Shown one piece after another: positions 1-64,000 of a DNA stretch of 64,000 nucleotides. Both the position numbers and the translations under genes were made by a program. This DNA is from Marinomonas communis (GTDB taxonomy: Bacteria; Pseudomonadota; Gammaproteobacteria; Pseudomonadales; Marinomonadaceae). The notes under the pieces are model-generated. The model had not been told where the DNA came from, searched no databases, and saw only the letters and a program-made list of their open reading frames with translations. The stretch covers positions 62,001 through 126,000 of the forward strand of contig NZ_SNZA01000003.1 in assembly GCF_004363305.1 (NCBI RefSeq), read 5' to 3'. Position 1 is the first letter of the stretch. Every line of letters starts with the position of its first letter.

Positions 1-2
1 TC

Positions 3-671
3 TCAGCAGCGGGTACAGCAGGCCAACGTTGTACAACACTGCGTCGTCTGATTGCCCACGAATCGATTGTGGATGGTTTGGTTGAGCGTGTGGCGAAATC
101 TTACGGCACATTACGCATTGGTAACCCACTAGAAGAAGGCAACCTAGTTGGGCCACTTATCGATGAAGGCAGCTTTGCGCGCATGCAAAATGCACTAGAA
201 GCAGCGAAGGCTCAAGGCGGCGAGATCATCTGCGGTGGTGACCGTGTGACTGACGGTGTTCCAGCAGGTGGTTTCTATGTGAAGCCTGCGATTGTTCGTA
301 TTGCTCACGATGCGCCAATTGTTCATGAAGAAACCTTCGCGCCAATCATGTACGTACTAACGTACAGCAACTTCGAAGAAGCAATTGAGATCCAAAACGA
401 AGTGCCACAAGGCCTGTCTTCTGCGGTATTCACAGAAAGTATGCGTGAAGCAGAATTGTTTATGTCTCCTGCAGGCTCCGACTGTGGTATTGCCAACGTT
501 AACATCGGTACTTCTGGTGCTGAAATCGGTGGTGCGTTCGGTGGTGAGAAAGAGACTGGCGGCGGTCGTGAGTCAGGTTCTGATGCATGGCGTAACTACA
601 TGCGCCGTACGACAAACACGATCAACTACGGTGGTGATCTGCCTCTGGCACAAGGTATCGTGTTCGAATAA
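3..671 (+). CDS. amaB: Aldehyde dehydrogenase, ALDH7/antiquitin family, 3' part (AmaB-like)
   Basis: The reading frame is already open at the left edge, so the N-terminal half lies outside the window. The visible part starts just before the catalytic cysteine motif (GQRCTT; Cys codon at 30-32) and runs to the C-terminus. The segment IGTSGAEIGGAFGGEKETGG and the ending LPLAQGIVFE are typical of the antiquitin (ALDH7) family, whose bacterial members oxidise L-2-aminoadipate semialdehyde to 2-aminoadipate with NAD in the pipecolate route of lysine breakdown. The next gene is a DAO-family amine oxidase, the same pairing as amaB-amaA in Pseudomonas putida, which supports the assignment. The substrate is inferred from family and context. 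A hairpin follows the stop codon. Confidence 0.85.
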   Translation, partial: SAAGTAGQRCTTLRRLIAHESIVDGLVERVAKSYGTLRIGNPLEEGNLVGPLIDEGSFARMQNALEAAKAQGGEIICGGDRVTDGVPAGGFYVKPAIVRIAHDAPIVHEETFAPIMYVLTYSNFEEAIEIQNEVPQGLSSAVFTESMREAELFMSPAGSDCGIANVNIGTSGAEIGGAFGGEKETGGGRESGSDAWRNYMRRTTNTINYGGDLPLAQGIVFE

Positions 672-694
672 TCGATACCCGCGTTCCAGTGGTG

Positions 695-724
695 AAATAG
701 GCGAGTGCTTGCTCGCCTATTTTG
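695..724 (+). terminator. Hairpin after the aldehyde dehydrogenase gene
   Basis: An 11-bp perfect stem (695-705 with 712-722) has a 6-nt loop and is followed by a short T run. It lies between the dehydrogenase stop and the ribosome binding site of the oxidase gene, so it may only attenuate read-through if the two genes form one unit. Confidence 0.6.
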
Positions 725-768
725 GTTTGAGTCTTTTATTTGCCTGTTTTGTTTAAGAGGTCGTCTCT

Positions 769-2040
769 ATGTCTTTGCAACCTTGTGACTCTCTGTGGCG
801 CGCCAGTGCGCCGGCTGCTCCCACTCTTAATGCGTTAGATCAGGATCTAGACGTCGATGTGGCCATCGTTGGCGGTGGTTTTACCGGTCTGTCAGCGGCC
901 CTTCATTTGGCTAAGTTTGGTGTCTCAGTGGCACTGGTAGAAGCCGCTGAAGTAGGTTTTGGTGGTTCTGGACGCAATGTTGGTTTGGCTAATGCGGGTC
1001 TTTGGTTGGAGCCGGATGACTTAGATCGCCAGTTGGGTGCAGAAGCAGGGCGAGCCTTATACGATGCCTTAGCTGTGGCACCAGATTATGTCTATGGTCT
1101 TATCGAAGAATATGGCATTGAGTGTGAAGCAACTCGCAACGGTACCTTGCACTGTGGCGTTGGCAAAGCAGGTTTGACGCAGCTACAACGTCGTTGTGAG
1201 CAGATGCAACGACGCGGAGCGCCCGTTGAGCTATTAAATACAGCGGATGCGCAGGCGCGTATTGGTTCTGAAAAATTCAATTCGGCACTGTTTGATCCTC
1301 GTGCCGGAACGATCCAACCCTTGGGTTATGCCCGCGGGTTGGCTCATGCGGCAGTCAAAGAGGGTGCTCAGCTGTTTGATCAGTCTCCCGTCGAAAGCAT
1401 TACGCCTGAGGGAGAGGGCTGGATCGTGAAAACCGCGACCGGAAGTCTCAAAGCACAACGTGTTATCTTGGCGACCAATGCTTACGGCGAATACGGCGTA
1501 AAAGACCAAGCACGTAAGTTTGTCCCGATTTTCTACAGTCAGCTTGCGACGAAGCCTCTAACACCAGAGCAGTTGGATGTGATTTTGCCAAACAAAGAAG
1601 GCTGCTGGGACACTTGTACGGTGATGAGCTCGTTCCGTATGGACCAACAAGGTCGTCTTGTGTTTGGCGGTATGGGCGGCGAAAAGCATTACCATGCAAG
1701 CTGGGCGTCTCAGCGTGTTAAAGAGCTATGGCCTGTGCTGCAAAAAGTAGAGTGGGAGTTTAGCTGGACCGGTAAGATCGCTTACAGTGAAGACCACTTG
1801 CCTCACTGCCAACAGTTGCAGCGTGGCTTGTTCAGTGTGGCGGGTTACAGTGGTCGCGGCATTGGCCCAGGTACCATTATGGGCAAAGAGCTAGCGGAAT
1901 GGTTTACCGACCGTCGTGATAGTCTTTCTGCCCCGATGACAACATTGCGTGATATTCCTTTGCGCGAAGTAAAACGCATGTTTTATGAAGTGGGCGCTCA
2001 CACCTATCACGTTGGCCAACGTACGCATGTTATTGGCTAA
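769..2040 (+). CDS. amaA: FAD-dependent amine oxidase, DAO family (L-pipecolate oxidase AmaA-like)
   Basis: A 423-residue flavoprotein. The N-terminal Rossmann motif VAIVGGGFTGLSAALHLA (about residues 31-48) binds FAD, and the C-terminal block YSGRGIGPGTIMGKELAEW is typical of the DAO/GlpD superfamily. Relatives include gamma-glutamylputrescine oxidase (PuuB) and L-pipecolate oxidase (AmaA), which are hard to separate by eye. The adjacent antiquitin-type dehydrogenase favours pipecolate oxidation to piperideine-6-carboxylate, which hydrolyses to the semialdehyde used by that neighbour. The start ATG has an AAGAGG ribosome binding site about 10 bp upstream. No signal peptide or membrane segment is seen, so it is probably cytoplasmic or loosely membrane associated. 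Confidence 0.8.
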   Translation: MSLQPCDSLWRASAPAAPTLNALDQDLDVDVAIVGGGFTGLSAALHLAKFGVSVALVEAAEVGFGGSGRNVGLANAGLWLEPDDLDRQLGAEAGRALYDALAVAPDYVYGLIEEYGIECEATRNGTLHCGVGKAGLTQLQRRCEQMQRRGAPVELLNTADAQARIGSEKFNSALFDPRAGTIQPLGYARGLAHAAVKEGAQLFDQSPVESITPEGEGWIVKTATGSLKAQRVILATNAYGEYGVKDQARKFVPIFYSQLATKPLTPEQLDVILPNKEGCWDTCTVMSSFRMDQQGRLVFGGMGGEKHYHASWASQRVKELWPVLQKVEWEFSWTGKIAYSEDHLPHCQQLQRGLFSVAGYSGRGIGPGTIMGKELAEWFTDRRDSLSAPMTTLRDIPLREVKRMFYEVGAHTYHVGQRTHVIG

Positions 2041-2071
2041 TCTTTGGGCCGGATGATTTCGCAATAAAAAC

Positions 2072-2102
2072 AAAGGAATGCGTAATTACAACGCATTCCT
2101 TT
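2072..2102 (+). terminator. Intrinsic terminator after amaA
   Basis: A perfect 11-bp inverted repeat (2072-2082 with 2092-2102; arms AAAGGAATGCG and CGCATTCCTTT) with a 9-nt loop lies 31 bp after the amaA stop. The A-rich left and T-rich right ends fit a rho-independent terminator. Confidence 0.7.
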
Positions 2103-2181
2103 CCGGTCATAATAGGCGAATGCTGAGACTTGCGGTACAGTTACAGCCTTTCCCTAACTTCAATGTAATAATGGCAAACGA

Positions 2182-3084
2182 ATGCGGAGATACATCCCCT
2201 CTTCCACAGCGCTAAAATGTTTCGAAGCGTCTGTTAGACATCTTAGCTTTACCCGTGCAGCGCAGGAGCTTCACCTAACGCAGAGTGCGGTCAGCCGACA
2301 AATACGTAACTTGGAAGAGTTCTTGTCCCGTGATTTGTTTATTCGATTGAATAAACGTCTTGTTTTGACCAGCACAGGCGCAGCCTATTACAAAGAAGTC
2401 GTGCCATTACTGGACAGCATGGAAAATGCGAGTTTGCGTATGTTGCATCGAGAAGATGAAAAAACCACGCTGACTATCTCCTCATTGCCAACCTTTGCGT
2501 CCTACTGGCTCATGCCTAAATTAGTCGCTTTCCAGAAATTGCACCCACAGTTTCAAATTAAAGTTCGCTCCCTCGATGATGCGGCAAAAATCGACCCTGA
2601 AAGTATTGATATTATCTTGCATTATGGCGGTGATCATTGGCCTCGGGCGGTGAGTCATCATCTGTTGAATGAGCAAGTGGTCGCAGTCTGTGCGCCAAGT
2701 TTATTGGATGGGGCTGACAGTTCCTCCTTTAGCGCTGGGCATGCTCTTGAATACCCTCTGTTGCATCTCTCATCACGAATCAATGGCTGGCCAGATTGGT
2801 TAGCGGCCCATGATTTAGAGAGTGATTCTCTAGCTGGCCCTGCTTTTGCCCATTTTCATATGCTGTTAGAAGCGGCGAAGCATGGTATGGGCGTGGCGAT
2901 TTTACCAACCATTATTGCCGAGCAAAGTCTGTTAGACGGCTCACTTATCGCACCTTTTGGTGCACCGATTGATACACCTCATGAATACCTTCTGTCTTAT
3001 CCCGGCGATAAGGCTGACCTCGAGCAGGTCGTGACCTTCCGCGATTGGCTGTTGAATAGCGTAGCAGGCGTTAGTAAGAATTAA
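2182..3084 (+). CDS. LysR-family transcriptional regulator, GcvA-like
   Basis: A 300-residue protein with an N-terminal winged helix-turn-helix (residues about 8-65, containing SFTRAAQELHLTQSAVSRQI) and a periplasmic-binding-protein-like effector domain. The spacing AL.CFEAS.RHLSFTRAA resembles the GcvA/AmpR subgroup. It lies just after the dehydrogenase and oxidase genes on the same strand, which suggests it controls amine or lysine catabolism. That target is inference, since LysR genes are more often divergent from what they regulate. A terminator separates it from amaA, so it probably has its own promoter. Confidence 0.85.
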   Translation: MRRYIPSSTALKCFEASVRHLSFTRAAQELHLTQSAVSRQIRNLEEFLSRDLFIRLNKRLVLTSTGAAYYKEVVPLLDSMENASLRMLHREDEKTTLTISSLPTFASYWLMPKLVAFQKLHPQFQIKVRSLDDAAKIDPESIDIILHYGGDHWPRAVSHHLLNEQVVAVCAPSLLDGADSSSFSAGHALEYPLLHLSSRINGWPDWLAAHDLESDSLAGPAFAHFHMLLEAAKHGMGVAILPTIIAEQSLLDGSLIAPFGAPIDTPHEYLLSYPGDKADLEQVVTFRDWLLNSVAGVSKN

Positions 3085-3090
3085 TTACGT

Positions 3091-3132
3091 CCATAGGCGG
3101 TCCTTGGCTGTAAAGCTCTAGGACGCCTATGG
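3091..3132. other. Inverted repeat between lysR and gpmI
   Basis: The arms CCATAGGCGGTCCT and AGGACGCCTATGG pair over 13 bp with one bulged G around a 15-nt loop. No T tract follows on either side, so it could be a weak terminator of the lysR transcript or a leader structure ahead of gpmI. Confidence 0.5.
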
Positions 3133-3176
3133 TAGTATCGATGTAATGGCCAAATTACAGATCGGGATACGTAATT

Positions 3177-4706
3177 ATGAACAAGAAAACCACGGCATTA
3201 TTTATTTTAGACGGATGGGGTTACAGCGAAACCTCTACATCGAATGCGATCGCAGCTGCGAACACGCCTAACTGGGATAAGCTTTGGGGCGAGCGTCCTC
3301 ATACGCTGATCAAGACATCAGGTATGGCGGTCGGTCTACCTGAAGGTCAAATGGGTAACTCTGAAGTAGGTCATATGAACCTAGGTGCAGGGCGTGTGGT
3401 CTACCAAAACTTTACGCGTATCAGCAAAGCCATCGACGATGGTAGCTTCTTTGAAAATGAAGCCCTGCTTGAGGCCGTCAACAAAGCTGTGGCGGCGGGT
3501 AAAGCCGTTCATATTCTTGGTCTTGTTTCTCCTGGTGGTGTACACAGTCACCACGAACAAATTATGGCAATGAGTGAATTGGCTGCGCGCCAAGGGGCGA
3601 AAGCCATTTACATTCATGGCTTTACCGACGGTCGTGACACACCACCGCGTTCCGCTCAAGGCCCGCTTGCAGAGATCGACGCTAAATTGTCAGATCTTGG
3701 CGTAGGCCGTATTGCTTCGCTAACGGGACGTTACTTTGCGATGGACCGTGATAATCGTTGGGAGCGTGTTGAGCAAGCTTACAACGCTATTGTACTTGGC
3801 CAAGCCGAGTACCAAGCTGAGTCGGCTAAAGCTGCTATTGATGCGGCGTACGAGCGTGATGAAAACGATGAGTTCGTAAAAGCGACTGTCATTGGCGAAT
3901 CGGTTGCGATTGAAGATGGCGATGCGGTGATTTTTGCTAACTTCCGTCCTGACCGTGCGCGTCAATTAACTCGTGCCTTTACTGACGCGGACTTTTCTGG
4001 CTTTGAACGCAAAGCAGTACCAAAGCTTGCAGGTTTTGTGACGTTTACCGAATATGCTTCAGACATCAATGCGTCAGTTGCTTACCCGCCTGTGGCATTG
4101 AGTAACACACTCGGTGAAGTGCTGTCGAAAACAGGTAAAAAGCAACTTCGCATCGCTGAGACAGAGAAGTACGCTCACGTTACCTTCTTCTTTAACGGTG
4201 GGGAAGAAGCGGTGTTTGATGGCGAAGAACGTGAATTGATTCCATCTCCTGATGTCGCAACATACGATCTAAAACCGGAAATGAGCGCGCCAGAAGTCAC
4301 TGACAAGCTGGTTGAAGTGATCGAAGCGGGCAAATACGACACCATCATCTGCAACTTTGCGAACGGCGATATGGTTGGCCACAGTGGTATCTTCGAAGCG
4401 GCTGTTGCTGCAGTGGAAGCTGTGGATGCATGTTTGGGTCGTATTCTTGTGGCGCTTGAGAAAAATGGTGGCCAATGTTTGATTACGGCCGACCACGGTA
4501 ACGTTGAACAAATGTTAAGTGACGATGGCACGCAGCCGCTGACTTCTCATACACTTGAGCCAGTGCCACTAGTGTTGGTGACATCAGAGTCAAACTGGTC
4601 TATCAAGGAAGGCGCTTTATGTGACATCGCACCGACCTTGCTAGAGATGATGGGCATGGATGTGCCTGCAGAGATGACGGGCCACAGTCTATTGGTACGC
4701 TCTTAA
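3177..4706 (+). CDS. gpmI: 2,3-bisphosphoglycerate-independent phosphoglycerate mutase
   Basis: GpmI interconverts 3- and 2-phosphoglycerate in glycolysis and gluconeogenesis with a bound phosphoserine intermediate and two metal ions. The 509-residue length is normal for the family. Visible motifs are the metal-binding DGWG (residues 12-15), the catalytic serine in [15 protein letters not shown] (Ser62), and the C-terminal metal ligands in NGDMVGHSG and [11 protein letters not shown]. It is cytoplasmic. The gene directly precedes envC, ctp and yibQ on the same strand with a gap of only about 20 bp to envC, an arrangement conserved in gammaproteobacteria. Confidence 0.97.
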
Positions 4707-4727
4707 TTAATGACAAAGGGAATCATC

Positions 4728-5861
4728 ATGGGGTTTAAAGCCTGTTTGTTGATGCTCATGGTTATGTTGTCCAGCGCAAGCTGGGCAGCGGAACCGAAAA
4801 CACCCGAAGAAGCACGCCAGCAGATCCAAGCGTTACAGCAAGATCTGGCTAAGTTAAATGGTTGGCTCAAAGAGCTTAAAAGCGAACGTTCGAGTGTCGA
4901 ACAACAGCTTGAAAGCAAAGAGAAAACGATTAATGACTTGTCTAAGCGAATTTTGGAGTTACAAAAAAGCTTAGAAAAAGGGGCGCAGCAACTGCAGAAC
5001 TTGCAAACGCAGCAACGCAGTCTTCAGCAAAGCATTCAACAGCAATACCAACAGATAGCCGCCCAACTTCGGGCGGTTTATCGTTCTGGTAGCAGCGAAG
5101 GCGTTCGCTTCCTACTGGATGACCTCCCTGTCGATGAGTCCATGCGCTTAATCCACTACAACCGCTACTTTTCCACTGCCCGCCAGTCTCTTATCAACGG
5201 CTTTAGTTCAGAAGTCGATGATCTTAATTTGATCGAGAAAAGCATTCGTAGCCAACGCGCTCAAATGGTTCAAGAGCAGTCTGACCTGGAAAAACAGCAA
5301 GCGCGAGTACGCGAAGAACAAAGCCAACGTGAAAAAATATTGGCGAAAATTGAAACTGATTTAAATTCTGGGGATCAAAAAGCCAAACGCTTGCAGCAAG
5401 ACCAGGCGCAAATGCAGTCCTTGCTAAAACAACTAGAGCAAGCCTTGGCAGATATACAGATTCCTGACCAAGAAACCCCATTTGGCTCACAAAAAGGAAA
5501 GTTAATTCCGCCTCTTAACGTGATCAAACGTATGCCAGATAATTCACAGATCAATTTAGGCGGCGTCACATTAGCAGCCAGTACTGGAGACAATGTCCGC
5601 GCAGTACACCATGGTCGAGTGGTGTTTTCCGATTGGATGCGTGGTTTTGGTTTCTTGATTATTTTGGATCACGGCAGCGGCTACATGTCGTTATACGGCT
5701 ACAATCAAAGCTTACTCAAAGAAGTTGGAGAGTGGGTTAACGCCAACGATGTCATTGCGACAGCGGGCAGTTCTGGTGGTCGAAATGTATCCGGACTGTT
5801 TTTTGCCATCCGTCATAATGGCGAGCCGGTTTCAGCACTGTCTTGGCTTCGTAAGGGCTAG
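4728..5861 (+). CDS. envC: EnvC-like murein hydrolase activator (coiled coil plus degenerate LytM domain)
   Basis: A 377-residue periplasmic protein with a signal peptide (cleavage near SSASWAA), a long glutamine-rich coiled coil (about residues 25-245) and a C-terminal M23/LytM domain (about 265-377). The LytM domain lacks the zinc-binding HxH: the region reads LFFAIRHNG, as in E. coli EnvC, which activates the amidases AmiA and AmiB at the septum and does not cut peptidoglycan itself. An upstream in-frame ATG at 4710 exists, but the start at 4728 has an AAAGGG ribosome binding site at good spacing and gives a normal signal peptide. The gene lies between gpmI and ctp. Confidence 0.9.
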   Translation: MGFKACLLMLMVMLSSASWAAEPKTPEEARQQIQALQQDLAKLNGWLKELKSERSSVEQQLESKEKTINDLSKRILELQKSLEKGAQQLQNLQTQQRSLQQSIQQQYQQIAAQLRAVYRSGSSEGVRFLLDDLPVDESMRLIHYNRYFSTARQSLINGFSSEVDDLNLIEKSIRSQRAQMVQEQSDLEKQQARVREEQSQREKILAKIETDLNSGDQKAKRLQQDQAQMQSLLKQLEQALADIQIPDQETPFGSQKGKLIPPLNVIKRMPDNSQINLGGVTLAASTGDNVRAVHHGRVVFSDWMRGFGFLIILDHGSGYMSLYGYNQSLLKEVGEWVNANDVIATAGSSGGRNVSGLFFAIRHNGEPVSALSWLRKG

Positions 5862-5887
5862 TATCAATATTGAATAAGGATTTGAAC

Positions 5888-7168
5888 ATGGTTGCTTTCA
5901 CTCGTCACCTAGTCATGGGAGTGGCTGGAGCACTATTACTGAACTCTGCTTGGGCCGCACCTGAAATGGAAGCTGAGCCAGCACCGATCCCATTGGCGCA
6001 GATTCAGACGTTTGTTGAAACCTTCGAAACCATTAGCGCAGGCTATGTCGAAGCCTTGGATGATGAAGCGATCCTCAATAAAGCGCTTAAAGGTATGGTG
6101 TCCTCGCTAGACCCTCACTCGGAATATCTGACCAAAGAAGAAGTTGAAGCATTTGATGAACAAACCTCAGGCAACTATGCCGGTATCGGTATTGAAGTTG
6201 AGATGGTCGAAGGCAAACTAACCGTGGTCTCTCCGATTGATAACTCCCCAGCCGCGAAGGCGGGTATCAAAGCGGGGGATGTCATTATACGTATTAACGA
6301 TCAGTTGGTATCGGGCACCAGCTTGCAAGAAGTCGTGACTTTGATGCGCGGCAAGCAGGGCACGGAAGTCTTACTGGATATTGATCGCGATGGTGAAATC
6401 AAACAATACTCAATCAAACGTGCGGAAATTGAAGACAGCAGTTTAAGTAGTGAATGGCTGGGCAACGACATTGCTTACATTCGCGTGAGTCAGTTTTTAG
6501 GTAACTCTGCCAAAGACTTTAGGAAAGAGCTGACGTCGCTTCAGGCGGAGCATGCAATCAAAGGTTTAATCATCGATTTGCGCAATAACCCAGGCGGGGT
6601 GTTACAGAGCGCGGTTGGTATGGTCGATGCGTTGATTGATGAGGGAATGATTGTCTATACGGATGGGCGACACGAGTATTCAAAAACAGAGTTTAAAGCC
6701 AGTGCCGACACAACCTTGCTCCCAAATGCACCGTTAGTCGTGTTGGTGAACGAAGGCTCTGCATCGGCTTCTGAAGTGTTGGCTGGTGCGATTCAAGATC
6801 ATCAGCGTGGCTTGATTTTAGGTACTGAAACATTCGGTAAAGGCTCGGTGCAGACAGTTGTACCTTTAACCAGTGGTGCAGCAGTCAAGTTAACCACCGC
6901 TCTCTATTACACGCCTAATGGCCGTTCAATTCAGGCGCAAGGTATCATGCCTGATATGGTTATCCCGCAGGCTAAAGTAGAGGTTGAAAAAGGGCGCTTT
7001 TTCATCAAAGAAGCCGAATTGAAAGGACATCTTGGCAACGGTACGGGTGGTAAAGAGCGCACCAGCTCAGATGTAGACAATAAGTTAAACGAGTTGGCGA
7101 CGAACGATTTTCAATTATTTCAGGCGTTTTCCGTATTGCAGAGTGCGCAGCAGTTTTTGGTTCATTAA
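5888..7168 (+). CDS. ctpA: C-terminal processing peptidase, S41 family (CtpA-like)
   Basis: A 426-residue periplasmic serine protease: signal peptide (residues 1-23, ending NSAWAA), a PDZ domain (about 85-165, GIGIEVEMVEGKLTVVSPI) and the S41 catalytic domain with Ser in NEGSASASEVLAGA and Lys in ETFGKGSVQ. These enzymes trim or degrade cell-envelope proteins, including murein hydrolases in Pseudomonas. I chose the ATG at 5888 because an AAGGA site lies 7 bp upstream; a TTG at 5870 would add residues before the signal peptide. Its stop overlaps the next start (TAATG), so translation is probably coupled to yibQ. Confidence 0.93.
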   Translation: MVAFTRHLVMGVAGALLLNSAWAAPEMEAEPAPIPLAQIQTFVETFETISAGYVEALDDEAILNKALKGMVSSLDPHSEYLTKEEVEAFDEQTSGNYAGIGIEVEMVEGKLTVVSPIDNSPAAKAGIKAGDVIIRINDQLVSGTSLQEVVTLMRGKQGTEVLLDIDRDGEIKQYSIKRAEIEDSSLSSEWLGNDIAYIRVSQFLGNSAKDFRKELTSLQAEHAIKGLIIDLRNNPGGVLQSAVGMVDALIDEGMIVYTDGRHEYSKTEFKASADTTLLPNAPLVVLVNEGSASASEVLAGAIQDHQRGLILGTETFGKGSVQTVVPLTSGAAVKLTTALYYTPNGRSIQAQGIMPDMVIPQAKVEVEKGRFFIKEAELKGHLGNGTGGKERTSSDVDNKLNELATNDFQLFQAFSVLQSAQQFLVH

Positions 7169-8115
7169 TGTTTAAACGCAGTATTGTTTTAGGTGTTTTG
7201 TTAGGCTTTTCGTCGTGGTCATGGGCTGGAGCAGACGAGATAGATGTGACGCAAAAGGATTTGTTGCCTTTTCCTAAGTTAGATCAGGTGCCATCTAATA
7301 CTCAAACAAAAGGGATGTTTCCTTTTGTATTACCTGCTCCAGAAGCGTCGCACCCTTGGCCGCCTTTATTTAAAAAGTCTTCCAAAGAAGAGGTGGTGCA
7401 GTCAACAGCAGCAGATCCTGTCATTTCACCTAGCGCGATGTCAGAAATGGATGCTTTACCAAAGCCTCCTAAGATCGCGGTGGTCATCGATGATGTGGGT
7501 TATAACCGGAGAGGGATGGATGCCTCATTGGCGTTGCCACTGCCTGTCGTGTTGGCGATCTTACCGGAAACGCCCTACGCTAAGAAAGCCGCAAAGAAAG
7601 CGAGGCTACAGGAGCGCGTCATCATTTTACATGCCCCTATGGAAAATGAGCGCGAGTTGAAACTGGGCCCCGGTGGCTTGTATGTCAAAATGGATGAACA
7701 ATCCTTTAAAGCAACGCTGCGTGCGGATTTAGACAGCGTGCCCAATGTAACAGGGGCTAATAATCATATGGGTAGCTTGCTCACCACACATAGACAACAT
7801 ATGGAGTGGGTCATGGATGTTATGGCAGAGCGTTCATTGTTCTTTATTGACAGCTTAACCAGCGCTAAAAGCGTGGCCCATGTGGTAGCTACCGAGAGAG
7901 GCGTGCCGACAGTGACTCGTGACGTATTTTTGGATAATGTGCGTACGCAAAAGGCGATTGATTTACAATTCCAAAAGCTACTTAAAAAGGCTCACGAACA
8001 TGGCAGTGCTATCGCCATAGGGCACCCTTATCCTGAAACAACTGACTACTTACAAAAGCGATTAAATACTCCGCTTTCTGCACAATTAGTGACCATAAAT
8101 CAGCTGCTAAAATAG
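7168..8115 (+). CDS. yibQ: Divergent polysaccharide deacetylase family protein (YibQ-like)
   Basis: A 315-residue exported protein with a signal peptide (FSSWSWAGA). After a proline-rich linker (about residues 30-100) comes a NodB-like fold beginning IAVVIDDVGYN, with ILHAPMEN and ANNHMGSLLT, the hallmarks of the divergent polysaccharide deacetylase family (former DUF610). The biochemical activity of YibQ is not established; the family retains conserved Asp and His residues but differs from true deacetylases. Its constant place next to envC and ctp suggests a role in envelope or peptidoglycan maintenance. It is followed by a strong terminator. Confidence 0.88.
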   Translation: MFKRSIVLGVLLGFSSWSWAGADEIDVTQKDLLPFPKLDQVPSNTQTKGMFPFVLPAPEASHPWPPLFKKSSKEEVVQSTAADPVISPSAMSEMDALPKPPKIAVVIDDVGYNRRGMDASLALPLPVVLAILPETPYAKKAAKKARLQERVIILHAPMENERELKLGPGGLYVKMDEQSFKATLRADLDSVPNVTGANNHMGSLLTTHRQHMEWVMDVMAERSLFFIDSLTSAKSVAHVVATERGVPTVTRDVFLDNVRTQKAIDLQFQKLLKKAHEHGSAIAIGHPYPETTDYLQKRLNTPLSAQLVTINQLLK

Positions 8116-8206
8116 CGACATTTGTGCGCTCAGCCTCGTCACTATCATGCTGGATTCTTACTTTTGACTGCATTTTGGTACTGATATCAGTCAAAAATCT
8201 CATGCG

Positions 8207-8228
8207 AAAGCCTGTTATCAGGCTTTTT
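8207..8228 (+). terminator. Terminator after yibQ, in the 342-bp gap before livK
   Basis: A perfect 8-bp stem (AAAGCCTG/CAGGCTTT) with a 4-nt loop is followed by TTTTTGT and further T-rich sequence, a classic rho-independent terminator. The gap 8116-8457 holds this terminator and then the livK promoter region, with no other gene seen. Confidence 0.85.
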
Positions 8229-8316
8229 GTCTGATTTTTTATACTTTTTTATTCAATCTATATTCTCATTTTCTTGCCCACTTATTGACCGCTTTTTATT
8301 CAAAGAGTATGGTTTG

Positions 8317-8333
8317 TGTTCACTGGTAGTGCA
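8317..8333 (+). promoter_or_regulatory. Weak NtrC-like half site upstream of livK
   Basis: The sequence ends in TAGTGCA, the same half site as in the stronger NtrC-like site before glnA, but matches the full 17-bp consensus at only about 9 positions. It is centred near -98 from the predicted livK start point, a usual place for an NtrC enhancer. Confidence 0.3.
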
Positions 8334-8396
8334 CAATTTAAAAACTATTTCCGTGATTCTTGCATTTTTATAGCAATTTATAGGGATGTGAGTTTC

Positions 8397-8412
8397 TGGA
8401 ACGCTTCTTGCT
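8397..8412 (+). promoter_or_regulatory. Sigma-54 promoter of livK
   Basis: TGGAACGCTTCTTGCT matches the sigma-54 consensus TGGCACG-N4-TTGCW at all but one defined position, with exact GG-N10-GC spacing (GG 8398-8399, GC 8410-8411). Transcription would start near 8423, about 35 bp before the livK ATG. This suggests nitrogen control of the transporter by the NtrB/NtrC pair encoded nearby. Confidence 0.7.
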
Positions 8413-8457
8413 ATTTTTAGAATAACGATAAAACCAAAATGAGTAGGAGTTCATAGC

Positions 8458-9573
8458 ATGTCTAAAGCAGTTGTTAGAAAAACGCTTATTTCATTAGCTG
8501 TCGCAAGCGCGGCGGCTGTTGCACAAGCGGATGTGGTAATTGGTGTTGCGGGTCCTCACACAGGCGCTTATGCAGCGTTTGGTGAGCAACTATGGCGTGG
8601 TGCTGAAAAAGCCGCTATGGATATCAATGCGAAAGGTGGTATCAATGGCGAAATGATTAAGCTTGTGAAAGCCGACGATGCGTGTGAACCAAAACAGGCG
8701 GTATCGATTGCTAACCGTCTGGTTGACTCAGATGAAGCCGTGGCGGTTGTGGGTCACTTCTGTTCGTCTTCTTCTATCCCTGCGTCTTCTATCTATGAAG
8801 AAGCTGGTGTACTGATGGTGACGCCTGCTTCGACAAACCCTACTCTGACCGATCGTGGTCTACCAAATGTGTTCCGTGTTTGTGGTCGTGATGACCAACA
8901 AGGTGACGTGGCAGCAAGCTACATTGTGGGTGATTTAGGTGCGAAGAAAGTTGCCATCATTCACGACAAAGACACTTATGGTAAAGGTCTAGCGGATGCA
9001 ATGAAGGCGACAATGAACGCCTACGGCCTAGAAGAAGTGCTATACGAAGGTTTGACTCGTGGTGAGAAAGACTTCAACGCGCTTGTGACTAAAATTCGTT
9101 CTGTTGACGCAGACGTAGTCTACTTCGGTGGTCTGCACTCTGAAGCGGGTCCACTAGTACGTCAAATGCGTGAGCAAGGTCTAACAGCGAAATTTATCTC
9201 TGGTGACGGTATCGTGTCGGATGAGTTCGTGTCAGTTGCTGGCTCTCCAGAATACGTAGATGGCGTATTGATGACATTTGGTGCGGATCCAACCTCATAC
9301 CCTGCTGGTAAAGAAGTGGTTGAGCAATTCCGTTCTGAAGGCATCGAGCCTGAAGGATACGTAATGTACTCTTACACTGCGATGCAAGTCGTGGCTTCTG
9401 CTTTAGGTGCAAACGACCTTGATCCTGTTGCTGCATCTGAATGGCTACACAGCAACAAAGTTGACACTGTAATGGGAACTAAGCAGTTCGACGATAAAGG
9501 TGACTTGTTGGTATCTGACTACGTAATGTACGAGTGGGATGCAAACGGCAAATACTCAATGATGGATAACTAA
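8458..9573 (+). CDS. livK: Branched-chain amino acid ABC transporter, periplasmic binding protein
   Basis: A 371-residue type I periplasmic binding protein with a signal peptide (residues 1-24, ending AAVAQA). The mature start DVVIGVAGPHTGAYAAFGEQ and the ligand-pocket block GHFCSSSSIPASSIYEEAG are typical of LivJ/LivK, which bind leucine, isoleucine and valine; substrate range cannot be read from the sequence. The cysteine pair C(EPKQ) and HFC fits the conserved disulphide of this family. It is the first gene of livKHMGF, with AGGAG before the ATG. A sigma-54-type promoter lies upstream and a hairpin follows, which may allow higher expression than the membrane components. Confidence 0.94.
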   Translation: MSKAVVRKTLISLAVASAAAVAQADVVIGVAGPHTGAYAAFGEQLWRGAEKAAMDINAKGGINGEMIKLVKADDACEPKQAVSIANRLVDSDEAVAVVGHFCSSSSIPASSIYEEAGVLMVTPASTNPTLTDRGLPNVFRVCGRDDQQGDVAASYIVGDLGAKKVAIIHDKDTYGKGLADAMKATMNAYGLEEVLYEGLTRGEKDFNALVTKIRSVDADVVYFGGLHSEAGPLVRQMREQGLTAKFISGDGIVSDEFVSVAGSPEYVDGVLMTFGADPTSYPAGKEVVEQFRSEGIEPEGYVMYSYTAMQVVASALGANDLDPVAASEWLHSNKVDTVMGTKQFDDKGDLLVSDYVMYEWDANGKYSMMDN

Positions 9574-9594
9574 TCATCGCCATCGATTGATTTT

Positions 9595-9616
9595 AGAGGC
9601 GCTAGATAGCGCCTCT
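9595..9616 (+). other. Hairpin between livK and livH
   Basis: A perfect 9-bp GC-rich stem (AGAGGCGCT/AGCGCCTCT) with a 4-nt loop lies 21 bp after the livK stop with no real T run. It may protect the livK mRNA 3' end or attenuate transcription, giving more binding protein than permease. Confidence 0.65.
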
Positions 9617-9654
9617 TACTCCCCCTGTTCCAATTCCCTTAGAGGTTTTCTTCG

Positions 9655-10566
9655 ATGGATATCGTTCTTCAGCAGTTAGTAAACGGCCTAACACTTGGTT
9701 CTGTTTACGGGCTCATCGCAATTGGATATACCATGGTTTATGGCATCATCGGCATGATCAACTTTGCCCATGGTGATGTGTACATGGTCTCTAGTTATCT
9801 CACCGCTATTGCGATCGCCTTACTTACATTTTTTGGTATGGAATCGTTCCCGATCATTATTTTTGGGACGCTTATTTTCACTATCGTCGTAACCGGCGCC
9901 TATGGATGGGTAATAGAACGAGTGGCTTATAGACCGCTTCGTAACTCTAGCCGACTTTCGGTACTCATTTCTGCCATCGGTATGTCGTTGATCCTGCAAA
10001 ACTATGTGCAGATCTCACAGGGTGCTCGCCAGCAAGGTGTTCCTACATTATTAACAGGTGCTATTCGTTTCGATGTGGGCGATGGTTTCGTGCAAATCAC
10101 TTACATGAAACTGTTTATCCTGTTCGCTGCCTTCTTAGGAATGGGTGTACTCACTTACATTATTCAGAAAACGAAGCTGGGACGTATGTGTCGTGCGACA
10201 CAGCAGGACCGTAAAATGGCTTCGATTTTAGGTATCAATACAGATCGAATCATCTCGTCTGTCTTCGTTATTGGTGCGGCTATGGCGGCGCTGGCTGGGG
10301 TGCTGATTACGCTGGACTACGGCGCATTCGACTTCTACGTTGGCTTCATCATTGGTATCAAAGCGTTTACCGCTGCGGTATTAGGTGGGATTGGTTCCTT
10401 GCCTGGTGCCATGCTCGGTGGGGTAATCCTAGGGCTATCAGAAGCGCTCTTCGCAGGCCTTATTTCTTCAGACTACAAAGACGTATTTTCTTTCTCTCTG
10501 TTGGTGATCATTTTGATTTTCCGTCCAAGTGGTCTTCTGGGTAAACCTGAAGTGGAGAAAGTGTAA
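9655..10566 (+). CDS. livH: Branched-chain amino acid ABC transporter permease LivH
   Basis: A 303-residue inner-membrane permease with about eight hydrophobic segments. The N-terminus LVNGLTLGSVYGLIAIGYTM and motif GMINFAHGDVYM are characteristic of LivH, and the C-terminal part AVLGGIGSLPGAMLGG carries the loop that contacts the ATPases. With LivM it forms the membrane channel for amino acids delivered by LivK. It has an AGAGG site before the ATG, and its stop overlaps the livM start (TAATG), so the two are translated together. Confidence 0.95.
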   Translation: MDIVLQQLVNGLTLGSVYGLIAIGYTMVYGIIGMINFAHGDVYMVSSYLTAIAIALLTFFGMESFPIIIFGTLIFTIVVTGAYGWVIERVAYRPLRNSSRLSVLISAIGMSLILQNYVQISQGARQQGVPTLLTGAIRFDVGDGFVQITYMKLFILFAAFLGMGVLTYIIQKTKLGRMCRATQQDRKMASILGINTDRIISSVFVIGAAMAALAGVLITLDYGAFDFYVGFIIGIKAFTAAVLGGIGSLPGAMLGGVILGLSEALFAGLISSDYKDVFSFSLLVIILIFRPSGLLGKPEVEKV

Positions 10567-11843
10567 TGAGCCAACAAACAAATGGAATCAGCATAGCGGC
10601 GGCGGTGAAAGACACCATCATCGCTGGCTTGTTAGCACTAATTGTGTTCGGCCCAGTGGTGGGTGTACTACTGGATGGCTATGAATTCAATTTACGTGCT
10701 GGTGATGTCGCCTCAATTGTTGCAGTGGTCATGGCGGGGCGCTTTGCTTTGTCTGTGTTCTCACAAACGGAGTTTGGTAAAGCCTTTTTATACCGCCAGT
10801 CTACGAAAGACGATGGGGTTGTGGTTACGGCACCAGATTATAAAAGCAAAATGCGTTTTATTATTCCTTTGGTGATTGTCATTGGTTTAATCGCACCTTT
10901 TATCGCGTCTAAGTATGTGCTAACCATCGTAATTTTGGGCTTGATCTACGTTCTTTTAGGCTTGGGCTTGAACATCGTGGTGGGCTTAGCTGGCTTGTTA
11001 GACTTAGGCTTCGTAGGCTTTTATGCCATTGGTGCTTACGGTTTAGCGCTTGGTTATGAAAACCTTGGACTTGGCTTTTGGTCAATGCTGCCACTTGCAG
11101 CCATTATGGCGGCCATCTCTGGGGCGATACTCGGTTTCCCTGTGCTACGAATGCACGGTGACTATTTAGCCATCGTAACCTTAGGCTTTGGTGAAATTAT
11201 CCGACTAGTACTGACAAACTGGACCGAATTCACTCATGGTCCAAACGGTGTGTCTGCGCCACTACCAACGCTGTTTGGTTTGGAATTTAAGCGACGTTCG
11301 AAAGAAGGGACGCCGTTCCACGAGTTCTTTGGGTTGCCTTATGACTCGGCCTACAAGTACATCTTTATCTACTTGATATTGTTCCTAGTCGTGTTAGCGG
11401 TTTTATACGTTAAACACCGACTAACGCGCATGCCAATTGGTCGTGCTTGGGAAGCATTACGTGAAGATGAAATCGCATGTCGTTCACTTGGTCTTAACCA
11501 CGTATTGGTGAAGTTGTCAGCGTTTATGCTAGGTGCCTCAACAGGTGGTTTAGCGGGTGTATTCTTTGCAACTTATCAAGGTTTCGTTAACCCGTCATCG
11601 TTCACTTTCTTCGAATCTGCTTTGATATTGGCGATCGTGGTATTAGGCGGTATGGGCTCGACAGTGGGGGTTGTGATCGCGGCCTTTGTCTTGACGGTTC
11701 TGCCAGAAATGCTGCGTGAGTTCGCCGATTACCGAGTTTTGATGTTCGGTATTTTGATGGTAGTGATGATGATTTGGAAGCCTCGCGGTTTGGTACGTGT
11801 CACACGTACTGGTTTTGCGACGAGAAAGGGGACGGTTAAATGA
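10566..11843 (+). CDS. livM: Branched-chain amino acid ABC transporter permease LivM
   Basis: A 425-residue permease, longer at the N-terminus than many homologues because of an extra hydrophobic region (residues about 10-65) before the core. The core begins near YVLTIVILGLIYVLLGLGLN and has the family motif GLLDLGFVGFYAIGAYG and the ATPase-contact segment GRAWEALREDEIACRSLG. It pairs with LivH in the inner membrane. The start overlaps the livH stop and the stop overlaps the livG start (ATGA), consistent with one tightly coupled operon. Confidence 0.94.
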   Translation: MSQQTNGISIAAAVKDTIIAGLLALIVFGPVVGVLLDGYEFNLRAGDVASIVAVVMAGRFALSVFSQTEFGKAFLYRQSTKDDGVVVTAPDYKSKMRFIIPLVIVIGLIAPFIASKYVLTIVILGLIYVLLGLGLNIVVGLAGLLDLGFVGFYAIGAYGLALGYENLGLGFWSMLPLAAIMAAISGAILGFPVLRMHGDYLAIVTLGFGEIIRLVLTNWTEFTHGPNGVSAPLPTLFGLEFKRRSKEGTPFHEFFGLPYDSAYKYIFIYLILFLVVLAVLYVKHRLTRMPIGRAWEALREDEIACRSLGLNHVLVKLSAFMLGASTGGLAGVFFATYQGFVNPSSFTFFESALILAIVVLGGMGSTVGVVIAAFVLTVLPEMLREFADYRVLMFGILMVVMMIWKPRGLVRVTRTGFATRKGTVK

Positions 11844-12721
11844 GCCAAGATAACATTCTAAAAGTTGAAAACTTGGTGATGCACTTTGGTGGTATCAAAG
11901 CGCTTAATGACGTGACCTTTGATATTAAACGAGGCTCAGTGTCTGCGTTAATCGGCCCAAATGGTGCAGGTAAAACCACAGTATTCAACTGTCTAACGGG
12001 CTTTTATAAAGCCACTGGTGGTAGCATCTTATTGGATGCTGGCGGCAAGCAAACCAGTGTTGTAAAAGTGCTGGGTGAAAAATTTAAAGGCAGCGATTTC
12101 ACATCGCCAGCGTCTTTCTTTGAGCGTGTGAAGTATAAGATGTTTGGTGGATCGCACTTGGTCAACCGTGCTGGTTTGGCGCGTACTTTCCAAAACATTC
12201 GTCTGTTTAAAGAAATGTCGGTGGTTGAAAACCTACTGGTAGCTCAGCACATGCGAGTTAACCGCGGCATGATGTCCGGCATTCTAAATACCAAAGCATT
12301 TCAAAAGTCAGAAGAAGAAGCATTACAACGTGCTTTTTATTGGCTTGAAGTGGTGCATTTGACTGAGTTTGCTAACCGTCTAGCGGGGGAGCTTTCTTAC
12401 GGCCAACAGCGTCGTTTGGAAATCGCTCGTGCGATGTGTACGAACCCTGAAATTGTGTGCTTGGACGAGCCCGCTGCAGGTCTTAACCCATCGGAAACGG
12501 AAGCATTGGCTTCCATGATTCGCGTGTTAAGGGATGAGCATAACACCACGGTGCTGTTGATCGAGCACGATATGGGGATGGTTATGAACATTTCCGATTA
12601 CATCGTAGTACTGGACCATGGTGAGGTGATCGCTAAAGGTGGTCCAGATGATATTAAATCAAATCCTAAAGTCATCGCGGCTTATTTAGGTGCTGAAGAA
12701 GGTGAAGAGGTGACTCTATGA
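11840..12721 (+). CDS. livG: Branched-chain amino acid ABC transporter ATPase LivG
   Basis: A 293-residue ABC ATPase that hydrolyses ATP on the cytoplasmic face of LivHM. It shows Walker A GPNGAGKTT (near residue 39), the ABC signature LSYGQQRRLE, Walker B VCLDEPAAGLNP and the switch histidine in LLIEHDMGMV. Residues about 60-95 form an insertion between Walker A and the NRAGLARTFQNIRLF block typical of the longer proteobacterial LivG proteins. Overlapping 4-bp junctions (ATGA) join it to livM and livF. Confidence 0.95.
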   Translation: MSQDNILKVENLVMHFGGIKALNDVTFDIKRGSVSALIGPNGAGKTTVFNCLTGFYKATGGSILLDAGGKQTSVVKVLGEKFKGSDFTSPASFFERVKYKMFGGSHLVNRAGLARTFQNIRLFKEMSVVENLLVAQHMRVNRGMMSGILNTKAFQKSEEEALQRAFYWLEVVHLTEFANRLAGELSYGQQRRLEIARAMCTNPEIVCLDEPAAGLNPSETEALASMIRVLRDEHNTTVLLIEHDMGMVMNISDYIVVLDHGEVIAKGGPDDIKSNPKVIAAYLGAEEGEEVTL

Positions 12722-13431
12722 CAACCCTATTAGAGTTTAAAGATGTTGATGTTCACTACGGACCGATTCAAGCCCTTAAAAAAGTCAGTCTAGATGTCAA
12801 AGAAGGTGAGATCGCTACCATGATCGGCTCCAACGGTGCAGGTAAATCCACCTTGTTGATGTCGATCTTTGGTCAGCCAAGAATCTCAAGTGGTCAGATT
12901 ATTTACCGTGGCGAAGACATCTCGCAAAAGTCAGCCCATTACGTGGCGTCAAATGGCTTAGCGCAATCACCTGAGGGGCGTCGCATATTTCCTGGTATGT
13001 CGGTAGAAGAAAACCTTTTGATGGGAACGATACCGATTGGTATGGAGCATTGTGACGAAGACATGCAGCGTATGTTTGAGCTGTTTCCACGCCTCAAAGA
13101 GCGCCGAAATCAACGAGCATCCACCATGTCTGGTGGTGAGCAACAAATGCTTGCTATCGCACGTGCGTTGATGAGTCGTCCAAAGCTGTTATTGCTGGAC
13201 GAGCCGAGCTTGGGATTGGCGCCGATCATTGTTAAGCAGATCTTCAAGATCTTGGAAGATGTGGCCAGCACCGGCATGACGATCTTCCTTGTGGAGCAAA
13301 ACGCCAACCATGCCCTGAAGCTTGCAGACCGTGGCTATGTAATGGTCAATGGTGAGATTCGCCTCACGGGGACTGGTGAAGAGTTGCTGGTAAACCCTGA
13401 AGTACGTGAGGCGTATCTGGGCGGCCACTGA
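12718..13431 (+). CDS. livF: Branched-chain amino acid ABC transporter ATPase LivF
   Basis: A 237-residue ATPase, the second nucleotide-binding subunit beside LivG. Walker A is GSNGAGKST, the signature motif MSGGEQQMLAIARAL, and Walker B LLLLDEPSLGLAP. The segment SPEGRRIFPGMSVEENLLMG is diagnostic for LivF. It is the last gene of the operon, overlapping livG by 4 bp and followed by two hairpins, the second of which is a probable terminator shared with convergent tsaC. Confidence 0.95.
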   Translation: MTTLLEFKDVDVHYGPIQALKKVSLDVKEGEIATMIGSNGAGKSTLLMSIFGQPRISSGQIIYRGEDISQKSAHYVASNGLAQSPEGRRIFPGMSVEENLLMGTIPIGMEHCDEDMQRMFELFPRLKERRNQRASTMSGGEQQMLAIARALMSRPKLLLLDEPSLGLAPIIVKQIFKILEDVASTGMTIFLVEQNANHALKLADRGYVMVNGEIRLTGTGEELLVNPEVREAYLGGH

Positions 13432-13438
13432 TGATTAA

Positions 13439-13459
13439 AGGCTCACGTTAGATGAGCCT
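13439..13459 (+). other. Hairpin just after livF
   Basis: A perfect 7-bp stem (AGGCTCA/TGAGCCT) with a 7-nt loop begins 8 bp after the livF stop. It has no T tract, so it more likely stabilises the mRNA end than terminates. Confidence 0.45.
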
Positions 13460-13499
13460 AAGCGAAAAGAACCACCTAAAAATATCATAAAGGGGAACC

Positions 13500-13532
13500 A
13501 AAAACCGGGTCTGTTCAAGGCTCGGTTTTTTT
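13500..13532. terminator. Terminator between convergent livF and tsaC
   Basis: The arms AAAACCG and CGGTTTT flank an imperfect inner stem, with A-rich sequence on the left and seven T residues on the right, so it can act in both directions. Its right end overlaps the tsaC stop codon (13531-13533). Confidence 0.7.
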
Positions 13533-14088
13533 ATGCGCGAAACTGCTTCCCCGTGAGGATATCCAGCACTTGTGAAGGTTTTGCTGCATCGCCTATAGAC
13601 TGATCGAAGATGGCGTCGCAGCGATCTTGGAAATACGCCAGTACCTCTTCTTTGCTTTTAGCTGGCTCTAAGCCCGCAGGGTTAGCTGAGGTGGAAACGA
13701 TGGCGCCATCATAGGCATTGCATAGCTCAATTACAGGAACATGCTGACTTAAGCGAATGGCAACGCTTTGGTGCTCACCGCGAACCCAGGCGGGTGTGAT
13801 GGTTGTGTCTGGCACCACCCAAGAGGTGGGGGAGTCTGTTTTGGAAATCAGTCGTTCGTATGCATCGATTGGAAGGCATGCTTGCCAAGGCGTCAGTTGT
13901 TGCGCATCGCCTGTTATCAGGATCAGTCCTTTTTCTACTGGGCGTGATTTTAAGCTAAGAATTTTATGAACCGCTTGTTCATTAAAAGGGTCGCAGCCTA
14001 AGCCCCATACGGCTTCAGTTGGGTAGGCAACCACGCCACCTTGGCGCAGGATGTCTGCAATTTGGTCAGGGTTGGATGAGATCAGCAT
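13531..14088 (-). CDS. tsaC: L-threonylcarbamoyladenylate synthase, TsaC/YrdC type
   Basis: A 185-residue Sua5/YciO/YrdC-domain protein, the short TsaC form without the Sua5 C-terminal domain. TsaC condenses threonine, bicarbonate and ATP to threonylcarbamoyl-AMP, the first step of t6A modification at tRNA position 37. Visible motifs are the N-terminal [18 protein letters not shown], the KSRP lysine-binding stretch and [10 protein letters not shown]. The start ATG is directly preceded by a GGAG site that lies inside a perfect 11-bp inverted repeat (see 14090-14122), which may limit translation. DUF3461 is upstream on the same strand. Confidence 0.93.
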
Positions 14089-14089
14089 G

Positions 14090-14122
14090 GTAAACTCCGT
14101 AAAAACGTGTCACGGAGTTTAC
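14090..14122 (-). promoter_or_regulatory. Perfect hairpin covering the tsaC ribosome binding site
   Basis: On the minus strand GTAAACTCCGT and ACGGAGTTTAC pair over 11 bp around an 11-nt loop that contains TTTTT. The right arm holds the GGAG Shine-Dalgarno sequence and ends 1 nt before the tsaC start codon, so folding would hide the ribosome binding site. Confidence 0.6.
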
Positions 14123-14170
14123 TGATAACTTGAGTCAACGGCTAGCACCCTTGCCGCCGTTGCGAGAGAT

Positions 14171-14551
14171 TTACGAAAGTTTCTCGATCTTCTCTTTGAT
14201 TTCAGCGATCTTACTCGCCATAACGCGCTCAAGGTGATCTAGTTCTTTAACTAGGTCTTCTTTGGTTAGCTTATCTTCAAACTCTTGGCCTAATAGACGG
14301 CCAAGCTCGTCAACTGCACGTAACACCACTAGTGAAGGCTCACTAACCTCACGGTATTGCTGTTGTCCGCCGTCTGCTAATACTGTGCGAGTAGCACGAC
14401 CGAATTTGAACTTCTTGCTTTTTGGTAGCAAAGAGCCTTTTTCGCGACGGTAGTAAATTTTTAGAACGTCAAAGCCGCCTTCATAGCGAAGCGTGTACTT
14501 TTCGATGTTTTCAAAGCTGTTAATGCCCATTGACTCAAGAGTTGGGTACAT
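14171..14551 (-). CDS. DUF3461 family protein
   Basis: A 126-residue cytoplasmic protein of unknown function. The start MYPTLESMGI, the middle block LRYEGGFDVLKIYYRREKG and the basic lysine-rich stretch KSKKFKFGR match the DUF3461 family of gammaproteobacteria. The C-terminal third (about 85-126) is charged and likely helical. An AAGGA site stands 8 bp before the ATG. It lies between ntrC and tsaC on the same strand, with a hairpin separating it from ntrC. The name records family membership only. Confidence 0.8.
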   Translation of the reverse strand: MYPTLESMGINSFENIEKYTLRYEGGFDVLKIYYRREKGSLLPKSKKFKFGRATRTVLADGGQQQYREVSEPSLVVLRAVDELGRLLGQEFEDKLTKEDLVKELDHLERVMASKIAEIKEKIEKLS

Positions 14552-14642
14552 AAGTAAATCCTTATTTTAGTGCCGTTTCAGTACTCTTTATGTAAGGGGA
14601 TTGTTGCCAGAAATGCAAGAAAAAGTGATAGGAAAAGTCTAT

Positions 14643-14681
14643 AAACGACACCCTTCTATGCGCTAGAGCGGGGTGTCGTTT
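14643..14681 (-). terminator. Terminator after ntrC
   Basis: A perfect 11-bp stem (AAACGACACCC/GGGTGTCGTTT) with a 17-nt loop lies about 45 bp beyond the ntrC stop on the minus strand. A short T-rich stretch follows in the transcript. It separates the ntrBC unit from the DUF3461 gene. Confidence 0.65.
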
Positions 14682-14725
14682 AGAGGGCAGCGCCAATCAG
14701 CGCTTAATGGTGAAAAGTAGCGAAA

Positions 14726-16156
14726 TCAATCGTCGTCACTGTCGGAGTTATCAATGCCCAGCTCTTTGATTTTACGTGTCAGGGTATTACGTCCCCAGCC
14801 AAGTAATAGCGAAGCATCGCGACGACGGCCTGCGGTATGAGTCAAGGCTGTTTCGATCATGATACGCTCGAACTTTGGTACAGCTTGCTCAAGGATGCCT
14901 TTTTGGCCGCTTGCTAATGCACTGTCTACCCAGTTTTTCAATGCGTCTTCCCAAGAGCCGTACGGGCGCTCAGATGGTGTTGCATTGAGTAACTCTGGTG
15001 GCAAGTCTTCAATCAGTACTTCACGGCCTGAAGCCATGACGATTAACCAGCGACATGTGTTCTCAAGTTGGCGCACGTTGCCAGGCCAGTCGAGACGACT
15101 CATGTAGTTCTCGGTTTCTTTGGTCAATACTTTCGGCTCAACATGAAGCTCCTCTGCTGCGCGACTTAAGAAGTGGCGAGCTAACTTAGGAATGTCTTCA
15201 CGGCGTTCAGCCAATTTAGGCAAGTGAATACGGATAACGTTTAAGCGGTGGAATAAGTCTTCACGGAATGAGCCTTTTGTCACCAATCCTTCAAGATCTT
15301 GGTGGGTCGCTGCAATGATACGCACATCCACTTTGACCGGAGTATGGCCACCGACGCGATAGAATTCGCCATCGGCTAACACACGCAATAGGCGGGTTTG
15401 CGTTTCCGCAGGCATATCACCGATTTCATCAAGAAACAGCGTGCCACCATTGGCCTGTTCGAAGCGTCCACGGCGCTGGGTATTCGCCCCGGTAAAAGCA
15501 CCTTTTTCGTGACCGAATAACTCGGACTCTATGAGGTCGTGAGGAATGGCTGCCATGTTTAGGGCAATAAATGGGTTGGCCGCTCTTGGGCTATGACGGT
15601 GTAGGGCTTGCGCAACTAATTCTTTACCGGTGCCGGATTCACCATTGATCAAAACGGTGATGTTTGAATTGGCAAGACGGCCAATAGCGCGAAAGACTTC
15701 CTGCATCGCTGGTGCTTCACCGATGATTTCTTTCTGTGCCAGTGGCTCGCTTTCTTCCTCGTTGAGGATTTCCGGCTTGGATTTGTTATGGTGCAAAATG
15801 GCACGTTTTATTAAGCTGACGGCTTCTTCTACATCAAATGGCTTTGGTAGGTATTCAAACGCACCACCTTGATAAGAAGCTACCGCACTCTCAAGATCTG
15901 AGTGGGCTGTCATAATGATCACCGGAATGTAAGGGTGATCTTTTTGCAATTGACTTAATAGTGCTAGGCCATCCATGCCTGGCATGCGAATGTCGCTGAT
16001 GATAACTGTGGGTTGCTCTTTGCCAATCATACTGGCTAAGGCTTCTGCGGATTCAAACAGACGACACTGAATGCCTTCTTGTTCAAGGGTTTTCTCTAAT
16101 ACCCAACGAATTGAACGATCATCATCGACGATCCAAACGGTTTCTTGTTGTGACAT
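14726..16156 (-). CDS. ntrC: Nitrogen regulation response regulator NtrC
   Basis: A 476-residue sigma-54 activator. The receiver domain (about 1-120) has the phosphorylated Asp in [11 protein letters not shown]. The AAA+ domain (about 145-370) has Walker A GESGTGKE, the sigma-54 contact loop GAFTGA and Walker [13 protein letters not shown]. The Fis-type helix-turn-helix is at the C-terminus ([20 protein letters not shown]). Phosphorylated by NtrB under nitrogen limitation, it activates glnA and other nitrogen genes. The AGGAGG site overlaps the ntrB stop, so the pair is translationally coupled. Predicted DNA targets in this window lie before glnA and ntrB and, weakly, livK. Confidence 0.97.
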
Positions 16157-16165
16157 GTGCTCCTC

Positions 16166-17236
16166 CTAGCCCGTCACCGATTTTTCGATCGGTATTAGGA
16201 TGTTGAATTCTGTGTGCTGTGGTTGGCTGTTGCATTCAATGATGCCATTGTGTTGGTGAATGACAGATTGTGCGATGGATAACCCTAATCCTGTGCCATC
16301 AGCACGTCCGCTCACCATTGGATAGAACAGCGTTTTCATTATGTTTTCCGGAATTCCGGGACCGTTATCAACAATGCTTAAACGGCACACTAGGCGGTGA
16401 CGTTTAGCGCCGATGGTGAACTGGCGCAAGGTGCGAGTGGATACGGTTATTTGTTTTTCTAAGTTCTCTTGTTGTGATATCAGTGCCTGCATTGCATTGC
16501 GCATGACGTTTAGGACTGACTGGATAAGCTGGGCTTCATCGCCCACGATATCTGGGATACTTGGGTCGTAATCTCGTATGAGTTTGATCTGACCTTCCGA
16601 TTCAACGGAAATAAGCTGATTAACGCGTTCAATTACCCGGTGAATATTCAAAGGCTTGTATTGTGGTAATTGACGTGGTCCAAGTAAGCGATCGACGAGA
16701 TCTCTTAAACGGTCGGACTCTTCGATAATCACTTGGGTGTAATCTTTTAGGCCTTCATCATCAAACACCTTACTGATCAACTGCGCCGCACCACGAATAC
16801 CACCTAATGGGTTCTTGATTTCGTGGGCTAAGCCGCGCACTAATTCTTTGCTGGTCTGGTGATTGGCAATCAGCTCATCTTCTTTTGAGATGCGCTTCAT
16901 GCGGTCTCGTGGGTGTAACTCAATCAACAAACTATCGGTAATATTGAGAGCACCCATCACTGGGGTTACGTTGTAATCACAGAGTAAGGTTTTGCCTGTG
17001 GTTAACGTGATTTCAGCTTCTCGCTTTGTGAAGGCGTGGCCAGATTCAATTGCAGCTAGTAAAGCGCTGCGGCTAGCTTCGTCCTCGCTCAAAGCTGAAG
17101 CCAAATCTTGGCCGTAGATACGGCGTCGACTGACTTCCAGCATCATTTCTGCCGACGGGTTGAGATACTCAATACAAAGCTCTCTGTTTAACTGTAAAAC
17201 CGCTGTGGATAAATGGTCGATCAGTAAACTGTACAC
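16166..17236 (-). CDS. ntrB: Nitrogen regulation sensor kinase NtrB
   Basis: A 356-residue cytoplasmic histidine kinase: N-terminal PAS domain (about 1-110), a dimerisation domain with the phosphorylated His in RGLAHEIKNPLGG (about 138-150), and the ATPase domain with VDNGPGIPE and GTGLGLSIAQ. In this family PII protein controls kinase against phosphatase activity. The start is GTG with an AGAGG site about 8 bp upstream. It lies downstream of glnA on the same strand after a terminator, and a sigma-54-type promoter and a palindromic NtrC-like site lie in the gap, so it probably has its own nitrogen-controlled promoter. Confidence 0.96.
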   Translation of the reverse strand: MYSLLIDHLSTAVLQLNRELCIEYLNPSAEMMLEVSRRRIYGQDLASALSEDEASRSALLAAIESGHAFTKREAEITLTTGKTLLCDYNVTPVMGALNITDSLLIELHPRDRMKRISKEDELIANHQTSKELVRGLAHEIKNPLGGIRGAAQLISKVFDDEGLKDYTQVIIEESDRLRDLVDRLLGPRQLPQYKPLNIHRVIERVNQLISVESEGQIKLIRDYDPSIPDIVGDEAQLIQSVLNVMRNAMQALISQQENLEKQITVSTRTLRQFTIGAKRHRLVCRLSIVDNGPGIPENIMKTLFYPMVSGRADGTGLGLSIAQSVIHQHNGIIECNSQPQHTEFNILIPIEKSVTG

Positions 17237-17329
17237 CGATATAGCCTCTTAAAATCGCTTTGAGTGATGCATTTGAGTGCGTTGCTTGGCGAGCACTTAG
17301 GGCAGCATTCACGTGAATAAAGAAAGCAT

Positions 17330-17345
17330 TGCAAAATACGAACCA
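17330..17345 (-). promoter_or_regulatory. Candidate sigma-54 promoter of ntrBC
   Basis: On the minus strand TGGTTCGTATTTTGCA keeps exact GG-N10-GC spacing and matches 10 of 12 defined sigma-54 consensus positions. Transcription would start near 17319, about 83 bp before the ntrB GTG. Confidence 0.6.
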
Positions 17346-17407
17346 ACATTGGGCATTTGTGAAGGCCTTATTTTACTGAGCTTTATAAGTAATTTAGCAT
17401 TCACGTA

Positions 17408-17424
17408 CGCACTAAAATAGTGCG
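17408..17424 (-). promoter_or_regulatory. NtrC-like palindrome upstream of ntrB
   Basis: CGCACTAAAATAGTGCG is a perfect inverted repeat and agrees at 13 of 17 positions with the NtrC consensus TGCACCAAAATGGTGCA. Its centre is near -96 from the predicted ntrB start point. The 269-bp gap 17237-17505 otherwise holds the sigma-54 element and the glnA terminator. Confidence 0.65.
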
Positions 17425-17449
17425 CAATATGGCTGGCGCATTAAAAAAA

Positions 17450-17483
17450 GGCAAAAAAAAGCCCCAACATAGGTCGGGGCTTT
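17450..17483 (-). terminator. Terminator after glnA
   Basis: On the minus strand a GC-rich stem (AGCCCCGAC with GTTGGGGCT, one G-T pair) is followed by eight T residues and more T-rich sequence. It lies about 23 bp after the glnA stop, as in the E. coli glnA-glnL gap. Confidence 0.9.
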
Positions 17484-17505
17484 CGGTATAAAGTATTACG
17501 AGAAA

Positions 17506-18912
17506 TTATACGCTGTAGTAAAGGTCGAACTCGATTGGGTGAGTTGTCATGTTTACTAGCTCAACTTCTTGAGACTTAAGTGCGATGTAAGCGTCGATCA
17601 TGTCATCAGAGAATACGCCGCCTTCTGTTAGGAATGCGCGATCTTCGCTTAGGCAGTTAAGAGCTTCTTCAAGGCTACCTGCAACTGTAGGGATAGCCAA
17701 TGCTTCCTCAGCTGGTAGGTCGTATAGATCTTTGTCAGCTGCATCCCCTGGGTGGATCTTGTTCTTGATACCGTCGATACCAGCCATCAACATTGCTGCG
17801 AAACATAGGTATGGGTTAGCGGTTGGATCCGCGAAACGTGCTTCGATACGCTTGCCTTTAGGAGACGCAACGTATGGGATACGGATAGAAGCAGAACGGT
17901 TACGAGCAGAGTAAGCAAGCATAACTGGTGCTTCGAAACCTGGTACAAGACGCTTGTAAGAGTTAGTAGAAGCGTTTGCGAAAGCGTTGATTGCTTTAGC
18001 GTGCTTGATGATACCGCCGATGTAGTACAACGCCATTTCAGATAGGCCAGCGTACTGATCGCCTGCGAATTGGTTTTCGCCGTCTTTCCAGAAAGATTGG
18101 TGAACGTGCATACCAGAACCGTTGTCACCAACGATTGGCTTAGGCATGAAAGTAGCAGTTTTGCCGTATGCGTGAGCAACGTTGTGTACGCAGTACTTCA
18201 TTACCTGAACTTCGTCAGCTTTCTTAACTAGAGTGTTGAATTTAACACCGATTTCGTTCTGACCAGCGGTCGCAACTTCGTGGTGGTGTACTTCAACTTC
18301 TTGGCCCATTGCTTCGATAGCAGCACACATTGCAGTACGGATCTCGTGGTGAGAATCAACTGGTGGTACTGGGAAGTAGCCGCCTTTAACGCGTGGACGG
18401 TGGCCAGTGTTGCCGCCTTCGAAAGATTTGTTAGTAGACCAAGCTGCTTCTTCAGAGTTGATCTGAACGCTACAGCCAGACATGTCTGCGTGCCATTTAA
18501 CATCGTCGAAGATGAAGAATTCTGGCTCTGGACCGAAGAATGCAGTGTCACCAAGACCAGTAGACTTAAGGAACTCTTCAGCGCGAAGTGCTACAGAGCG
18601 TGGGTCGCGATCGTAACCTTGCATAGTTGCAGGCTCGATGATGTTACAACGAACGATAACAGTAGATTCTTCTGTGAATGGATCAAGAAGAGCTGTGTCG
18701 TCTTGTGGCATCATGATCATGTCTGATTCGTTGATGCCTTTCCAACCTGCAATAGAAGAACCGTCAAACATTTGACCAGTTTCGAAGAATTCTTCGTCAA
18801 CACCAGCAGCTGGGATAGTTACGTGTTGTTCTTTACCTTTGAAGTCAGTGAAACGTAGGTCAATCCACTTTACGTCGTGCTCAGCGATCAAACCAAGAGT
18901 CTTGTTTGACAT
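17506..18912 (-). CDS. glnA: Type I glutamine synthetase
   Basis: A 468-residue GSI-beta enzyme making glutamine from glutamate, ammonia and ATP as a dodecamer. Visible motifs are FDGSSIAGW, the metal and ATP block [21 protein letters not shown] and the adenylylation tyrosine in [10 protein letters not shown] (near residue 397), so GlnE control is expected. I start at the ATG at 18912 (MSNKTLGL), which has a GGAG site; an ATG 14 codons earlier gives an unusual leader. A sigma-54-type promoter and two NtrC-like sites lie upstream. ntrB and ntrC follow after a terminator. Confidence 0.98.
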
Positions 18913-18995
18913 AATTGTTCTCCAATGTTGTGTAAACGAAATTTCTTTCGGCATTCAATTCTGCTTCACAATGAAGCGTTGTTGCGGAAATACAA

Positions 18996-19012
18996 AGCAC
19001 AAGTTGTGCCAG
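18996..19012 (-). promoter_or_regulatory. Sigma-54 promoter of glnA
   Basis: On the minus strand CTGGCACAACTTGTGCT has the -24 element TGGCAC and GC at -12 with exact 10-bp spacing. It closely resembles E. coli glnAp2. The predicted start point is near 18986, about 74 bp before the ATG. Confidence 0.75.
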
Positions 19013-19117
19013 AATTTTGGGCGCACATTAAATATTAATAATATCAATGGCTTATATTTGAAGTGCAATTTTAAGGGTATCCCTTTGCACTTTATTGATC
19101 CGAAATAAAAATGCCAA

Positions 19118-19134
19118 TGAACCAATATAGTGCA
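19118..19134 (-). promoter_or_regulatory. NtrC binding site, glnA enhancer 1
   Basis: TGAACCAATATAGTGCA agrees with the 17-bp NtrC consensus at 14 positions. Its centre is near -140 from the predicted glnA start point. It also lies upstream of divergent thiI. Confidence 0.65.
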
Positions 19135-19148
19135 TATGTTCGGGTTGG

Positions 19149-19165
19149 TGTGTTTTTTTGGTGCA
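19149..19165 (-). promoter_or_regulatory. NtrC half site, glnA enhancer 2
   Basis: One half (TGGTGCA) is perfect and the other is degenerate. Its centre is 31 bp, about three helical turns, from the stronger site, the spacing used for cooperative NtrC binding at E. coli glnA. Confidence 0.45.
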
Positions 19166-19244
19166 AAGATTGGGGTTGGTTTCACTGAGATATGCTTTAT
19201 ACTGTGCGCCCTTCAAGACTGACTGTACGAAAAACATACACCCA

Positions 19245-20696
19245 ATGAAATTTATCGTTAAATTCTTTCCAGAAATCACCATAAAGAGCCGCCCTGTTCG
19301 CAAAGCATTCATCAAGCAACTTCGTCAAAATATTCGTCACGTGTTACGTGATCATGATGAAAATGTGACGGTGGCAGGTAACTGGGACTATATAGAAGTT
19401 CTTTCTGATCACGAATCTCAGCGAGACGCATTTGTTGAATCGCTGCGTAACATCGCAGGTATTGCGCATTTTCAATACGTTCGTGAGTTTCCATTGACGA
19501 CTCTAGATAGCATCGTTGATGAGGCTATGGTGTCTTACGGTGATGTGCTGAAAGATTCTGTATTTGCGGTGCGTGTGAAACGTGTCGGCCAGCATGACTT
19601 TAGTTCTGTGGAAGCGGAACGACACATTGGTGGGGCTCTTAAGGCACGCAGTGGAGCCTTAGCCGTACGCTTAAAGAATCCGGAAGTATTGGTTCCTATT
19701 GATATTCGTGATGATCGTGTGTGGATGATCGAGCAGCGTATCGAAGGTCTCGGTGGTTACCCATTAGGTTCTCAGGATGCGGTGCTGTCATTAATTTCTG
19801 GTGGTTATGATTCAACAGTCAGCTCATTTATGACCATGAGTCGCGGACTTAAAACTCACTTTTGTTTCTTTAACCTTGGGGGCGATGCGCACGAGATTGG
19901 CGTGAAGCAAGTGTCTCACTTCTTATGGGAAAAGTACGGCTCTAATTTAGGTGTGAAATTCATCACGATTCCTTTTGAAGACGTGGTGGGTGAGATCCTA
20001 AATAATGTAGATAACTCTGAGATGGGTGTTATCCTTAAGCGAATGATGTTGCGTGCAGCATCAAAAGTGATGGAAGGGGTTAGCGCTAAGGCACTGGTAA
20101 CCGGTGAAAGCATTGCTCAAGTGTCCAGCCAGACACTGGTTAACTTAAAAGTCATCGATAATGTAACGGATGATTTGGTGATTCGTCCTCTAGTAACCAT
20201 GAATAAGCAAGAGATCATCGATAAAGCCAAAGAAATCGGTACTGCGCCATTTGCGGCAAGTATGCCGGAATTTTGTGGTGTCATCTCTGTGAAGCCAACC
20301 ACACGTGCGAAAATGCACCGAGTAGAGCGTGAGGAAGCGAAGTTCAATTTCGACGTATTGGACAATGCTGTCAACAATGCTCGAGTAATGTCGATTCAAG
20401 ATGTTATTGAAGATGTGAACAAGCAGTACCAAGGTGAAGTACCCGTTGTTCGCATGCCGGTAGGCGATGAAATCATTATTGATATTCGCCACCCAGATGA
20501 AGTTGAGCGCAACCCAGTTAAGGTATCAGGGCGTCCAGTCCTTAATGTGCCGTTCTTTACTCTAAGCACCAAGTGGTCGACGCTAGACCAAGATGCGACT
20601 TACCTACTGTATTGTGGCAAAGGCGTGATGAGTCGCATTCACGCATCGCACCTGCTGTCTAAAGGCAATGAAAACGTAGGTGTGTATTTGCCATAA
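19245..20696 (+). CDS. thiI: tRNA uracil-4 sulfurtransferase ThiI (with rhodanese domain)
   Basis: A 483-residue enzyme that makes 4-thiouridine at tRNA position 8 and, in gammaproteobacteria, passes sulfur to thiazole synthesis. An N-terminal ferredoxin-like region and THUMP domain (about 1-165) precede the PP-loop ATP motif SLISGGYDSTVSS (near 180) and a C-terminal rhodanese domain (about 385-483). Both expected redox cysteines are present: Cys in MPEFCGVIS and the rhodanese Cys in LLYCGKGVMS. The frame can be extended upstream to 19158, but MKFIVKFFPEITIKS at 19245 is the family's normal start. The gene is divergent from glnA. Confidence 0.96.
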   Translation: MKFIVKFFPEITIKSRPVRKAFIKQLRQNIRHVLRDHDENVTVAGNWDYIEVLSDHESQRDAFVESLRNIAGIAHFQYVREFPLTTLDSIVDEAMVSYGDVLKDSVFAVRVKRVGQHDFSSVEAERHIGGALKARSGALAVRLKNPEVLVPIDIRDDRVWMIEQRIEGLGGYPLGSQDAVLSLISGGYDSTVSSFMTMSRGLKTHFCFFNLGGDAHEIGVKQVSHFLWEKYGSNLGVKFITIPFEDVVGEILNNVDNSEMGVILKRMMLRAASKVMEGVSAKALVTGESIAQVSSQTLVNLKVIDNVTDDLVIRPLVTMNKQEIIDKAKEIGTAPFAASMPEFCGVISVKPTTRAKMHRVEREEAKFNFDVLDNAVNNARVMSIQDVIEDVNKQYQGEVPVVRMPVGDEIIIDIRHPDEVERNPVKVSGRPVLNVPFFTLSTKWSTLDQDATYLLYCGKGVMSRIHASHLLSKGNENVGVYLP

Positions 20697-20703
20697 CTCA
20701 CAT

Positions 20704-20730
20704 CACCTTGCGCTATTTTGGTGCAAGGTG
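20704..20730 (+). terminator. Hairpin after thiI
   Basis: A perfect 8-bp stem (CACCTTGC/GCAAGGTG) with an 11-nt loop lies 7 bp beyond the thiI stop. No T run follows, so termination may be partial. The rest of the gap to 20925 shows no other feature. Confidence 0.45.
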
Positions 20731-20925
20731 GCTCTCCTTGTGTAATGTACTGTAACGGCTGCACACAGACTAAGTTGTTTTCTAGCTAAATTTACATTGC
20801 CCAGCAAATCTATATACGTATGCTTTGTAAGGTAATGTGTCGATTCGGAAAACTGTGACACGCATCAATATTGAAACTCCGCAGAAATATAGACTCGATT
20901 CCTTATTACATAAGGAAGGGACTAT

Positions 20926-22512
20926 ATGACTTACACGCAACAAGGAGAAGAACGCATATTAGATAAGTCGTCTAATATACTCTCACTCACTACCTTAGAC
21001 AGTACGATTATATACGTTAACGCAGAGTTTGAATCGATCAGTGGATATGAGTCCTCTGAGCTACTGGGCAAACCACATAACATGATCCGGCACCAAGATA
21101 TGCCAAAGCTTGCGTTTGCCGATATGTGGCAGCACATACAAGGGCAGCATTCTTGGATGGGGGTGGTAAAAAACTCTTGTAAGGATGGCAGTTATTACTG
21201 GGTTGATGCTTATGCAAGCCCCGTGATCAAAGATGGCAAGGTGGTAGAATATCAATCGGTGCGACGAGCGCCGGAGCCTGAGGTAAAGCGTCGAGCTGAG
21301 GCTCTTTATCAGCAATTGAATGCATCTTCGAATCCCGAATCAAAACTCCCAACAAAACCAAAGCTCTCCTTCATGATGCGCAATACGGGGATTTTGATGT
21401 TGTTGTTTATCGCATCAAGTACAGTATCTTCGAACATCCCCAGTCCGTTCAATTGGCTCGCTAACGGTATGCTGTTCCTAGTGGCGTTAGGATTACTATG
21501 GTGGAACTACCAGCCCATAGCCCAAGCGATCCAAAAAGCTCGCGATGTAAGTGATTCAGACTTAGCGGCCTATGTTTACACCGGACGAACTGATGAGGCT
21601 GGGTTTATCCGCTTAGCTTTAGCAAAGCTTCGTGGCGAGACGGCGGCAGTAGTGGGGCGCATCAGTAATTTCTCTATTTTGCTGCGTGATAAGCAAAACC
21701 ATGTTTTTAGTCGAGTTCAATCCAGTGAGCAATCGTTGCACGAGCTGTCTTTAGATTTTCGATCAATTGAACAAGCCACGGATGAGATGGTGGCAGCGGT
21801 AGAAGAAGTCGCGCAGACAACTCAAGACGGTGCTCGTGTTACAGAGAAAGCCTTTGCAACCATATCGAATGGTCAACAGGCGATTACTTCCGCTCGTCAT
21901 GCCATGGACTCCGTTCGTGAGCATATTCGTCAAGCAAACCATGAACTTGCTCAACTGCGCAATGACAGCGAAGCCATAAGCTCTGTCGTCGAGGTTATCC
22001 AAGAGGTGGCGGAACAAACCAACTTATTGGCGCTAAATGCTGCGATCGAGGCAGCACGAGCGGGCGAGCAAGGTCGCGGCTTTGCGGTGGTCGCAGACGA
22101 GGTCAGAAGTTTGGCGACGCGAACTTATCAATCAACCGAAGACATTATTCAAGCCATTGCTCGTGTCCAAAGCGGGTCATCGTCCGCCTGTGAAAAAATG
22201 GATGCTGCTGTTGCATCGGTTGAGCGCCATTATGGTGAGTCCACAAAGGCAGATATGGCAGTGACAGAAGTAAAAGAAGGTTTAGAGCAGATTCACAACC
22301 AAGCCCAACAAACCGCCGAAGCCATGAATCAGCAAAGCGAGGTTGCTGTACAGATTAATCAGCGCATTGCTAATGCCGTAACCGTTGCTGCATGTATTGT
22401 TGAGACCTGTCGAGAAAACTCTGGGGCTTGTGATGAGCTGTATGAATTGTCGGAAAAGATGGAAAGTATTGCTCAGCAATTTTGGCGTCAGGTAACCGTT
22501 CCTAAAAACTAG
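20926..22512 (+). CDS. Aer-like PAS-containing methyl-accepting chemotaxis protein
   Basis: A 528-residue receptor. The N-terminal PAS domain (about 10-120) carries [16 protein letters not shown] and [21 protein letters not shown], closely like the FAD-binding PAS of E. coli Aer, so it probably senses redox state or oxygen. Two hydrophobic segments follow (about 150-165 and 173-192) with almost no periplasmic loop, then a short linker and the signalling domain with the CheA/CheW hairpin [21 protein letters not shown] strong AAGGAAGGG site precedes the ATG. It stands alone between thiI and typA; no other chemotaxis gene is in the window. Confidence 0.9.
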
Positions 22513-22566
22513 TTATGGGCAATTGCGGTAGTTGAAACGATTTGGACTTTTTTTGTATTTTTTCGG

Positions 22567-22584
22567 GAACTTCATAGGAAGTTC
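22567..22584. promoter_or_regulatory. Inverted repeat upstream of typA
   Basis: GAACTT-CATAGG-AAGTTC is a perfect 6-bp inverted repeat in the 196-bp gap before typA. It could be an operator or a short hairpin; the binding protein is unknown. Confidence 0.35.
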
Positions 22585-22708
22585 ACAAAGATAAGGGTAC
22601 AATTGCGCGAATTTTACCCCGAATGATGAATCTAGGCGGCAGTTAGCGTACCGAAGTCCCGCTTGCCGTGTTGCCTCATTCCATGTCGCTAAATGCAGAG
22701 AAATTTTA

Positions 22709-24526
22709 ATGTCTATTGATATCAGTAAGTTACGTAACGTCGCGATCATCGCGCACGTTGACCATGGTAAAACAACGCTGGTTGACCAGCTTCTTAGTCA
22801 ATCCGGTACGCTAGACCGTAAAGAAATGGGTTCCGAGCGTATCATGGACTCAAACGACCAAGAAAAAGAGCGTGGTATCACCATCTTAGCGAAAAACACC
22901 GCTATTAAATGGAATGATTACCGCATCAACATCGTGGACACACCTGGACACGCCGACTTCGGTGGTGAAGTAGAGCGTGTAATGTCGATGGTTGACTCTG
23001 TATTACTATTGGTTGACGCAGTAGATGGCCCTATGCCACAAACTCGCTTCGTAACTTCTAAAGCTTTCGAACGTGGTCTTAAGCCAATCGTTGTTATCAA
23101 CAAGATTGACCGTCCAGGTTCACGCCCTGATTGGGTAATGGATCAAGTATTTGACCTATTTGACTCTCTTGGTGCGACAGAAGAACAGTTAGATTTCCCT
23201 GTTATCTACGCGTCAGCATTGAACGGTTTGTCTGGTAACGATCCAGAAGCGTTAGAAGACAGCATGGAACCACTTTACCAAATGATCGTTGATAACGTTC
23301 CTGTGCCTGAAGTTGACCCAGAAGCACCGTTCCAAATGCAGGTATCTGCATTGGATTACGACAGCTACGTAGGTGTTATCGGTATCGGTCGTATTACACG
23401 CGGTAAACTGTCTCCAAACCAGCAAGTAGTCGTTAAATCTGCTGACGGTAAAGAGCGTAAAGGTAAAGTGCTTAACGTTAAGGGCTACCACGGTCTACAA
23501 CGTGTTGATACTGATCAAGCTGCGGCAGGTGATATCGTATGTATCACAGGTATCGATGGCCTAAGTATTTCTGACACGCTTTGTGATCCTGAGTGCGTTG
23601 AGGCATTGCCAGTACTAACGGTTGATGAGCCAACAGTAAGCATGACGTTCATGGTTAACGACTCACCATTCGCTGGTAAAGAAGGTAAGTTTGTAACGTC
23701 TCGTAACATCAAAGACCGTCTAGACCAAGAACTGATCCACAACGTAGCGCTACGTGTGGTACAAGGTGATTCTCCAGATAAATTTATCGTATCAGGCCGT
23801 GGTGAGCTTCACTTGTCGGTATTGATCGAAAACATGCGTCGTGAAGGTTTTGAGCTAGGTGTGTCTCGTCCTGAAGTAGTTCAGAAAGAGATCGACGGTG
23901 TGATTCAAGAACCATTTGAGCAAGTGGTTATCGACGTTGAAGAGCAGCACCAAGGTTCAATCATGGAAGAGCTAGGTCTGCGTAAAGCTGAGCTAACTAA
24001 CATGGAGCCAGATGGTAAAGGTCGTGTTCGCCTTGAGTTCATCGTTCCTTCTCGTGGTTTGATTGGTTTCCGTGGTCTGTTCCTAACACTGACTTCTGGT
24101 TCTGGTATCATGACAAGTGTCTTTGATCACTACGGTCCAGTGAAAGATGGCGAAGTATCTAGCCGTCAGAACGGTGTATTGATCAGTATGGTGAAAGGTA
24201 AGACATTGTCTTACGGTCTATTCAACCTTCAAGATCGTGGTCGTCTATTTAAAGGTCACGGTGAAGAAGTATACGAAGGTCAAATCATCGGTATTCACTC
24301 ACGTTCAAATGACCTAACAGTGAACCCTACTAAAGCTAAGCAGCTAACGAACGTTCGTGCCTCCGGTACAGACGAAGCGTTGACGCTTACTCCACCAATT
24401 CGTCACACACTTGAGCAAGCGCTTGAGTTCATCGAAGATGACGAGCTAGTGGAAGTAACACCAGAAAGCATCCGTCTACGTAAGAAATTGTTGACTGAAA
24501 ACGAGCGTAAACGCGCTAGCCGCTAA
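22709..24526 (+). CDS. typA: Translational GTPase TypA/BipA
   Basis: A 605-residue ribosome-associated GTPase of the EF-G-like superfamily that helps large-subunit assembly and stress adaptation. It has the G1 motif [10 protein letters not shown], switch residues RGITI, G3 [12 protein letters not shown]4 NKIDR and G5 SAL, then domains II, III and V and the TypA-specific C-terminal domain with [18 protein letters not shown]. Length is normal. Codon use is strongly biased towards frequent codons, as in highly expressed translation genes. It is followed by a good terminator. Confidence 0.98.
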
Positions 24527-24574
24527 TACGTTATCGAGCAGCAGCAAATAGACCGCAAGGTCTTGAGCGGAATG

Positions 24575-24600
24575 AAAGCGCCTTAGGGCGCTTTTATTTT
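24575..24600 (+). terminator. Terminator after typA
   Basis: The stem AAAGCGCC/GGGCGCTTT with a 3-nt loop is followed by TATTTTG, a typical rho-independent terminator about 50 bp beyond the stop codon. Confidence 0.8.
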
Positions 24601-24652
24601 GTCTGCGATTTGTGTAGAACAAAATCACTGAACACATAATAGGAGCAAATGG

Positions 24653-25087
24653 ATGAAAGTCTTAGTGCAGCGCTCTTTGGCTGCGAAAGTCGAAGTAGAT
24701 GGCGAGATCGTTGGTGCAATTGATCATGGGCAAATGGTGTTGGTTGGAATCGAGAAAGGGGATACGGAAGTTGATACCCAGCGCTTAGCGGACAAGCTTC
24801 TAAAGTATCGAATGTTCAGTGACGATGATGGCAAAATGAACCTAAATGTTCAGCAAGTAGGTGGTGGGGTTTTATTGGTCTCGCAATTCACCTTGGCTGC
24901 AGAAACCAAAAAAGGCCTGCGTCCTGGCTTCTCTACGGCTGCTATTCCAGAAGAAGGTGAGCGCTTGTTTAATGACTTCGTTGCGAAGGTGCGTGCGCAA
25001 TATGACAAAGTCGAAACAGGGCGCTTTGGTGCGGATATGAAAGTTCAGTTCACCAACGATGGCCCTGTGACCTTTATGTTGGATTAA
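24653..25087 (+). CDS. dtd: D-aminoacyl-tRNA deacylase
   Basis: A 144-residue enzyme that hydrolyses D-aminoacyl-tRNAs, proofreading chirality during translation. The active-site motif SQFTLAAETKKGLRPGF (about 78-94) and the C-terminal NDGPVTFMLD with its Gly-cisPro element are both intact. An AGGAG site lies about 8 bp before the ATG. It follows typA behind a terminator, so it likely has its own promoter. Its 3' end is directly followed by a REP cluster separating it from convergent tatC. Confidence 0.96.
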   Translation: MKVLVQRSLAAKVEVDGEIVGAIDHGQMVLVGIEKGDTEVDTQRLADKLLKYRMFSDDDGKMNLNVQQVGGGVLLVSQFTLAAETKKGLRPGFSTAAIPEEGERLFNDFVAKVRAQYDKVETGRFGADMKVQFTNDGPVTFMLD

Positions 25088-25094
25088 AGCTTTT

Positions 25095-25288
25095 GTAGGA
25101 CCGCGGTTCCCGCGGAATTTGGTATGCGTTTGCGGTGCTGTTCCCTCGCGCAGCGAGGTCCTACAAGGTGGGGATGTTTGTAGGACCTCGGTCTCCGCGG
25201 GATTTGGTTTTCGTTTGCGGTGCTGTTCCCTCGCGCAGCGAGGTCCTACAAGGCGGGGATGTTTGTTGGACCGCGGTCCCTACGGGAA
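25095..25288. repeat. REP cluster A (two paired units plus one degenerate)
   Basis: Five REP-like hairpins: GTAGGACCGCGG-type at 25095, an inverted TCCCTCGC...TCCTAC at 25142-25164, GTAGGACCTCGG-type at 25180, a second inverted copy at 25227-25249, and a decayed GTTGGACC copy at 25265-25288. They fill the gap between convergent dtd and tatC, and the last ends 3 bp from the tatC stop. They belong to the same family as the array around the RAYT gene at 51 kb. Confidence 0.85.
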
Positions 25289-25290
25289 AT

Positions 25291-26049
25291 TTAAGCCTTG
25301 CTTGCCTCTGTTTCTTCTTCGTCTTTCTCGACTGGCACGCTACGACCAGCAAGCAGACCTAACTCGAATAGCAGCCACATTGGGATGGCCAATAAGGTCT
25401 GTGAGAAGATATCTGGCGGTGTGATTAACATGCCTACTACAAAACATCCCAAAAACACGTAAGGGCGCTTTTTCGATAATCCCGCTACGGTGGTGACGCC
25501 GGCTTTGATTAGCAGGTATGTCGCGACTGGGATTTCAAATGTCACACCAAAAGCAAAGAATAGTTTAAGCACGAAATCTAGGTAGTTATTAATGTCCGTC
25601 ATCACGGCGACCTCACCTGGGCCGACGGAGGTGAAGAAGCCAAAGATCAATGGCAAAACCACGAAGTAGGCGAAGGCAATACCGCAGTAAAACAAAATTA
25701 CACTGGAGATCAGCAGAGGTATTGCGACGGTCTTTTCTTCTTTGTACAGAGCTGGGGCGATAAACGACCAAGCCTGATACAGAATATAAGGAATGCCAAC
25801 TAACACAGCGAGAGCGAAGGTCAGTTTTAGTGGTGCTAAGAAGGGCGAAGCGACTTCCGTAGCAATCAGTGAACTGCCTTCGGGGAGCAGGGCTCTCAGG
25901 GGTTCAGAGATAAATAAGTAGAGTTCATTAGCGAAAGAGTAAAGGCCTGCAAAGATAACCAGAACAACCAATACGGACTTTAAAAGACGATTTCTTAGCT
26001 CAACTAGGTGTGTAACCAAAGGGGCTTGAGTGGATTCTTCGTGGCTCAT
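25291..26049 (-). CDS. tatC: Sec-independent protein translocase TatC
   Basis: A 252-residue inner-membrane protein with six hydrophobic segments; it recognises twin-arginine signal peptides together with TatB. The N-terminal HLVELRNRLLKSV, SFIAPALYKEEKTV and the C-terminal TPPDIFSQTLLAIPMWLLFE are diagnostic. It is the last gene of tatA-tatB-tatC on the minus strand, 20 bp after tatB. Its 3' end abuts REP cluster A rather than a conventional terminator. Confidence 0.97.
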   Translation of the reverse strand: MSHEESTQAPLVTHLVELRNRLLKSVLVVLVIFAGLYSFANELYLFISEPLRALLPEGSSLIATEVASPFLAPLKLTFALAVLVGIPYILYQAWSFIAPALYKEEKTVAIPLLISSVILFYCGIAFAYFVVLPLIFGFFTSVGPGEVAVMTDINNYLDFVLKLFFAFGVTFEIPVATYLLIKAGVTTVAGLSKKRPYVFLGCFVVGMLITPPDIFSQTLLAIPMWLLFELGLLAGRSVPVEKDEEETEASKA

Positions 26050-26069
26050 TTGGGGGTTCCCAATGTAAA

Positions 26070-26441
26070 CTAAGCGCGAGACTGAGTCTCGTCCATTGAT
26101 TTAGCAGTCGTTGCTGGCTCTTTCTCGGAAGTCTGAACGTTCTCAGGAGAAACTTCAGATACCGCCGAAGCAGTTGCTTTGGCTGGTGAGGGTGCTTCAA
26201 CATCCTGCTCAAACTTGGCCGTTTCACGCATAATTCGTTCGTTAGTTTCTTTGATAGAGCGCTGCAGCTCTTCTTGATCCAATTGGGCATTGATTTCTCG
26301 TTGCACAGATTGGATGCTACGACGAATTTTACGGATCCATAACCCGGCTGTTTTCGCTGCAACAGGTAATCGTTCTGGACCCAGAATCAATAACCCGACA
26401 ACGAAAACAACCAGTAATTCTGAAAAGCCGATGTCGAACAC
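26070..26441 (-). CDS. tatB: Sec-independent protein translocase TatB
   Basis: A 123-residue membrane protein: one N-terminal transmembrane helix (FDIGFSELLVVFVVGLLILG) with the conserved glutamate, the hinge PERLPVAAKTAG, then an amphipathic helix and a long charged, Ala/Glu/Thr-rich tail. TatB forms the receptor complex with TatC. The start codon is GTG, only 3 nt after the tatA stop, which suggests translational coupling. Confidence 0.94.
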   Translation of the reverse strand: MFDIGFSELLVVFVVGLLILGPERLPVAAKTAGLWIRKIRRSIQSVQREINAQLDQEELQRSIKETNERIMRETAKFEQDVEAPSPAKATASAVSEVSPENVQTSEKEPATTAKSMDETQSRA

Positions 26442-26444
26442 AGA

Positions 26445-26657
26445 TTAAGCGCTCTTATCGTCTTGTTTCTTGTCGTCTTGGATAGCCTTTGCTTGGGTTT
26501 GGCCATCCTTTTGCTCTTCGTCGTTGTTAACGGCTTCTTTAAAGCCTTTAACAGCGCCGCCTAGATCAGATCCTAAGCCTTTTAGTTTCTTAGTACCAAA
26601 GATCAAAATCAGGATTGCTAGGACGATTAATAATTGCCAAATACTGATGCCACCCAT
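26445..26657 (-). CDS. tatA: Sec-independent protein translocase TatA
   Basis: A 70-residue pore-forming subunit with a single N-terminal helix ([18 protein letters not shown]), the conserved FGTKKL hinge, the amphipathic helix [16 protein letters not shown] and a charged tail. TatA oligomerises on TatBC to let folded proteins cross the inner membrane. AGGAG precedes the ATG. It starts 10 bp after the hisE stop in a hisE-tatABC run. Confidence 0.96.
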
Positions 26658-26667
26658 AGTGGAACTC

Positions 26668-27000
26668 CTACTTCGTACGGTTGGCTTTTTCTTCTAAGCC
26701 AGACAAGTTAAAACGGCGTGCCAGCTCATCTAAAATATCTTGAGGTTCAAGTTCCAGATGAGACAGCATCACAAGTGTATGGAACCAAAGGTCTGCGGTT
26801 TCGTAGATAACGTCTTTTTTATCCCCAGTTGCCTGCGCATCTTTGGCGGCAAGGATAGTTTCGACACTTTCTTCGCCCACTTTCTCAAGGATTTTATTCA
26901 GTCCTTTTGCATGTAGGCTAGCGACGTAAGACGAGTCAGCAGAGGCAGACTTTCGTTCTTCTAACGTAGTGGCAAGTTCGGCCAAAACATCAATTTTCAT
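26668..27000 (-). CDS. hisE: Phosphoribosyl-ATP pyrophosphatase HisE
   Basis: A 110-residue single-domain MazG-like enzyme that hydrolyses phosphoribosyl-ATP to phosphoribosyl-AMP, the second step of histidine synthesis. The core [21 protein letters not shown] and the [14 protein letters not shown] helix are clear. In Pseudomonas hisI (cyclohydrolase) lies beside hisE; here the neighbours are ubiB and tatA and no hisI is seen, and the enzyme is not a HisIE fusion. It is probably cotranscribed with ubiE-ubiB and tatABC. Confidence 0.95.
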
Positions 27001-27016
27001 TATAATCTCTCAAATG

Positions 27017-28660
27017 TTACGGTTTTAATACTAGCAGGTATACGCCGCCTAAAAACAGGGCCAAACTTAAAATATCCGCTTGTGCTAGATGCTCTAGCGC
27101 AATGTTATCGGTAGTAATCCAAGCGGCACCTAAAGCGAGTAAGCCTAATAATTTAAAAGGCTGGTTGCGTCGCGAACGGCGTAGTTCTTTGCGAATTTGT
27201 TCTAACGCCTGAGTTTGTTCTTGGATTCTGATTTCTTGTTGCGACAAGTGAGTCATTGTAGAAAACACAAGGTTAGGTATCTGAGGTAGATGGGCAGCCC
27301 ACTCAGGTGCTTGTTTCTTCACCTCATCCAATAAACGTCGTGGTCCCACCTGCTCACTCATCCAGCGTTCTAAGAACGGCTTTGCAGTGACCCACAAATC
27401 CAGATCAGGATAAAGCTGACGACCTAGGCCTTCGATGTTAAGCAGCGTTTTCTCAAGCAGTACAAGCTGTGGCTGAACTTCCATATTAAAACGTCGCGCT
27501 GTTTGGAAAAGGCCAAGTAGTACCTGTCCGAAGGAAATCTCCTTGAGCGGCTTGGCAAACATGGGCTCACAAACACTGCGAATCGCAGACTCAAATGCAT
27601 GCACAGGCGTGCCTTTAGGGACCCAGCCACTTTCAACATGCAGCTCTGCTACCATACGGTAATCACGCTTAAAGAATGCGAGTAGGTTACGGGCCAAGTA
27701 GTTTTTGTCCGCATCGTCCAAACTGCCCATGATGGCACAGTCAATGGCTATGTACTTGGGTTTCTCAGGGTTCGATGGGTCGACAAAAATATTGCCTGGG
27801 TGCATGTCTGCATGGAAGAAACTGTGTGAGAACACTTGGGTGAAAAAGATCTCAACTCCACGCTCTGCCAGCACTTTCATATTGACGTTTTTGTCACGCA
27901 ATGCCGGGATGTCTGCGACAGGAATACCTGAAATGCGCTCCATCACCATCACGTTGCGACGGCTGTAATCCCAGTAGATCTGCGGCACATAGAGCAAGTC
28001 TGAGTTTTCAAAGTTGCGCTGTAATAGGCCGGTGTTAGCGGCTTCTTTGGCAAGGTCAAGCTCATCTAGAATGGTGTATTCGTAGTCTTGTACAACTTCT
28101 ACAGGGCGTAGACGGCGCCCATCTGAACTGGTTTTAGCAACAAAATGAGCGAGGGTATACAGCAGCTTAATATCTTGTCGTATGGTCTTTTCGATATTAG
28201 GTCGGATAACCTTAACAACGACTTCTTCACCAGATTTTAATGTCGCGGTATGTACTTGCGCGATGGACGCGGAAGCCAAAGGCTTGCGGTCGAAGGCTTT
28301 GAATATTTCATCAACGCTTGCGCCCAACTCTTTCTCGATGATCAAGGTGGCCAATTCGCCAGAAAATGGTGGCACACGGTCTTGTAACTTAGCCAGTTCG
28401 TCCGCGATATCATCAGGCAATAGGTCGCGACGGGTGGACAAAATTTGGCCAAATTTAACAAATATCGGGCCGAGAGACTCCAGCGCCAAACGCAAGCGTG
28501 TGCTGCGATTCTTATCTAGACGTTTACGTCCAATGCTTAAAACTAAGCCGACCGAATACTTTAAATACCAAGGCAATAACTGAATCGGTATGAAGGTATC
28601 AAGACGGTAGCGTATAACGGTGGCAACGATCCGAAGAAAACGAGTGGCACTGTTCCACAT
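27017..28660 (-). CDS. ubiB: UbiB, ubiquinone biosynthesis atypical kinase/ATPase
   Basis: A 547-residue ADCK/UbiB-family protein needed for ubiquinone synthesis. It shows the KxGQ motif in [11 protein letters not shown] (near residue 68), the alanine-rich nucleotide loop ASASIAQVH, the catalytic region [10 protein letters not shown] and the metal-binding IAIDCAIMG. Two hydrophobic segments at the extreme C-terminus (about 500-547) anchor it in the inner membrane. It starts 2 nt after the ubiE stop. The small gene ubiJ that separates ubiE and ubiB in most gammaproteobacteria is missing here. Confidence 0.96.
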
Positions 28661-28662
28661 GA

Positions 28663-29415
28663 TTAAAATTTAAATCCCTTGTGTAATGCTACGATTCCGC
28701 CAGTCATGTTTTGGTAACTGACACGTTCAAAGCCCACTTCTTCCATCATTCCTTTCAGTGTTTCTTGGTCTGGATGCATGCGGATGGATTCAGCTAAGTA
28801 GCGGTAACTTTCTGAGTCATTGGCAATCACTTTACCCATAAACGGTAACAAGCGGAAAGAGTACTGATCGTAAATAGTGCTCAGACATTCCGTTTCTGGT
28901 TTTGAGAACTCAAGTACCAATAAACGGCCACCTGGTTTCAATACACGTTGCATGGATGCTAACGCTTTTGACTTGTCTGTGACGTTGCGAAGGCCAAAAG
29001 CAATGGTAATGCAGTCAAATGTATTGTCTGGGAAAGGCAGCTCTTCAGCATTGGCTTGAACATACTGCACGTTACCGACGACACCAAGATTTGCTAACTT
29101 ATCACGACCCACTTTCAACATAGAGTCGTTGATGTCAGCTAATACAACCTGACCGGATTGACCAACAAGACGAGAGAATTTAGCGGTTAGATCGCCTGTA
29201 CCACCCGCGATATCCAATACTTTTTGTCCTGCACGAACGCCAGACTGACTAATGGTGTGGCGTTTCCATAGGCGATGAATACCACCAGACATTAGATCGT
29301 TCATAATGTCGTATTTCGCAGCAACGGAGTGGAAAACTTGCGCTACAGCGTCCACTTTTTGATCCGTTGGAATTTCTTTGAAGCCAAAATGGGTGGTGTT
29401 GTCTTTATCTTGCAT
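28663..29415 (-). CDS. ubiE: Demethylmenaquinone/ubiquinone C-methyltransferase UbiE
   Basis: A 250-residue SAM-dependent methyltransferase acting on the C2 position of the ubiquinone ring. The N-terminal [24 protein letters not shown], the SAM-binding [12 protein letters not shown] (about 66-77) and [19 protein letters not shown] are diagnostic of UbiE/Coq5. It is the first gene of the ubiE-ubiB-hisE-tatABC run on the minus strand, 98 bp after the diguanylate cyclase gene. Confidence 0.96.
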
Positions 29416-29513
29416 AACAGTTCGTTCCTAATACATCTTTAGGCGGACAGATTTAAAATCGTTAGTTTGCGTATTGTAACCGCGTCTTTGGATTGGTTGC
29501 ACGATAAAGCCAC

Positions 29514-31040
29514 TTAATTATCGCGAATAACACCATTGCGTCCCTGTTCTTTCGCTTGATATAGGTTTTTATCCGCGCGCTCGAACAGCTCATCGTGTGA
29601 TTCTTTGCCATTAAACAAACTAACGCCAATGGAAATAGTGACCGAAATAGGATCGCCGTTCATATTAAAAGGTGTTTTCTCAACCGCCAGACGAATTTTA
29701 TCGCAATATTGGTAAGCCTCGTCCAGTGTGGTCATAGGGAAAACAACAATAAACTCTTCGCCGCCGTAGCGGTAAACAAGGTGTTCTTTTTTTAGGGCGC
29801 TTTGAACTTGCTTTGGCATCAGTCGAAGTACCTTATCCCCTGCAAGATGTCCCCATGTATCATTGATTCGCTTAAAGTGGTCCACATCACAAATGGCAAT
29901 ACAAAGAGGTTGTTTAGTTTGTGCCGCAGCAGTGAGTAGTGGAAAAATGGTATCTTGATAAGCCGCTCTATTGGGTAGGCCTGTTAGCGCATCCGATAAA
30001 GCTTGAGCAATCTTCTCCTGCATATTAGAGCGCAACTGATTAGCGTCCTGCTCCATGCGGTTTACTTTATTTTTAAGTTGAGTAATGGATTGAGCTGCCT
30101 GCTTTTCCTGGTTTTGCATCTTATCCTGAAACGAAGTCATCGCTTCGGTAATGGTATGCATACGTTCATCGATTAAATGTTTCAAAGCATCCAAGTCAGT
30201 AGCATTACGAACGTCCGTTTGGGTGGAATCTACATGCTGCATAAAGGTGTCACTGAAATCTTTTCGACTACTAGACATGTTCTTCTGGGCTTTGTAATTG
30301 CTCAAGATCGAGGCATTAATACTTGCCAATTGCTGGTTCAATTGACTCAGATAGGTCGTCAAGTCCTCTTGCGTTTTACCAACTGCCACCATGATGAGGT
30401 TGATTACTTCATCAAGCAAGGCTGGTAAGTGATTAAGGTCTTTATTACCTGTTAGAGCTTTTTGAATGTCCAGTAACTGATCTCGGTAAACCTCTGGAAG
30501 AGAAATATTTGTCAGCAGGGCTGCCAAAGTATGGCTGACATGGGACATGATGTCAGATTGATTGCTGTTGTTGGTCTCAGATGTGTCTTTGCGGCGGAAA
30601 AAACGTCCAAGTAATGAGTGGCTTTTGCTTTGACTGACCGGGTTCTTTAATGCATTTGAAGACAGCTTGATGGCTTGAGCTAACAACTCAGGCCAATGAG
30701 AAGCGGATTGCCACGATTTTCTGATATCGCTCTCTAGCTGCTTTTTCTCAGGCGCTGGGAGTTGAATATTAGGCAGAGCATCAATGGTGTCGATTAGCAG
30801 TAGCAGGTGTGCTCGGAAGGCTTGGGCCCGAGCAAGACGATCTTCATCGTATTTAAGAACCATAGGCTCCAGCATTTGCAGTGTTTGCTGGAGAACCTCT
30901 GGCTCTTGAGATTTACCTAAATTGGCGCGGATGTTTTGTAGCTGCTTATCCAGCTCAGAATCATTTCCTTCGGCAAGCATAATGGTGCGCGAAAGGGCTT
31001 TAAGTAAGTTTTCAATCACTATGTCCTGAGCTGGAGCCAT
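29514..31040 (-). CDS. Diguanylate cyclase (GGDEF) with long helical N-terminal region
   Basis: A 508-residue protein. Residues about 1-330 are predicted soluble and largely helical, ending in a coiled coil (KLKNKVNRMEQDANQLRSN). The GGDEF domain (about 340-508) has the active-site motif YRYGGEEF, the substrate helix motif DALTGLPNRAAY and DVDHFKRINDTWGHLAGD, so it should make cyclic di-GMP. The residues before GGEEF read KKEH where an inhibitory RxxD I-site would lie, so product feedback is probably absent. No membrane segment is seen. The stimulus is unknown. dsbA lies upstream with a 20-bp gap on the same strand. Confidence 0.9.
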   Translation of the reverse strand: MAPAQDIVIENLLKALSRTIMLAEGNDSELDKQLQNIRANLGKSQEPEVLQQTLQMLEPMVLKYDEDRLARAQAFRAHLLLLIDTIDALPNIQLPAPEKKQLESDIRKSWQSASHWPELLAQAIKLSSNALKNPVSQSKSHSLLGRFFRRKDTSETNNSNQSDIMSHVSHTLAALLTNISLPEVYRDQLLDIQKALTGNKDLNHLPALLDEVINLIMVAVGKTQEDLTTYLSQLNQQLASINASILSNYKAQKNMSSSRKDFSDTFMQHVDSTQTDVRNATDLDALKHLIDERMHTITEAMTSFQDKMQNQEKQAAQSITQLKNKVNRMEQDANQLRSNMQEKIAQALSDALTGLPNRAAYQDTIFPLLTAAAQTKQPLCIAICDVDHFKRINDTWGHLAGDKVLRLMPKQVQSALKKEHLVYRYGGEEFIVVFPMTTLDEAYQYCDKIRLAVEKTPFNMNGDPISVTISIGVSLFNGKESHDELFERADKNLYQAKEQGRNGVIRDN

Positions 31041-31060
31041 GAATACATCCTAAATCATTA

Positions 31061-31690
31061 TTACTTACTCGCTTGGCGTTCTTGCTCGATCAAGTAGTCA
31101 ACCACGGAGTAGATATTATTATTACCGCCTGCTGTTGCTGCGGTGACTAAGTACTTACCGTTAACGATCAATCCTGGAACGCCACGAGCACCGTACGCTC
31201 TAATTTTAGCATCTGCTTGAGAAAGGCGGCTGTTTACAGCAAAAGAATTGTATTGTTTTCGAAACTCATCTTCTGAAACGCCGTAGTTTGTAAAGAACTC
31301 CGCTAATTCATCTTCACTGTTCATGCGTTTGTGATCTTGGTGAATCGCATTAAACAGGTCTGCATGCAGCTTCTCTTCAACCCCTAGAATATCAGCAACA
31401 TGAAATGCCTTAGCATGCGCTAACCAGTTACGGCCAAATACAGCTGGCATGTATTTGAAGTCAACGTCGTCTGCGATGGTTTTTTTCCAAGCTTGAGTAA
31501 TTGGGTCTAGGCTGTAACAGTGTGGACAGCCATACCAGAAGATTTCAACTACTTCGACTTTGTCTGGGTTAGCAGTACGAACTGGGTTTTTGATTGTAGT
31601 GTAGCCATTGCCATCGCTGTAGTCCTGCGCCCAAGCGCTTGCGATAGGCAATAGTAAGGCAACCATTAAGGCTGAAAAAAGCTTCTTCAT
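31061..31690 (-). CDS. dsbA: Periplasmic thiol:disulfide oxidoreductase DsbA
   Basis: A 209-residue protein with a signal peptide (residues 1-21, ending ASAWA) and a thioredoxin fold with the redox pair CPHC (Cys55, Cys58) in FWYGCPHCYS and the cis-proline loop GVPGLIVNG. DsbA forms disulfide bonds in exported proteins and is reoxidised by DsbB, which is also in this window (44278-44769). AGGAG lies 6 bp before the ATG. The gene probably leads a two-gene unit with the diguanylate cyclase. Confidence 0.95.
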   Translation of the reverse strand: MKKLFSALMVALLLPIASAWAQDYSDGNGYTTIKNPVRTANPDKVEVVEIFWYGCPHCYSLDPITQAWKKTIADDVDFKYMPAVFGRNWLAHAKAFHVADILGVEEKLHADLFNAIHQDHKRMNSEDELAEFFTNYGVSEDEFRKQYNSFAVNSRLSQADAKIRAYGARGVPGLIVNGKYLVTAATAGGNNNIYSVVDYLIEQERQASK

Positions 31691-31804
31691 GTCATGCTCC
31701 TAGAATGTGATAGCTCAATTGCACCCGTAAAAGAGGATAGTAATAGGATGCTTTAACGTACAAAAAGTTCGTTTGTCGTAATGAGTTTACATGGATTTAA
31801 TAAC

Positions 31805-31829
31805 AAAAATCCTCCCAAAGGAGGATTTT
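31805..31829 (-). terminator. Terminator after cytochrome c4 gene
   Basis: A perfect 10-bp stem (AAAATCCTCC/GGAGGATTTT) with a 4-nt loop has T runs on both sides. It lies about 50 bp beyond the cytochrome stop on the minus strand, upstream of dsbA. Confidence 0.85.
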
Positions 31830-31880
31830 GTATCAAGAAAAAGCAAACCATATAGGTATCGCCTGCTAACAAGCTTGTTT

Positions 31881-32483
31881 TTAATACAAACCTTGGATGT
31901 AGCTTGATACGGCTTTGATCTCACGCTCATTCATTTTAAACGCAATGTTTTGCATGATTTTCGCCGCATCGTTATTGCGCTCACCAGACTGGAACAGTTT
32001 CAGTTGTGCTGCTGTGTAGTCTGCATGTTGACCACTTAATTGTGGGAAACTCGCTGAGTTAAGGCCTTTGCCTGCAGGTCCGTGACACGCCATACAAGCA
32101 GGCACACCTGTTGCTGGGTTACCATCGCGGTATAGGTTTTTGCCTGCTTCAACCAAGGCAGCGTCTGCTTGGCCAACGACAACATTTTGACTGGCAAAGT
32201 AAGCGGCAATGTCGGCCAAATCTTGATCAGATAAACCGTTTAATAGTCCGGTCATCTGTGCAACGTTTCGAGCGCCAGACTTGATGTCTGACATTTGCTT
32301 TAATAAGTATGACTCGTTTTGACCAGCTAGTTTTGGCCATGTAGGTGCCAAGCTGTTGCCATCTGCTCCATGACAGGCGCTACACACTGCGGTGAGTGGT
32401 TTTCCTGCTTCAGGGTTGCCTTCAGCGATCGCAACGGATGTTGCTCCAACTGTTACTAACAGACCGATAAGAACTTTTTTCAT
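31881..32483 (-). CDS. Dihaem cytochrome c4
   Basis: A 200-residue periplasmic protein with a signal peptide (ending SVAIA) and two haem-binding sites, CSACH (Cys34) and CMACH (near residue 131), in two similar halves, the layout of cytochrome c4. These proteins pass electrons from the bc1 complex to terminal oxidases such as cbb3. The surrounding dsbA and engB order is the same as around c4 genes in pseudomonads. A terminator follows. Confidence 0.93.
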   Translation of the reverse strand: MKKVLIGLLVTVGATSVAIAEGNPEAGKPLTAVCSACHGADGNSLAPTWPKLAGQNESYLLKQMSDIKSGARNVAQMTGLLNGLSDQDLADIAAYFASQNVVVGQADAALVEAGKNLYRDGNPATGVPACMACHGPAGKGLNSASFPQLSGQHADYTAAQLKLFQSGERNNDAAKIMQNIAFKMNEREIKAVSSYIQGLY

Positions 32484-32680
32484 TCGCTGCCTCTGAATGT
32501 GCTTAAACCGACGTTGCTGAACATCTTATTTCTGGCATCAAGATGTTTCGATTTCTGTTATGCTTACCAGTATGAACCGGGCACAGCCTCGTTGAGCCAG
32601 TAAGCAGAATGGCTCGCATTATATACAACTGTGCAAAAACTTATAACGCGATACAATTTCTCATTGACTGATATCAATCT

Positions 32681-33319
32681 ATGACGCCATTCGACTCCGT
32701 ATTTCAATCCGCTTACTTTATTAAAAGTGCGGAAAAGCTTTCTCAATGTCCTTTAGACCAAGGTTTAGAGGTGGCTTTTGCTGGCCGTTCAAACGCCGGT
32801 AAATCTACCTCGCTTAATACCCTGGCAAACCAGCGTAAACTTGCACGTACTTCAAAAACTCCTGGTCGTACTCAGCTGATCAACTGTTTTGGGCTTAATG
32901 TCGATGATCGTCGCTTGGTGGATTTACCAGGTTATGGCTTTGCAAAAGTCCCTGTTGCCATGAAAGAGAATTGGCAAGCACACATGCAGGACTATCTGAT
33001 GAACCGCCGCTCGTTAGTGGGCGTGGTGTTGGTCATGGATATTCGCCATCCACTTAAAGAGTTCGATGAAATGATGCTGGAGTGGGCTGCGGCCAATGGC
33101 GTTAAAGTACACGCACTGTTAACCAAATCCGATAAGCTTAAACGTGGACCAGCAAAATCAACTATGTTGAAAGTTAGACAGGAAATGAAAAAGCGAGGTG
33201 TAGAAGGATCGGCGCAGACATTCTCAGGCCTTAATAACGATGGTGTGGATGAATTGCGATTGAAACTTGCCGAGTGGTTGGACCTTGAGAATCCGACAGA
33301 GATTCCTGTAAATCTATAA
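32681..33319 (+). CDS. engB: Ribosome biogenesis GTPase EngB (YihA/YsxC)
   Basis: A 212-residue small GTPase needed for 50S subunit assembly. Motifs: G1 GRSNAGKST (near residue 36; the usual valine is alanine here), G2/switch SKTPGRTQLIN, G3 DLPGYGFA, and G4 TKSDKL. It is divergent from the cytochrome gene, and no strong ribosome binding site precedes the ATG. A good terminator separates it from convergent gshA. Confidence 0.96.
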   Translation: MTPFDSVFQSAYFIKSAEKLSQCPLDQGLEVAFAGRSNAGKSTSLNTLANQRKLARTSKTPGRTQLINCFGLNVDDRRLVDLPGYGFAKVPVAMKENWQAHMQDYLMNRRSLVGVVLVMDIRHPLKEFDEMMLEWAAANGVKVHALLTKSDKLKRGPAKSTMLKVRQEMKKRGVEGSAQTFSGLNNDGVDELRLKLAEWLDLENPTEIPVNL

Positions 33320-33349
33320 CGCCACTATTTTAGTCTTTACCTAGATATG

Positions 33350-33388
33350 AAAATGGCTTCCGTACTTAAGGTAGGGAAGCCATTTTTT
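33350..33388. terminator. Terminator between convergent engB and gshA
   Basis: A 12-bp stem (AAAATGGCTTCC/GGAAGCCATTTT) with a 13-nt loop ends in a run of six T residues on the plus strand, so it terminates engB. The A-rich left arm may also serve gshA in the other direction. Confidence 0.85.
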
Positions 33389-33449
33389 ATGTCGTTCCTA
33401 TCGTTCAAACACGATCTTAATCATGAGCTATAGCATGCAGCCACGATTT

Positions 33450-35045
33450 CTACTGTGGCTGCATGTAGTGCTTAAGGAATGTATCAAAGTCCACTTGATC
33501 GCTGCTTTCTATTTTAGCTTGTTCCGCGATGGACTGTTCCGCCCAGTCTTTAAACTGCTGCTGTAATTCTGGCGACACTTCTTGTGCTAGCCACGCTTGC
33601 TGTTGGGCTTTGCCGATTGACAGCATGGCTTCTTGATAACTGCCGTATTGTTCACACTGCTGTAAAACTTGTGCTGCTGGCAAGGACTCCAGATTAGCTA
33701 GCTTGTTTTGTTGATGCGCCAGACTGTCTAAGTAAGCTGAGTTTCCAGTTTGATCACTTAAGAACTTGGCGATCTCGTGCATGTGAGACAGTAGCTCAGA
33801 CACTTTGTCGCGCAGTGGAATCGGACCAAAACCAAAATCAAACGGTGTGTCCAACTCACGACCATGAGTTGCGATTTCTTGTTGTGTCTTACGTAGCTGC
33901 TGACACTCATCCAGTCCAAGACGGTCATCTCCATGCAACATGCAACACATTAAAAAGGTATCTAAGAAATACAGTGTCTCTGGCTTCATGCCAATCGGCG
34001 ATGTTGGATCAAGGTCCATAATTCGGACTTCGATGTATTCAACTCCACGTTTCTGTAATGCCGCACTAGGATGTTCGCCGGATTTCGTAACCCGTTTCGG
34101 GCGGATGTCACTGTAGTATTCGTTCTCTATCTGCAGAATGTTATGGCTTAGTTGTTTGTAGTCACCGTCTACTTTTACGCCAATCTTTTCATAAGCTGGA
34201 TAAGGGGTTTTTAGTGCCCCTTTGATCGTATTGATATAGGTATCCACTTCGTTGTAACACACAAACAAACCATCTTGGGCTTTATTCTGATAGCCAATGT
34301 CACTCATTCGAAGAGAAGTGGCGTTAAGTCCCGCCCAAGTCCGATCACCTAATGTGGTGAGCTTGTCTGGTTTGCTAGGCAGAAAGCTTGAATCAATTGC
34401 AGGGGAGGCGCCAAACAGTAAAGATAGCACCCAAGACTTGCGGCGGAAGTTTCGAATCAAAGCGAAGTACTGCTGCGACTTAAACTCTTTTAAGGCTTCC
34501 TCTGTGCTAATGTCGACACCGCGATAATCCGCTAAAAACGTCCAAAAACTATCGCTAAAAGAGAAGTTGTAGTGCATGCCTGCGATGCACTGCATGATGC
34601 GACCATAGCGGTTGGACAAACCTTCACGGTAAACCCGCTTAAGCTTGCCTGAATTCGACTCACCGTAATACGCAATCGGCACTTCAGCGTTACTTGATAA
34701 TGCACAAGGCATGCTGCCAGGCCATAGGCATTCGTCTTGCTGATCAAGTACGCGGTTGGTCATTAAATGAATGTCTCGTAGCTCGCTGATCACACCTTCG
34801 ACTGAGTCATGGACACCAGTAATAAACTCCATCAATGCTTCAGAGTAATCCGTCGTGATTGAAGAATGTGTCAGAGGTGACCCCAACGCAGCGGGGTGTG
34901 GCAACTGAGAGATTTTTCCATCTTGTCGTGACACGCGAAGTGCTTCACGTTCTACGCCTCGGTGAAAAGTGATAGCGGACAGATCGCCACTTTGAGTCAT
35001 GCTTTGGTCGAGTTTTGCCAGAGCGTCATGTATGTTGCGCAACAA
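33450..35045 (-). CDS. gshA: Glutamate-cysteine ligase GshA
   Basis: A 531-residue enzyme of the proteobacterial type making gamma-glutamylcysteine, the first step of glutathione synthesis. Motifs include FHRGVEREALRVS, the active-site stretch ITTDYSEALMEFIT, GMHYNFSF and EYIEVRIMDLDP. The start appears to be TTG (two TTG codons in a row): starting at the first ATG further in would remove the conserved N-terminal helix that aligns with E. coli GshA. It is divergent from the small membrane gene at 35199. Confidence 0.94.
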   Translation of the reverse strand: MLRNIHDALAKLDQSMTQSGDLSAITFHRGVEREALRVSRQDGKISQLPHPAALGSPLTHSSITTDYSEALMEFITGVHDSVEGVISELRDIHLMTNRVLDQQDECLWPGSMPCALSSNAEVPIAYYGESNSGKLKRVYREGLSNRYGRIMQCIAGMHYNFSFSDSFWTFLADYRGVDISTEEALKEFKSQQYFALIRNFRRKSWVLSLLFGASPAIDSSFLPSKPDKLTTLGDRTWAGLNATSLRMSDIGYQNKAQDGLFVCYNEVDTYINTIKGALKTPYPAYEKIGVKVDGDYKQLSHNILQIENEYYSDIRPKRVTKSGEHPSAALQKRGVEYIEVRIMDLDPTSPIGMKPETLYFLDTFLMCCMLHGDDRLGLDECQQLRKTQQEIATHGRELDTPFDFGFGPIPLRDKVSELLSHMHEIAKFLSDQTGNSAYLDSLAHQQNKLANLESLPAAQVLQQCEQYGSYQEAMLSIGKAQQQAWLAQEVSPELQQQFKDWAEQSIAEQAKIESSDQVDFDTFLKHYMQPQ

Positions 35046-35198
35046 GAGGAATTGTCCTAATTCGAATTATAAGATGATCGGATTGTACAAGGCATTTCTT
35101 TCACACGGCAAGAAAACCACGAAGCAGTTGCGCAAAGATTACAGAATTGACGTTCTGTGGCATCATAGCTCGTCAAATACAAAGGAACTTTTTGGTGT

Positions 35199-35642
35199 AT
35201 GCATACTCCATTAATCAAATTGTTTAGCATTGCCTTTATCTTGGCGGGGGTGGTCGCCTTTAGCTGGTACTCCGTCGATAACGCTGCGTCTTCAGATGCC
35301 ATACACTGTGATGTGAATACAGGGATGTGCGATGAAATCGCTGGCATTAAGCTAACGTTTGAATCTTCGATTGTCGCAAATAAGCCTATGCTGGTTCGCT
35401 TTCGTTTACCTGAAAGTGCACAGCAGCAAGTGCCGTATTTCAATGCGACATTGACCGGACAAGAAATGTATATGGGGATAACCCAAACTCAATTAACACG
35501 AGTTGCGCAAACGAACCTTTATCAAGGTGAGCTGCGTATACCGGTTTGCACTACCTCAGCGATGTCTTGGCAATTAGCGATCTCAGTGCCTGATGCAGAC
35601 GTTGAGCCACTACATTATCAATTTACACTCATGCAACCTTAG
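35199..35642 (+). CDS. Unknown membrane-anchored periplasmic protein upstream of SCO
   Basis: A 147-residue protein I do not recognise by family. One hydrophobic segment (about 6-25) looks like an uncleaved anchor, followed by a periplasmic domain rich in beta-type sequence. It contains a close cysteine pair (HCDVNTGMCDE, about 32-41) and a later cysteine (IPVCTTSAMSW). The layout recalls FixH/YtkA-like accessory proteins, but no clear motif supports that. It ends 9 bp before the SCO gene, with which it is very likely cotranscribed, so a role in copper delivery or oxidase assembly is possible. This is inference from context only. Confidence 0.8.
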   Translation: MHTPLIKLFSIAFILAGVVAFSWYSVDNAASSDAIHCDVNTGMCDEIAGIKLTFESSIVANKPMLVRFRLPESAQQQVPYFNATLTGQEMYMGITQTQLTRVAQTNLYQGELRIPVCTTSAMSWQLAISVPDADVEPLHYQFTLMQP

Positions 35643-35651
35643 GATTTCGTC

Positions 35652-36233
35652 ATGAAGCTAAAACCCATAGTGCTGTTTGCTATGTTGGCCATTCTGGCTG
35701 TTGTTGGAACCTTATTGGCTTTCCAGAAAAGCAATGACTCCAACCCAACACCAGGGAAAATAGGTGGGGACTTTACTTTGTCTTCGGCAACGGGAGCAGC
35801 TTCCTTAAGTGATTACGAAGGCAAACTTAAACTGCTGTTTTTTGGCTACACACACTGTCCAGATGTTTGCCCACTTACCTTGGCCAACGTCAAAGTCGGT
35901 CTAAAGCAACTACCTGAAGAACTGAAACAACAGGTTCAAGTGGTATTCGTCAGTGTTGACCCTGAGCGCGACACGCCAGATCACCTAGAAGAGTATGTCC
36001 ACTTCTTTGATCCAAGCTTTGTCGGTCTAACAGGCACAAAAGAAGAAATTGACCGAGTGGTACGTCAGTATGGCGCGTTTTACCGTATTGAAAAAGGTGA
36101 TGCGAAAAACTACACCGTTAGCCACAGTGCGCGTCTTTACGTGATTGGCAAGGATAACGAGATTAAACAATACCTTTACCACGACTCAAAATCTGAAGAA
36201 ATCGCCGAAGCCATTAAAAAGCAGCTTTTATAG
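35652..36233 (+). CDS. SCO1/SenC/PrrC family copper chaperone
   Basis: A 193-residue membrane-anchored thioredoxin-fold protein. One N-terminal transmembrane helix (about 5-24) precedes the copper motif CPDVC (Cys69, Cys73) in FFGYTHCPDVCPLT; the third ligand is the His in NYTVSHSARLY. SCO proteins deliver copper to or reduce the CuA site of cytochrome oxidase, or act as thiol oxidoreductases. No oxidase genes are in the window. It follows the unknown gene at 35199 with an AGGA site in the 9-bp gap. REP cluster B starts 10 bp after the stop. Confidence 0.94.
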   Translation: MKLKPIVLFAMLAILAVVGTLLAFQKSNDSNPTPGKIGGDFTLSSATGAASLSDYEGKLKLLFFGYTHCPDVCPLTLANVKVGLKQLPEELKQQVQVVFVSVDPERDTPDHLEEYVHFFDPSFVGLTGTKEEIDRVVRQYGAFYRIEKGDAKNYTVSHSARLYVIGKDNEIKQYLYHDSKSEEIAEAIKKQLL

Positions 36234-36243
36234 GGCAAGTCTA

Positions 36244-36462
36244 TTTCCCGCGGAAACCGCGGTCCTACGATTTGTCAAAACTGAGCTCTGTAGGACTGCG
36301 CTGCGCGCAGGAACAAGTTTTTGCTGGCACGGAAAGCCTATTTCCCGCGGAAACCGCGGTCCTACGATTTGTTAAAACTGAGCTCTGTAGGACTGCGCTG
36401 CGCGCAGGAACAAGTTTTTGCAGGCACGGAAAGTCTATTTCCCGCGGAAACCGCGGTCCTAC
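36244..36462. repeat. REP cluster B (97-bp period)
   Basis: Five hairpins alternate: inverted CCGCGG-type at 36244-36268, 36341-36365 and 36438-36462, and direct GTAGGACTGCGC-type at 36290-36313 and 36387-36410. The unit repeats every 97 bp. Compared with the array at 51 kb the direct element has a different stem (CTGCGC/GCGCAG) and a different spacer, so this is a separate sub-family. Confidence 0.88.
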
Positions 36463-36471
36463 AATAGAAAT

Positions 36472-36500
36472 AAAAATGGCCGCATAATGCGGCCATTTTT
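36472..36500. terminator. Bidirectional terminator at the 3' end of hisF
   Basis: A perfect 12-bp stem (AAAAATGGCCGC/GCGGCCATTTTT) with a 5-nt loop lies 15 bp beyond the hisF stop. It has T runs in both orientations and can serve hisF and the SCO unit. Confidence 0.9.
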
Positions 36501-36515
36501 GTAGAAAGCTGAAGC

Positions 36516-37289
36516 TTAAAGGCGCATTTCAATACCCGCAGCTTGCATGGTTTCTTTCGCTTCTTGGATTGAGTATTCACCAAAGTGGAAGATACTTGCG
36601 GCTAGCACGGCATCCGCTTTACCTTCAGTTACACCATCAACCAAGTGCTGCAGATTACCCACACCACCAGATGCAATCACAGGTACGTGAACGGCTTCAC
36701 TGATAGCACGAGTTACGCCAAGGTCAAAGCCATTTTTAGTGCCGTCACGGTCCATGCTGGTTAGTAGGATTTCACCAGCGCCCAGATCAACCATTTTCTT
36801 CGCCCATTCAACAGCGTCTAACCCCGTTGGCTTACGGCCACCGTGGGTAAAGATTTCCCATTTATCTGGTTCGCCTTCTGCGCTGACTTTCTTAGCGTCG
36901 ATTGCCACAACGATACATTGTGAACCAAAACGCTCAGCCGCTTCGCGAACAAACTCAGGGTTAAATACCGCAGCGGTATTGATGCCCACTTTGTCTGCGC
37001 CAGCGTTTAGCATGCGACGAATGTCTTCACAGGTACGGATACCGCCGCCTACTGTTAGTGGAATAAATACCTCAGCGGCGATGGCTTCTACCATGTGAAC
37101 AGTTGTTTCGCGGTCATCCGAGCTTGCGGTGATGTCCAAGAACGTAATCTCGTCAGCACCTTGCTCGTTGTAGCGTTTAGCAACCTCAACAGGGTCACCA
37201 GCGTCACGGATATCAACGAATTGAACGCCTTTTACAACGCGGCCATTGTCCACGTCTAGGCACGGAATAATACGTTTAGCTAATCCCAT
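36516..37289 (-). CDS. hisF: Imidazole glycerol phosphate synthase cyclase subunit HisF
   Basis: A 257-residue TIM barrel that, with HisH, converts PRFAR and glutamine-derived ammonia to imidazole glycerol phosphate and [38 protein letters not shown] and the PRFAR-binding [10 protein letters not shown] are HisF specific and distinguish it from HisA. Both catalytic Asp residues (in PCLDVD and SMDRDG) are present. It is the third gene of hisB-hisH-hisF; hisA, normally between hisH and hisF, is absent. Confidence 0.97.
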
Positions 37290-37310
37290 TTTATTTTCCT
37301 ATTCAGTGGA

Positions 37311-37973
37311 CTAAGGCTTGCCATCCCAGTGGATGAAGTTTTTGTACAGTTGCAAACCGTCTTTATGGCTTTTCTCAGGGTGGAATTGCACGGCAAATAC
37401 GTTATCGCGCGCCAATGCTACACAGAAGTCATGGCCGTAGTTACACGTGCCTGCTACTTCGTCTTTGTTGCCCGCGACCACATAGTAGCTGTGTACAAAG
37501 TAGAAGCGCGCACCGCTTTCGATGCCTTCCCAAAGAGGGTGGTTCATCGTTTGTGTCACTTGGTTCCAACCCATGTGCGGTACTTTTAATTTCGTACCGT
37601 CCACATCTTTATGGTTATTGCCAAAGAACAGAGCATTGCCATCAAAATGGTTTAAACAATCCACGCCGCCGTTTTCTTCACTGTGTGCCATCAAGGATTG
37701 AATGCCAACACAGATCGCCATAAAGGGCTTTTCCGCCATGGCTTTTTGAATGGCTGGCACGAGACCTTGTGCTTTCATTTCAGCGATACAGTCACGAATC
37801 GCGCCAACGCCAGGTAGCAAAACACGGTCAGCCGCATCAATGACAGCTGGGTCGCTGGTGACAACGATCTCAGTATTTTCATCTGCTACGTGCTCAAGGG
37901 CTTTGGCAACAGAGTGAAGGTTGCCCATGCCATAATCGATCACAGCAACAATAGACTTTGTTTGTGTACTCAT
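37311..37973 (-). CDS. hisH: Imidazole glycerol phosphate synthase glutaminase subunit HisH
   Basis: A 220-residue class I glutamine amidotransferase supplying ammonia to HisF. The nucleophile Cys is in AICVGIQSL (family usually GICLGMQ), with the catalytic His and Glu in VQFHPEKSH and the N-terminal [14 protein letters not shown]. The length is slightly above the usual 200 residues. It sits between hisB and hisF with gaps of 16 and 21 bp. Confidence 0.96.
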
Positions 37974-37989
37974 GAGTAGGTTGATCCTA

Positions 37990-38583
37990 TTACAAGCAGC
38001 CTTTAGTCGATGGCATTTGGCCTGCCATACGCTCGTCTTGTTCTAATGCCATGCGCAAAGCACGACCGAACGCTTTGAAGATAGTTTCTGCTTGGTGGTG
38101 AGTATTTTTCCCGCGCAGGTTATCTAAGTGTAAAGTTACCTTTGCATGGTTAATGAAACCGTGGAAAAACTCTGAAAATAGATCAACGTCGAAACCGCCA
38201 ACAGAGGCACGTGTGAACGGTACGTGCATCTCAAGACCTGGACGGCCAGAGAAGTCGATTACTACGCGTGAAAGGGCTTCGTCTAATGGAACGTAAGCAT
38301 GGCCGTAACGACGGATGCCTTTCTTATCGCCCACAGCTTTATCAAATGCTTGGCCGAGGGTGATACCTAGGTCTTCAACCGTATGGTGCGCGTCGATATG
38401 TAGGTCGCCAACAGCATGAATATCAAGGTCTATAAGGCCATGACGAGCAACTTGATCCAACATGTGATCAAGAAAAGGAACGCCAGTTTCGCAGTTAAAC
38501 TTACCTGTGCCATCAAGGTTCACAGTGACTTTAATTTGCGTTTCAAGCGTATTGCGTTCGACGGTTGCAATCCGGTTGGACAT
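37990..38583 (-). CDS. hisB: Imidazoleglycerol-phosphate dehydratase HisB
   Basis: A 197-residue single-function IGP dehydratase (no phosphatase domain as in E. coli). Metal-binding motifs [27 protein letters not shown], the C-terminal GKNTHHQAE and FEAF-like KAFGRAL are present. A GGAGAG site precedes the ATG. It is the first gene of hisBHF and is divergent from asmA across a 185-bp gap. Confidence 0.97.
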
Positions 38584-38768
38584 GTAAGGAACTCTCCGCT
38601 TTTTAAATCAGGTTTTCAACCCAGTGAATGTGATTTGAACGCTATTATAAAACGTGCACGGCTTTGCTTCTATGCTTTTCCTACCTATTAGGTGGATCGA
38701 AAAAGACAATTAAGATGCTATGATTTGAAAAGTCCTCTAATTCTCGATTACCAAGGGTGGGAATCAAT

Positions 38769-40976
38769 ATGGTTTGGGTTAAGCGTTTAGGTTTGTTGCT
38801 GGCGGCGCTCGTAGTACTGATCGTAGCGGCCATTATCTATGTACTGGTATTTGTCGATCCAAATCAGTTCAAAGATGAACTGAAGACAATCGCCAAAGAT
38901 AAAGCCAATGTAACATTACGGATGGATGGGGACATTGATTGGTCGATCTATCCGCGAGTAGGTCTGAGTCTTGAGAATTTTGGTGTCGCACTAGGTAATG
39001 ACCCTGAATTAATGAGCTTTTCTAAAGCAGAATTTGGTGTTCAGCTAATGCCTCTCTTTCAACAGAAAATTGAAGTGGATACGGTACGCCTTGAAAACCT
39101 CACTGCTAATCTAAAAGTTGACAAAAACGGCCATCCAAATTGGCAAGTGGAAACTGCTGGAACCAATACCGCAGACGCTTCAACTGACACGACCACTGAC
39201 AGCAGTGGCGATAGTAGCTTTACCATGCCTGAGATTGCTCTGGATGAGCTGGCTTTGGTGAATGCACACATCATCTACGAAGACGAACGTACCGGCATGC
39301 GCTCTGATGTGGTGTCGAATGTGACATTCAAAAATGTACGCTTGGACGAGTCTTGGCCAATGGAGCTGGATGCCAAAATTACCCAATCTAATTTGGATGG
39401 CTCTAATCCTTTGACGGCGGAAGTCGATTTCGGTGCGGACTTCACTCTTTTTGCAGAGCGCCAAAGTGTCTCATTGGCCAATCTAGCGCTTAACGGCTCT
39501 GTTAGCGGCGCAACGTTGCCCGTATCGCCATTGGATATGAAATTAAATGTGGCGCAACTGGATTTTGATTTGCCACAAGAAAACGCGTCCATTGAAGGGC
39601 TGGCAATCAATACATTGGGTATGAACATCACAGGGCAAGTGAATGCTTACCAAGTGCTTAGCGCCCCAGAGTTTAATGCTGTGGTGGATGTGGAGCAGTT
39701 TTCTCCAAAAGCAGTGCTGTCGAAGTTAAAGATTGCGCTACCTGAAATGGCGGACGATTCTGTGCTCGAAAAAGCCAGCTTAAATATTGTTGCGGAAGGC
39801 ACGGCACACCGAATCAAGGCGCAGCCAATCTCGATTATGTTTGATGACACTGCCATAGAAGCCAATGCGTTAGTGAATCTTGATCCACTTAATTGGGACA
39901 TTGCCATTGCGGGTAAAAACTTAGATGTAGACCGCTATTTACCGCCAGTCACAGACGCTGAGCAAAATGCAGAAGAAGCCGCTGCGCCAGCGGATGCGCC
40001 GACTGGCACTGAGCAAGATCTGATTCCAGTGGAATTGGTACGCTCATTAAACGGTCATATCGGTGTGGCGTTTGATAACATCAAAATAAAGAATCTACAG
40101 CTAGACAAGCTGGAGCTGGACTCTACCCAAGCCAATGGTAAAGTACGCGTCGCGCCAGCCCAAGTGAGTCTTTATGATGGTCAAGCAACGGTGCAAGCGC
40201 TGTTAGATGTAACGGGGAAAACGCCTCGCATTAACGTGTCACCAAGCATTGATAGCGTGCAAATTCTGCCGTTGCTTAATGACTTTATGGCGCTTGAGAA
40301 AATACGTGGTGCGACCAATCTAAGTGGTGATCTGACTACTAAAGGTAATCGTATTGATGACCTTATCAGCAACTTGAATGGCGACTTGTTAGTGAACATT
40401 GCTGACGGTGCTTTGATCGGTACTAACTACACCCAGATGGTATGCAAAGGCATTGCGTTGGCTCGTACTGAATCTTTGAATGACGACTCATTCCAAGATG
40501 ATACGCCTTTTGAGACCATGCGTATCCCAGCGAAAATCGTCAATGGTCAAGTGTCGACACCAGGACTCACCATGCAGTCGCTGACTCTAGGAGTGACGGG
40601 CGATGGTACTATCTCGCTACCAACAAACAGTCTGAAGTACGAAACGTACGTGGCGCTGGTTGGCAGTGGTCTGGATGAAAGCTGTGCTGTGAGTGAAAGC
40701 ATCGCCAACGTTAAATTCCCGATTGTCTGTGAGGGCAACTATTTAGAGGATGCAGCGGGACTTTGTCGACCTGATGTGAAAGGCTTTGTTAAAGCGTTTG
40801 CAGCAGAAGATATTGCCAAAGCGAAGGCTAAGCTTGAAGCAGAAAAAGCTCGCGCCCAAGAAAAACTGGACGCAGAAAAAGCGCGTGCTCAAGAGAAATT
40901 AGATGAGAAAAAGCAGGAAGCGAAACAAGAGCTTGAGGATAAGCTAAAGAACAAACTTAATAACTTCTTTAATTAA
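38769..40976 (+). CDS. asmA: AsmA family protein
   Basis: A 735-residue envelope protein of the AsmA family, beta-rich bridge-like proteins now linked with phospholipid transport between membranes. One N-terminal transmembrane helix (about 8-28) is followed by the AsmA domain (FVDPNQFKDELKTIAKDK, DIDWSIYPRVGLSLENFGV). A Gln/Glu/Ala-rich insert lies near 395-420. The last 50 residues are a highly charged Lys/Glu/Ala helix with a repeated EKARAQEKLD unit. The ATG at 38769 is preceded by a purine-rich AAGGGTGGGA; an in-frame GTG at 38757 is also possible. mutY starts 9 bp later. Confidence 0.92.
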   Translation: MVWVKRLGLLLAALVVLIVAAIIYVLVFVDPNQFKDELKTIAKDKANVTLRMDGDIDWSIYPRVGLSLENFGVALGNDPELMSFSKAEFGVQLMPLFQQKIEVDTVRLENLTANLKVDKNGHPNWQVETAGTNTADASTDTTTDSSGDSSFTMPEIALDELALVNAHIIYEDERTGMRSDVVSNVTFKNVRLDESWPMELDAKITQSNLDGSNPLTAEVDFGADFTLFAERQSVSLANLALNGSVSGATLPVSPLDMKLNVAQLDFDLPQENASIEGLAINTLGMNITGQVNAYQVLSAPEFNAVVDVEQFSPKAVLSKLKIALPEMADDSVLEKASLNIVAEGTAHRIKAQPISIMFDDTAIEANALVNLDPLNWDIAIAGKNLDVDRYLPPVTDAEQNAEEAAAPADAPTGTEQDLIPVELVRSLNGHIGVAFDNIKIKNLQLDKLELDSTQANGKVRVAPAQVSLYDGQATVQALLDVTGKTPRINVSPSIDSVQILPLLNDFMALEKIRGATNLSGDLTTKGNRIDDLISNLNGDLLVNIADGALIGTNYTQMVCKGIALARTESLNDDSFQDDTPFETMRIPAKIVNGQVSTPGLTMQSLTLGVTGDGTISLPTNSLKYETYVALVGSGLDESCAVSESIANVKFPIVCEGNYLEDAAGLCRPDVKGFVKAFAAEDIAKAKAKLEAEKARAQEKLDAEKARAQEKLDEKKQEAKQELEDKLKNKLNNFFN

Positions 40977-40985
40977 CGGTAGTCG

Positions 40986-42050
40986 ATGATTCCGAAACAA
41001 AACTTTGCGCCAAGAGTGCTGGGGTGGTTTGACCAGCACGGGCGCAAACACCTTCCTTGGCAACAAAATAAAACCCCATACCGTGTCTGGATTTCTGAAA
41101 TCATGCTTCAGCAAACCCAAGTCACTACAGTGATTCCCTATTACGAGCGTTTTATGGAATCCTTCCCAGATGTATACGCGTTGGCCAAAGCGCCTCAAGA
41201 TGAAGTGCTGTCTCATTGGAGTGGGCTTGGCTATTACGCCCGCGCCCGCAATATGCACAAAGCGGCGCAAAAGCTAGTGGACGATTGGCAAGGTGAGTTT
41301 CCCATGACCCAAGAAGGTGTGTGCGAACTACCAGGCATCGGGCGTTCAACGGCAGCGGCGATTTTATCGATTTCTCGAAACGAGTCATTGGCGATTTTAG
41401 ATGGCAACGTAAAGCGTGTATTGGCGCGTTATCATGCGGTGCCCACTTGGCCTGGCGAGCGTAAAACGGAAGCCGCCATGTGGGAACTGGCTGAGCATTA
41501 CATGCCCGATGATCGCTGTGGTGAATATACTCAAGCGATGATGGACTTGGGAGCGACGCTTTGTACCCGCTCGAAACCCCGTTGTGGAGAATGTCCTTTG
41601 CAGGAAGATTGCGTTGGCTTGGCAACTGGCGTGCCCACAGACTTCCCGAAATCTAAACCTAAGAAAGCCGCGAAGCCTGTAAAAACGACCCAGATGCTGG
41701 TGTTATTGGCCGATGATCAAGTATTGCTTGAGAAGCGCCCAGCTACCGGTATTTGGGGGGGCTTATGGAGCCTGCCGGAAGTCGCTCAGGACGAAGACAT
41801 TATTCAAGCAGCGGAACAGCGGTTGCAGGTGAGCGTGCAGGATGTCATTAGTCTGTCATCGTTCCGTCATACCTTTAGCCACTATCACTTAGATATCGTG
41901 CCATCAGAGCTTTGGGTAACTGCTTCTACCACCATTCAGGAGCAAGGCAAGTACCAGTGGTTCTCCCGTGCTCAAGCCTTGGCGCTTGGGTTACCAGCGC
42001 CCGTTAGGACGATACTGGAGACTCACCAAAGCATGCGCCAGTTAATCTAA
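40986..42050 (+). CDS. mutY: A/G-specific adenine glycosylase MutY
   Basis: A 354-residue base-excision enzyme removing adenine opposite 8-oxoguanine. It shows LPWQQNKTPYRVWISEIMLQQTQV, the helix-hairpin-helix LPGIGRSTAAAI, the catalytic Asp in AILDGNVKRVL, the [4Fe-4S] cysteines in the pattern C-x6-C-x2-C-x5-C (CTRSKPRCGECPLQEDC), and a C-terminal NUDIX-like domain recognising 8-oxoG. It probably forms an operon with asmA. In most relatives yggX follows directly; here chrA intervenes. Confidence 0.97.
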   Translation: MIPKQNFAPRVLGWFDQHGRKHLPWQQNKTPYRVWISEIMLQQTQVTTVIPYYERFMESFPDVYALAKAPQDEVLSHWSGLGYYARARNMHKAAQKLVDDWQGEFPMTQEGVCELPGIGRSTAAAILSISRNESLAILDGNVKRVLARYHAVPTWPGERKTEAAMWELAEHYMPDDRCGEYTQAMMDLGATLCTRSKPRCGECPLQEDCVGLATGVPTDFPKSKPKKAAKPVKTTQMLVLLADDQVLLEKRPATGIWGGLWSLPEVAQDEDIIQAAEQRLQVSVQDVISLSSFRHTFSHYHLDIVPSELWVTASTTIQEQGKYQWFSRAQALALGLPAPVRTILETHQSMRQLI

Positions 42051-42095
42051 CTTAACTTGACCCAATTCAAATTAAATAGAGACATCATAACGACC

Positions 42096-43250
42096 ATGTT
42101 TTTCAGCGTATTTTGGAAATTCTTTTTGCTTGGCTGCACCAGCTTTGGTGGGCCAGCAGCGCATATTGGTTATTTTCGAAAAGAGTTTGTCGAGCGCCTA
42201 GGTTGGGCAACTGAGACGGAATACGCCCAGTGGGTGGCGCTGAGTCAGATTATGCCAGGGCCAGGTTCCAGCCAAGTCGGTTTTGCTATTGGTTATCACC
42301 GAGGTGGTATTTTGGGTGCCGTGGCGGCATTTGTTGGCTTTACCTTACCTTCAGTTGTCTTGATGTGCCTATTTGCCGCACTGGGCAGCCAATTTGCCGA
42401 TGATATGGTGTTTCAAGGGGTATTGGCCGCATTAAAATTAATGGCAGTCGTTGTGATTTTAGATGCCATCTGGGGCATGGGGCGTTCGTTTTGTCAAAGC
42501 TACCGTACTCGGCTAGTCGCTTTGCTCAGTATGGTGTTTGTTTTACTTTGGCCTCTTGGCTTGAGTGGTTTGCTGCTGGTATTACTAGCGGGAGCTGTCG
42601 GTGCTTTTTGGCTTGCTGATACGCCGACTAAAACCTTCTCTGCGCCAGTGTCTCGGCATATCGCTTATATGAGTTTGGGGCTATTTGTTGCTCTGTTTGT
42701 CATGACAGTATTGATAAATGGTAACGGCGGTGCAGCGCTTATGGCGCAACTATTCCAAGCTGGAAGTCTTGTGTTTGGTGGTGGCCATGTGGTGTTGCCC
42801 TTGATGTCAGAGCAACTGGCCAACTTTGTCTCAACCACTCATCTGTTAACGGCTTACTCTGCTGCACAGGCTGTACCGGGGCCAATGTTTACCTTGGCAA
42901 CTTATATCGGTGCGATACTCGCCCCTGAAGGTGACTTGGTACTGTGGGGGCTGCTGGCAACCTTGGCGATTTTCTTACCGGGCTTATTGCTCATGTTAGT
43001 AGGCCAGCATTTTTGGCAACGAGTAGGGCATTATCCACGGGTGCAAGGTGCCGTGAACGCGATCAATGCTGCCGTTGTGGGACTATTAGCCGCGACATTA
43101 ATTTTCCCAATTTTGCCTGCTAGTGTGACTGGGATTTCGCAAGCTATCATCGTGCTACTTGCGTTCGCATGGCTCCGAGCAAAACAACCCGCTATTTGGC
43201 AAGTGGTTACTGTCTTTGTTGTAGGTGGCATGGTTAGCGCATTGTTCTAG
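42096..43250 (+). CDS. chrA: Chromate transporter ChrA (two CHR domains)
   Basis: A 384-residue inner-membrane protein of about ten hydrophobic segments in two homologous halves. Each half carries a CHR signature: FLLGCTSFGGPAAHIGYFRKEF with QIMPGPGSSQVGF in the first, and GSLVFGGGHVVLPLM with AAQAVPGPMFTLATYIG in the second. Characterised members export chromate, probably by proton-coupled exchange; the natural role in a marine organism could involve sulfate-like oxyanions. An earlier in-frame TTG at 42057 exists, but the ATG at 42096 (MFFSVFWKFF) is the normal start. It lies between mutY and yggX. Confidence 0.93.
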   Translation: MFFSVFWKFFLLGCTSFGGPAAHIGYFRKEFVERLGWATETEYAQWVALSQIMPGPGSSQVGFAIGYHRGGILGAVAAFVGFTLPSVVLMCLFAALGSQFADDMVFQGVLAALKLMAVVVILDAIWGMGRSFCQSYRTRLVALLSMVFVLLWPLGLSGLLLVLLAGAVGAFWLADTPTKTFSAPVSRHIAYMSLGLFVALFVMTVLINGNGGAALMAQLFQAGSLVFGGGHVVLPLMSEQLANFVSTTHLLTAYSAAQAVPGPMFTLATYIGAILAPEGDLVLWGLLATLAIFLPGLLLMLVGQHFWQRVGHYPRVQGAVNAINAAVVGLLAATLIFPILPASVTGISQAIIVLLAFAWLRAKQPAIWQVVTVFVVGGMVSALF

Positions 43251-43323
43251 CCGCTTGAAATCTGTAAGGTTAGCGCCATTAACCTAGTAATAGAATCAGC
43301 TGTTAAACGAATGAGAGAGTGGC

Positions 43324-43608
43324 ATGGCGAATACCGTATTTTGTAAAAAGTATCAGAAAGAATTAGAAGGTCTAGAGCGTGCGCCGCTTCCAGGTGCTAA
43401 AGGTCAAGAGATCTTAGCGCAAGTGTCAAAGCAAGCCTGGCTTGAGTGGCAAGCTCTGCAAACCATGATCATCAATGAAAAGCACTTAAATTTGATGCAA
43501 CCGGATACACGTAAGTATTTGCTAGAGCAGATGGATAAGTTCTTCAACAACGAACCGACTGATCGTTTACAGGGTTATGTAGACCCTAACGATATCCAAG
43601 AGCTTTAA
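43324..43608 (+). CDS. yggX: Fe(2+)-trafficking protein YggX
   Basis: A 94-residue protein of the YggX family, which protects iron-sulfur clusters from oxidative damage. MANTVFCKKYQKELEGLERAP with the conserved Cys7, GQEILAQVSKQAWLEWQALQTM and the ending YVDPNDIQEL are near-invariant features. In relatives it follows mutY, whose iron-sulfur cluster may link their roles. Here it lies 73 bp after chrA, with GAGAG before the ATG, and is followed by REP cluster C. Confidence 0.96.
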   Translation: MANTVFCKKYQKELEGLERAPLPGAKGQEILAQVSKQAWLEWQALQTMIINEKHLNLMQPDTRKYLLEQMDKFFNNEPTDRLQGYVDPNDIQEL

Positions 43609-43618
43609 TTACCCCGCG

Positions 43619-43682
43619 TTCCCGCGCAAAGCTCGGTCCTACAGCGCTGGATGGTTTTGTAGGACTTCGCTGTGCGAAGGAA
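43619..43682. repeat. REP cluster C (one head-to-head pair)
   Basis: An inverted element (43619-43642, ending GGTCCTAC, with a partly decayed stem) faces a direct element GTAGGACTTCGCTGTGCGAAGG (43659-43682) whose CTTCGC/GCGAAG stem is perfect. It lies between convergent yggX and the FliL-like gene. Confidence 0.8.
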
Positions 43683-43706
43683 ATTAAGCAGCAATTGAAA
43701 GTCAGC

Positions 43707-44132
43707 TTATTGTGTTACAAAGCTCGAAAACAGCACGTCAATCACTGGCTCAGCGCCAGTTTCTTCTTTAAGCACTTCATTAATCGCTACTTTGGCTTGC
43801 TCACGCGTTTCTTCTCTGGCAATGGCGCCAGTCACTTGGTCTTTGGTGCGCGCACTGAGATACATAACTAAAGCATCACGTACCAGCGGCATGTTCGCGA
43901 GAATCACCCCTTCTCGGGCACTGTCAGTTCGCAGGCTGATTTTGGTCTTGATGTAATGTAAGCGTGATCCTGAAGCGTTGTAGTTGACAATAAAGTCTGG
44001 TGTTAGCTCAATATAGCTTGGCATCACAGGTGCCGCTTCGTCTTCAGCTAACGCAGGTTGCGTCATGAAAGCCAACAGACATGCCAGTGTGGCAAGCAAC
44101 GGTCTTAGTCCTAATTTCGTGATGTGCTTCAT
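43707..44132 (-). CDS. FliL-like exported protein
   Basis: A 141-residue protein with a cleavable-looking signal peptide (about 1-29, ending TQPALA) followed by a FliL-type domain: SYIELTPDFIVNYN, LHYIKTKISLRTDS and the C-terminal VLKEETGAEPVIDVLFSSFVTQ. FliL is normally an inner-membrane stator-associated flagellar protein with a transmembrane anchor; this one seems to be released to the periplasm. No flagellar gene lies nearby, so a flagellar role is uncertain. GAGAGG precedes the ATG. It is divergent from dsbB. Confidence 0.8.
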   Translation of the reverse strand: MKHITKLGLRPLLATLACLLAFMTQPALAEDEAAPVMPSYIELTPDFIVNYNASGSRLHYIKTKISLRTDSAREGVILANMPLVRDALVMYLSARTKDQVTGAIAREETREQAKVAINEVLKEETGAEPVIDVLFSSFVTQ

Positions 44133-44277
44133 AGTTCCTCTCTCGAATTCACAGCATTAGTGAGTATACTACCCCTCATCTTGTTTATATGGCAGTAGTA
44201 CAAGGCACTTTCTGACGATTTTACTGTCTAGCTTTGAACTGGTCACTGTTAAGTATTAATAAAAGGATCTTTCCACT

Positions 44278-44769
44278 ATGGTTGCGTTCTTATCTGCACG
44301 TCGTTTTCATGGTTTGGTTGCATTTGCTGCGTTCGCTTTATTAGGCGTCGCGTTTTACATGGAATATCAAATGGGCCTAGAGCCTTGTCCGCTTTGTATG
44401 TTCCAGCGTATTGCTTTTTTTGCGATCGGTGTTGTGTCTTTGATTTCTGCGTTACGAGGCAGCATTTCTTGGCATAAGAAGCTGGCTTGGCCGATTGTAG
44501 TGTTATCCCTGTTAGGGGCGGGCTTAGCGATTCGTCATCTTTATCTCCAAAACCTGCCAGCAGAAGAGCTACCAGCTTGCCTACCTGGCTTGAGCTATAT
44601 GTTCGAAGTATTCCCTTGGCAAGAGATTCTTGAAGCCATGGTTATGGGGACCGGAGAATGTGGTGATGTGGTGTGGACTTTCTTAGGTCTGAGTATCCCT
44701 GGTTGGACGCTAGTGGCTTTTGTCGGCATGGCGTTGGTAAACCTTTGGATTGCCCTCAAAGCAAAATGA
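44278..44769 (+). CDS. dsbB: Disulfide bond formation protein DsbB
   Basis: A 163-residue inner-membrane protein with four hydrophobic helices. The first periplasmic loop holds the redox pair CPLC (Cys37, Cys40), and the second holds Cys in ELPACLPG and GECGDV. DsbB reoxidises DsbA and passes electrons to ubiquinone. Its partner dsbA is about 13 kb away in the window. AAGGA lies upstream of the ATG. Confidence 0.96.
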   Translation: MVAFLSARRFHGLVAFAAFALLGVAFYMEYQMGLEPCPLCMFQRIAFFAIGVVSLISALRGSISWHKKLAWPIVVLSLLGAGLAIRHLYLQNLPAEELPACLPGLSYMFEVFPWQEILEAMVMGTGECGDVVWTFLGLSIPGWTLVAFVGMALVNLWIALKAK

Positions 44770-44913
44770 TTCTAGCGACTCACTGATCTCGGTTACACAA
44801 CACTAGAGGTTGTTAACAAAACACGTCAGAGTGTCTCTTGCAGGGGCATGTAGATCGGAATATGCTAAAAACTCATTAAAGTGAACGACGAGAGCTAGGT
44901 TTCAGGGAGCGAA

Positions 44914-44933
44914 GAGGCGACTCATCTCGCCTC
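44914..44933 (+). other. Hairpin in the rsd leader
   Basis: A perfect 7-bp stem (GAGGCGA/TCGCCTC) with a 6-nt loop lies 27 bp before the AGGAGA ribosome binding site of rsd. It could be a leader structure or a weak terminator of dsbB transcripts; no T tract follows. Confidence 0.45.
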
Positions 44934-44972
44934 GTAGACCACCACAATAAGAACGTAGTGAGGAGACAAGTC

Positions 44973-45443
44973 ATGTTAGAACGTTGCAAAACTGCGCAAG
45001 AAAGATGGGGCGGTGTCCATGAGATCATCGACCGTTGGCTACAGCACAGAAAAGCACTAGTAGAAACATTTGTTAGCCTGCGTGACATTGGCGAGTACAC
45101 CCCGACGGATACGCCGAAAGTGTTAGTGTTTTGCGAAATGCTGGTGGACTATGTTTCCACAGGTCATTTTGAGGTGTACGAGCAATTAGCACTTGAAGCG
45201 AAAGAGTTCCACGATGATTCTGCGTTGCAGTGTCTGCACAAGCTGATGCCTGAAATTACGGCTAACACCAGTATCGTGCTAGAATTCAATGACAAATACG
45301 ACACGAAAGAGCATTGCAACAAACAGCTAGTGGATTTGCCTTTTGCTCTTCAAGCCTTAGGTGTTTTGATGGATGAACGGTTTGCTTACGAGAATCAACT
45401 TATTGAGGAACTGCACGAAGCGCACAGTGAGCACAGCGCTTAG
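44973..45443 (+). CDS. rsd: Anti-sigma-70 factor Rsd/AlgQ family
   Basis: A 156-residue all-helical protein of the Rsd/AlgQ family, which binds the primary sigma factor RpoD and shifts RNA polymerase use towards alternative sigmas. MLERCKTAQERWGGVHEIIDRWL, VFCEMLVDYVSTGHFEVYEQL and INP-like EITANTSIVLEFNDKYD are family features. The start at 44973 has AGGAGA 6 bp upstream. The neighbourhood with dsbB matches algQ in Pseudomonas. Its 3' end overlaps the next gene. Confidence 0.93.
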   Translation: MLERCKTAQERWGGVHEIIDRWLQHRKALVETFVSLRDIGEYTPTDTPKVLVFCEMLVDYVSTGHFEVYEQLALEAKEFHDDSALQCLHKLMPEITANTSIVLEFNDKYDTKEHCNKQLVDLPFALQALGVLMDERFAYENQLIEELHEAHSEHSA

Positions 45444-46404
45444 TCGATGGGTTTTGGCGGGACTTTGTGCCTCGTTACTGGTGGCATGTTCCGCAGATGA
45501 CCCTGTTAAAACCAGTGCCATGGCGGTGCAAGGTTTATATTCAGCGGCGCTGAGTGATAACGGCTCAAACGCACTGATTGGTTCTATCCAGCATGGCGGT
45601 AGTTATTGGAAAAATACCCCTTCCCAGCGGGTTTACAACTGGAACCATATCGCTGGGCAAGCGACGCCTTTAATCAGTGTCGACATCGACCCAAGCGGTG
45701 ACTTTGCCGCCACGGGTGGTGATCGCACCATGGTACTTTGGAGTACCGTGACGGGTGAATCCGTTGGTTTTTGGAATACTCCTGGTTCTATCAAATCCCT
45801 CAAACTTACTCGAAATGGCGACTTTGCATTGGTCGGCATGGACGATCAAACCGCTCGCTATTTTGATATCAAAAACGGTGGTGTGCGTCATGTACTTCGC
45901 ACAGGTGCCATTGTTCGTTCGGTAGATGTTACCCCGGATGGTCGGTACGCTTTAACTGGCGACGACCTTTACCAAGTGATTCTTTGGGACTTAACGACTG
46001 GCGAAGCCCGTCAGCGATGGCAGTTAGACAATAACGTGGCTACGGTGAAATTATCCGATGATGGCGCGTATGTCTTTGCAGCTGCGCAATTGGGTGATGC
46101 CAAAGTTTGGTCTGGCTTGACCGGTGCAGAGGTCAGTACCGTTAATACAGGGGCATTGCAGTCCCGTAATGTGACCATCAGTCAGGCGGTATTTTCTGCG
46201 TCCAACCGTCAGCTGCTGCTTGGCCAACAAAACCGTCGAGTGAATCTTGTTAATGTTGCCACGGGCGATGTCTTACGTTCTTGGGACCTGTATTTAAAAG
46301 ATGCTTTGCGTCCGACGGGCTCAGCAGTCTTGGCGTTAGCATTCGGTACCGGCAACACCTACTACGCCGTTGGTAGCAATGGCTATTTAAACGTCTTCCA
46401 ATAA
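45427..46404 (+). CDS. WD40-repeat lipoprotein
   Basis: A 326-residue predicted lipoprotein: GTG start (VSTALSRWVLAGL), a hydrophobic stretch and the lipobox LLVAC, so the mature protein begins at the Cys near residue 20. The rest is a series of degenerate WD40-like units (for example ISVDIDPSGDFAATGGDRTM, VDVTPDGRYALTGDD, VKLSDDGAYVFAAA with VILWDLTTGEA), enough for about one seven-bladed propeller. Bacterial WD40 proteins are usually scaffolds, and a periplasmic or outer-membrane one is unusual. It overlaps the end of rsd by 17 bp. A longer start at 45373 is possible but would put extra residues before the signal. Function unknown. Confidence 0.85.
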   Translation: MSTALSRWVLAGLCASLLVACSADDPVKTSAMAVQGLYSAALSDNGSNALIGSIQHGGSYWKNTPSQRVYNWNHIAGQATPLISVDIDPSGDFAATGGDRTMVLWSTVTGESVGFWNTPGSIKSLKLTRNGDFALVGMDDQTARYFDIKNGGVRHVLRTGAIVRSVDVTPDGRYALTGDDLYQVILWDLTTGEARQRWQLDNNVATVKLSDDGAYVFAAAQLGDAKVWSGLTGAEVSTVNTGALQSRNVTISQAVFSASNRQLLLGQQNRRVNLVNVATGDVLRSWDLYLKDALRPTGSAVLALAFGTGNTYYAVGSNGYLNVFQ

Positions 46405-46428
46405 TTTCAACAATCCCAAGGATCGAAT

Positions 46429-46827
46429 GTGAATACCGTACCAATAAGCGTGCAACGCTGGGGCGCTATTGCCGCAGGACAAGCCTTGTTATCCGTTGCC
46501 GCTGGCGCGTTTGGTGCCCACGGACTTAAAGCCATGGTGTCAGAGCAAGCACTACAGTGGTGGCAAACAGCTTGTCAGTATTTGATGTACCACAGTCTTG
46601 CGAGCCTCTTTGTAGTCGTATTAATGGTTGTTGGTCTACGCTGTTTCTGGACTGTGCGTTTGTTTACTCTAGGTAATGCTTTATTTGCAGGCTCCCTGAT
46701 GGTGATGACTTTAACCGATATGCGTGTTTTAGGGGCTATCACTCCGATAGGTGGCCTGATGTATTTGCTAGGTTGGGCTTTGTTGATAAAAAGCTTTCTT
46801 AGCTGGAATAAGAAAGTGGTGAATTAA
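46429..46827 (+). CDS. DUF423 family membrane protein (YgdD-like)
   Basis: A 132-residue inner-membrane protein with four hydrophobic helices. AAGAFGAHGLKAM near the N-terminus, WWQTACQYLMYHSLASL and the C-terminal ITPIGGLMYLLGWALL match DUF423. The biochemical role is not known. The start codon is GTG with AAGGA 6 bp upstream. It lies 24 bp after the WD40 lipoprotein and just before trmB. Confidence 0.9.
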   Translation: MNTVPISVQRWGAIAAGQALLSVAAGAFGAHGLKAMVSEQALQWWQTACQYLMYHSLASLFVVVLMVVGLRCFWTVRLFTLGNALFAGSLMVMTLTDMRVLGAITPIGGLMYLLGWALLIKSFLSWNKKVVN

Positions 46828-46892
46828 CAGACATTCTTTTTCGATTTTAGTACTATACGCGCCTTAAATTTGAACTCGAGATTGGCAATTTC

Positions 46893-47603
46893 ATGCAAGA
46901 CGAACAACAACCGACAAACCCTGAAATCAAAAAGCGAACCATTCGAAGCTTTGTGGTCCGTGGTGGACGCATGACCGAAGGTCAGCAACGCGCATACGAT
47001 GCAAACTGGAAGACCTATGGTTTGGAAGCAGACCAAGGCCGAATTGATTACCAAGAAGTGTTTGGTCGCGAGTCGGATGTCGTGATTGAAGTTGGTTTTG
47101 GTATGGGCGCATCACTGGTTGAAATGGCGAAGAACGCTCCAGAGAAAGACTTCATTGGTATCGAAGTGCACCCACCTGGTGTTGCGAAATTAATGATGCT
47201 AGCAGCGGAAGCGGGAATTCAAAACATTCGTGTCTACTGTCACGATGCCATCGAAGTTATGGCGGATTGCTTACCACAAGGCCAAGCGTCGACTTTCCAA
47301 TTATTCTTCCCTGATCCATGGCACAAGAAGAAGCACAACAAACGTCGTATTGTTCAGCCATTGTTTGCACAGCAAGTAGCGAATGTGTTGAAAGTAGGTG
47401 GTGTTTTCCACATGGCAACGGATTGGGAACCGTATGCGGAGCACATGCTAGAAGTAATGGAAGCTCAGACTCAGTATGAAAACGTTGCGGGTAAAAATAC
47501 TTACCATCCTCGTCCAGAATGGCGTCCATTAACCAAGTTCGAACAGCGTGGTGAGCGCTTAGGTCACGGCGTGTGGGATTTGATTTATTCTAAGCTTGCT
47601 TAA
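46893..47603 (+). CDS. trmB: tRNA (guanine-N7-)-methyltransferase TrmB
   Basis: A 236-residue SAM-dependent enzyme methylating G46 in tRNA. VIEVGFGMGASLVEMA (SAM binding), FIGIEVHPPGVAKLM, the catalytic FPDPWHKKKHNKRRIV and the terminal TKFEQRGERLGHGVWDL are all present. An Asn-rich start (residues 1-40) is slightly basic. It is followed by a strong terminator shared with convergent hns. Confidence 0.97.
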   Translation: MQDEQQPTNPEIKKRTIRSFVVRGGRMTEGQQRAYDANWKTYGLEADQGRIDYQEVFGRESDVVIEVGFGMGASLVEMAKNAPEKDFIGIEVHPPGVAKLMMLAAEAGIQNIRVYCHDAIEVMADCLPQGQASTFQLFFPDPWHKKKHNKRRIVQPLFAQQVANVLKVGGVFHMATDWEPYAEHMLEVMEAQTQYENVAGKNTYHPRPEWRPLTKFEQRGERLGHGVWDLIYSKLA

Positions 47604-47636
47604 GCGCAGAGTAGGCAGGCTAAAAAGCCAAATAAT

Positions 47637-47676
47637 AAAAAACCGACGCTAGTTATAATACTGCGTCGGTTTTTTA
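47637..47676. terminator. Terminator between convergent trmB and hns
   Basis: The arms AAAAAACCGACGC and GCGTCGGTTTTTT form a 12-13 bp stem with a 13-nt loop; A and T runs on the two sides allow use in both directions. Confidence 0.88.
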
Positions 47677-47730
47677 TTTGGTCATACTTTATTTAGCGAT
47701 AGAAAGTATGACTTTCTAGCAATGCTAAAA

Positions 47731-48129
47731 TTATTTGATTTCAGCAGATTCGCGAGAATTGCCAGCATCAAAGTATTCTTGGAAGGCTTTTGGTGTGCGG
47801 CCACGGCCACTCCACTCGATTGTTTCGCCATTCCACTCGATGCGGTATTTAGGCTTAACAGTTTTGCCTTTTGTTGGATTAGAGCGAGCGCCACTTAGTG
47901 AAGCGATCTCGTCGATCGTAAGACCACTTTCTTCGATCATTTTAGCGATTTGAGCCGCTTGGCGTGCTTTCTCTTCGATTTCAGCCTGACGTGCTTGCTC
48001 GTCTTCCTGCATTTTCACTAAAGCATTGTTCAAACCTTCGATTAGGTTTTCTAATTGCGCAATGTTAAGTTCTTTGGCTGCGGCACGTGCTTTGGCTTTG
48101 TTTCCAGCTAGCTCTGCTAATAAACTCAT
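47731..48129 (-). CDS. hns: H-NS family nucleoid-associated protein
   Basis: A 132-residue protein with an N-terminal coiled-coil oligomerisation region (about 1-65, MSLLAELAGNKAKARAAAKEL, many Ala, Glu and Lys) and the C-terminal DNA-binding domain with YRIEWNGETIEWSGRGRTPKAF. The core RGR is the minor-groove AT hook of the family. H-NS silences AT-rich, often foreign DNA; the AT-rich polysaccharide genes at the right end would be natural targets (inference). The ATG at 48129 has AGGGGA upstream; the frame extends further but lacks the family start. Confidence 0.92.
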   Translation of the reverse strand: MSLLAELAGNKAKARAAAKELNIAQLENLIEGLNNALVKMQEDEQARQAEIEEKARQAAQIAKMIEESGLTIDEIASLSGARSNPTKGKTVKPKYRIEWNGETIEWSGRGRTPKAFQEYFDAGNSRESAEIK

Positions 48130-48351
48130 GGTTTCCCCTATTAATCTGAAACGCATTTGAAACGCGAACACAGAACAGAAGTCCATCCAAAACTGTGTTT
48201 TGCTTTGATAACATAAAAAGGTAAGCTTTAACTCCTACTTACCAATTAAAGTAAGAATAGCATTAAATACGCTATTCATAGCAACTTGTATCACAATTTT
48301 AATTAAAAAATCCTTAATGCGCGAATACTCTTAAATATTTGAGTAAATAAT

Positions 48352-50514
48352 ATGACGAATACAGAAAATACTATTTTAAATACCCTATCTAAAGAGTATT
48401 CCATCTCATCTAATACTGCTCAAAAAATTGTAGCCTTATTTGAAGAAGGGGCAACGGTGCCATTTGTCGCTCGTTATCGAAAAGAAGTAACGGGTGGAAT
48501 GCTAGATGAAACATTACGCAGTTTTTATGATCGTTTACGCTATTTAGAAGAACTGGAAAAGCGCCGTCATAGCATTATCGATTCATTAAAAGGTCACCCA
48601 GACGCTTCGCCTTCGGTATTGAGAGCACTACAGAATGCGGCCACAAAAAGTGAATTAGAAGATCTCTATGCACCTTTTAAGAAGTCGCGTAAAACCAAAG
48701 CAGATATAGCTGAAGAAAAAGGACTGTTTCCATTCGCTGTATGTCTATGGCAGGAAGGGCAAGCACAGGCAGAGAAACGGTTTCAGCGCTTTCAGGCAGA
48801 CTTTAAAGCAGCGATGAGTTTTGCTGAGGCGTTAGAGGGGGCTGGTGATATTATCCTTGAGCGGCTTGCTCGAAATGTCATGACTTTGCAGCAAGGTAAA
48901 ACCTTAGTCAGAAAAGACGGGCAGCTTTTAAGTAAGGTGATGCGAGGGAAAAAAGAAGCGGGAGAAAAGTTTCAAGACTACTTTGATTTTGCTGAACCGA
49001 TTAAAAAATGTCCGCCTCATCGTTTGTTAGCGCTTTTTCGCGGCAAAAAAGAAAGCATTTTAAAACTTTCTATCGAGCTTGAAGAGGGCATGCCTTATCA
49101 ATTAAGTGCTCCAATTTATCTAACGCCTTTTGGGTTTCCAGAGTTAAAAGAACGAACACCCAGCAAAGAAAAGCAAGCCTGGTTAGCGAAAGCTTGGCAA
49201 GAGAAAATCTTACCTAAGATAGAAAGTGATCTATTAAACGAACTGAAAGAGTTTGCTGAAGCAGGAGCCATTGATGTTTTTCAATCCAATCTAAAAGATC
49301 TGCTAATGGCCGCACCGGCTGGAGCAAAACGTACTATTGGATTAGATCCAGGTTTTCGTAATGGGGTTAAATGGGCGGCAATTGATGAGCAGGGAGCATT
49401 ATTAGAGTTCGGTGTTGTGTATCCACATGCGCCACAAAATAAACGTAATGAAGCTATCGCCATATTATCAAAAGTAATTCAAAAGCATGGGATCGAATGG
49501 TTGGTAATTGGCAATGGCACCGCCTCGCGGGAAACTGAAGCCTTGGCGAAGCAGATGATTTCAGAGCAACAATTGGCTTGTCGCTCGGTCATTGTTTCTG
49601 AGGCCGGCGCTTCTGTGTACTCGGCATCGTCTGTCGCGATTCAAGAATTCCCAAATTTGGATGTCACCATTCGCGGCGCGATCTCCATTGCCCGTCGTTT
49701 TCAAGACCCTCTTGCGGAGCTGGTTAAAATCGACCCCCAAGCCATTGGGGTGGGGCAATATCAGCATGATGTTAAAGCCAATCGCCTTAGCGAAGCTCTG
49801 GGCGCAGTGGTTGAAGACTGTGTGAACGCAGTGGGCGTGGACGTGAACTTAGCGTCAGTATCCCTTCTTACCTATGTATCGGGCTTAACGGAGCGATTAG
49901 CGCAAAACATCATTGCCTTGCGTGAGCAATTAGGAGGCTTCACCAACCGAAGTCAGTTGAAGAAAGTAAAAGGTATCGGCGATAAAGCGTTTGAGCAATG
50001 TGCCGGCTTCTTACGAATTCGTGGCGGCAACGAAGCACTAGATGCATCGGCTGTCCATCCTGAATCCTATGACCTAGTCAAAAGCCTAGCCGCAAAAGTG
50101 AACAAAGAGATCTCCTCTTTAATTGGCAATCCAGCTGCCTTGAGTCAACTCAGCACAGCGTCTGTTGCAACCGAACAAAATGCTTTTACAGTGAAAGACA
50201 TCTTACAGGAGCTTGCCAAGCCAGGCCGCGATCCTCGACCAGAGTTCAAATATGCCCGGTTTGATGACACCGTTGAAAAGATCGAAGACCTTCAGCCAGA
50301 CATGATCCTTGAAGGCGTCGTCACCAACGTTGCCGCCTTCGGCGCATTCGTCGACATTGGCGTACACCAAGATGGCTTAATACACATCTCACAACTGGCC
50401 GACCGCTTCGTCAAAGACCCACGAGAAGAAGTACGCGTAGGCGAAGTCGTCAAAGTCAAAGTCTTAGAAGTCGACGCCAAACGCAAACGCATCGGGTTAA
50501 AACGAATTTCGTAG
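48352..50514 (+). CDS. tex: Transcription accessory protein Tex
   Basis: A 720-residue nucleic-acid-binding protein conserved in bacteria: N-terminal helical region (TVPFVARYRKEVTGGMLDE), a YqgF-like RNase fold (TIGLDPGFRNGVKWAAID), helix-hairpin-helix motifs (NRSQLKKVKGIGDKAFEQCAG) and a C-terminal S1 domain (GVVTNVAAFGAFVDIGVHQDGLIHISQL). It stops right after the S1 domain, without the low-complexity tail that makes many homologues about 770 residues. Third codon positions change from A/T-rich in the first third to C-rich in the last third. The 222-bp gap to hns is AT-rich. The REP array starts 8 bp after the stop. Confidence 0.95.
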   Translation: MTNTENTILNTLSKEYSISSNTAQKIVALFEEGATVPFVARYRKEVTGGMLDETLRSFYDRLRYLEELEKRRHSIIDSLKGHPDASPSVLRALQNAATKSELEDLYAPFKKSRKTKADIAEEKGLFPFAVCLWQEGQAQAEKRFQRFQADFKAAMSFAEALEGAGDIILERLARNVMTLQQGKTLVRKDGQLLSKVMRGKKEAGEKFQDYFDFAEPIKKCPPHRLLALFRGKKESILKLSIELEEGMPYQLSAPIYLTPFGFPELKERTPSKEKQAWLAKAWQEKILPKIESDLLNELKEFAEAGAIDVFQSNLKDLLMAAPAGAKRTIGLDPGFRNGVKWAAIDEQGALLEFGVVYPHAPQNKRNEAIAILSKVIQKHGIEWLVIGNGTASRETEALAKQMISEQQLACRSVIVSEAGASVYSASSVAIQEFPNLDVTIRGAISIARRFQDPLAELVKIDPQAIGVGQYQHDVKANRLSEALGAVVEDCVNAVGVDVNLASVSLLTYVSGLTERLAQNIIALREQLGGFTNRSQLKKVKGIGDKAFEQCAGFLRIRGGNEALDASAVHPESYDLVKSLAAKVNKEISSLIGNPAALSQLSTASVATEQNAFTVKDILQELAKPGRDPRPEFKYARFDDTVEKIEDLQPDMILEGVVTNVAAFGAFVDIGVHQDGLIHISQLADRFVKDPREEVRVGEVVKVKVLEVDAKRKRIGLKRIS

Positions 50515-50522
50515 AATAGCCC

Positions 50523-51003
50523 TGTAGGACCTCGCTGCGCGAGGGAACAGCATTGCACTCTCAAACCAAATCCCGCGGAAACCGCGGTCCTACATTTTTT
50601 CCACTGTAGGACCTCGCTGCGCGAGGGAGCAGCATTGCACTCCCAAACCAAATCCCGCGGAAACCGCGGTCCTACATTCTGCCTTTGTAGGACCTCGCTG
50701 CGCGAGGGAACAGCATTGCACTCTCAAACCAAATCCCGCGGAAACCGCGGTCCTACATTTTTTCCACTGTAGGACCTCGCTGCGCGAGGGAGCAGCATTG
50801 CAATCCCAAACCAAATCCCGCGGAAACCGCGGTCCTACATTTTTTCCACTGTAGGACCTCGCTGCGCGAGGGAGCAGCATTGCGCTCTCAAACCAAATCC
50901 CGCGGAAACCGCGGTCCTACATTTTTTTCCACTGTAGGACCTCGCTGCGCGAGGGAGCAGCATTGCAATCCCAAACCAAATCCTGCGGAAACCGCGGTCC
51001 TAC
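50523..51003. repeat. REP array D, six paired units upstream of the RAYT gene
   Basis: Six near-identical units of 70-71 bp at 50523, 50606, 50687, 50769, 50851 and 50934 repeat every 81-83 bp. Each begins GTAGGACCTCGCTGCGCGAGG (stem CCTCGC/GCGAGG), has a spacer containing CAGCATTGCA and CAAACCAAAT, and ends with the inverted second element CCGCGGAAACCGCGGTCCTAC. Inter-unit spacers are short (for example ATTTTTTCCACT). This is a BIME array: paired REP elements facing out with GTAG at both ends. Confidence 0.93.
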
Positions 51004-51048
51004 GATATGATAAGCTTTACAACTAACTTCAAATTACATGGAGGTAAT

Positions 51049-51477
51049 ATGAAAGGTTATTCACAGCTACGCAAAGGTCGTATATCAAACACCTCAACGA
51101 TTTATCATTTAACGTTCGCTACTATGAACCGAACCCCATATTTTGGAGACTTTTATCGCGCTAGAGCAATGGTAAAGGCGTTAAAATATTGTGATGACCA
51201 AGAATGGTCTAAAACTGTTGCTTTTATTGTGATGCCGGACCATGTTCATTGGCTCGTGCAGCCATTTTCGAAAGAAATATCTGAGCTTGTCAGAGTAGTA
51301 AAAGAGTTTACGTGCAAGCATCACCTAGTTAAGTGGCAACGTAATTTCTATGACAGGGGAATGCGCTCTAATGAAGAAACGGTCGAAACAGCACGGTACA
51401 TTATAGCCAACCCTAAAAGAGCGAAAATCGTTCACCATGTTGGTCAATATAGCCATTGGGATTGCATATTCTTGTAG
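51049..51477 (+). CDS. REP-associated tyrosine transposase (RAYT)
   Basis: A 142-residue Y1/HUH transposase related to IS200/IS605 TnpA. The HUH motif is HVH (His65, His67) in VMPDHVHWLVQ, and the catalytic tyrosine is probably Tyr117 in ARYIIANPKRAKIV. Such proteins bind and nick REP hairpins next to a GTAG tetranucleotide and are thought to spread them. The gene has no IS ends of its own but is flanked on both sides by GTAG-headed REP pairs. The ATG at 51049 has a strong GGAGG site; a start 14 codons upstream is less likely. Base composition is more AT-rich than its surroundings. Confidence 0.93.
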   Translation: MKGYSQLRKGRISNTSTIYHLTFATMNRTPYFGDFYRARAMVKALKYCDDQEWSKTVAFIVMPDHVHWLVQPFSKEISELVRVVKEFTCKHHLVKWQRNFYDRGMRSNEETVETARYIIANPKRAKIVHHVGQYSHWDCIFL

Positions 51478-51489
51478 CAATAAACCACT

Positions 51490-51636
51490 GTAGGACCTCG
51501 CTGCGCGAGGGAGCATTGCACCCCAAACAAAATCCCGCGGAAACCGCGGTCCTACATTCTGCCTTTGTAGGACCTCGCTGCGCGAGGGAACAGCATTGCA
51601 TTCCCAAACCAAATCCCGCGGAAACCGCGGTCCTAC
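51490..51636. repeat. REP array D continued, two paired units downstream of the RAYT gene
   Basis: Units at 51490-51555 (66 bp, short by a few spacer bases) and 51567-51636 (70 bp) have the same orientation and sequence as the six upstream. They lie between the RAYT stop and the end of the convergent lysR gene. Confidence 0.92.
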
Positions 51637-51645
51637 AATGACAGG

Positions 51646-52545
51646 TTATTTATGGGCGCTGCACTGCGCGCAGGATTGTTGTAATAGCTCAACAAACAAG
51701 CGTGTGGCGGGCCCTGTGCGTTCGCCTTTACCGAAAATGGCGTACATATGAAAATTACGCTCACCGCCAGACTCTAATGTTAGACGTTTGAGACGACCAT
51801 TTTCTAAATCCTGCATAAGATCGGCTTTCGGCAGCCAAGCGAAGCCTATCCCTGAAGCAACCACTTCCAAAGCCGATTGCACGCTGGAAACGGTCCAACG
51901 ACGATCGGCCCCAAGCCAGCCTTCGTCCCGTGAGTTGCTGCCAGAATCACGGATGACTACTTGTAGCTCTTGTTTAAGGCGTTCGTTGCTAATCGGTCCA
52001 TCTTCACGACAAAGCACATGATTTGACGCGGCTACCGCAATCATTTCTACATCCACTATCGGGTCAGCTAAGTAGCCCTTTGGCACGATGCCGCTAAGTA
52101 CGAGGTCAGGCGAGCCTTCAGCCAATACTTCAACAGCGCCACTTAATACCTCTTCGCGCAGTTGTACTAAAGTGCCTTGGCTTTGTGGCTCAAAAGCTTT
52201 CAATGCTCGCAATAGTGCTGGTGTCGGGAAGGCTTCATCTACTACCAACTCAATCTCAGGCTCCCAGCCTTGGCCAAGGGTGTGCGCTAGCTCCTCAAGA
52301 TCAATGGCTTCTTGAAGTAGATGCCGAGACCGTCTCAGTAATACTTCGCCACGTTCCGTTAACTTAGCTTTACGCCCATCAATGGTAAGCAACGGGTAGC
52401 CTAACTGTTCCTGCAGCTTTGCCACAGTGTAGCTGATCGATGATTGGCTTTTATGGAGGGCTTCCGCTGCCTGCGCAAAGCCACCTTTATCTACCACAGC
52501 CTGTAATACACGCCATTGTTCCAGTGTCACTCTTGGAGCTTTCAT
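51646..52545 (-). CDS. LysR-family regulator, divergent from azoR
   Basis: A 299-residue protein with an N-terminal helix-turn-helix (about 5-65, GGFAQAAEALHKSQSSISYTVAKL) and an effector-binding domain. The start of the domain, VTLEQWRVLQAVVDKGGFA, is common among marine gammaproteobacterial LysR proteins. It is transcribed away from azoR with a 163-bp intergenic region, the classic arrangement for a LysR protein controlling its neighbour, so it probably regulates azoR. AAGGA precedes the ATG. Confidence 0.92.
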   Translation of the reverse strand: MKAPRVTLEQWRVLQAVVDKGGFAQAAEALHKSQSSISYTVAKLQEQLGYPLLTIDGRKAKLTERGEVLLRRSRHLLQEAIDLEELAHTLGQGWEPEIELVVDEAFPTPALLRALKAFEPQSQGTLVQLREEVLSGAVEVLAEGSPDLVLSGIVPKGYLADPIVDVEMIAVAASNHVLCREDGPISNERLKQELQVVIRDSGSNSRDEGWLGADRRWTVSSVQSALEVVASGIGFAWLPKADLMQDLENGRLKRLTLESGGERNFHMYAIFGKGERTGPATRLFVELLQQSCAQCSAHK

Positions 52546-52597
52546 AAACCTTGATCCTTAGAAAGTTGCCTTAAGTATGGCTTGATTGATCACATAA

Positions 52598-52616
52598 TTC
52601 GATATTTATCGTCGAA
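52598..52616. promoter_or_regulatory. Candidate LysR operator between lysR and azoR
   Basis: TTCGA-N9-TCGAA is an inverted repeat that contains a T-N11-A arrangement, as LysR-type regulators prefer. Further ATCGAAAAA-like sequences follow towards azoR. Binding is inferred. Confidence 0.4.
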
Positions 52617-52708
52617 AAGTTACGCTTTTTTATCGAAAAATCTGGTTTTAATATAGCTTCATCGAATGAATTTGAAGTCCCCTTCAAGCAAATATTAGGA
52701 GCATTATC

Positions 52709-53302
52709 ATGGCAACATTACTACGAATCGATTCTAGCGCGTCAGGTGAACAGTCTAAATCACGTCAACTTGCGGATGCGTTTGTTGCGCAGTGGCTAGC
52801 GAAAAATCCAGAAGGCACAGTAGTGACACGCGATGTGAACGCTAACCCACTACCACACTTCACAAGCGAAACATTGGGTGCATTGTTTACACCAGAAGAA
52901 GACCGTAGCGCTGAACAAAAAGCGATCGTTGCAATCGGCGACGAATTGATTGAAGAGCTAGAGGCAGCAGATGTGGTAGCCATCAGCGCACCGATCTACA
53001 ACTTCAGCATTCCATCAACACTGAAGTCTTACTTTGACTACGTCGCGCGTGCAGGTCGTACATTCAAATACACAGAAACTGGCCCAGTTGGTTTGCTAAA
53101 CAAAGACGCCTATGTATTCTCTGCAAGCGGCAGCTTCCTAGAAAACACACCATACGACCACCAACTTCCATACGTTAAAACGTTCTTGAACTTCATTGGT
53201 TTGACAGTGAAAGATGCATTCGTAGCAGGTGGTCAAGCGCTAGGTGCTGACGGCGAAAAAGCCTTCACCGATGCAAAAGAGAAAATCGCAGCAGCGGTAT
53301 AG
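52709..53302 (+). CDS. azoR: FMN-dependent NADH-azoreductase
   Basis: A 197-residue flavodoxin-like reductase that reduces quinones and azo compounds with NADH. RIDSSASGEQSKSRQLADAF binds the FMN phosphate; APIYNFSIPSTLKSYFDYVARAGRTF and VFSASGSF are typical of AzoR. Quinone detoxification is the likely natural role. AGGAG precedes the ATG. A divergent LysR gene probably controls it, and one REP unit follows. Confidence 0.95.
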   Translation: MATLLRIDSSASGEQSKSRQLADAFVAQWLAKNPEGTVVTRDVNANPLPHFTSETLGALFTPEEDRSAEQKAIVAIGDELIEELEAADVVAISAPIYNFSIPSTLKSYFDYVARAGRTFKYTETGPVGLLNKDAYVFSASGSFLENTPYDHQLPYVKTFLNFIGLTVKDAFVAGGQALGADGEKAFTDAKEKIAAAV

Positions 53303-53333
53303 GTTTAATACCCATGTTTGGGGTTGTGGTTAA

Positions 53334-53403
53334 GTAGGACCTCGCTGCGCGAGGGAGCTGCATCGCAACCCCAAACCAAATCCCGCGGAAACCGCGGTCC
53401 TAC
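53334..53403. repeat. REP unit E (single pair)
   Basis: One 70-bp unit of the array D type (GTAGGACCTCGC... to ...CCGCGGTCCTAC), with minor spacer changes, lies between convergent azoR and the beta-CASP gene. It ends 2 bp before the latter's stop codon. Confidence 0.92.
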
Positions 53404-53404
53404 C

Positions 53405-54829
53405 TCACCTGACAATCTCACCAACCTCTGGACACTGTGTTTGCAGAGCCTGCGCTAAGGCTTGCTTTGCCTCATGCTCCCCATGGACTAGGTGGATTTT
53501 ACTTGGCGGGTAACGCATGCGTGACACGAAATGCACTAAGTCCGTTTGACCTGCATGGGCGGAGTAGCCGCCGATCTGCCAAATCTGTGCGCGCATCGGA
53601 TAGCGCTCACCATCTAATATCACATAGCCATTGTCTTTGTCGTGATAGGTCAATATCTCACGCCCTGGCGTGCCCTGAGCTTGGTAGCCAACGAAAATCA
53701 CGTCATTGCGTTGATACCCTAACAAAGCTTTTAAGTAATTGACGATCCGCCCACCGGCACACATACCAGATGCGGCGATTACGACGGCAGGGCGTTTCTG
53801 TTTCGCTAAATAAGCTACGGTTTGTTCATGCAAATCATGGCTGTCGATGGTGGTCAGTTGCTCAAAGCTTAATGGATGACGACCACTCTTGACTCGTTCA
53901 ATGGCCTCCTTGTCCCAATAAGGCTTCAGATCGCGATAGACTTCCGTGAATTGGCTCGCTAAAGGGGAATCAATGATGATATCGATATCTTGCCAAGATA
54001 ATGCTTGCTTGGTTGCCGTATGGCTCACCGTTTGCTCGGCATGATCGTGGATAATGCTTTCTATTTCATAGAGTAATTCTTGGGTTCGCCCGATAGAAAA
54101 TGCGGGGATCAATACCACGCCACCGTCTGCTAGGGCCTTTTCCATAGAATCTTGTAGCCGTTGGCGACGATGATGGCGGTCCTCGTGGTCTTTGTCTCCA
54201 TAAGTGCTTTCCAGTACTAATTGGTCCGCTTTATAAGGTGACTTAGGTGCCGCGAGCAGAGGCGCATACGGAGCGCCTAAATCTCCAGAAAAGACCACGT
54301 CCCAGCTTTTGCCCGCTTGCTCCGGCTCTAAACGAAAAGTCGCGTAAGCTGAGCCTAAGATATGTCCAGCGGGAGACAGTTTGACATGGCATCTATGAGA
54401 AGGGGTTGAAAACGGCAGTTCAAACCACGCTTTATAATCCAAAGGCACAATTTGCGCAGCAAGGCGATCTAGGCAAGCATCGATAATCTGTCGATTGCGA
54501 GTGACACCTACTTTTAATGCATCCTCGATCACAAGAGGCAGTAACTTGGCGCTGGGTCGTGAACAAACAATCGGCCCATTAAAGCCTGCTGCTAATAAAT
54601 AAGGAATACGTCCCACATGATCAATATGAACATGAGTCACAATCAGCGCTCGAACGTTGCGAATATCAAACTCAATTTCTAACTGGGCTGACGACGCGCC
54701 GCGATCAGAGGCTTCTGCTCCTTGAAACAAACCGCAGTCCACTAGCACGCTGTTGTCATCGTTGATTATTAGCTCATGACAAGAGCCTGTTACGCCATCC
54801 TTTGCACCATGGTGTTTTATCTCATACAT
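53405..54829 (-). CDS. Metallo-beta-lactamase/beta-CASP hydrolase (putative RNA-processing nuclease)
   Basis: A 474-residue protein of the CPSF73/YSH1-like group. The metallo-beta-lactamase motifs are the Asp in VLVDCGLFQG, HVHIDH in VTHVHIDHVGRIPYL, the His in SPAGHILGSA and the Asp in VVFSGDLGAP. The beta-CASP insert begins LVLESTYGDKDHEDR, and the C-terminal His is in LVHGEHEAKQAL. Related proteins are endo- or exoribonucleases, but bacterial members of this subgroup are poorly characterised. AAGGA precedes the ATG. Its stop lies 2 bp beyond REP unit E, and it is divergent from glmU. Confidence 0.9.
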   Translation of the reverse strand: MYEIKHHGAKDGVTGSCHELIINDDNSVLVDCGLFQGAEASDRGASSAQLEIEFDIRNVRALIVTHVHIDHVGRIPYLLAAGFNGPIVCSRPSAKLLPLVIEDALKVGVTRNRQIIDACLDRLAAQIVPLDYKAWFELPFSTPSHRCHVKLSPAGHILGSAYATFRLEPEQAGKSWDVVFSGDLGAPYAPLLAAPKSPYKADQLVLESTYGDKDHEDRHHRRQRLQDSMEKALADGGVVLIPAFSIGRTQELLYEIESIIHDHAEQTVSHTATKQALSWQDIDIIIDSPLASQFTEVYRDLKPYWDKEAIERVKSGRHPLSFEQLTTIDSHDLHEQTVAYLAKQKRPAVVIAASGMCAGGRIVNYLKALLGYQRNDVIFVGYQAQGTPGREILTYHDKDNGYVILDGERYPMRAQIWQIGGYSAHAGQTDLVHFVSRMRYPPSKIHLVHGEHEAKQALAQALQTQCPEVGEIVR

Positions 54830-54973
54830 ATCACATCCTTATGCGTCTAATCCGTGAGCAAAGAAGGCTAACACAGTCTCTTTTATTGCCCTCTTGATAC
54901 AAGACAAGAAAGGCAATGTATGGCAAAAACACCAAAACTGTTCGCGTTTGTCAAAAATCTTATGACAAAACAA

Positions 54974-55003
54974 ATTGCGACGCTGTGAAACAAAAGGTCT
55001 AAT
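54974..55003 (+). promoter_or_regulatory. Candidate sigma-70 promoter of glmU
   Basis: TTGCGA (54974-54979) and TCTAAT (54998-55003) are separated by 18 bp, about 45 bp before the glmU ATG. The -10 matches at 5 of 6 positions and the -35 at 4 of 6. Confidence 0.35.
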
Positions 55004-55048
55004 AGCCCCTAAATACGAATGACACTTAATTTTTAGGATAAAAGCACT

Positions 55049-56416
55049 ATGACACAGGATATCGTGATCCTTGCTGCGGGGAAGGGAAGCCGAATGAAAT
55101 CGACCTTTTCCAAGGTCTTACACAAAATTGGCGGTACGGCGATGGTGCGCCGTGTATTAGCCACTGCCTCTAGCCTGAGCAACGCTCAGTTGCATCTAGT
55201 CGTCGGTCATCAAGGCGAACAAGTTGAACAAGCTTGTCAGGACTTTTCAGCCAATATTGTTTGGCAAAATAACCCACAAGGTACAGGGGATGCACTTCGC
55301 CGTGCAGCGTCTTCCCTAAGCGATCAAGGCAGCACTTTAACTCTGTACGGTGATGTGCCGCTGATCCAAGACGTGACGCTAGAGCGCATGCTATCTCTGT
55401 CAAATGACAACACCTTAGTGCTACTAACGATTAAGTTAGATAACCCAACAGGCTATGGCCGTATCGTTCGTAACGAACAGGGCGCTGTAACAGCCATTGT
55501 TGAGCAAAAAGATGCGAATCCAGAGCAGCTACTGATCAACGAAGTCAACACAGGTATTCTGCTCGCGCCAAACGCCAAGCTTAAAGGCTGGCTAGATGCG
55601 TTAACCAATGACAATGCGCAACAGGAATACTACCTAACGGACATCATTGCCATGGCGGCAGAGCAGGGCGTCGAAATCGTGACCGTACACCCAGATCATG
55701 AATGGGAAGTGACGGGCGTGAATGACCGCGTACAGCTGGCCGCTTTGGAACGTGTTTGGCAGCACCAACAAGCCGAAGCCCTAATGCGCAATGGTGCTAC
55801 TCTAATGGATCCAAACCGCATAGACGTTCGTGGTGAATTGATCACAGGACAAGATTGCATCATCGATGTGAACTGTGTCTTCGAAGGTCAAGTCACCTTA
55901 GGGGCGAACGTTGAAATTGGCCCAAATTGCGTATTGAAAAACTGTTCGGTAGCAGACAACACTGTTATCAAAGCCAACACCATGATTGAAGATAGCCAAG
56001 TTGGTGAAAGCTGTGACCTAGGGCCATTCGCTCGTCTACGTCCAGGAACGGTACTGGCTAACAAAGCGAAAATCGGTAACTTTGTTGAAACTAAAAAAGC
56101 ATTGATTGGCGAAGGCAGCAAAGTAAACCACCTAAGCTATGTGGGCGACACCCAAATGGGCGCAGGCGTCAACGTTGGTGCGGGTACCATTACCTGCAAC
56201 TACGATGGCGTGAATAAATTCCAAACCATTATCGGTGATGGCGTCTTCGTGGGCTCTAACTCAGCCCTCGTAGCCCCAGTTGAAATCCAATCGGGTGCCA
56301 CCATCGCGGCAGGCTCAACCATTACCAAAACCGTTGCTGAGAACCAACTCGCTTTCGGCCGAGCAAAACAAATCAACAAAGACGGTTGGGCGCGTCCGAC
56401 CAAAAAGGAGAAATAA
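55049..56416 (+). CDS. glmU: Bifunctional GlmU (GlcN-1-P acetyltransferase / UDP-GlcNAc pyrophosphorylase)
   Basis: A 455-residue enzyme making UDP-GlcNAc, the precursor of peptidoglycan, LPS and the polysaccharide genes at the right end. The N-terminal uridyltransferase has LAAGKGSRMKS (about 8-18) and TLYGDVPLI. The C-terminal left-handed beta helix (from about 250) has the hexapeptide repeats and the acetyltransferase block NFVETKKALIGEGSKVNHLSY. It is followed immediately by glmS. Confidence 0.97.
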   Translation: MTQDIVILAAGKGSRMKSTFSKVLHKIGGTAMVRRVLATASSLSNAQLHLVVGHQGEQVEQACQDFSANIVWQNNPQGTGDALRRAASSLSDQGSTLTLYGDVPLIQDVTLERMLSLSNDNTLVLLTIKLDNPTGYGRIVRNEQGAVTAIVEQKDANPEQLLINEVNTGILLAPNAKLKGWLDALTNDNAQQEYYLTDIIAMAAEQGVEIVTVHPDHEWEVTGVNDRVQLAALERVWQHQQAEALMRNGATLMDPNRIDVRGELITGQDCIIDVNCVFEGQVTLGANVEIGPNCVLKNCSVADNTVIKANTMIEDSQVGESCDLGPFARLRPGTVLANKAKIGNFVETKKALIGEGSKVNHLSYVGDTQMGAGVNVGAGTITCNYDGVNKFQTIIGDGVFVGSNSALVAPVEIQSGATIAAGSTITKTVAENQLAFGRAKQINKDGWARPTKKEK

Positions 56417-56417
56417 T

Positions 56418-58247
56418 ATGTGTGGAATCGTCGGCGCGATTGCTCAGCGCAATGTAGCAAAAATCTTACTAGAAGGTCTATCACGCCTAGAATACCGCGG
56501 CTATGACTCCTCGGGCGTAGCGATCAATAACGAAACAGGCGTACGTGCACACCGTGCCGTGGGTAAGGTTCAAGCCCTAAAAGATAAATTCGAAGCCATG
56601 CCGCTTGATGGCAAGCTAGGTATTGCCCACACTCGCTGGGCGACCCACGGTAAGCCAACAGAAGTAAACGCTCACCCACATTTCTCAGGTGATGATCTAG
56701 CGCTGGTTCACAATGGCATCATCGAAAACCATGAAGTGCTGCGTCGTGAGTTGATCGAATTGGGCTACGAGTTTCGCTCTCAGACAGATACCGAAGTCAT
56801 CGTTCACCTTATTCATAACGCATTAAAAACAGAGTCAGATTTCCTTCAAGCCGTTAAAAATGCCTTGAAACGTCTACATGGTGCCTTCGCCATCGCTGTA
56901 ACACTGAACGATGAAAATGAGCGCTTAATTGCAGCCCGTAAAGGTAGCCCTCTAGTGGTGGGTGTGGGCATCGAGGAAAACTTTGTTGCGTCCGATCAGC
57001 TAGCGCTATTGCACGTTACTGACCAATTTATCTTCTTAGAAGAAGGGGATGTTGTTGAGCTGACTCGTGATGCAGTAACGATCTTTGATGCGAACGACAC
57101 TGTGCAAGAGCGCCCAATTAGTGTCTTTAATCACAATGTCGACGCGACCGATAAAGGCGAGTTTCGTCACTACATGCTCAAAGAAATCTACGAGCAGCCA
57201 AAAGTCATCGCAGCCTGCCTGGAAGGGCGTATCAGCGAAGAGCGTGTCTTAACCAGCTGCTTTGGTGCGGATTCTGCGTTTCTAAAAGATATTGAAAACA
57301 TCCATATCGTGGCATGTGGTACCAGTTACCATGCGGGTATGGTGGCAAAATACTGGATCGAAGATCTGGCTAACATTCCTTGTACTGTAGAAGTAGCAAG
57401 TGAGTACCGTTACCGCAAAGTAGCCGTACCTAAAAACACACTGTTCCTAACGCTTTCCCAGTCGGGTGAAACTGCCGATACGTTAGCGGCACTTCGCATG
57501 GCAAAAGAGCTGGACTACCTAACGACGCTGGCGATCTGTAATGTGCCGTCTTCTACATTGGTGCGTGAGTCGGATCTTACTTTGTTGACCAATGCTGGCG
57601 CAGAAATCGGTGTCGCATCCACCAAAGCCTTCACTACTCAATTAACCGCGCTACTGATTACCTCCATCGCGATTGCTTCTGAAAAGGATGCATTAAGTGA
57701 TGACAAACAAGTAGAGCTGGTGCAAGCATTGCGCTCACTGCCTGCTTACGTCGATGCAGCGATTAAGCAAGATGAAGCTATCAAGGTGGTGTCAGAGCAG
57801 TTCGCTAACAAGCACAATGCCCTGTTCCTAGGTCGTGGTCCAATGTTCCCTATTGCCCTAGAAGGCGCGCTTAAGCTAAAAGAAATCAGTTACATTCACG
57901 CTGAAGCCTACCCAGCAGGGGAGTTAAAACATGGCCCGTTAGCGTTGGTAGACGAAGACATGCCAATCATCACCATGGTTCCCCACAATGATATGTTGGA
58001 TAAATTAAAATCTAACCTACAAGAAGTGGCAGCTCGTGGCGGTGAGTTATTTGTCTTCGCTGACCGTGACACAGATCTGCATAACGAAGAAGGTGTGATC
58101 TTTACCGAAGTACCAAAGGTCGATGAAATCCTAGAGCCGATCGTACACACTATTCCGTTGCAACTGTTGTCTTACCACGTAGCAGTTGTAAAAGGTACCG
58201 ACGTAGACCAACCTCGCAACTTAGCAAAATCGGTCACTGTCGAGTAA
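56418..58247 (+). CDS. glmS: Glutamine-fructose-6-phosphate aminotransferase GlmS
   Basis: A 609-residue enzyme making glucosamine-6-phosphate, the first step towards UDP-GlcNAc. The processed N-terminal Cys2 nucleophile is in MCGIVGAIAQRN, the glutaminase motif in THGKPTEVNAHPH, and two SIS domains follow (CGTSYHAGMVAKYW, SQSGETADTLAALR). The C-terminus QPRNLAKSVTVE is typical. The true start is the ATG at 56418 with AAGGAG directly upstream, although the frame is open further back inside glmU. It is coupled to glmU and its last 14 bp overlap the convergent DUF192 gene. No glmS ribozyme is seen, as expected in a gammaproteobacterium. Confidence 0.98.
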   Translation: MCGIVGAIAQRNVAKILLEGLSRLEYRGYDSSGVAINNETGVRAHRAVGKVQALKDKFEAMPLDGKLGIAHTRWATHGKPTEVNAHPHFSGDDLALVHNGIIENHEVLRRELIELGYEFRSQTDTEVIVHLIHNALKTESDFLQAVKNALKRLHGAFAIAVTLNDENERLIAARKGSPLVVGVGIEENFVASDQLALLHVTDQFIFLEEGDVVELTRDAVTIFDANDTVQERPISVFNHNVDATDKGEFRHYMLKEIYEQPKVIAACLEGRISEERVLTSCFGADSAFLKDIENIHIVACGTSYHAGMVAKYWIEDLANIPCTVEVASEYRYRKVAVPKNTLFLTLSQSGETADTLAALRMAKELDYLTTLAICNVPSSTLVRESDLTLLTNAGAEIGVASTKAFTTQLTALLITSIAIASEKDALSDDKQVELVQALRSLPAYVDAAIKQDEAIKVVSEQFANKHNALFLGRGPMFPIALEGALKLKEISYIHAEAYPAGELKHGPLALVDEDMPIITMVPHNDMLDKLKSNLQEVAARGGELFVFADRDTDLHNEEGVIFTEVPKVDEILEPIVHTIPLQLLSYHVAVVKGTDVDQPRNLAKSVTVE

Positions 58248-58824
58248 ATTCAAAACGTACAGGATGACTGCTGATTGTGGTTGTCCTGTTAATGCTTGTT
58301 TGATTGATGCTTGCCTGATTAATACCTGTCTGATTAATGAAAGCGCTGCTATCTGTATTAGATAGCAGCCCCCACTTTTCACTTAAGCCTGCGTTGATTT
58401 CTAGAACGTACATAGCGTCCCCCTCTGAAGCGGGAATCCCAGTTAATGCGAAGGGCTCTGTCCGCTGAGCGATGTTCAGTAGTCGCTTATCCTTATCAAA
58501 ATACAGAATATCCAACGAAATACGCGTGTTTTTCATCCAAAACTGTCTTGGCCCAGAGTCAGGATAAATAAACAGCATTCCCCGATCTTCCGCTAAGCTA
58601 TCTCGATGCATCAGCCCTTGCATGATTTGTTGGGTGTCATCCGCGATCTCTATTGCCAATGTTTGAGCGGCTTGCTCTGCGACAAACAACGTCAGCTGGC
58701 CCTCCTGTTTGAATTCAGTGCTTAGCGGGGCGTTCGTCTGTCCCTCTTGATCAACGACTTGATGAGCGGGAGCGCACCCTACCAGTAGGCTAGATAATCC
58801 AAGGACAACAAAAATAAGTCTCAT
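58234..58824 (-). CDS. DUF192 family lipoprotein with repeat-extended C-terminus
   Basis: A 196-residue predicted lipoprotein: signal with lipobox LLVGC (Cys17). The DUF192 domain (about 45-155) contains IMQGLMHRDSLAEDRGMLF, FWMKNTRISLDILYFD and MYVLEINAGLSEKWG. The function of DUF192 is unknown. After the domain comes an odd tail (about 160-196) with repeats of the type INQxx, encoded by 15-bp tandem repeats; the last codons overlap the glmS 3' end by 14 bp. The tail probably arose by repeat expansion and loss of an earlier stop. AGGA precedes the ATG. Confidence 0.88.
   Translation of the reverse strand: MRLIFVVLGLSSLLVGCAPAHQVVDQEGQTNAPLSTEFKQEGQLTLFVAEQAAQTLAIEIADDTQQIMQGLMHRDSLAEDRGMLFIYPDSGPRQFWMKNTRISLDILYFDKDKRLLNIAQRTEPFALTGIPASEGDAMYVLEINAGLSEKWGLLSNTDSSAFINQTGINQASINQTSINRTTTISSHPVRFEFTRQ
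58289..58339. repeat. 15-bp tandem repeat in the DUF192 tail
   Basis: Three full 15-bp units (starting 58289, 58304 and 58319) and a partial fourth, of the form TTRATRCYTGYYTGA on the plus strand. On the coding strand each encodes I-N-Q-x-x. The period is a multiple of three, so gain or loss of units keeps frame. Confidence 0.85.
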
Positions 58825-58964
58825 AGATTTAGGTCATATCCTGTAAAGGTCTATTACGAAGCAAGGGGATCATTAAAAAGAGTGTAAAGTTAGCGGCAAC
58901 CCCGACTTGAAATCAACTTTTCTTCCTTGTTTTATTTACTCCCATACAGCCCTGCATTATGATT

Positions 58965-58979
58965 GTTCACCTCTTGAAC
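58965..58979. promoter_or_regulatory. Inverted repeat in the 315-bp gap before the polysaccharide locus
   Basis: GTTCA-N5-TGAAC is a perfect inverted repeat about 160 bp before the MarR-type regulator gene and could be an operator. The rest of the gap (58825-59139) shows no gene, no JUMPstart/ops element and no clear promoter. Confidence 0.35.
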
Positions 58980-59139
58980 ATATGCCCTAAGCAAGGAATT
59001 AGCACGTGGCCTTTTCAATAGCTTATCTACTGCCACCTATTGAGCGATATTTTTGTATCCGCTCAACGAACCGCTATTCATTCCTTCGTCAAAAAAAGAC
59101 TGACTCAAATTCGTCAACTTCACGTGAGATCATCACCGT

Positions 59140-59505
59140 ATGTTAAACGACGAATACCGCCTAAAAATTCTCAAAGCTGTTGAAGCTGATCCACAGATCA
59201 GTCAGCGTGCGCTTGCAAAACAGCTAGGCGTGAGCTTGGGCAAGACCAATTTTTGTCTAAAAGCCCTAATTGAGAAAGGCCTAATCAAAGCAGAAAACTT
59301 TAAAAATAACCCTAAGAAAAGTGGTTATTTATATCTGCTTACCCTACAGGGTATCGAAGAAAAAACAGCGCTAACGAAAGCATTTTTAGTGCGCAAATTA
59401 CAAGAACACGAACAACTCACCGCTGAAATAGAAATGTTAAGGCGGGAGGTTCAAAGTCAACCCAAATATTTAAACGCAAGTCCTCGTTGCGAAAGGCAAT
59501 CATGA
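59140..59505 (+). CDS. MarR-type winged-helix regulator, EPS-associated
   Basis: A 121-residue protein with an N-terminal winged helix-turn-helix (about 5-70, [35 protein letters not shown]) and a C-terminal coiled-coil helix. It matches the small MarR-like proteins found at the front of exopolysaccharide clusters. Its stop overlaps the wecB start (ATGA), so it is coupled to the biosynthetic genes and probably regulates them. Confidence 0.85.
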
Positions 59506-60620
59506 AAAAAGTATTAACCGTTTTCGGTACTCGCCCTGAGGCGATAAAAATGGCTCCACTTGTGCATGCATTGGCGGCAGATGAACGCTTTGATGCAAAA
59601 GTTTGTGTGACAGCGCAACACAGGGAAATGCTAGATCAAGTTTTAGAGTTATTTGAAATAGTTCCTGACTACGATTTGAACCTGATGAAAGCGGGTCAAA
59701 CATTGCCTGAGGTAACAAGTCGTATACTGCTGGAGCTAACGCCAGTACTAAAAGAGTTTAAACCTGATGTTGTTCTTGTCCATGGTGATACTGCAACAAC
59801 CTTTGCGGCAAGTTTGGCCGCATACTATGAGCAAATTGCCGTAGGTCATGTGGAAGCGGGCTTGCGTACTGGAAATATCTACTCGCCATGGCCAGAAGAA
59901 GCCAATCGCAAACTAACAGGTGCATTAACCAAGTACCACTTTGCACCAACGGAAACGTCAAAACAAAACCTATTATTAGAAAATTACACTGAAGAAAACA
60001 TCCATGTAACTGGTAACACAGTTATTGATGCTTTGTTGATGGTCAAAGCGAAAATAGAGACGGACAGCCAACTAAAGTTAGAGCTTGAAGCTCAATTTCC
60101 ATACTTGGATAAAAACAAAAAATTAGTGCTTGTTACTGGTCACCGTAGAGAAAGTTTTGGTGGTGGTTTTGAACGTATTTGTGAAGCGTTAGCTGAAACA
60201 GCTAAGAAGCATCCAAATGTTCAAATCTTGTATCCGATGCACCTTAACCCAAATGTGCGTGAGCCTGTCAATCGAATTCTAGGTAATGTTGAGAACATCA
60301 TCTTGATAGAGCCACAGACCTATCTACCATTTATTTACCTAATGGATAGATCTCATATTATTTTAACGGACTCAGGTGGCATTCAAGAAGAAGCCCCTTC
60401 TTTAGGAAAGCCTGTATTGGTAATGCGTGATACCACTGAGCGTCCAGAGGCTGTTGAGGCGGGAACTGTCAAATTAGTTGGTACCGATGTGCAATCGATA
60501 GTAACTAATCTAGATAATTTATTAACTGATGAAGATGCTTATAAAGCAATGAGCTACGCACATAACCCTTATGGGGATGGTGAAGCCTGTGCTCGTATTT
60601 TAAATTCATTAGTTAAATAA
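59502..60620 (+). CDS. wecB: UDP-N-acetylglucosamine 2-epimerase (non-hydrolysing)
   Basis: A 372-residue enzyme interconverting UDP-GlcNAc and UDP-ManNAc. [19 protein letters not shown] at the N-terminus, [18 protein letters not shown], the catalytic region [12 protein letters not shown] and [30 protein letters not shown] are diagnostic. Its substrate comes from GlmU upstream. The ATG at 59502 has GAAAGG nearby and overlaps the regulator stop. wecC follows after 32 bp. Confidence 0.97.
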
Positions 60621-60652
60621 GATACTCAAAAAATTAAGGTCATATTTATATT

Positions 60653-61927
60653 ATGTCATTTGAAACAATTTCAGTTATTGGTCTGGGTTACATTGGCTTA
60701 CCAACAGCCGCAATGTTTGCTTCACGTAAAAAGAAAGTGATTGGTGTCGATGTCAACCAAAAGGCAGTTGATACGATTAACCGTGGTGAAATTCATATTG
60801 TTGAGCCAGATTTAGATATGATGGTTCATGCAGCTGTAACGGAAGGCTATTTAAAAGCAACGACTAAACCTGAGTCTGCTGATGCATTCTTAATTGCTGT
60901 GCCGACGCCTTTTTTACCCTATGCAGAAGGTGGTATTCCAGAGCCTGATCTTTCTTATATAAAGGCAGCAAGTGAAGCGATTGCACCGGTACTTAAGAAA
61001 GGTGATTTAGTCATTTTAGAATCGACTTCTCCTGTTGGCGCTACCGAGCAAATGGCGGAATGGCTGTCTACTGCGAGGCCTGATTTATCTTTCCCACAAG
61101 TGGCAGGAGAGGGTGCAGATATTAATATCGCTCACTGCCCAGAGCGAGTCTTACCTGGGCATGTTGTACGAGAGTTAGTAGAAAATGATCGTGTGATTGG
61201 TGGCATGACGGCTAAATGTTCAAGTCGTGCAGTAGAGCTTTATAAAACATTTGTATTAGGCGAGTGTGTTATTACCAATGCTCGAACAGCTGAAATGGCC
61301 AAGCTAACGGAAAACTCATGTCGAGATGTTCAAATTGCCTTTGCAAATGAGCTTTCTATAATTTGTGACAAACTAGATATCGATGTTTGGGAACTTATTT
61401 CACTTGCTAATCGTCATCCTCGAATTAATATTTTGCAGCCTGGGCCTGGGGTGGGCGGGCACTGTATTGCTGTCGACCCATGGTTTATCGTAAGTAAGAC
61501 TCCAGAGGAAGCTAAACTTATTCACACAGCACGTAAAGTAAATGATGCCAAACCTGACTGGGTGATTAACAAAGTCAAAATAGCCATTGCCGACTTTCTA
61601 CAAGCAAACCCTGAAAAAACAGCTAAAGATGTAACAATTGCTTGTTATGGGTTGGCTTTTAAAGCTGATATAGATGATTTACGTGAAAGTCCTGCTCTGA
61701 AGATTGCAGAAAAAATTATTAATATACATAAAGGTGAGGTTTTATTAATTGAGCCAAACATAAAGCAAGATAAAAAGTATTTTAATGCTCACCTTTGCAG
61801 TCATAACTATGCGAGTGAAAATGCAGATATTCATCTTATGTTAGTAGATCATTCTGAATTTAAAAACAAAGAAATTGAAGGGGGGGTTATTGTTGACTGT
61901 AAAGGTGTTTGGAATAAAAAAACATGA
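60653..61927 (+). CDS. wecC: UDP-N-acetyl-D-mannosamine dehydrogenase
   Basis: A 424-residue NAD-dependent dehydrogenase oxidising UDP-ManNAc to UDP-ManNAcA. The Rossmann motif ISVIGLGYIGLPTAAMFA, VPTPF, ESTSPVGATEQ, the catalytic Cys in GPGVGGHCIAVDPWF and the C-terminal GLAFKADIDDLRESPAL are present. Together with wecB it provides ManNAc uronic acid for a capsule or O-antigen. The last 250 bp are AT-rich, the start of a composition change that deepens downstream. It overlaps the glycosyltransferase start by 4 bp. Confidence 0.96.
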   Translation: MSFETISVIGLGYIGLPTAAMFASRKKKVIGVDVNQKAVDTINRGEIHIVEPDLDMMVHAAVTEGYLKATTKPESADAFLIAVPTPFLPYAEGGIPEPDLSYIKAASEAIAPVLKKGDLVILESTSPVGATEQMAEWLSTARPDLSFPQVAGEGADINIAHCPERVLPGHVVRELVENDRVIGGMTAKCSSRAVELYKTFVLGECVITNARTAEMAKLTENSCRDVQIAFANELSIICDKLDIDVWELISLANRHPRINILQPGPGVGGHCIAVDPWFIVSKTPEEAKLIHTARKVNDAKPDWVINKVKIAIADFLQANPEKTAKDVTIACYGLAFKADIDDLRESPALKIAEKIINIHKGEVLLIEPNIKQDKKYFNAHLCSHNYASENADIHLMLVDHSEFKNKEIEGGVIVDCKGVWNKKT

Positions 61928-63003
61928 AAGTAATGCATATAATTAACGATCTAAAGATCGGTGGGTTGCAAAAATTTGTATGTGAATTAGCTCGCGAATC
62001 TTCAGCTAAACATGATGTTGTTTTATTGGTTCTAAATAATTCTGAAAAAGTAAATAAATATAAAGTCGATAATAAGGTAACTGTAGTTCTTGGGTCAGAA
62101 AAAAAATATATATCTAAAATGCTTAAAATAAGAAAAGCAATTAAGAAACATAACCCAAATGTAATTCATACTCATGGGTTGACATTGTTTTTGAGCGTTA
62201 TTTCGCACTTCAATTTTTTTCAATCCTCGATAAAGTGGGTTCACACAGTACATAATGTGGCAGAGAAAGAGGCTGGAAAATTAAGACGATATATTCATTG
62301 GTTTTCTTTCAAGTTTCTTAGGGTGATGCCTGTTACGATATCAAATGAAGTGGACGAAAGCTTTAGAAAATACTATAAAGGAATAGAACCCTTTAAAATA
62401 AATAATGGTTCGATAGAAGTTTCAAAAACTAGTAGATTCAATGAAATTGAAAGATATCTCAAAAATATAAAAAGAAATATAGAAACAAAAGTAATAATAA
62501 ATGTAGGTAGAATTGATGCACAAAAAAATCAAAAGCTACTAATCGAAGCATTTAATGAGTTAAAAGGTAGTTATAATATTATACTTCTGGTGGCAGGTTC
62601 AGGAGTAGAAAAAGAAAATTTATTTTATCAAGAGATTGTTGATAAATGTGACTTAGAAAATGTTTATTTTCTTTCTGAAGTGGATAATGTTTCTGATTTT
62701 TTGTTTTGTTCAGATATATTTTGTTTAAGCTCTAAGTTTGAGGGGCTGCCGATCGCATTATTAGAGGCTATGTCTGTAGGGTTAACCTGTGTATGTACTA
62801 GAGCAGGAGGGACATCAATGGTCATAAATGAACGGGTTGGATATTTGTCAAAAGATTTTAAGGTGTCATCATTATCAAACTCGTTAGCTGAAGCTATACG
62901 TAATCCTGTTGAAAAAGAAGTAGTTAAGTCTGAATTTATAAAGAACTACACGATGGAAGTTTGCTTTAATAAATATGATGAACTTTATGAAAAACTAAAA
63001 TGA
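61924..63003 (+). CDS. Glycosyltransferase, GT4 family
   Basis: A 359-residue retaining GT-B enzyme. The N-terminal acceptor domain starts MHIINDLKIGGLQKFVCELA; the donor domain contains NVGRIDAQKNQKLLIEAF and the E-x7-E motif in SSKFEGLPIALLEAMSVG. The sugar donor and acceptor cannot be told. The gene is very AT-rich with many AAA, ATA and TTA codons, unlike the housekeeping genes, which points to horizontal acquisition of this part of the locus. It is joined to its neighbours by 4-bp overlaps at both ends. Confidence 0.9.
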   Translation: MKVMHIINDLKIGGLQKFVCELARESSAKHDVVLLVLNNSEKVNKYKVDNKVTVVLGSEKKYISKMLKIRKAIKKHNPNVIHTHGLTLFLSVISHFNFFQSSIKWVHTVHNVAEKEAGKLRRYIHWFSFKFLRVMPVTISNEVDESFRKYYKGIEPFKINNGSIEVSKTSRFNEIERYLKNIKRNIETKVIINVGRIDAQKNQKLLIEAFNELKGSYNIILLVAGSGVEKENLFYQEIVDKCDLENVYFLSEVDNVSDFLFCSDIFCLSSKFEGLPIALLEAMSVGLTCVCTRAGGTSMVINERVGYLSKDFKVSSLSNSLAEAIRNPVEKEVVKSEFIKNYTMEVCFNKYDELYEKLK

Positions 63004-64000
63004 ATAGTCGAAATAATATTATCTGGCTTTCCTTAGATAAGCTGATGCTGATAGCGAACGGAGTAATTATATCGCTCTTGCTAGCTAAGTACATGACGCA
63101 ACAAGACTTTGGTATATATTCATATGTCCAAACCATTGTGGCACTTTTTGGGTTCGTAGTAACTCTTGGGGTGGATAATGTAGTAATTAAGCAGATTGTG
63201 AAAAATGTTAATAAGCAAGATGAAATAATTAAAAGCGTTTTTATTATGAGGATGGGGGCATTAATATTCTGTTTTTCCATTATAAACATATACTCTTACT
63301 TTCTTGAGGGTGAAATTATTCGTGAGTATGTTTTTCTTCAATCATTCTCATTATTTCAGTACTTGTTTCAAAGTCTTTGGTTGAAGAATCAGGCATTAGT
63401 TAATAATAAGCCAATGTCTATTGTGAGTATATTTACACAAGTGAGTTTGTTTTTTAGTAAATTAGTAGTTATTTATTTCTATGAATCAGATTTGTACTTG
63501 ATTTTTTTGATAGATGTATCTGCTGTTTTTCTATCATCATTTCTAGGTTTATTATACTACCTTGTTAAGAGTGAGTTTTCTTTTGAATATAATTTCGATA
63601 TAAAATACTACAAATCAACTTTAAAAGAGTCGCTCCCACTTTTTTTATCATCTGGTGCGATTGTATTATATGCAAAAATAGATCAGGTAATGCTGAAATA
63701 CTTTATCGGCTTAGAAGAACTTGCTGGTTACTCCATTGCTGTTAAGGTATCTCAAATTTGGTATTTCCTGCCTTTGGTTGTTTCAAGTGTTTTTTATCCA
63801 AAAATGATCAGTTATAAGGCTCTTTGCAAAGATAAATATAATCATATAATAATATCACTGTTAGCATTGATGTCTTTGATGTCTCTTTTTTTTATTACAA
63901 TGTATATGTTATTAACAGATTATGCTTTAGATTTTGTTTTTAATGGTAAGTATGATATTTCCTTAATGGTTATAATTTTGTCAATGAGTGGCTATTTCGT
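63000..64000 (+). CDS. Wzx-like polysaccharide flippase, 5' part (runs off window)
   Basis: The frame opens at the ATG overlapping the glycosyltransferase stop and stays open for 333 codons to the edge. The translation begins MNSRNNIIWLSLDKLMLIAN and is highly hydrophobic, with about ten membrane segments in the visible part. VDNVVIKQIV, SSGAIVLYAKIDQVMLKYF and LVVSSVFYPKMI resemble the MATE-like Wzx/RfbX family that flips lipid-linked repeat units. It is extremely AT-rich. The gene is cut by the window end. Confidence 0.88.
   Translation, partial: MNSRNNIIWLSLDKLMLIANGVIISLLLAKYMTQQDFGIYSYVQTIVALFGFVVTLGVDNVVIKQIVKNVNKQDEIIKSVFIMRMGALIFCFSIINIYSYFLEGEIIREYVFLQSFSLFQYLFQSLWLKNQALVNNKPMSIVSIFTQVSLFFSKLVVIYFYESDLYLIFLIDVSAVFLSSFLGLLYYLVKSEFSFEYNFDIKYYKSTLKESLPLFLSSGAIVLYAKIDQVMLKYFIGLEELAGYSIAVKVSQIWYFLPLVVSSVFYPKMISYKALCKDKYNHIIISLLALMSLMSLFFITMYMLLTDYALDFVFNGKYDISLMVIILSMSGYF

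Follow-up and report, generated by a model that had tools for sequence, protein, structure and literature searches.

A single RAYT (TnpAREP) gene of Marinomonas communis, with hairpin repeats (REPs) on either side that bear GTAG tags and are arranged as inverted pairs with the tags outward, very probably forms a REPtron, that is, one RAYT together with cognate REPs that it would recognise, cut and spread, in a row that would have grown by tandem duplication. The gene, the repeats, the pairing of their stems, their copy number, their co-occurrence with the RAYT and the matching of RAYT and REP lineages are established here. REP-RAYT systems of this kind are already published, including examples from Marinomonas and the concentration of REPs near the gene, and the M. 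communis locus adds a good new case to a known type of domesticated mobile system without founding another type. What it offers is a set of three related species in which the same site is occupied, rebuilt or emptied, matched lineages of RAYT and REP, and a local cluster whose age can be judged against the divergence of genes; it also calls into question the view, taken in the literature, that a RAYT with REPs close by has arrived recently.

The window is the whole stretch of 64,000 nucleotides that was analysed, and its positions are those of contig C3 of the M. communis genome (G000) minus 62000. Comparisons between genomes cover 48 Marinomonas genomes, M. communis included. The M. communis RAYT protein was searched against 35 genus members, its own genome among them, and the 13 genomes G056-G068 were scanned with the RAYT family model, some also with the RAYT of a relative, instead. 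The nearest named relatives by protein identity are M. aquimarina CECT 5080 (G003, 79%) and M. ostreistagni USM7 (G015, 62%). The features at the locus are as follows, with the evidence in brackets.

48352..50514, plus strand: tex, upstream neighbour, outside the system (protein family match)
50523..51003, plus strand: upstream array of six tandem REPINs, copies 1-3 at 50524-50593, 50606-50675 and 50687-50756, copies 4-6 at 50769-50838, 50851-50920 and 50934-51003 (direct reading and repeat tools)
50524..50546, plus strand: REP type Y, GTAG-GA-CCTCGC-TGC-GCGAGG-GA, first of eight (structural scan; fold)
50571..50593, minus strand: REP type Z, GTAG-GA-CCGCGG-TTT-CCGCGG-GA, first of eight (structural scan; fold)
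51049..51477, plus strand: RAYT (TnpAREP) gene (NCBIfam NF047646, Pfam Y1_Tnp, PDB profile match, protein search)
51489..51637, plus strand: downstream REPIN pair with a spacing of 77 bp and a first copy of 66 bp, copies 7-8 at 51490-51555 and 51567-51636 (direct reading and repeat tools)
51646..52545, minus strand: LysR-type regulator, downstream neighbour, convergent with tex and RAYT (protein family match)

The RAYT reading frame has 429 nt and encodes 142 amino acids, with a Shine-Dalgarno-like GGAGG at 51040-51044 ahead of the 142-codon start and a leader that is common to M. communis and M. aquimarina. A sequence-only reading of this DNA had described the product as a HUH/Y1 transposase with an HVH motif and a probable catalytic Tyr117, and this description holds: HVH lies at residues 65-67, Tyr117 within YIIANPKRA, and H65, H67 and Y117 are invariant across 14 aligned sequences, the M. 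communis RAYT included, so that by alignment Y117 is the probable catalytic tyrosine. The protein scores 100.6 bits with NCBIfam NF047646 (REP_Tyr_transpos, cut-off 80) and 31.3 bits with Pfam Y1_Tnp (cut-off 23). As a single sequence it found no PDB match with phmmer at E 0.001; a search with a 14-sequence profile returned TnpArep 4er8 as top match (E 2.4e-14), followed by other transposases of the same fold. The alignment to 4er8 includes the HUH and Tyr regions and stops at 4er8 residue 134 of 165. In a fold search all 20 matches at E<=0.001 were transposases of the RAYT fold (4er8 at rank 8), which backs the central domain only, since the underlying model, built from a three-sequence alignment, is weak (mean pLDDT 59, with residues 1-15 and 100-142, Tyr117 included, below 50). 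Protein search found the RAYT as a single copy in the M. communis genome, and three weaker matches to the family model, two on C1 and one on C6, all score below the cut-off. Could the gene instead belong to an ordinary IS200/IS605 insertion sequence, the ends of which are repeated by chance? Such an element would have the same HUH/Y1 fold, but the RAYT reaches only 27.3 bits with the IS200/IS605 transposase model NF033573 (cut-off 55), a single gene copy stands against 72 REPs, and the gene occupies the same chromosomal site in M. aquimarina; this reading, which we consider extremely improbable, was set aside on the missed cut-off.

Published criteria for TnpAREPs of group 3 / subclass 2.5 are the lack of a C-terminal tail, REPs with short perfectly paired stems and a GTAG at most 2 nt away (PMC8266576, PMC6006769). 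The M. communis protein has no C-terminal tail in comparison with 4er8 and its REPs have 6-bp stems with a 2-nt gap to the GTAG, and by these published criteria it is classed as this type. Between M. communis and M. aquimarina pN of the RAYT is 0.100 and pS 0.614; the gene is intact and, judged by these values, held by purifying selection, and a RAYT that is active or was so recently is plausible on the same grounds.

All eight REPINs could be read directly, six upstream and two downstream as in the sequence-only reading, in identical orientation: the GTAG tags point outward at either end, the plus strand carries the CCTCGC-stem REP and the minus strand the CCGCGG-stem REP. The regular period of 81-83 bp given there applies to the six upstream copies (start-to-start spacing 82, 81, 82, 82 and 83) and not to the downstream pair, and the unit length of 70 bp to all copies except copy 7. 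Near-identity of the copies, also claimed there, is borne out by pairwise identities of 92-100% with gaps left out (mean 96%; copies 1 and 3 are the same). The Y and Z REPs of a unit are separated by 24 nt (by 20 nt in copy 7), and the Z stem of copy 6 has one mismatch. The window contains 26 copies of GTAGGACC, as compared to a mean of 0.66 and a largest value of 3 in 100 shuffles, and a scan by structure recognised 50 REPs within the 172 kb around the RAYT versus 0.05 per mononucleotide shuffle (20 shuffles). As a single strand a REPIN folds into two hairpins closed by a terminal TGTAGGA/TCCTACA stem, with z-scores of -2.8 to -3.4 for the three of the eight units that were folded, one of them on both strands. 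The dinucleotide 5' of GTAG is TT in 89 and CT in 27 of 150 REPs. Published TnpAREP relatives are described as cutting single-stranded REPs at a dinucleotide selected by GTAG, which is CT and, for Mb, also CA (PMC8266576), and since TT prevails here, the cut site of this RAYT is not readable from the sequence. Seven of the eight Z REPs are terminator-like on the minus strand, which is the strand of the LysR gene (50573-51630), copy 6 being absent from the list. An Rfam RNA and a defence system were set aside as identities, as the window holds no RNA match at Rfam gathering scores and no PADLOC match at E 0.001.

Further REPs lie elsewhere in the window, none of them mentioned in the sequence-only reading.

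25095..25249, strand not assigned: two REPINs of the array family (structural scan)
36246..36462, strand not assigned: array of Z REPs and CTGCGC REPs with a period of 97 bp (common to M. ostreistagni)
43620..43681, strand not assigned: two diverged REPs with tags inward (structural scan and site comparison)
53334..53403, plus strand: isolated REPIN of the array family (orthologous place in M. ostreistagni, C3:65983)

Outside the window, three solo Y REPs of M. communis (C1:754767-754793, C1:756601-756627 and C4:137044-137071; L051, L050 and L054) match the REPIN unit over 27-28 nt and have a common CCTAG-containing flank opposite the tag side; they are possibly the ends of another small element.

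How closely are such repeats tied to the RAYT across the genus? Among the 35 genus members searched, a RAYT with at least 50% identity was found only in M. communis, M. ostreistagni and M. aquimarina. A covariance model, trained on REPs of these three genomes and of G029, counted 72, 75 and 64 REPs in the three carriers, respectively, 13 in G029, 11 in G060, 7 in G059, 4 in G014 and none in 41 of the 48 genomes scanned, counts that are lower bounds given strict filters and 150 candidates scored per genome. Repeats can also interrupt contigs assembled from short reads, and one contig of M. ostreistagni stops exactly at the final base of a REP. In G014 and G029 the 35-member protein search found no match to the M. 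communis RAYT, and the best scores with the RAYT family model were below the cut-off in all four relatives (G059 72.2, G060 62.0, G014 74.2 and G029 30.6 bits). A strict REPIN pattern occurs in three of the 48 genomes (18, 8 and 3 copies; controls 0), and head-to-head REPINs with any stem number 20 in M. communis, 16 and 7 in the other carriers and one in G029, with none in 44 of the 48 genomes and one in a control (G065). The sequence-only reading had proposed a genome-wide count, here the 72 REPs of M. communis against one RAYT gene, and had named similar REP numbers in relatives without the RAYT as the finding that would speak against it; compared across species and not strains, the numbers are 64-75 with the gene and 0-13 without, which did not refute it. 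The three carriers are close kin, and co-occurrence of RAYT and REPs is not independent of this kinship.

The stems themselves covary. In a set of rows picked with pairing required, 97% of 180 stem cells are paired as compared to 67% after shuffling, and 42 cells versus 12 in shuffled sets are changed on both sides, at all six positions (30 distinct rows, pairing required). With the pairing requirement dropped, 33 distinct hairpins of 45 REPINs are 91% Watson-Crick paired versus 66% in shuffled sets, the maximum of 500 being 74%. Stems also differ between RAYT lineages. The RAYT of M. ostreistagni (62% identical) sits elsewhere, at C3:102455, where the REPs that flank it are of the GTAGGA-ACCCGC and GTAGGA-GCTTGC types, and CCTCGC/CCGCGG REPINs are still found at other places of this genome. 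M. aquimarina has three RAYTs of the same clade, one at the tex site with CCTCGC/CCGCGG-like REPs alongside, one at C1:398307 (50% identical) with GGGGTA/GGGCTG REPs and one at C10:60679 with GTAC-tagged repeats. Six other Marinomonas contain RAYTs of a separate clade, 34-37% identical to the M. communis RAYT in the five aligned, and these RAYTs are flanked by GTAGGT hairpins whose stems are short and whose loops are mostly TTTA. Judged from these neighbourhoods, related RAYT lineages carry differently sequenced REPs, with the RAYT lineage matching the REP stem. In most of the 48 genomes a generic TTTA-loop pattern hardly exceeds its control, if at all, and it supports no more than the presence of many TTTA-loop REPs in a few genomes. 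For 13 of the 14 RAYT family loci L074-L087 and for all of L098-L102 no GTAG hairpin was found within the available flanks. The proposal of a RAYT with amplified cognate GTAG REPs thus gains support from the family cut-off, the PDB match, the genome-wide copies, the co-occurrence and the lineage matching.

It could be imagined that ordinary tandem duplication and gene conversion built the array and that the RAYT merely happens to lie inside it. The array is a clean tandem, copy number at a site shared between species, 207 kb on C3, differs (2 units in M. communis and 8 in M. ostreistagni) as is typical of unequal recombination, and tandem growth and loss of REPINs have been described for E. 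coli (PMC8049555). However, copies on several contigs need more than local duplication, REP copy number is tied to the presence of the RAYT and stems change with the RAYT lineage. As an account of the whole system such passive amplification is very unlikely; it probably explains how the row grew, but not how the repeats spread. For the REPtron, by analogy with related proteins, the RAYT very probably recognises folded REPs on single-stranded DNA, and Tyr117 would cut beside the GTAG guide and then rejoin the strand, as described for TnpAREP of E. coli, S. maltophilia and Marinomonas MWYL1 (PMC8266576). REPINs could thereby be moved or copied to other intergenic places, and the local row would grow and be homogenised by tandem duplication, as its sequence suggests.

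The site between tex and LysR has a history of its own. Of 30 tex loci examined, 29 have a LysR or flavodoxin-fold gene, usually both, next to tex, and in another Marinomonas group this gene pair is inverted relative to tex. M. ostreistagni is the sister of M. communis in the tex tree (100/99), and its tex-LysR gap of about 100 bp contains no RAYT and one decayed REPIN, the right half of which matches copy 8 of the window; in the simplest reading of these sequences RAYT and row were lost by recombination between flanking REPINs. M. aquimarina has a RAYT at the same site with a REPIN row of its own, mean identity being 91% within this row, 96% within that of M. communis and 84% between the two. 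In G059, G060, G058 and G029 there is no RAYT at the tex site and no REP by eye in the gap. As the tex tree groups M. aquimarina with G059, several losses or one transfer are needed, and pS for M. communis and M. aquimarina, 0.614 for the RAYT and thus below the 0.764 for tex, leaves room for transfer of the RAYT. Downstream of tex is a recurrent RAYT site: G000, G003, G002, G030, G005, G001 and G007 each have a RAYT over the family cut-off there, at most 2.5 kb from tex, those of G002 and G030 being too distant to match the M. communis RAYT by protein search.

A position between the convergent tex and LysR genes raises the question whether the hairpins end or insulate transcription and the RAYT has been domesticated for a host function. 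The seven terminator-like sites on the minus strand are all Z REPs and compare to a shuffle mean of 2.2 on both strands, and the gene is present as a single copy under purifying selection. On the other hand, the terminator scan only matches a consensus, M. ostreistagni has tex and LysR intact without the RAYT and without all but one decayed REPIN, and G059, G060, G058 and G029 also do without a RAYT here. We regard such a host role as unlikely.

M. communis REP sites at 87, 98, 115, 187, 207, 210 and 216 kb of C3 have REPs at the same place in M. ostreistagni, the 210-kb site also in M. aquimarina and the 216-kb site also in G029. Since tex of M. communis and M. ostreistagni differs at 75% of synonymous sites, these shared sites look old; nucleotide identity along the region varies between 64 and 96%. 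By this comparison part of the local cluster is older than a species split, a new observation at odds with the published reading of recent arrival. The recent tandem amplification proposed from the sequence therefore applies to the array, which is more uniform within itself than in relation to M. aquimarina, and not to the cluster, several sites of which are shared with other species.

Head-to-head REPINs lie mostly near the gene. In M. communis 17 of the 20 are on C3:87-216 kb, within about 105 kb of the RAYT, the other three being on C2, in an assembly of unordered contigs. Among hand-listed paired-REP loci, with the RAYT's own excluded and one tag-inward pair (105.6 kb) included, nine of ten are at most 102.8 kb from the RAYT, in 5.3% of the genome (clustering probability 3e-11). 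With solo REPs added 10 of 20 loci are near the RAYT (1e-8 for 19 loci, leaving out the REP at C2:151.9 kb). Both probabilities are indicative only, given the hand-made list and a width set from the data. Among the covariance-model matches listed, 40 of 54 M. communis REPs (72 in all) are on C3:87-216 kb, and 29 of 45 in M. ostreistagni (75 in all) are on its C3, the others being on other contigs. Strict locality is weakened by solo REPs and REPs with other stems, which are dispersed in M. communis and still more so in M. ostreistagni. Concentration of REPs near the RAYT was described for Marinomonas sp. MWYL1, where it was read as recent arrival (PMC8266576), and for Thauera after horizontal transfer (PMC2817692). 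In M. communis the old shared sites argue against recent arrival as its source. REPINs that are still mostly within about 105 kb, in a cluster shared between species with tex near synonymous saturation, lead to the tentative and rather doubtful suggestion that this RAYT clade spreads whole REPINs over short range intrinsically, and that one member in addition changed its tag from GTAG to the self-complementary GTAC. At the place matching M. communis C3:190.0 kb, M. ostreistagni and M. aquimarina have REPINs that are absent in M. communis. A 13-nt sequence that occurs once in M. communis (C3:189998-190015) has near-copies in M. ostreistagni (C3:159656-160030), and these enclose three REPIN units plus a truncated one. 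The difference could be due to loss in M. communis or to separate insertions.

The system resembles several known ones. The REPtrons Ma and Mb of MWYL1, from the same genus, likewise consist of a TnpAREP gene with cognate GTAG REPs near it, and Mb is described as a member of group 3 in which the stems are short and perfect and start two bases after GTAG; unlike Mb with its 5-bp stems and TTTA loop, M. communis has 6-bp stems, 3-nt loops and two stem types per unit (PMC8266576). The published description of REPMb agrees with the TTTA-loop hairpins of the separate clade in six Marinomonas (PMC8266576). For Pseudomonas, GTAGGA- or GTGGGA-headed short hairpins in inverted doublets (in SBW25 with a peak at 71 bp), REPIN clusters in tandem by RAYTs, one REP class per RAYT, and loss and class switching have been described, albeit with 1,053 such sequences in extragenic space of SBW25 as compared to about 20 head-to-head REPINs in M. 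communis (PMC3116915, PMC3686654). GTAG, two unpaired bases, a short stem, a conserved tail and dimers with GTAG outside also characterise the GTAG-1 REP family (PMC3733652), a paper that does not name Marinomonas in its main text. E. coli TnpAREP 4er8, the best solved relative by profile, aligns in the HUH and Tyr regions, but belongs to group 2, has 165 residues with an extra stretch past 134, and its REPs are described as having a bulge (PMC8266576), unlike those of M. communis.

Our survey of the literature, which covered mainly the main texts of open papers, returned only PMC8266576 on Marinomonas REPINs and, among the matches listed for RAYTs and GTAC, that paper as the one on the subject by title; GTAC is absent from the main texts of PMC3733652 and PMC6006769. 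As an engineered tag mutant GTAC was described as cut by TnpAMb at GA and GT and as abolishing cutting by TnpASm (PMC8266576). In M. aquimarina C10:60512-61253 (L159) GTAC-tagged REPs lie on both sides of a RAYT that belongs to the same clade and is 51% identical, and neighbouring units share one palindromic TCGTACGA tag. Judged by its flanking repeats this is a natural change of guide tag, and it lends itself to testing, in a natural system, if cutting is guided by the tag. At 34 RAYT loci a scan for strict hairpins found at least two with GTAG in 17, at least two with GTGG in 8 and at least two with GTAC in none, a scan that is uninformative on GTAC rarity as it missed the known GTAC locus L025 with its imperfect stems. 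A strict GTAC unit pattern occurs 50 times in M. aquimarina, six times with other stems in G014, twice in M. ostreistagni, once in G060 and in none of 44 of the 48 genomes (controls 0). The M. aquimarina GTAC arrays at C22:52.3-53.1, C1:345.9-346.5 and C1:327.6-328 kb lie at the places of the M. communis GTAG REPs at 105.6, 187.6 and 210 kb, as if REPIN-prone intergenic places were reused by different REP families.
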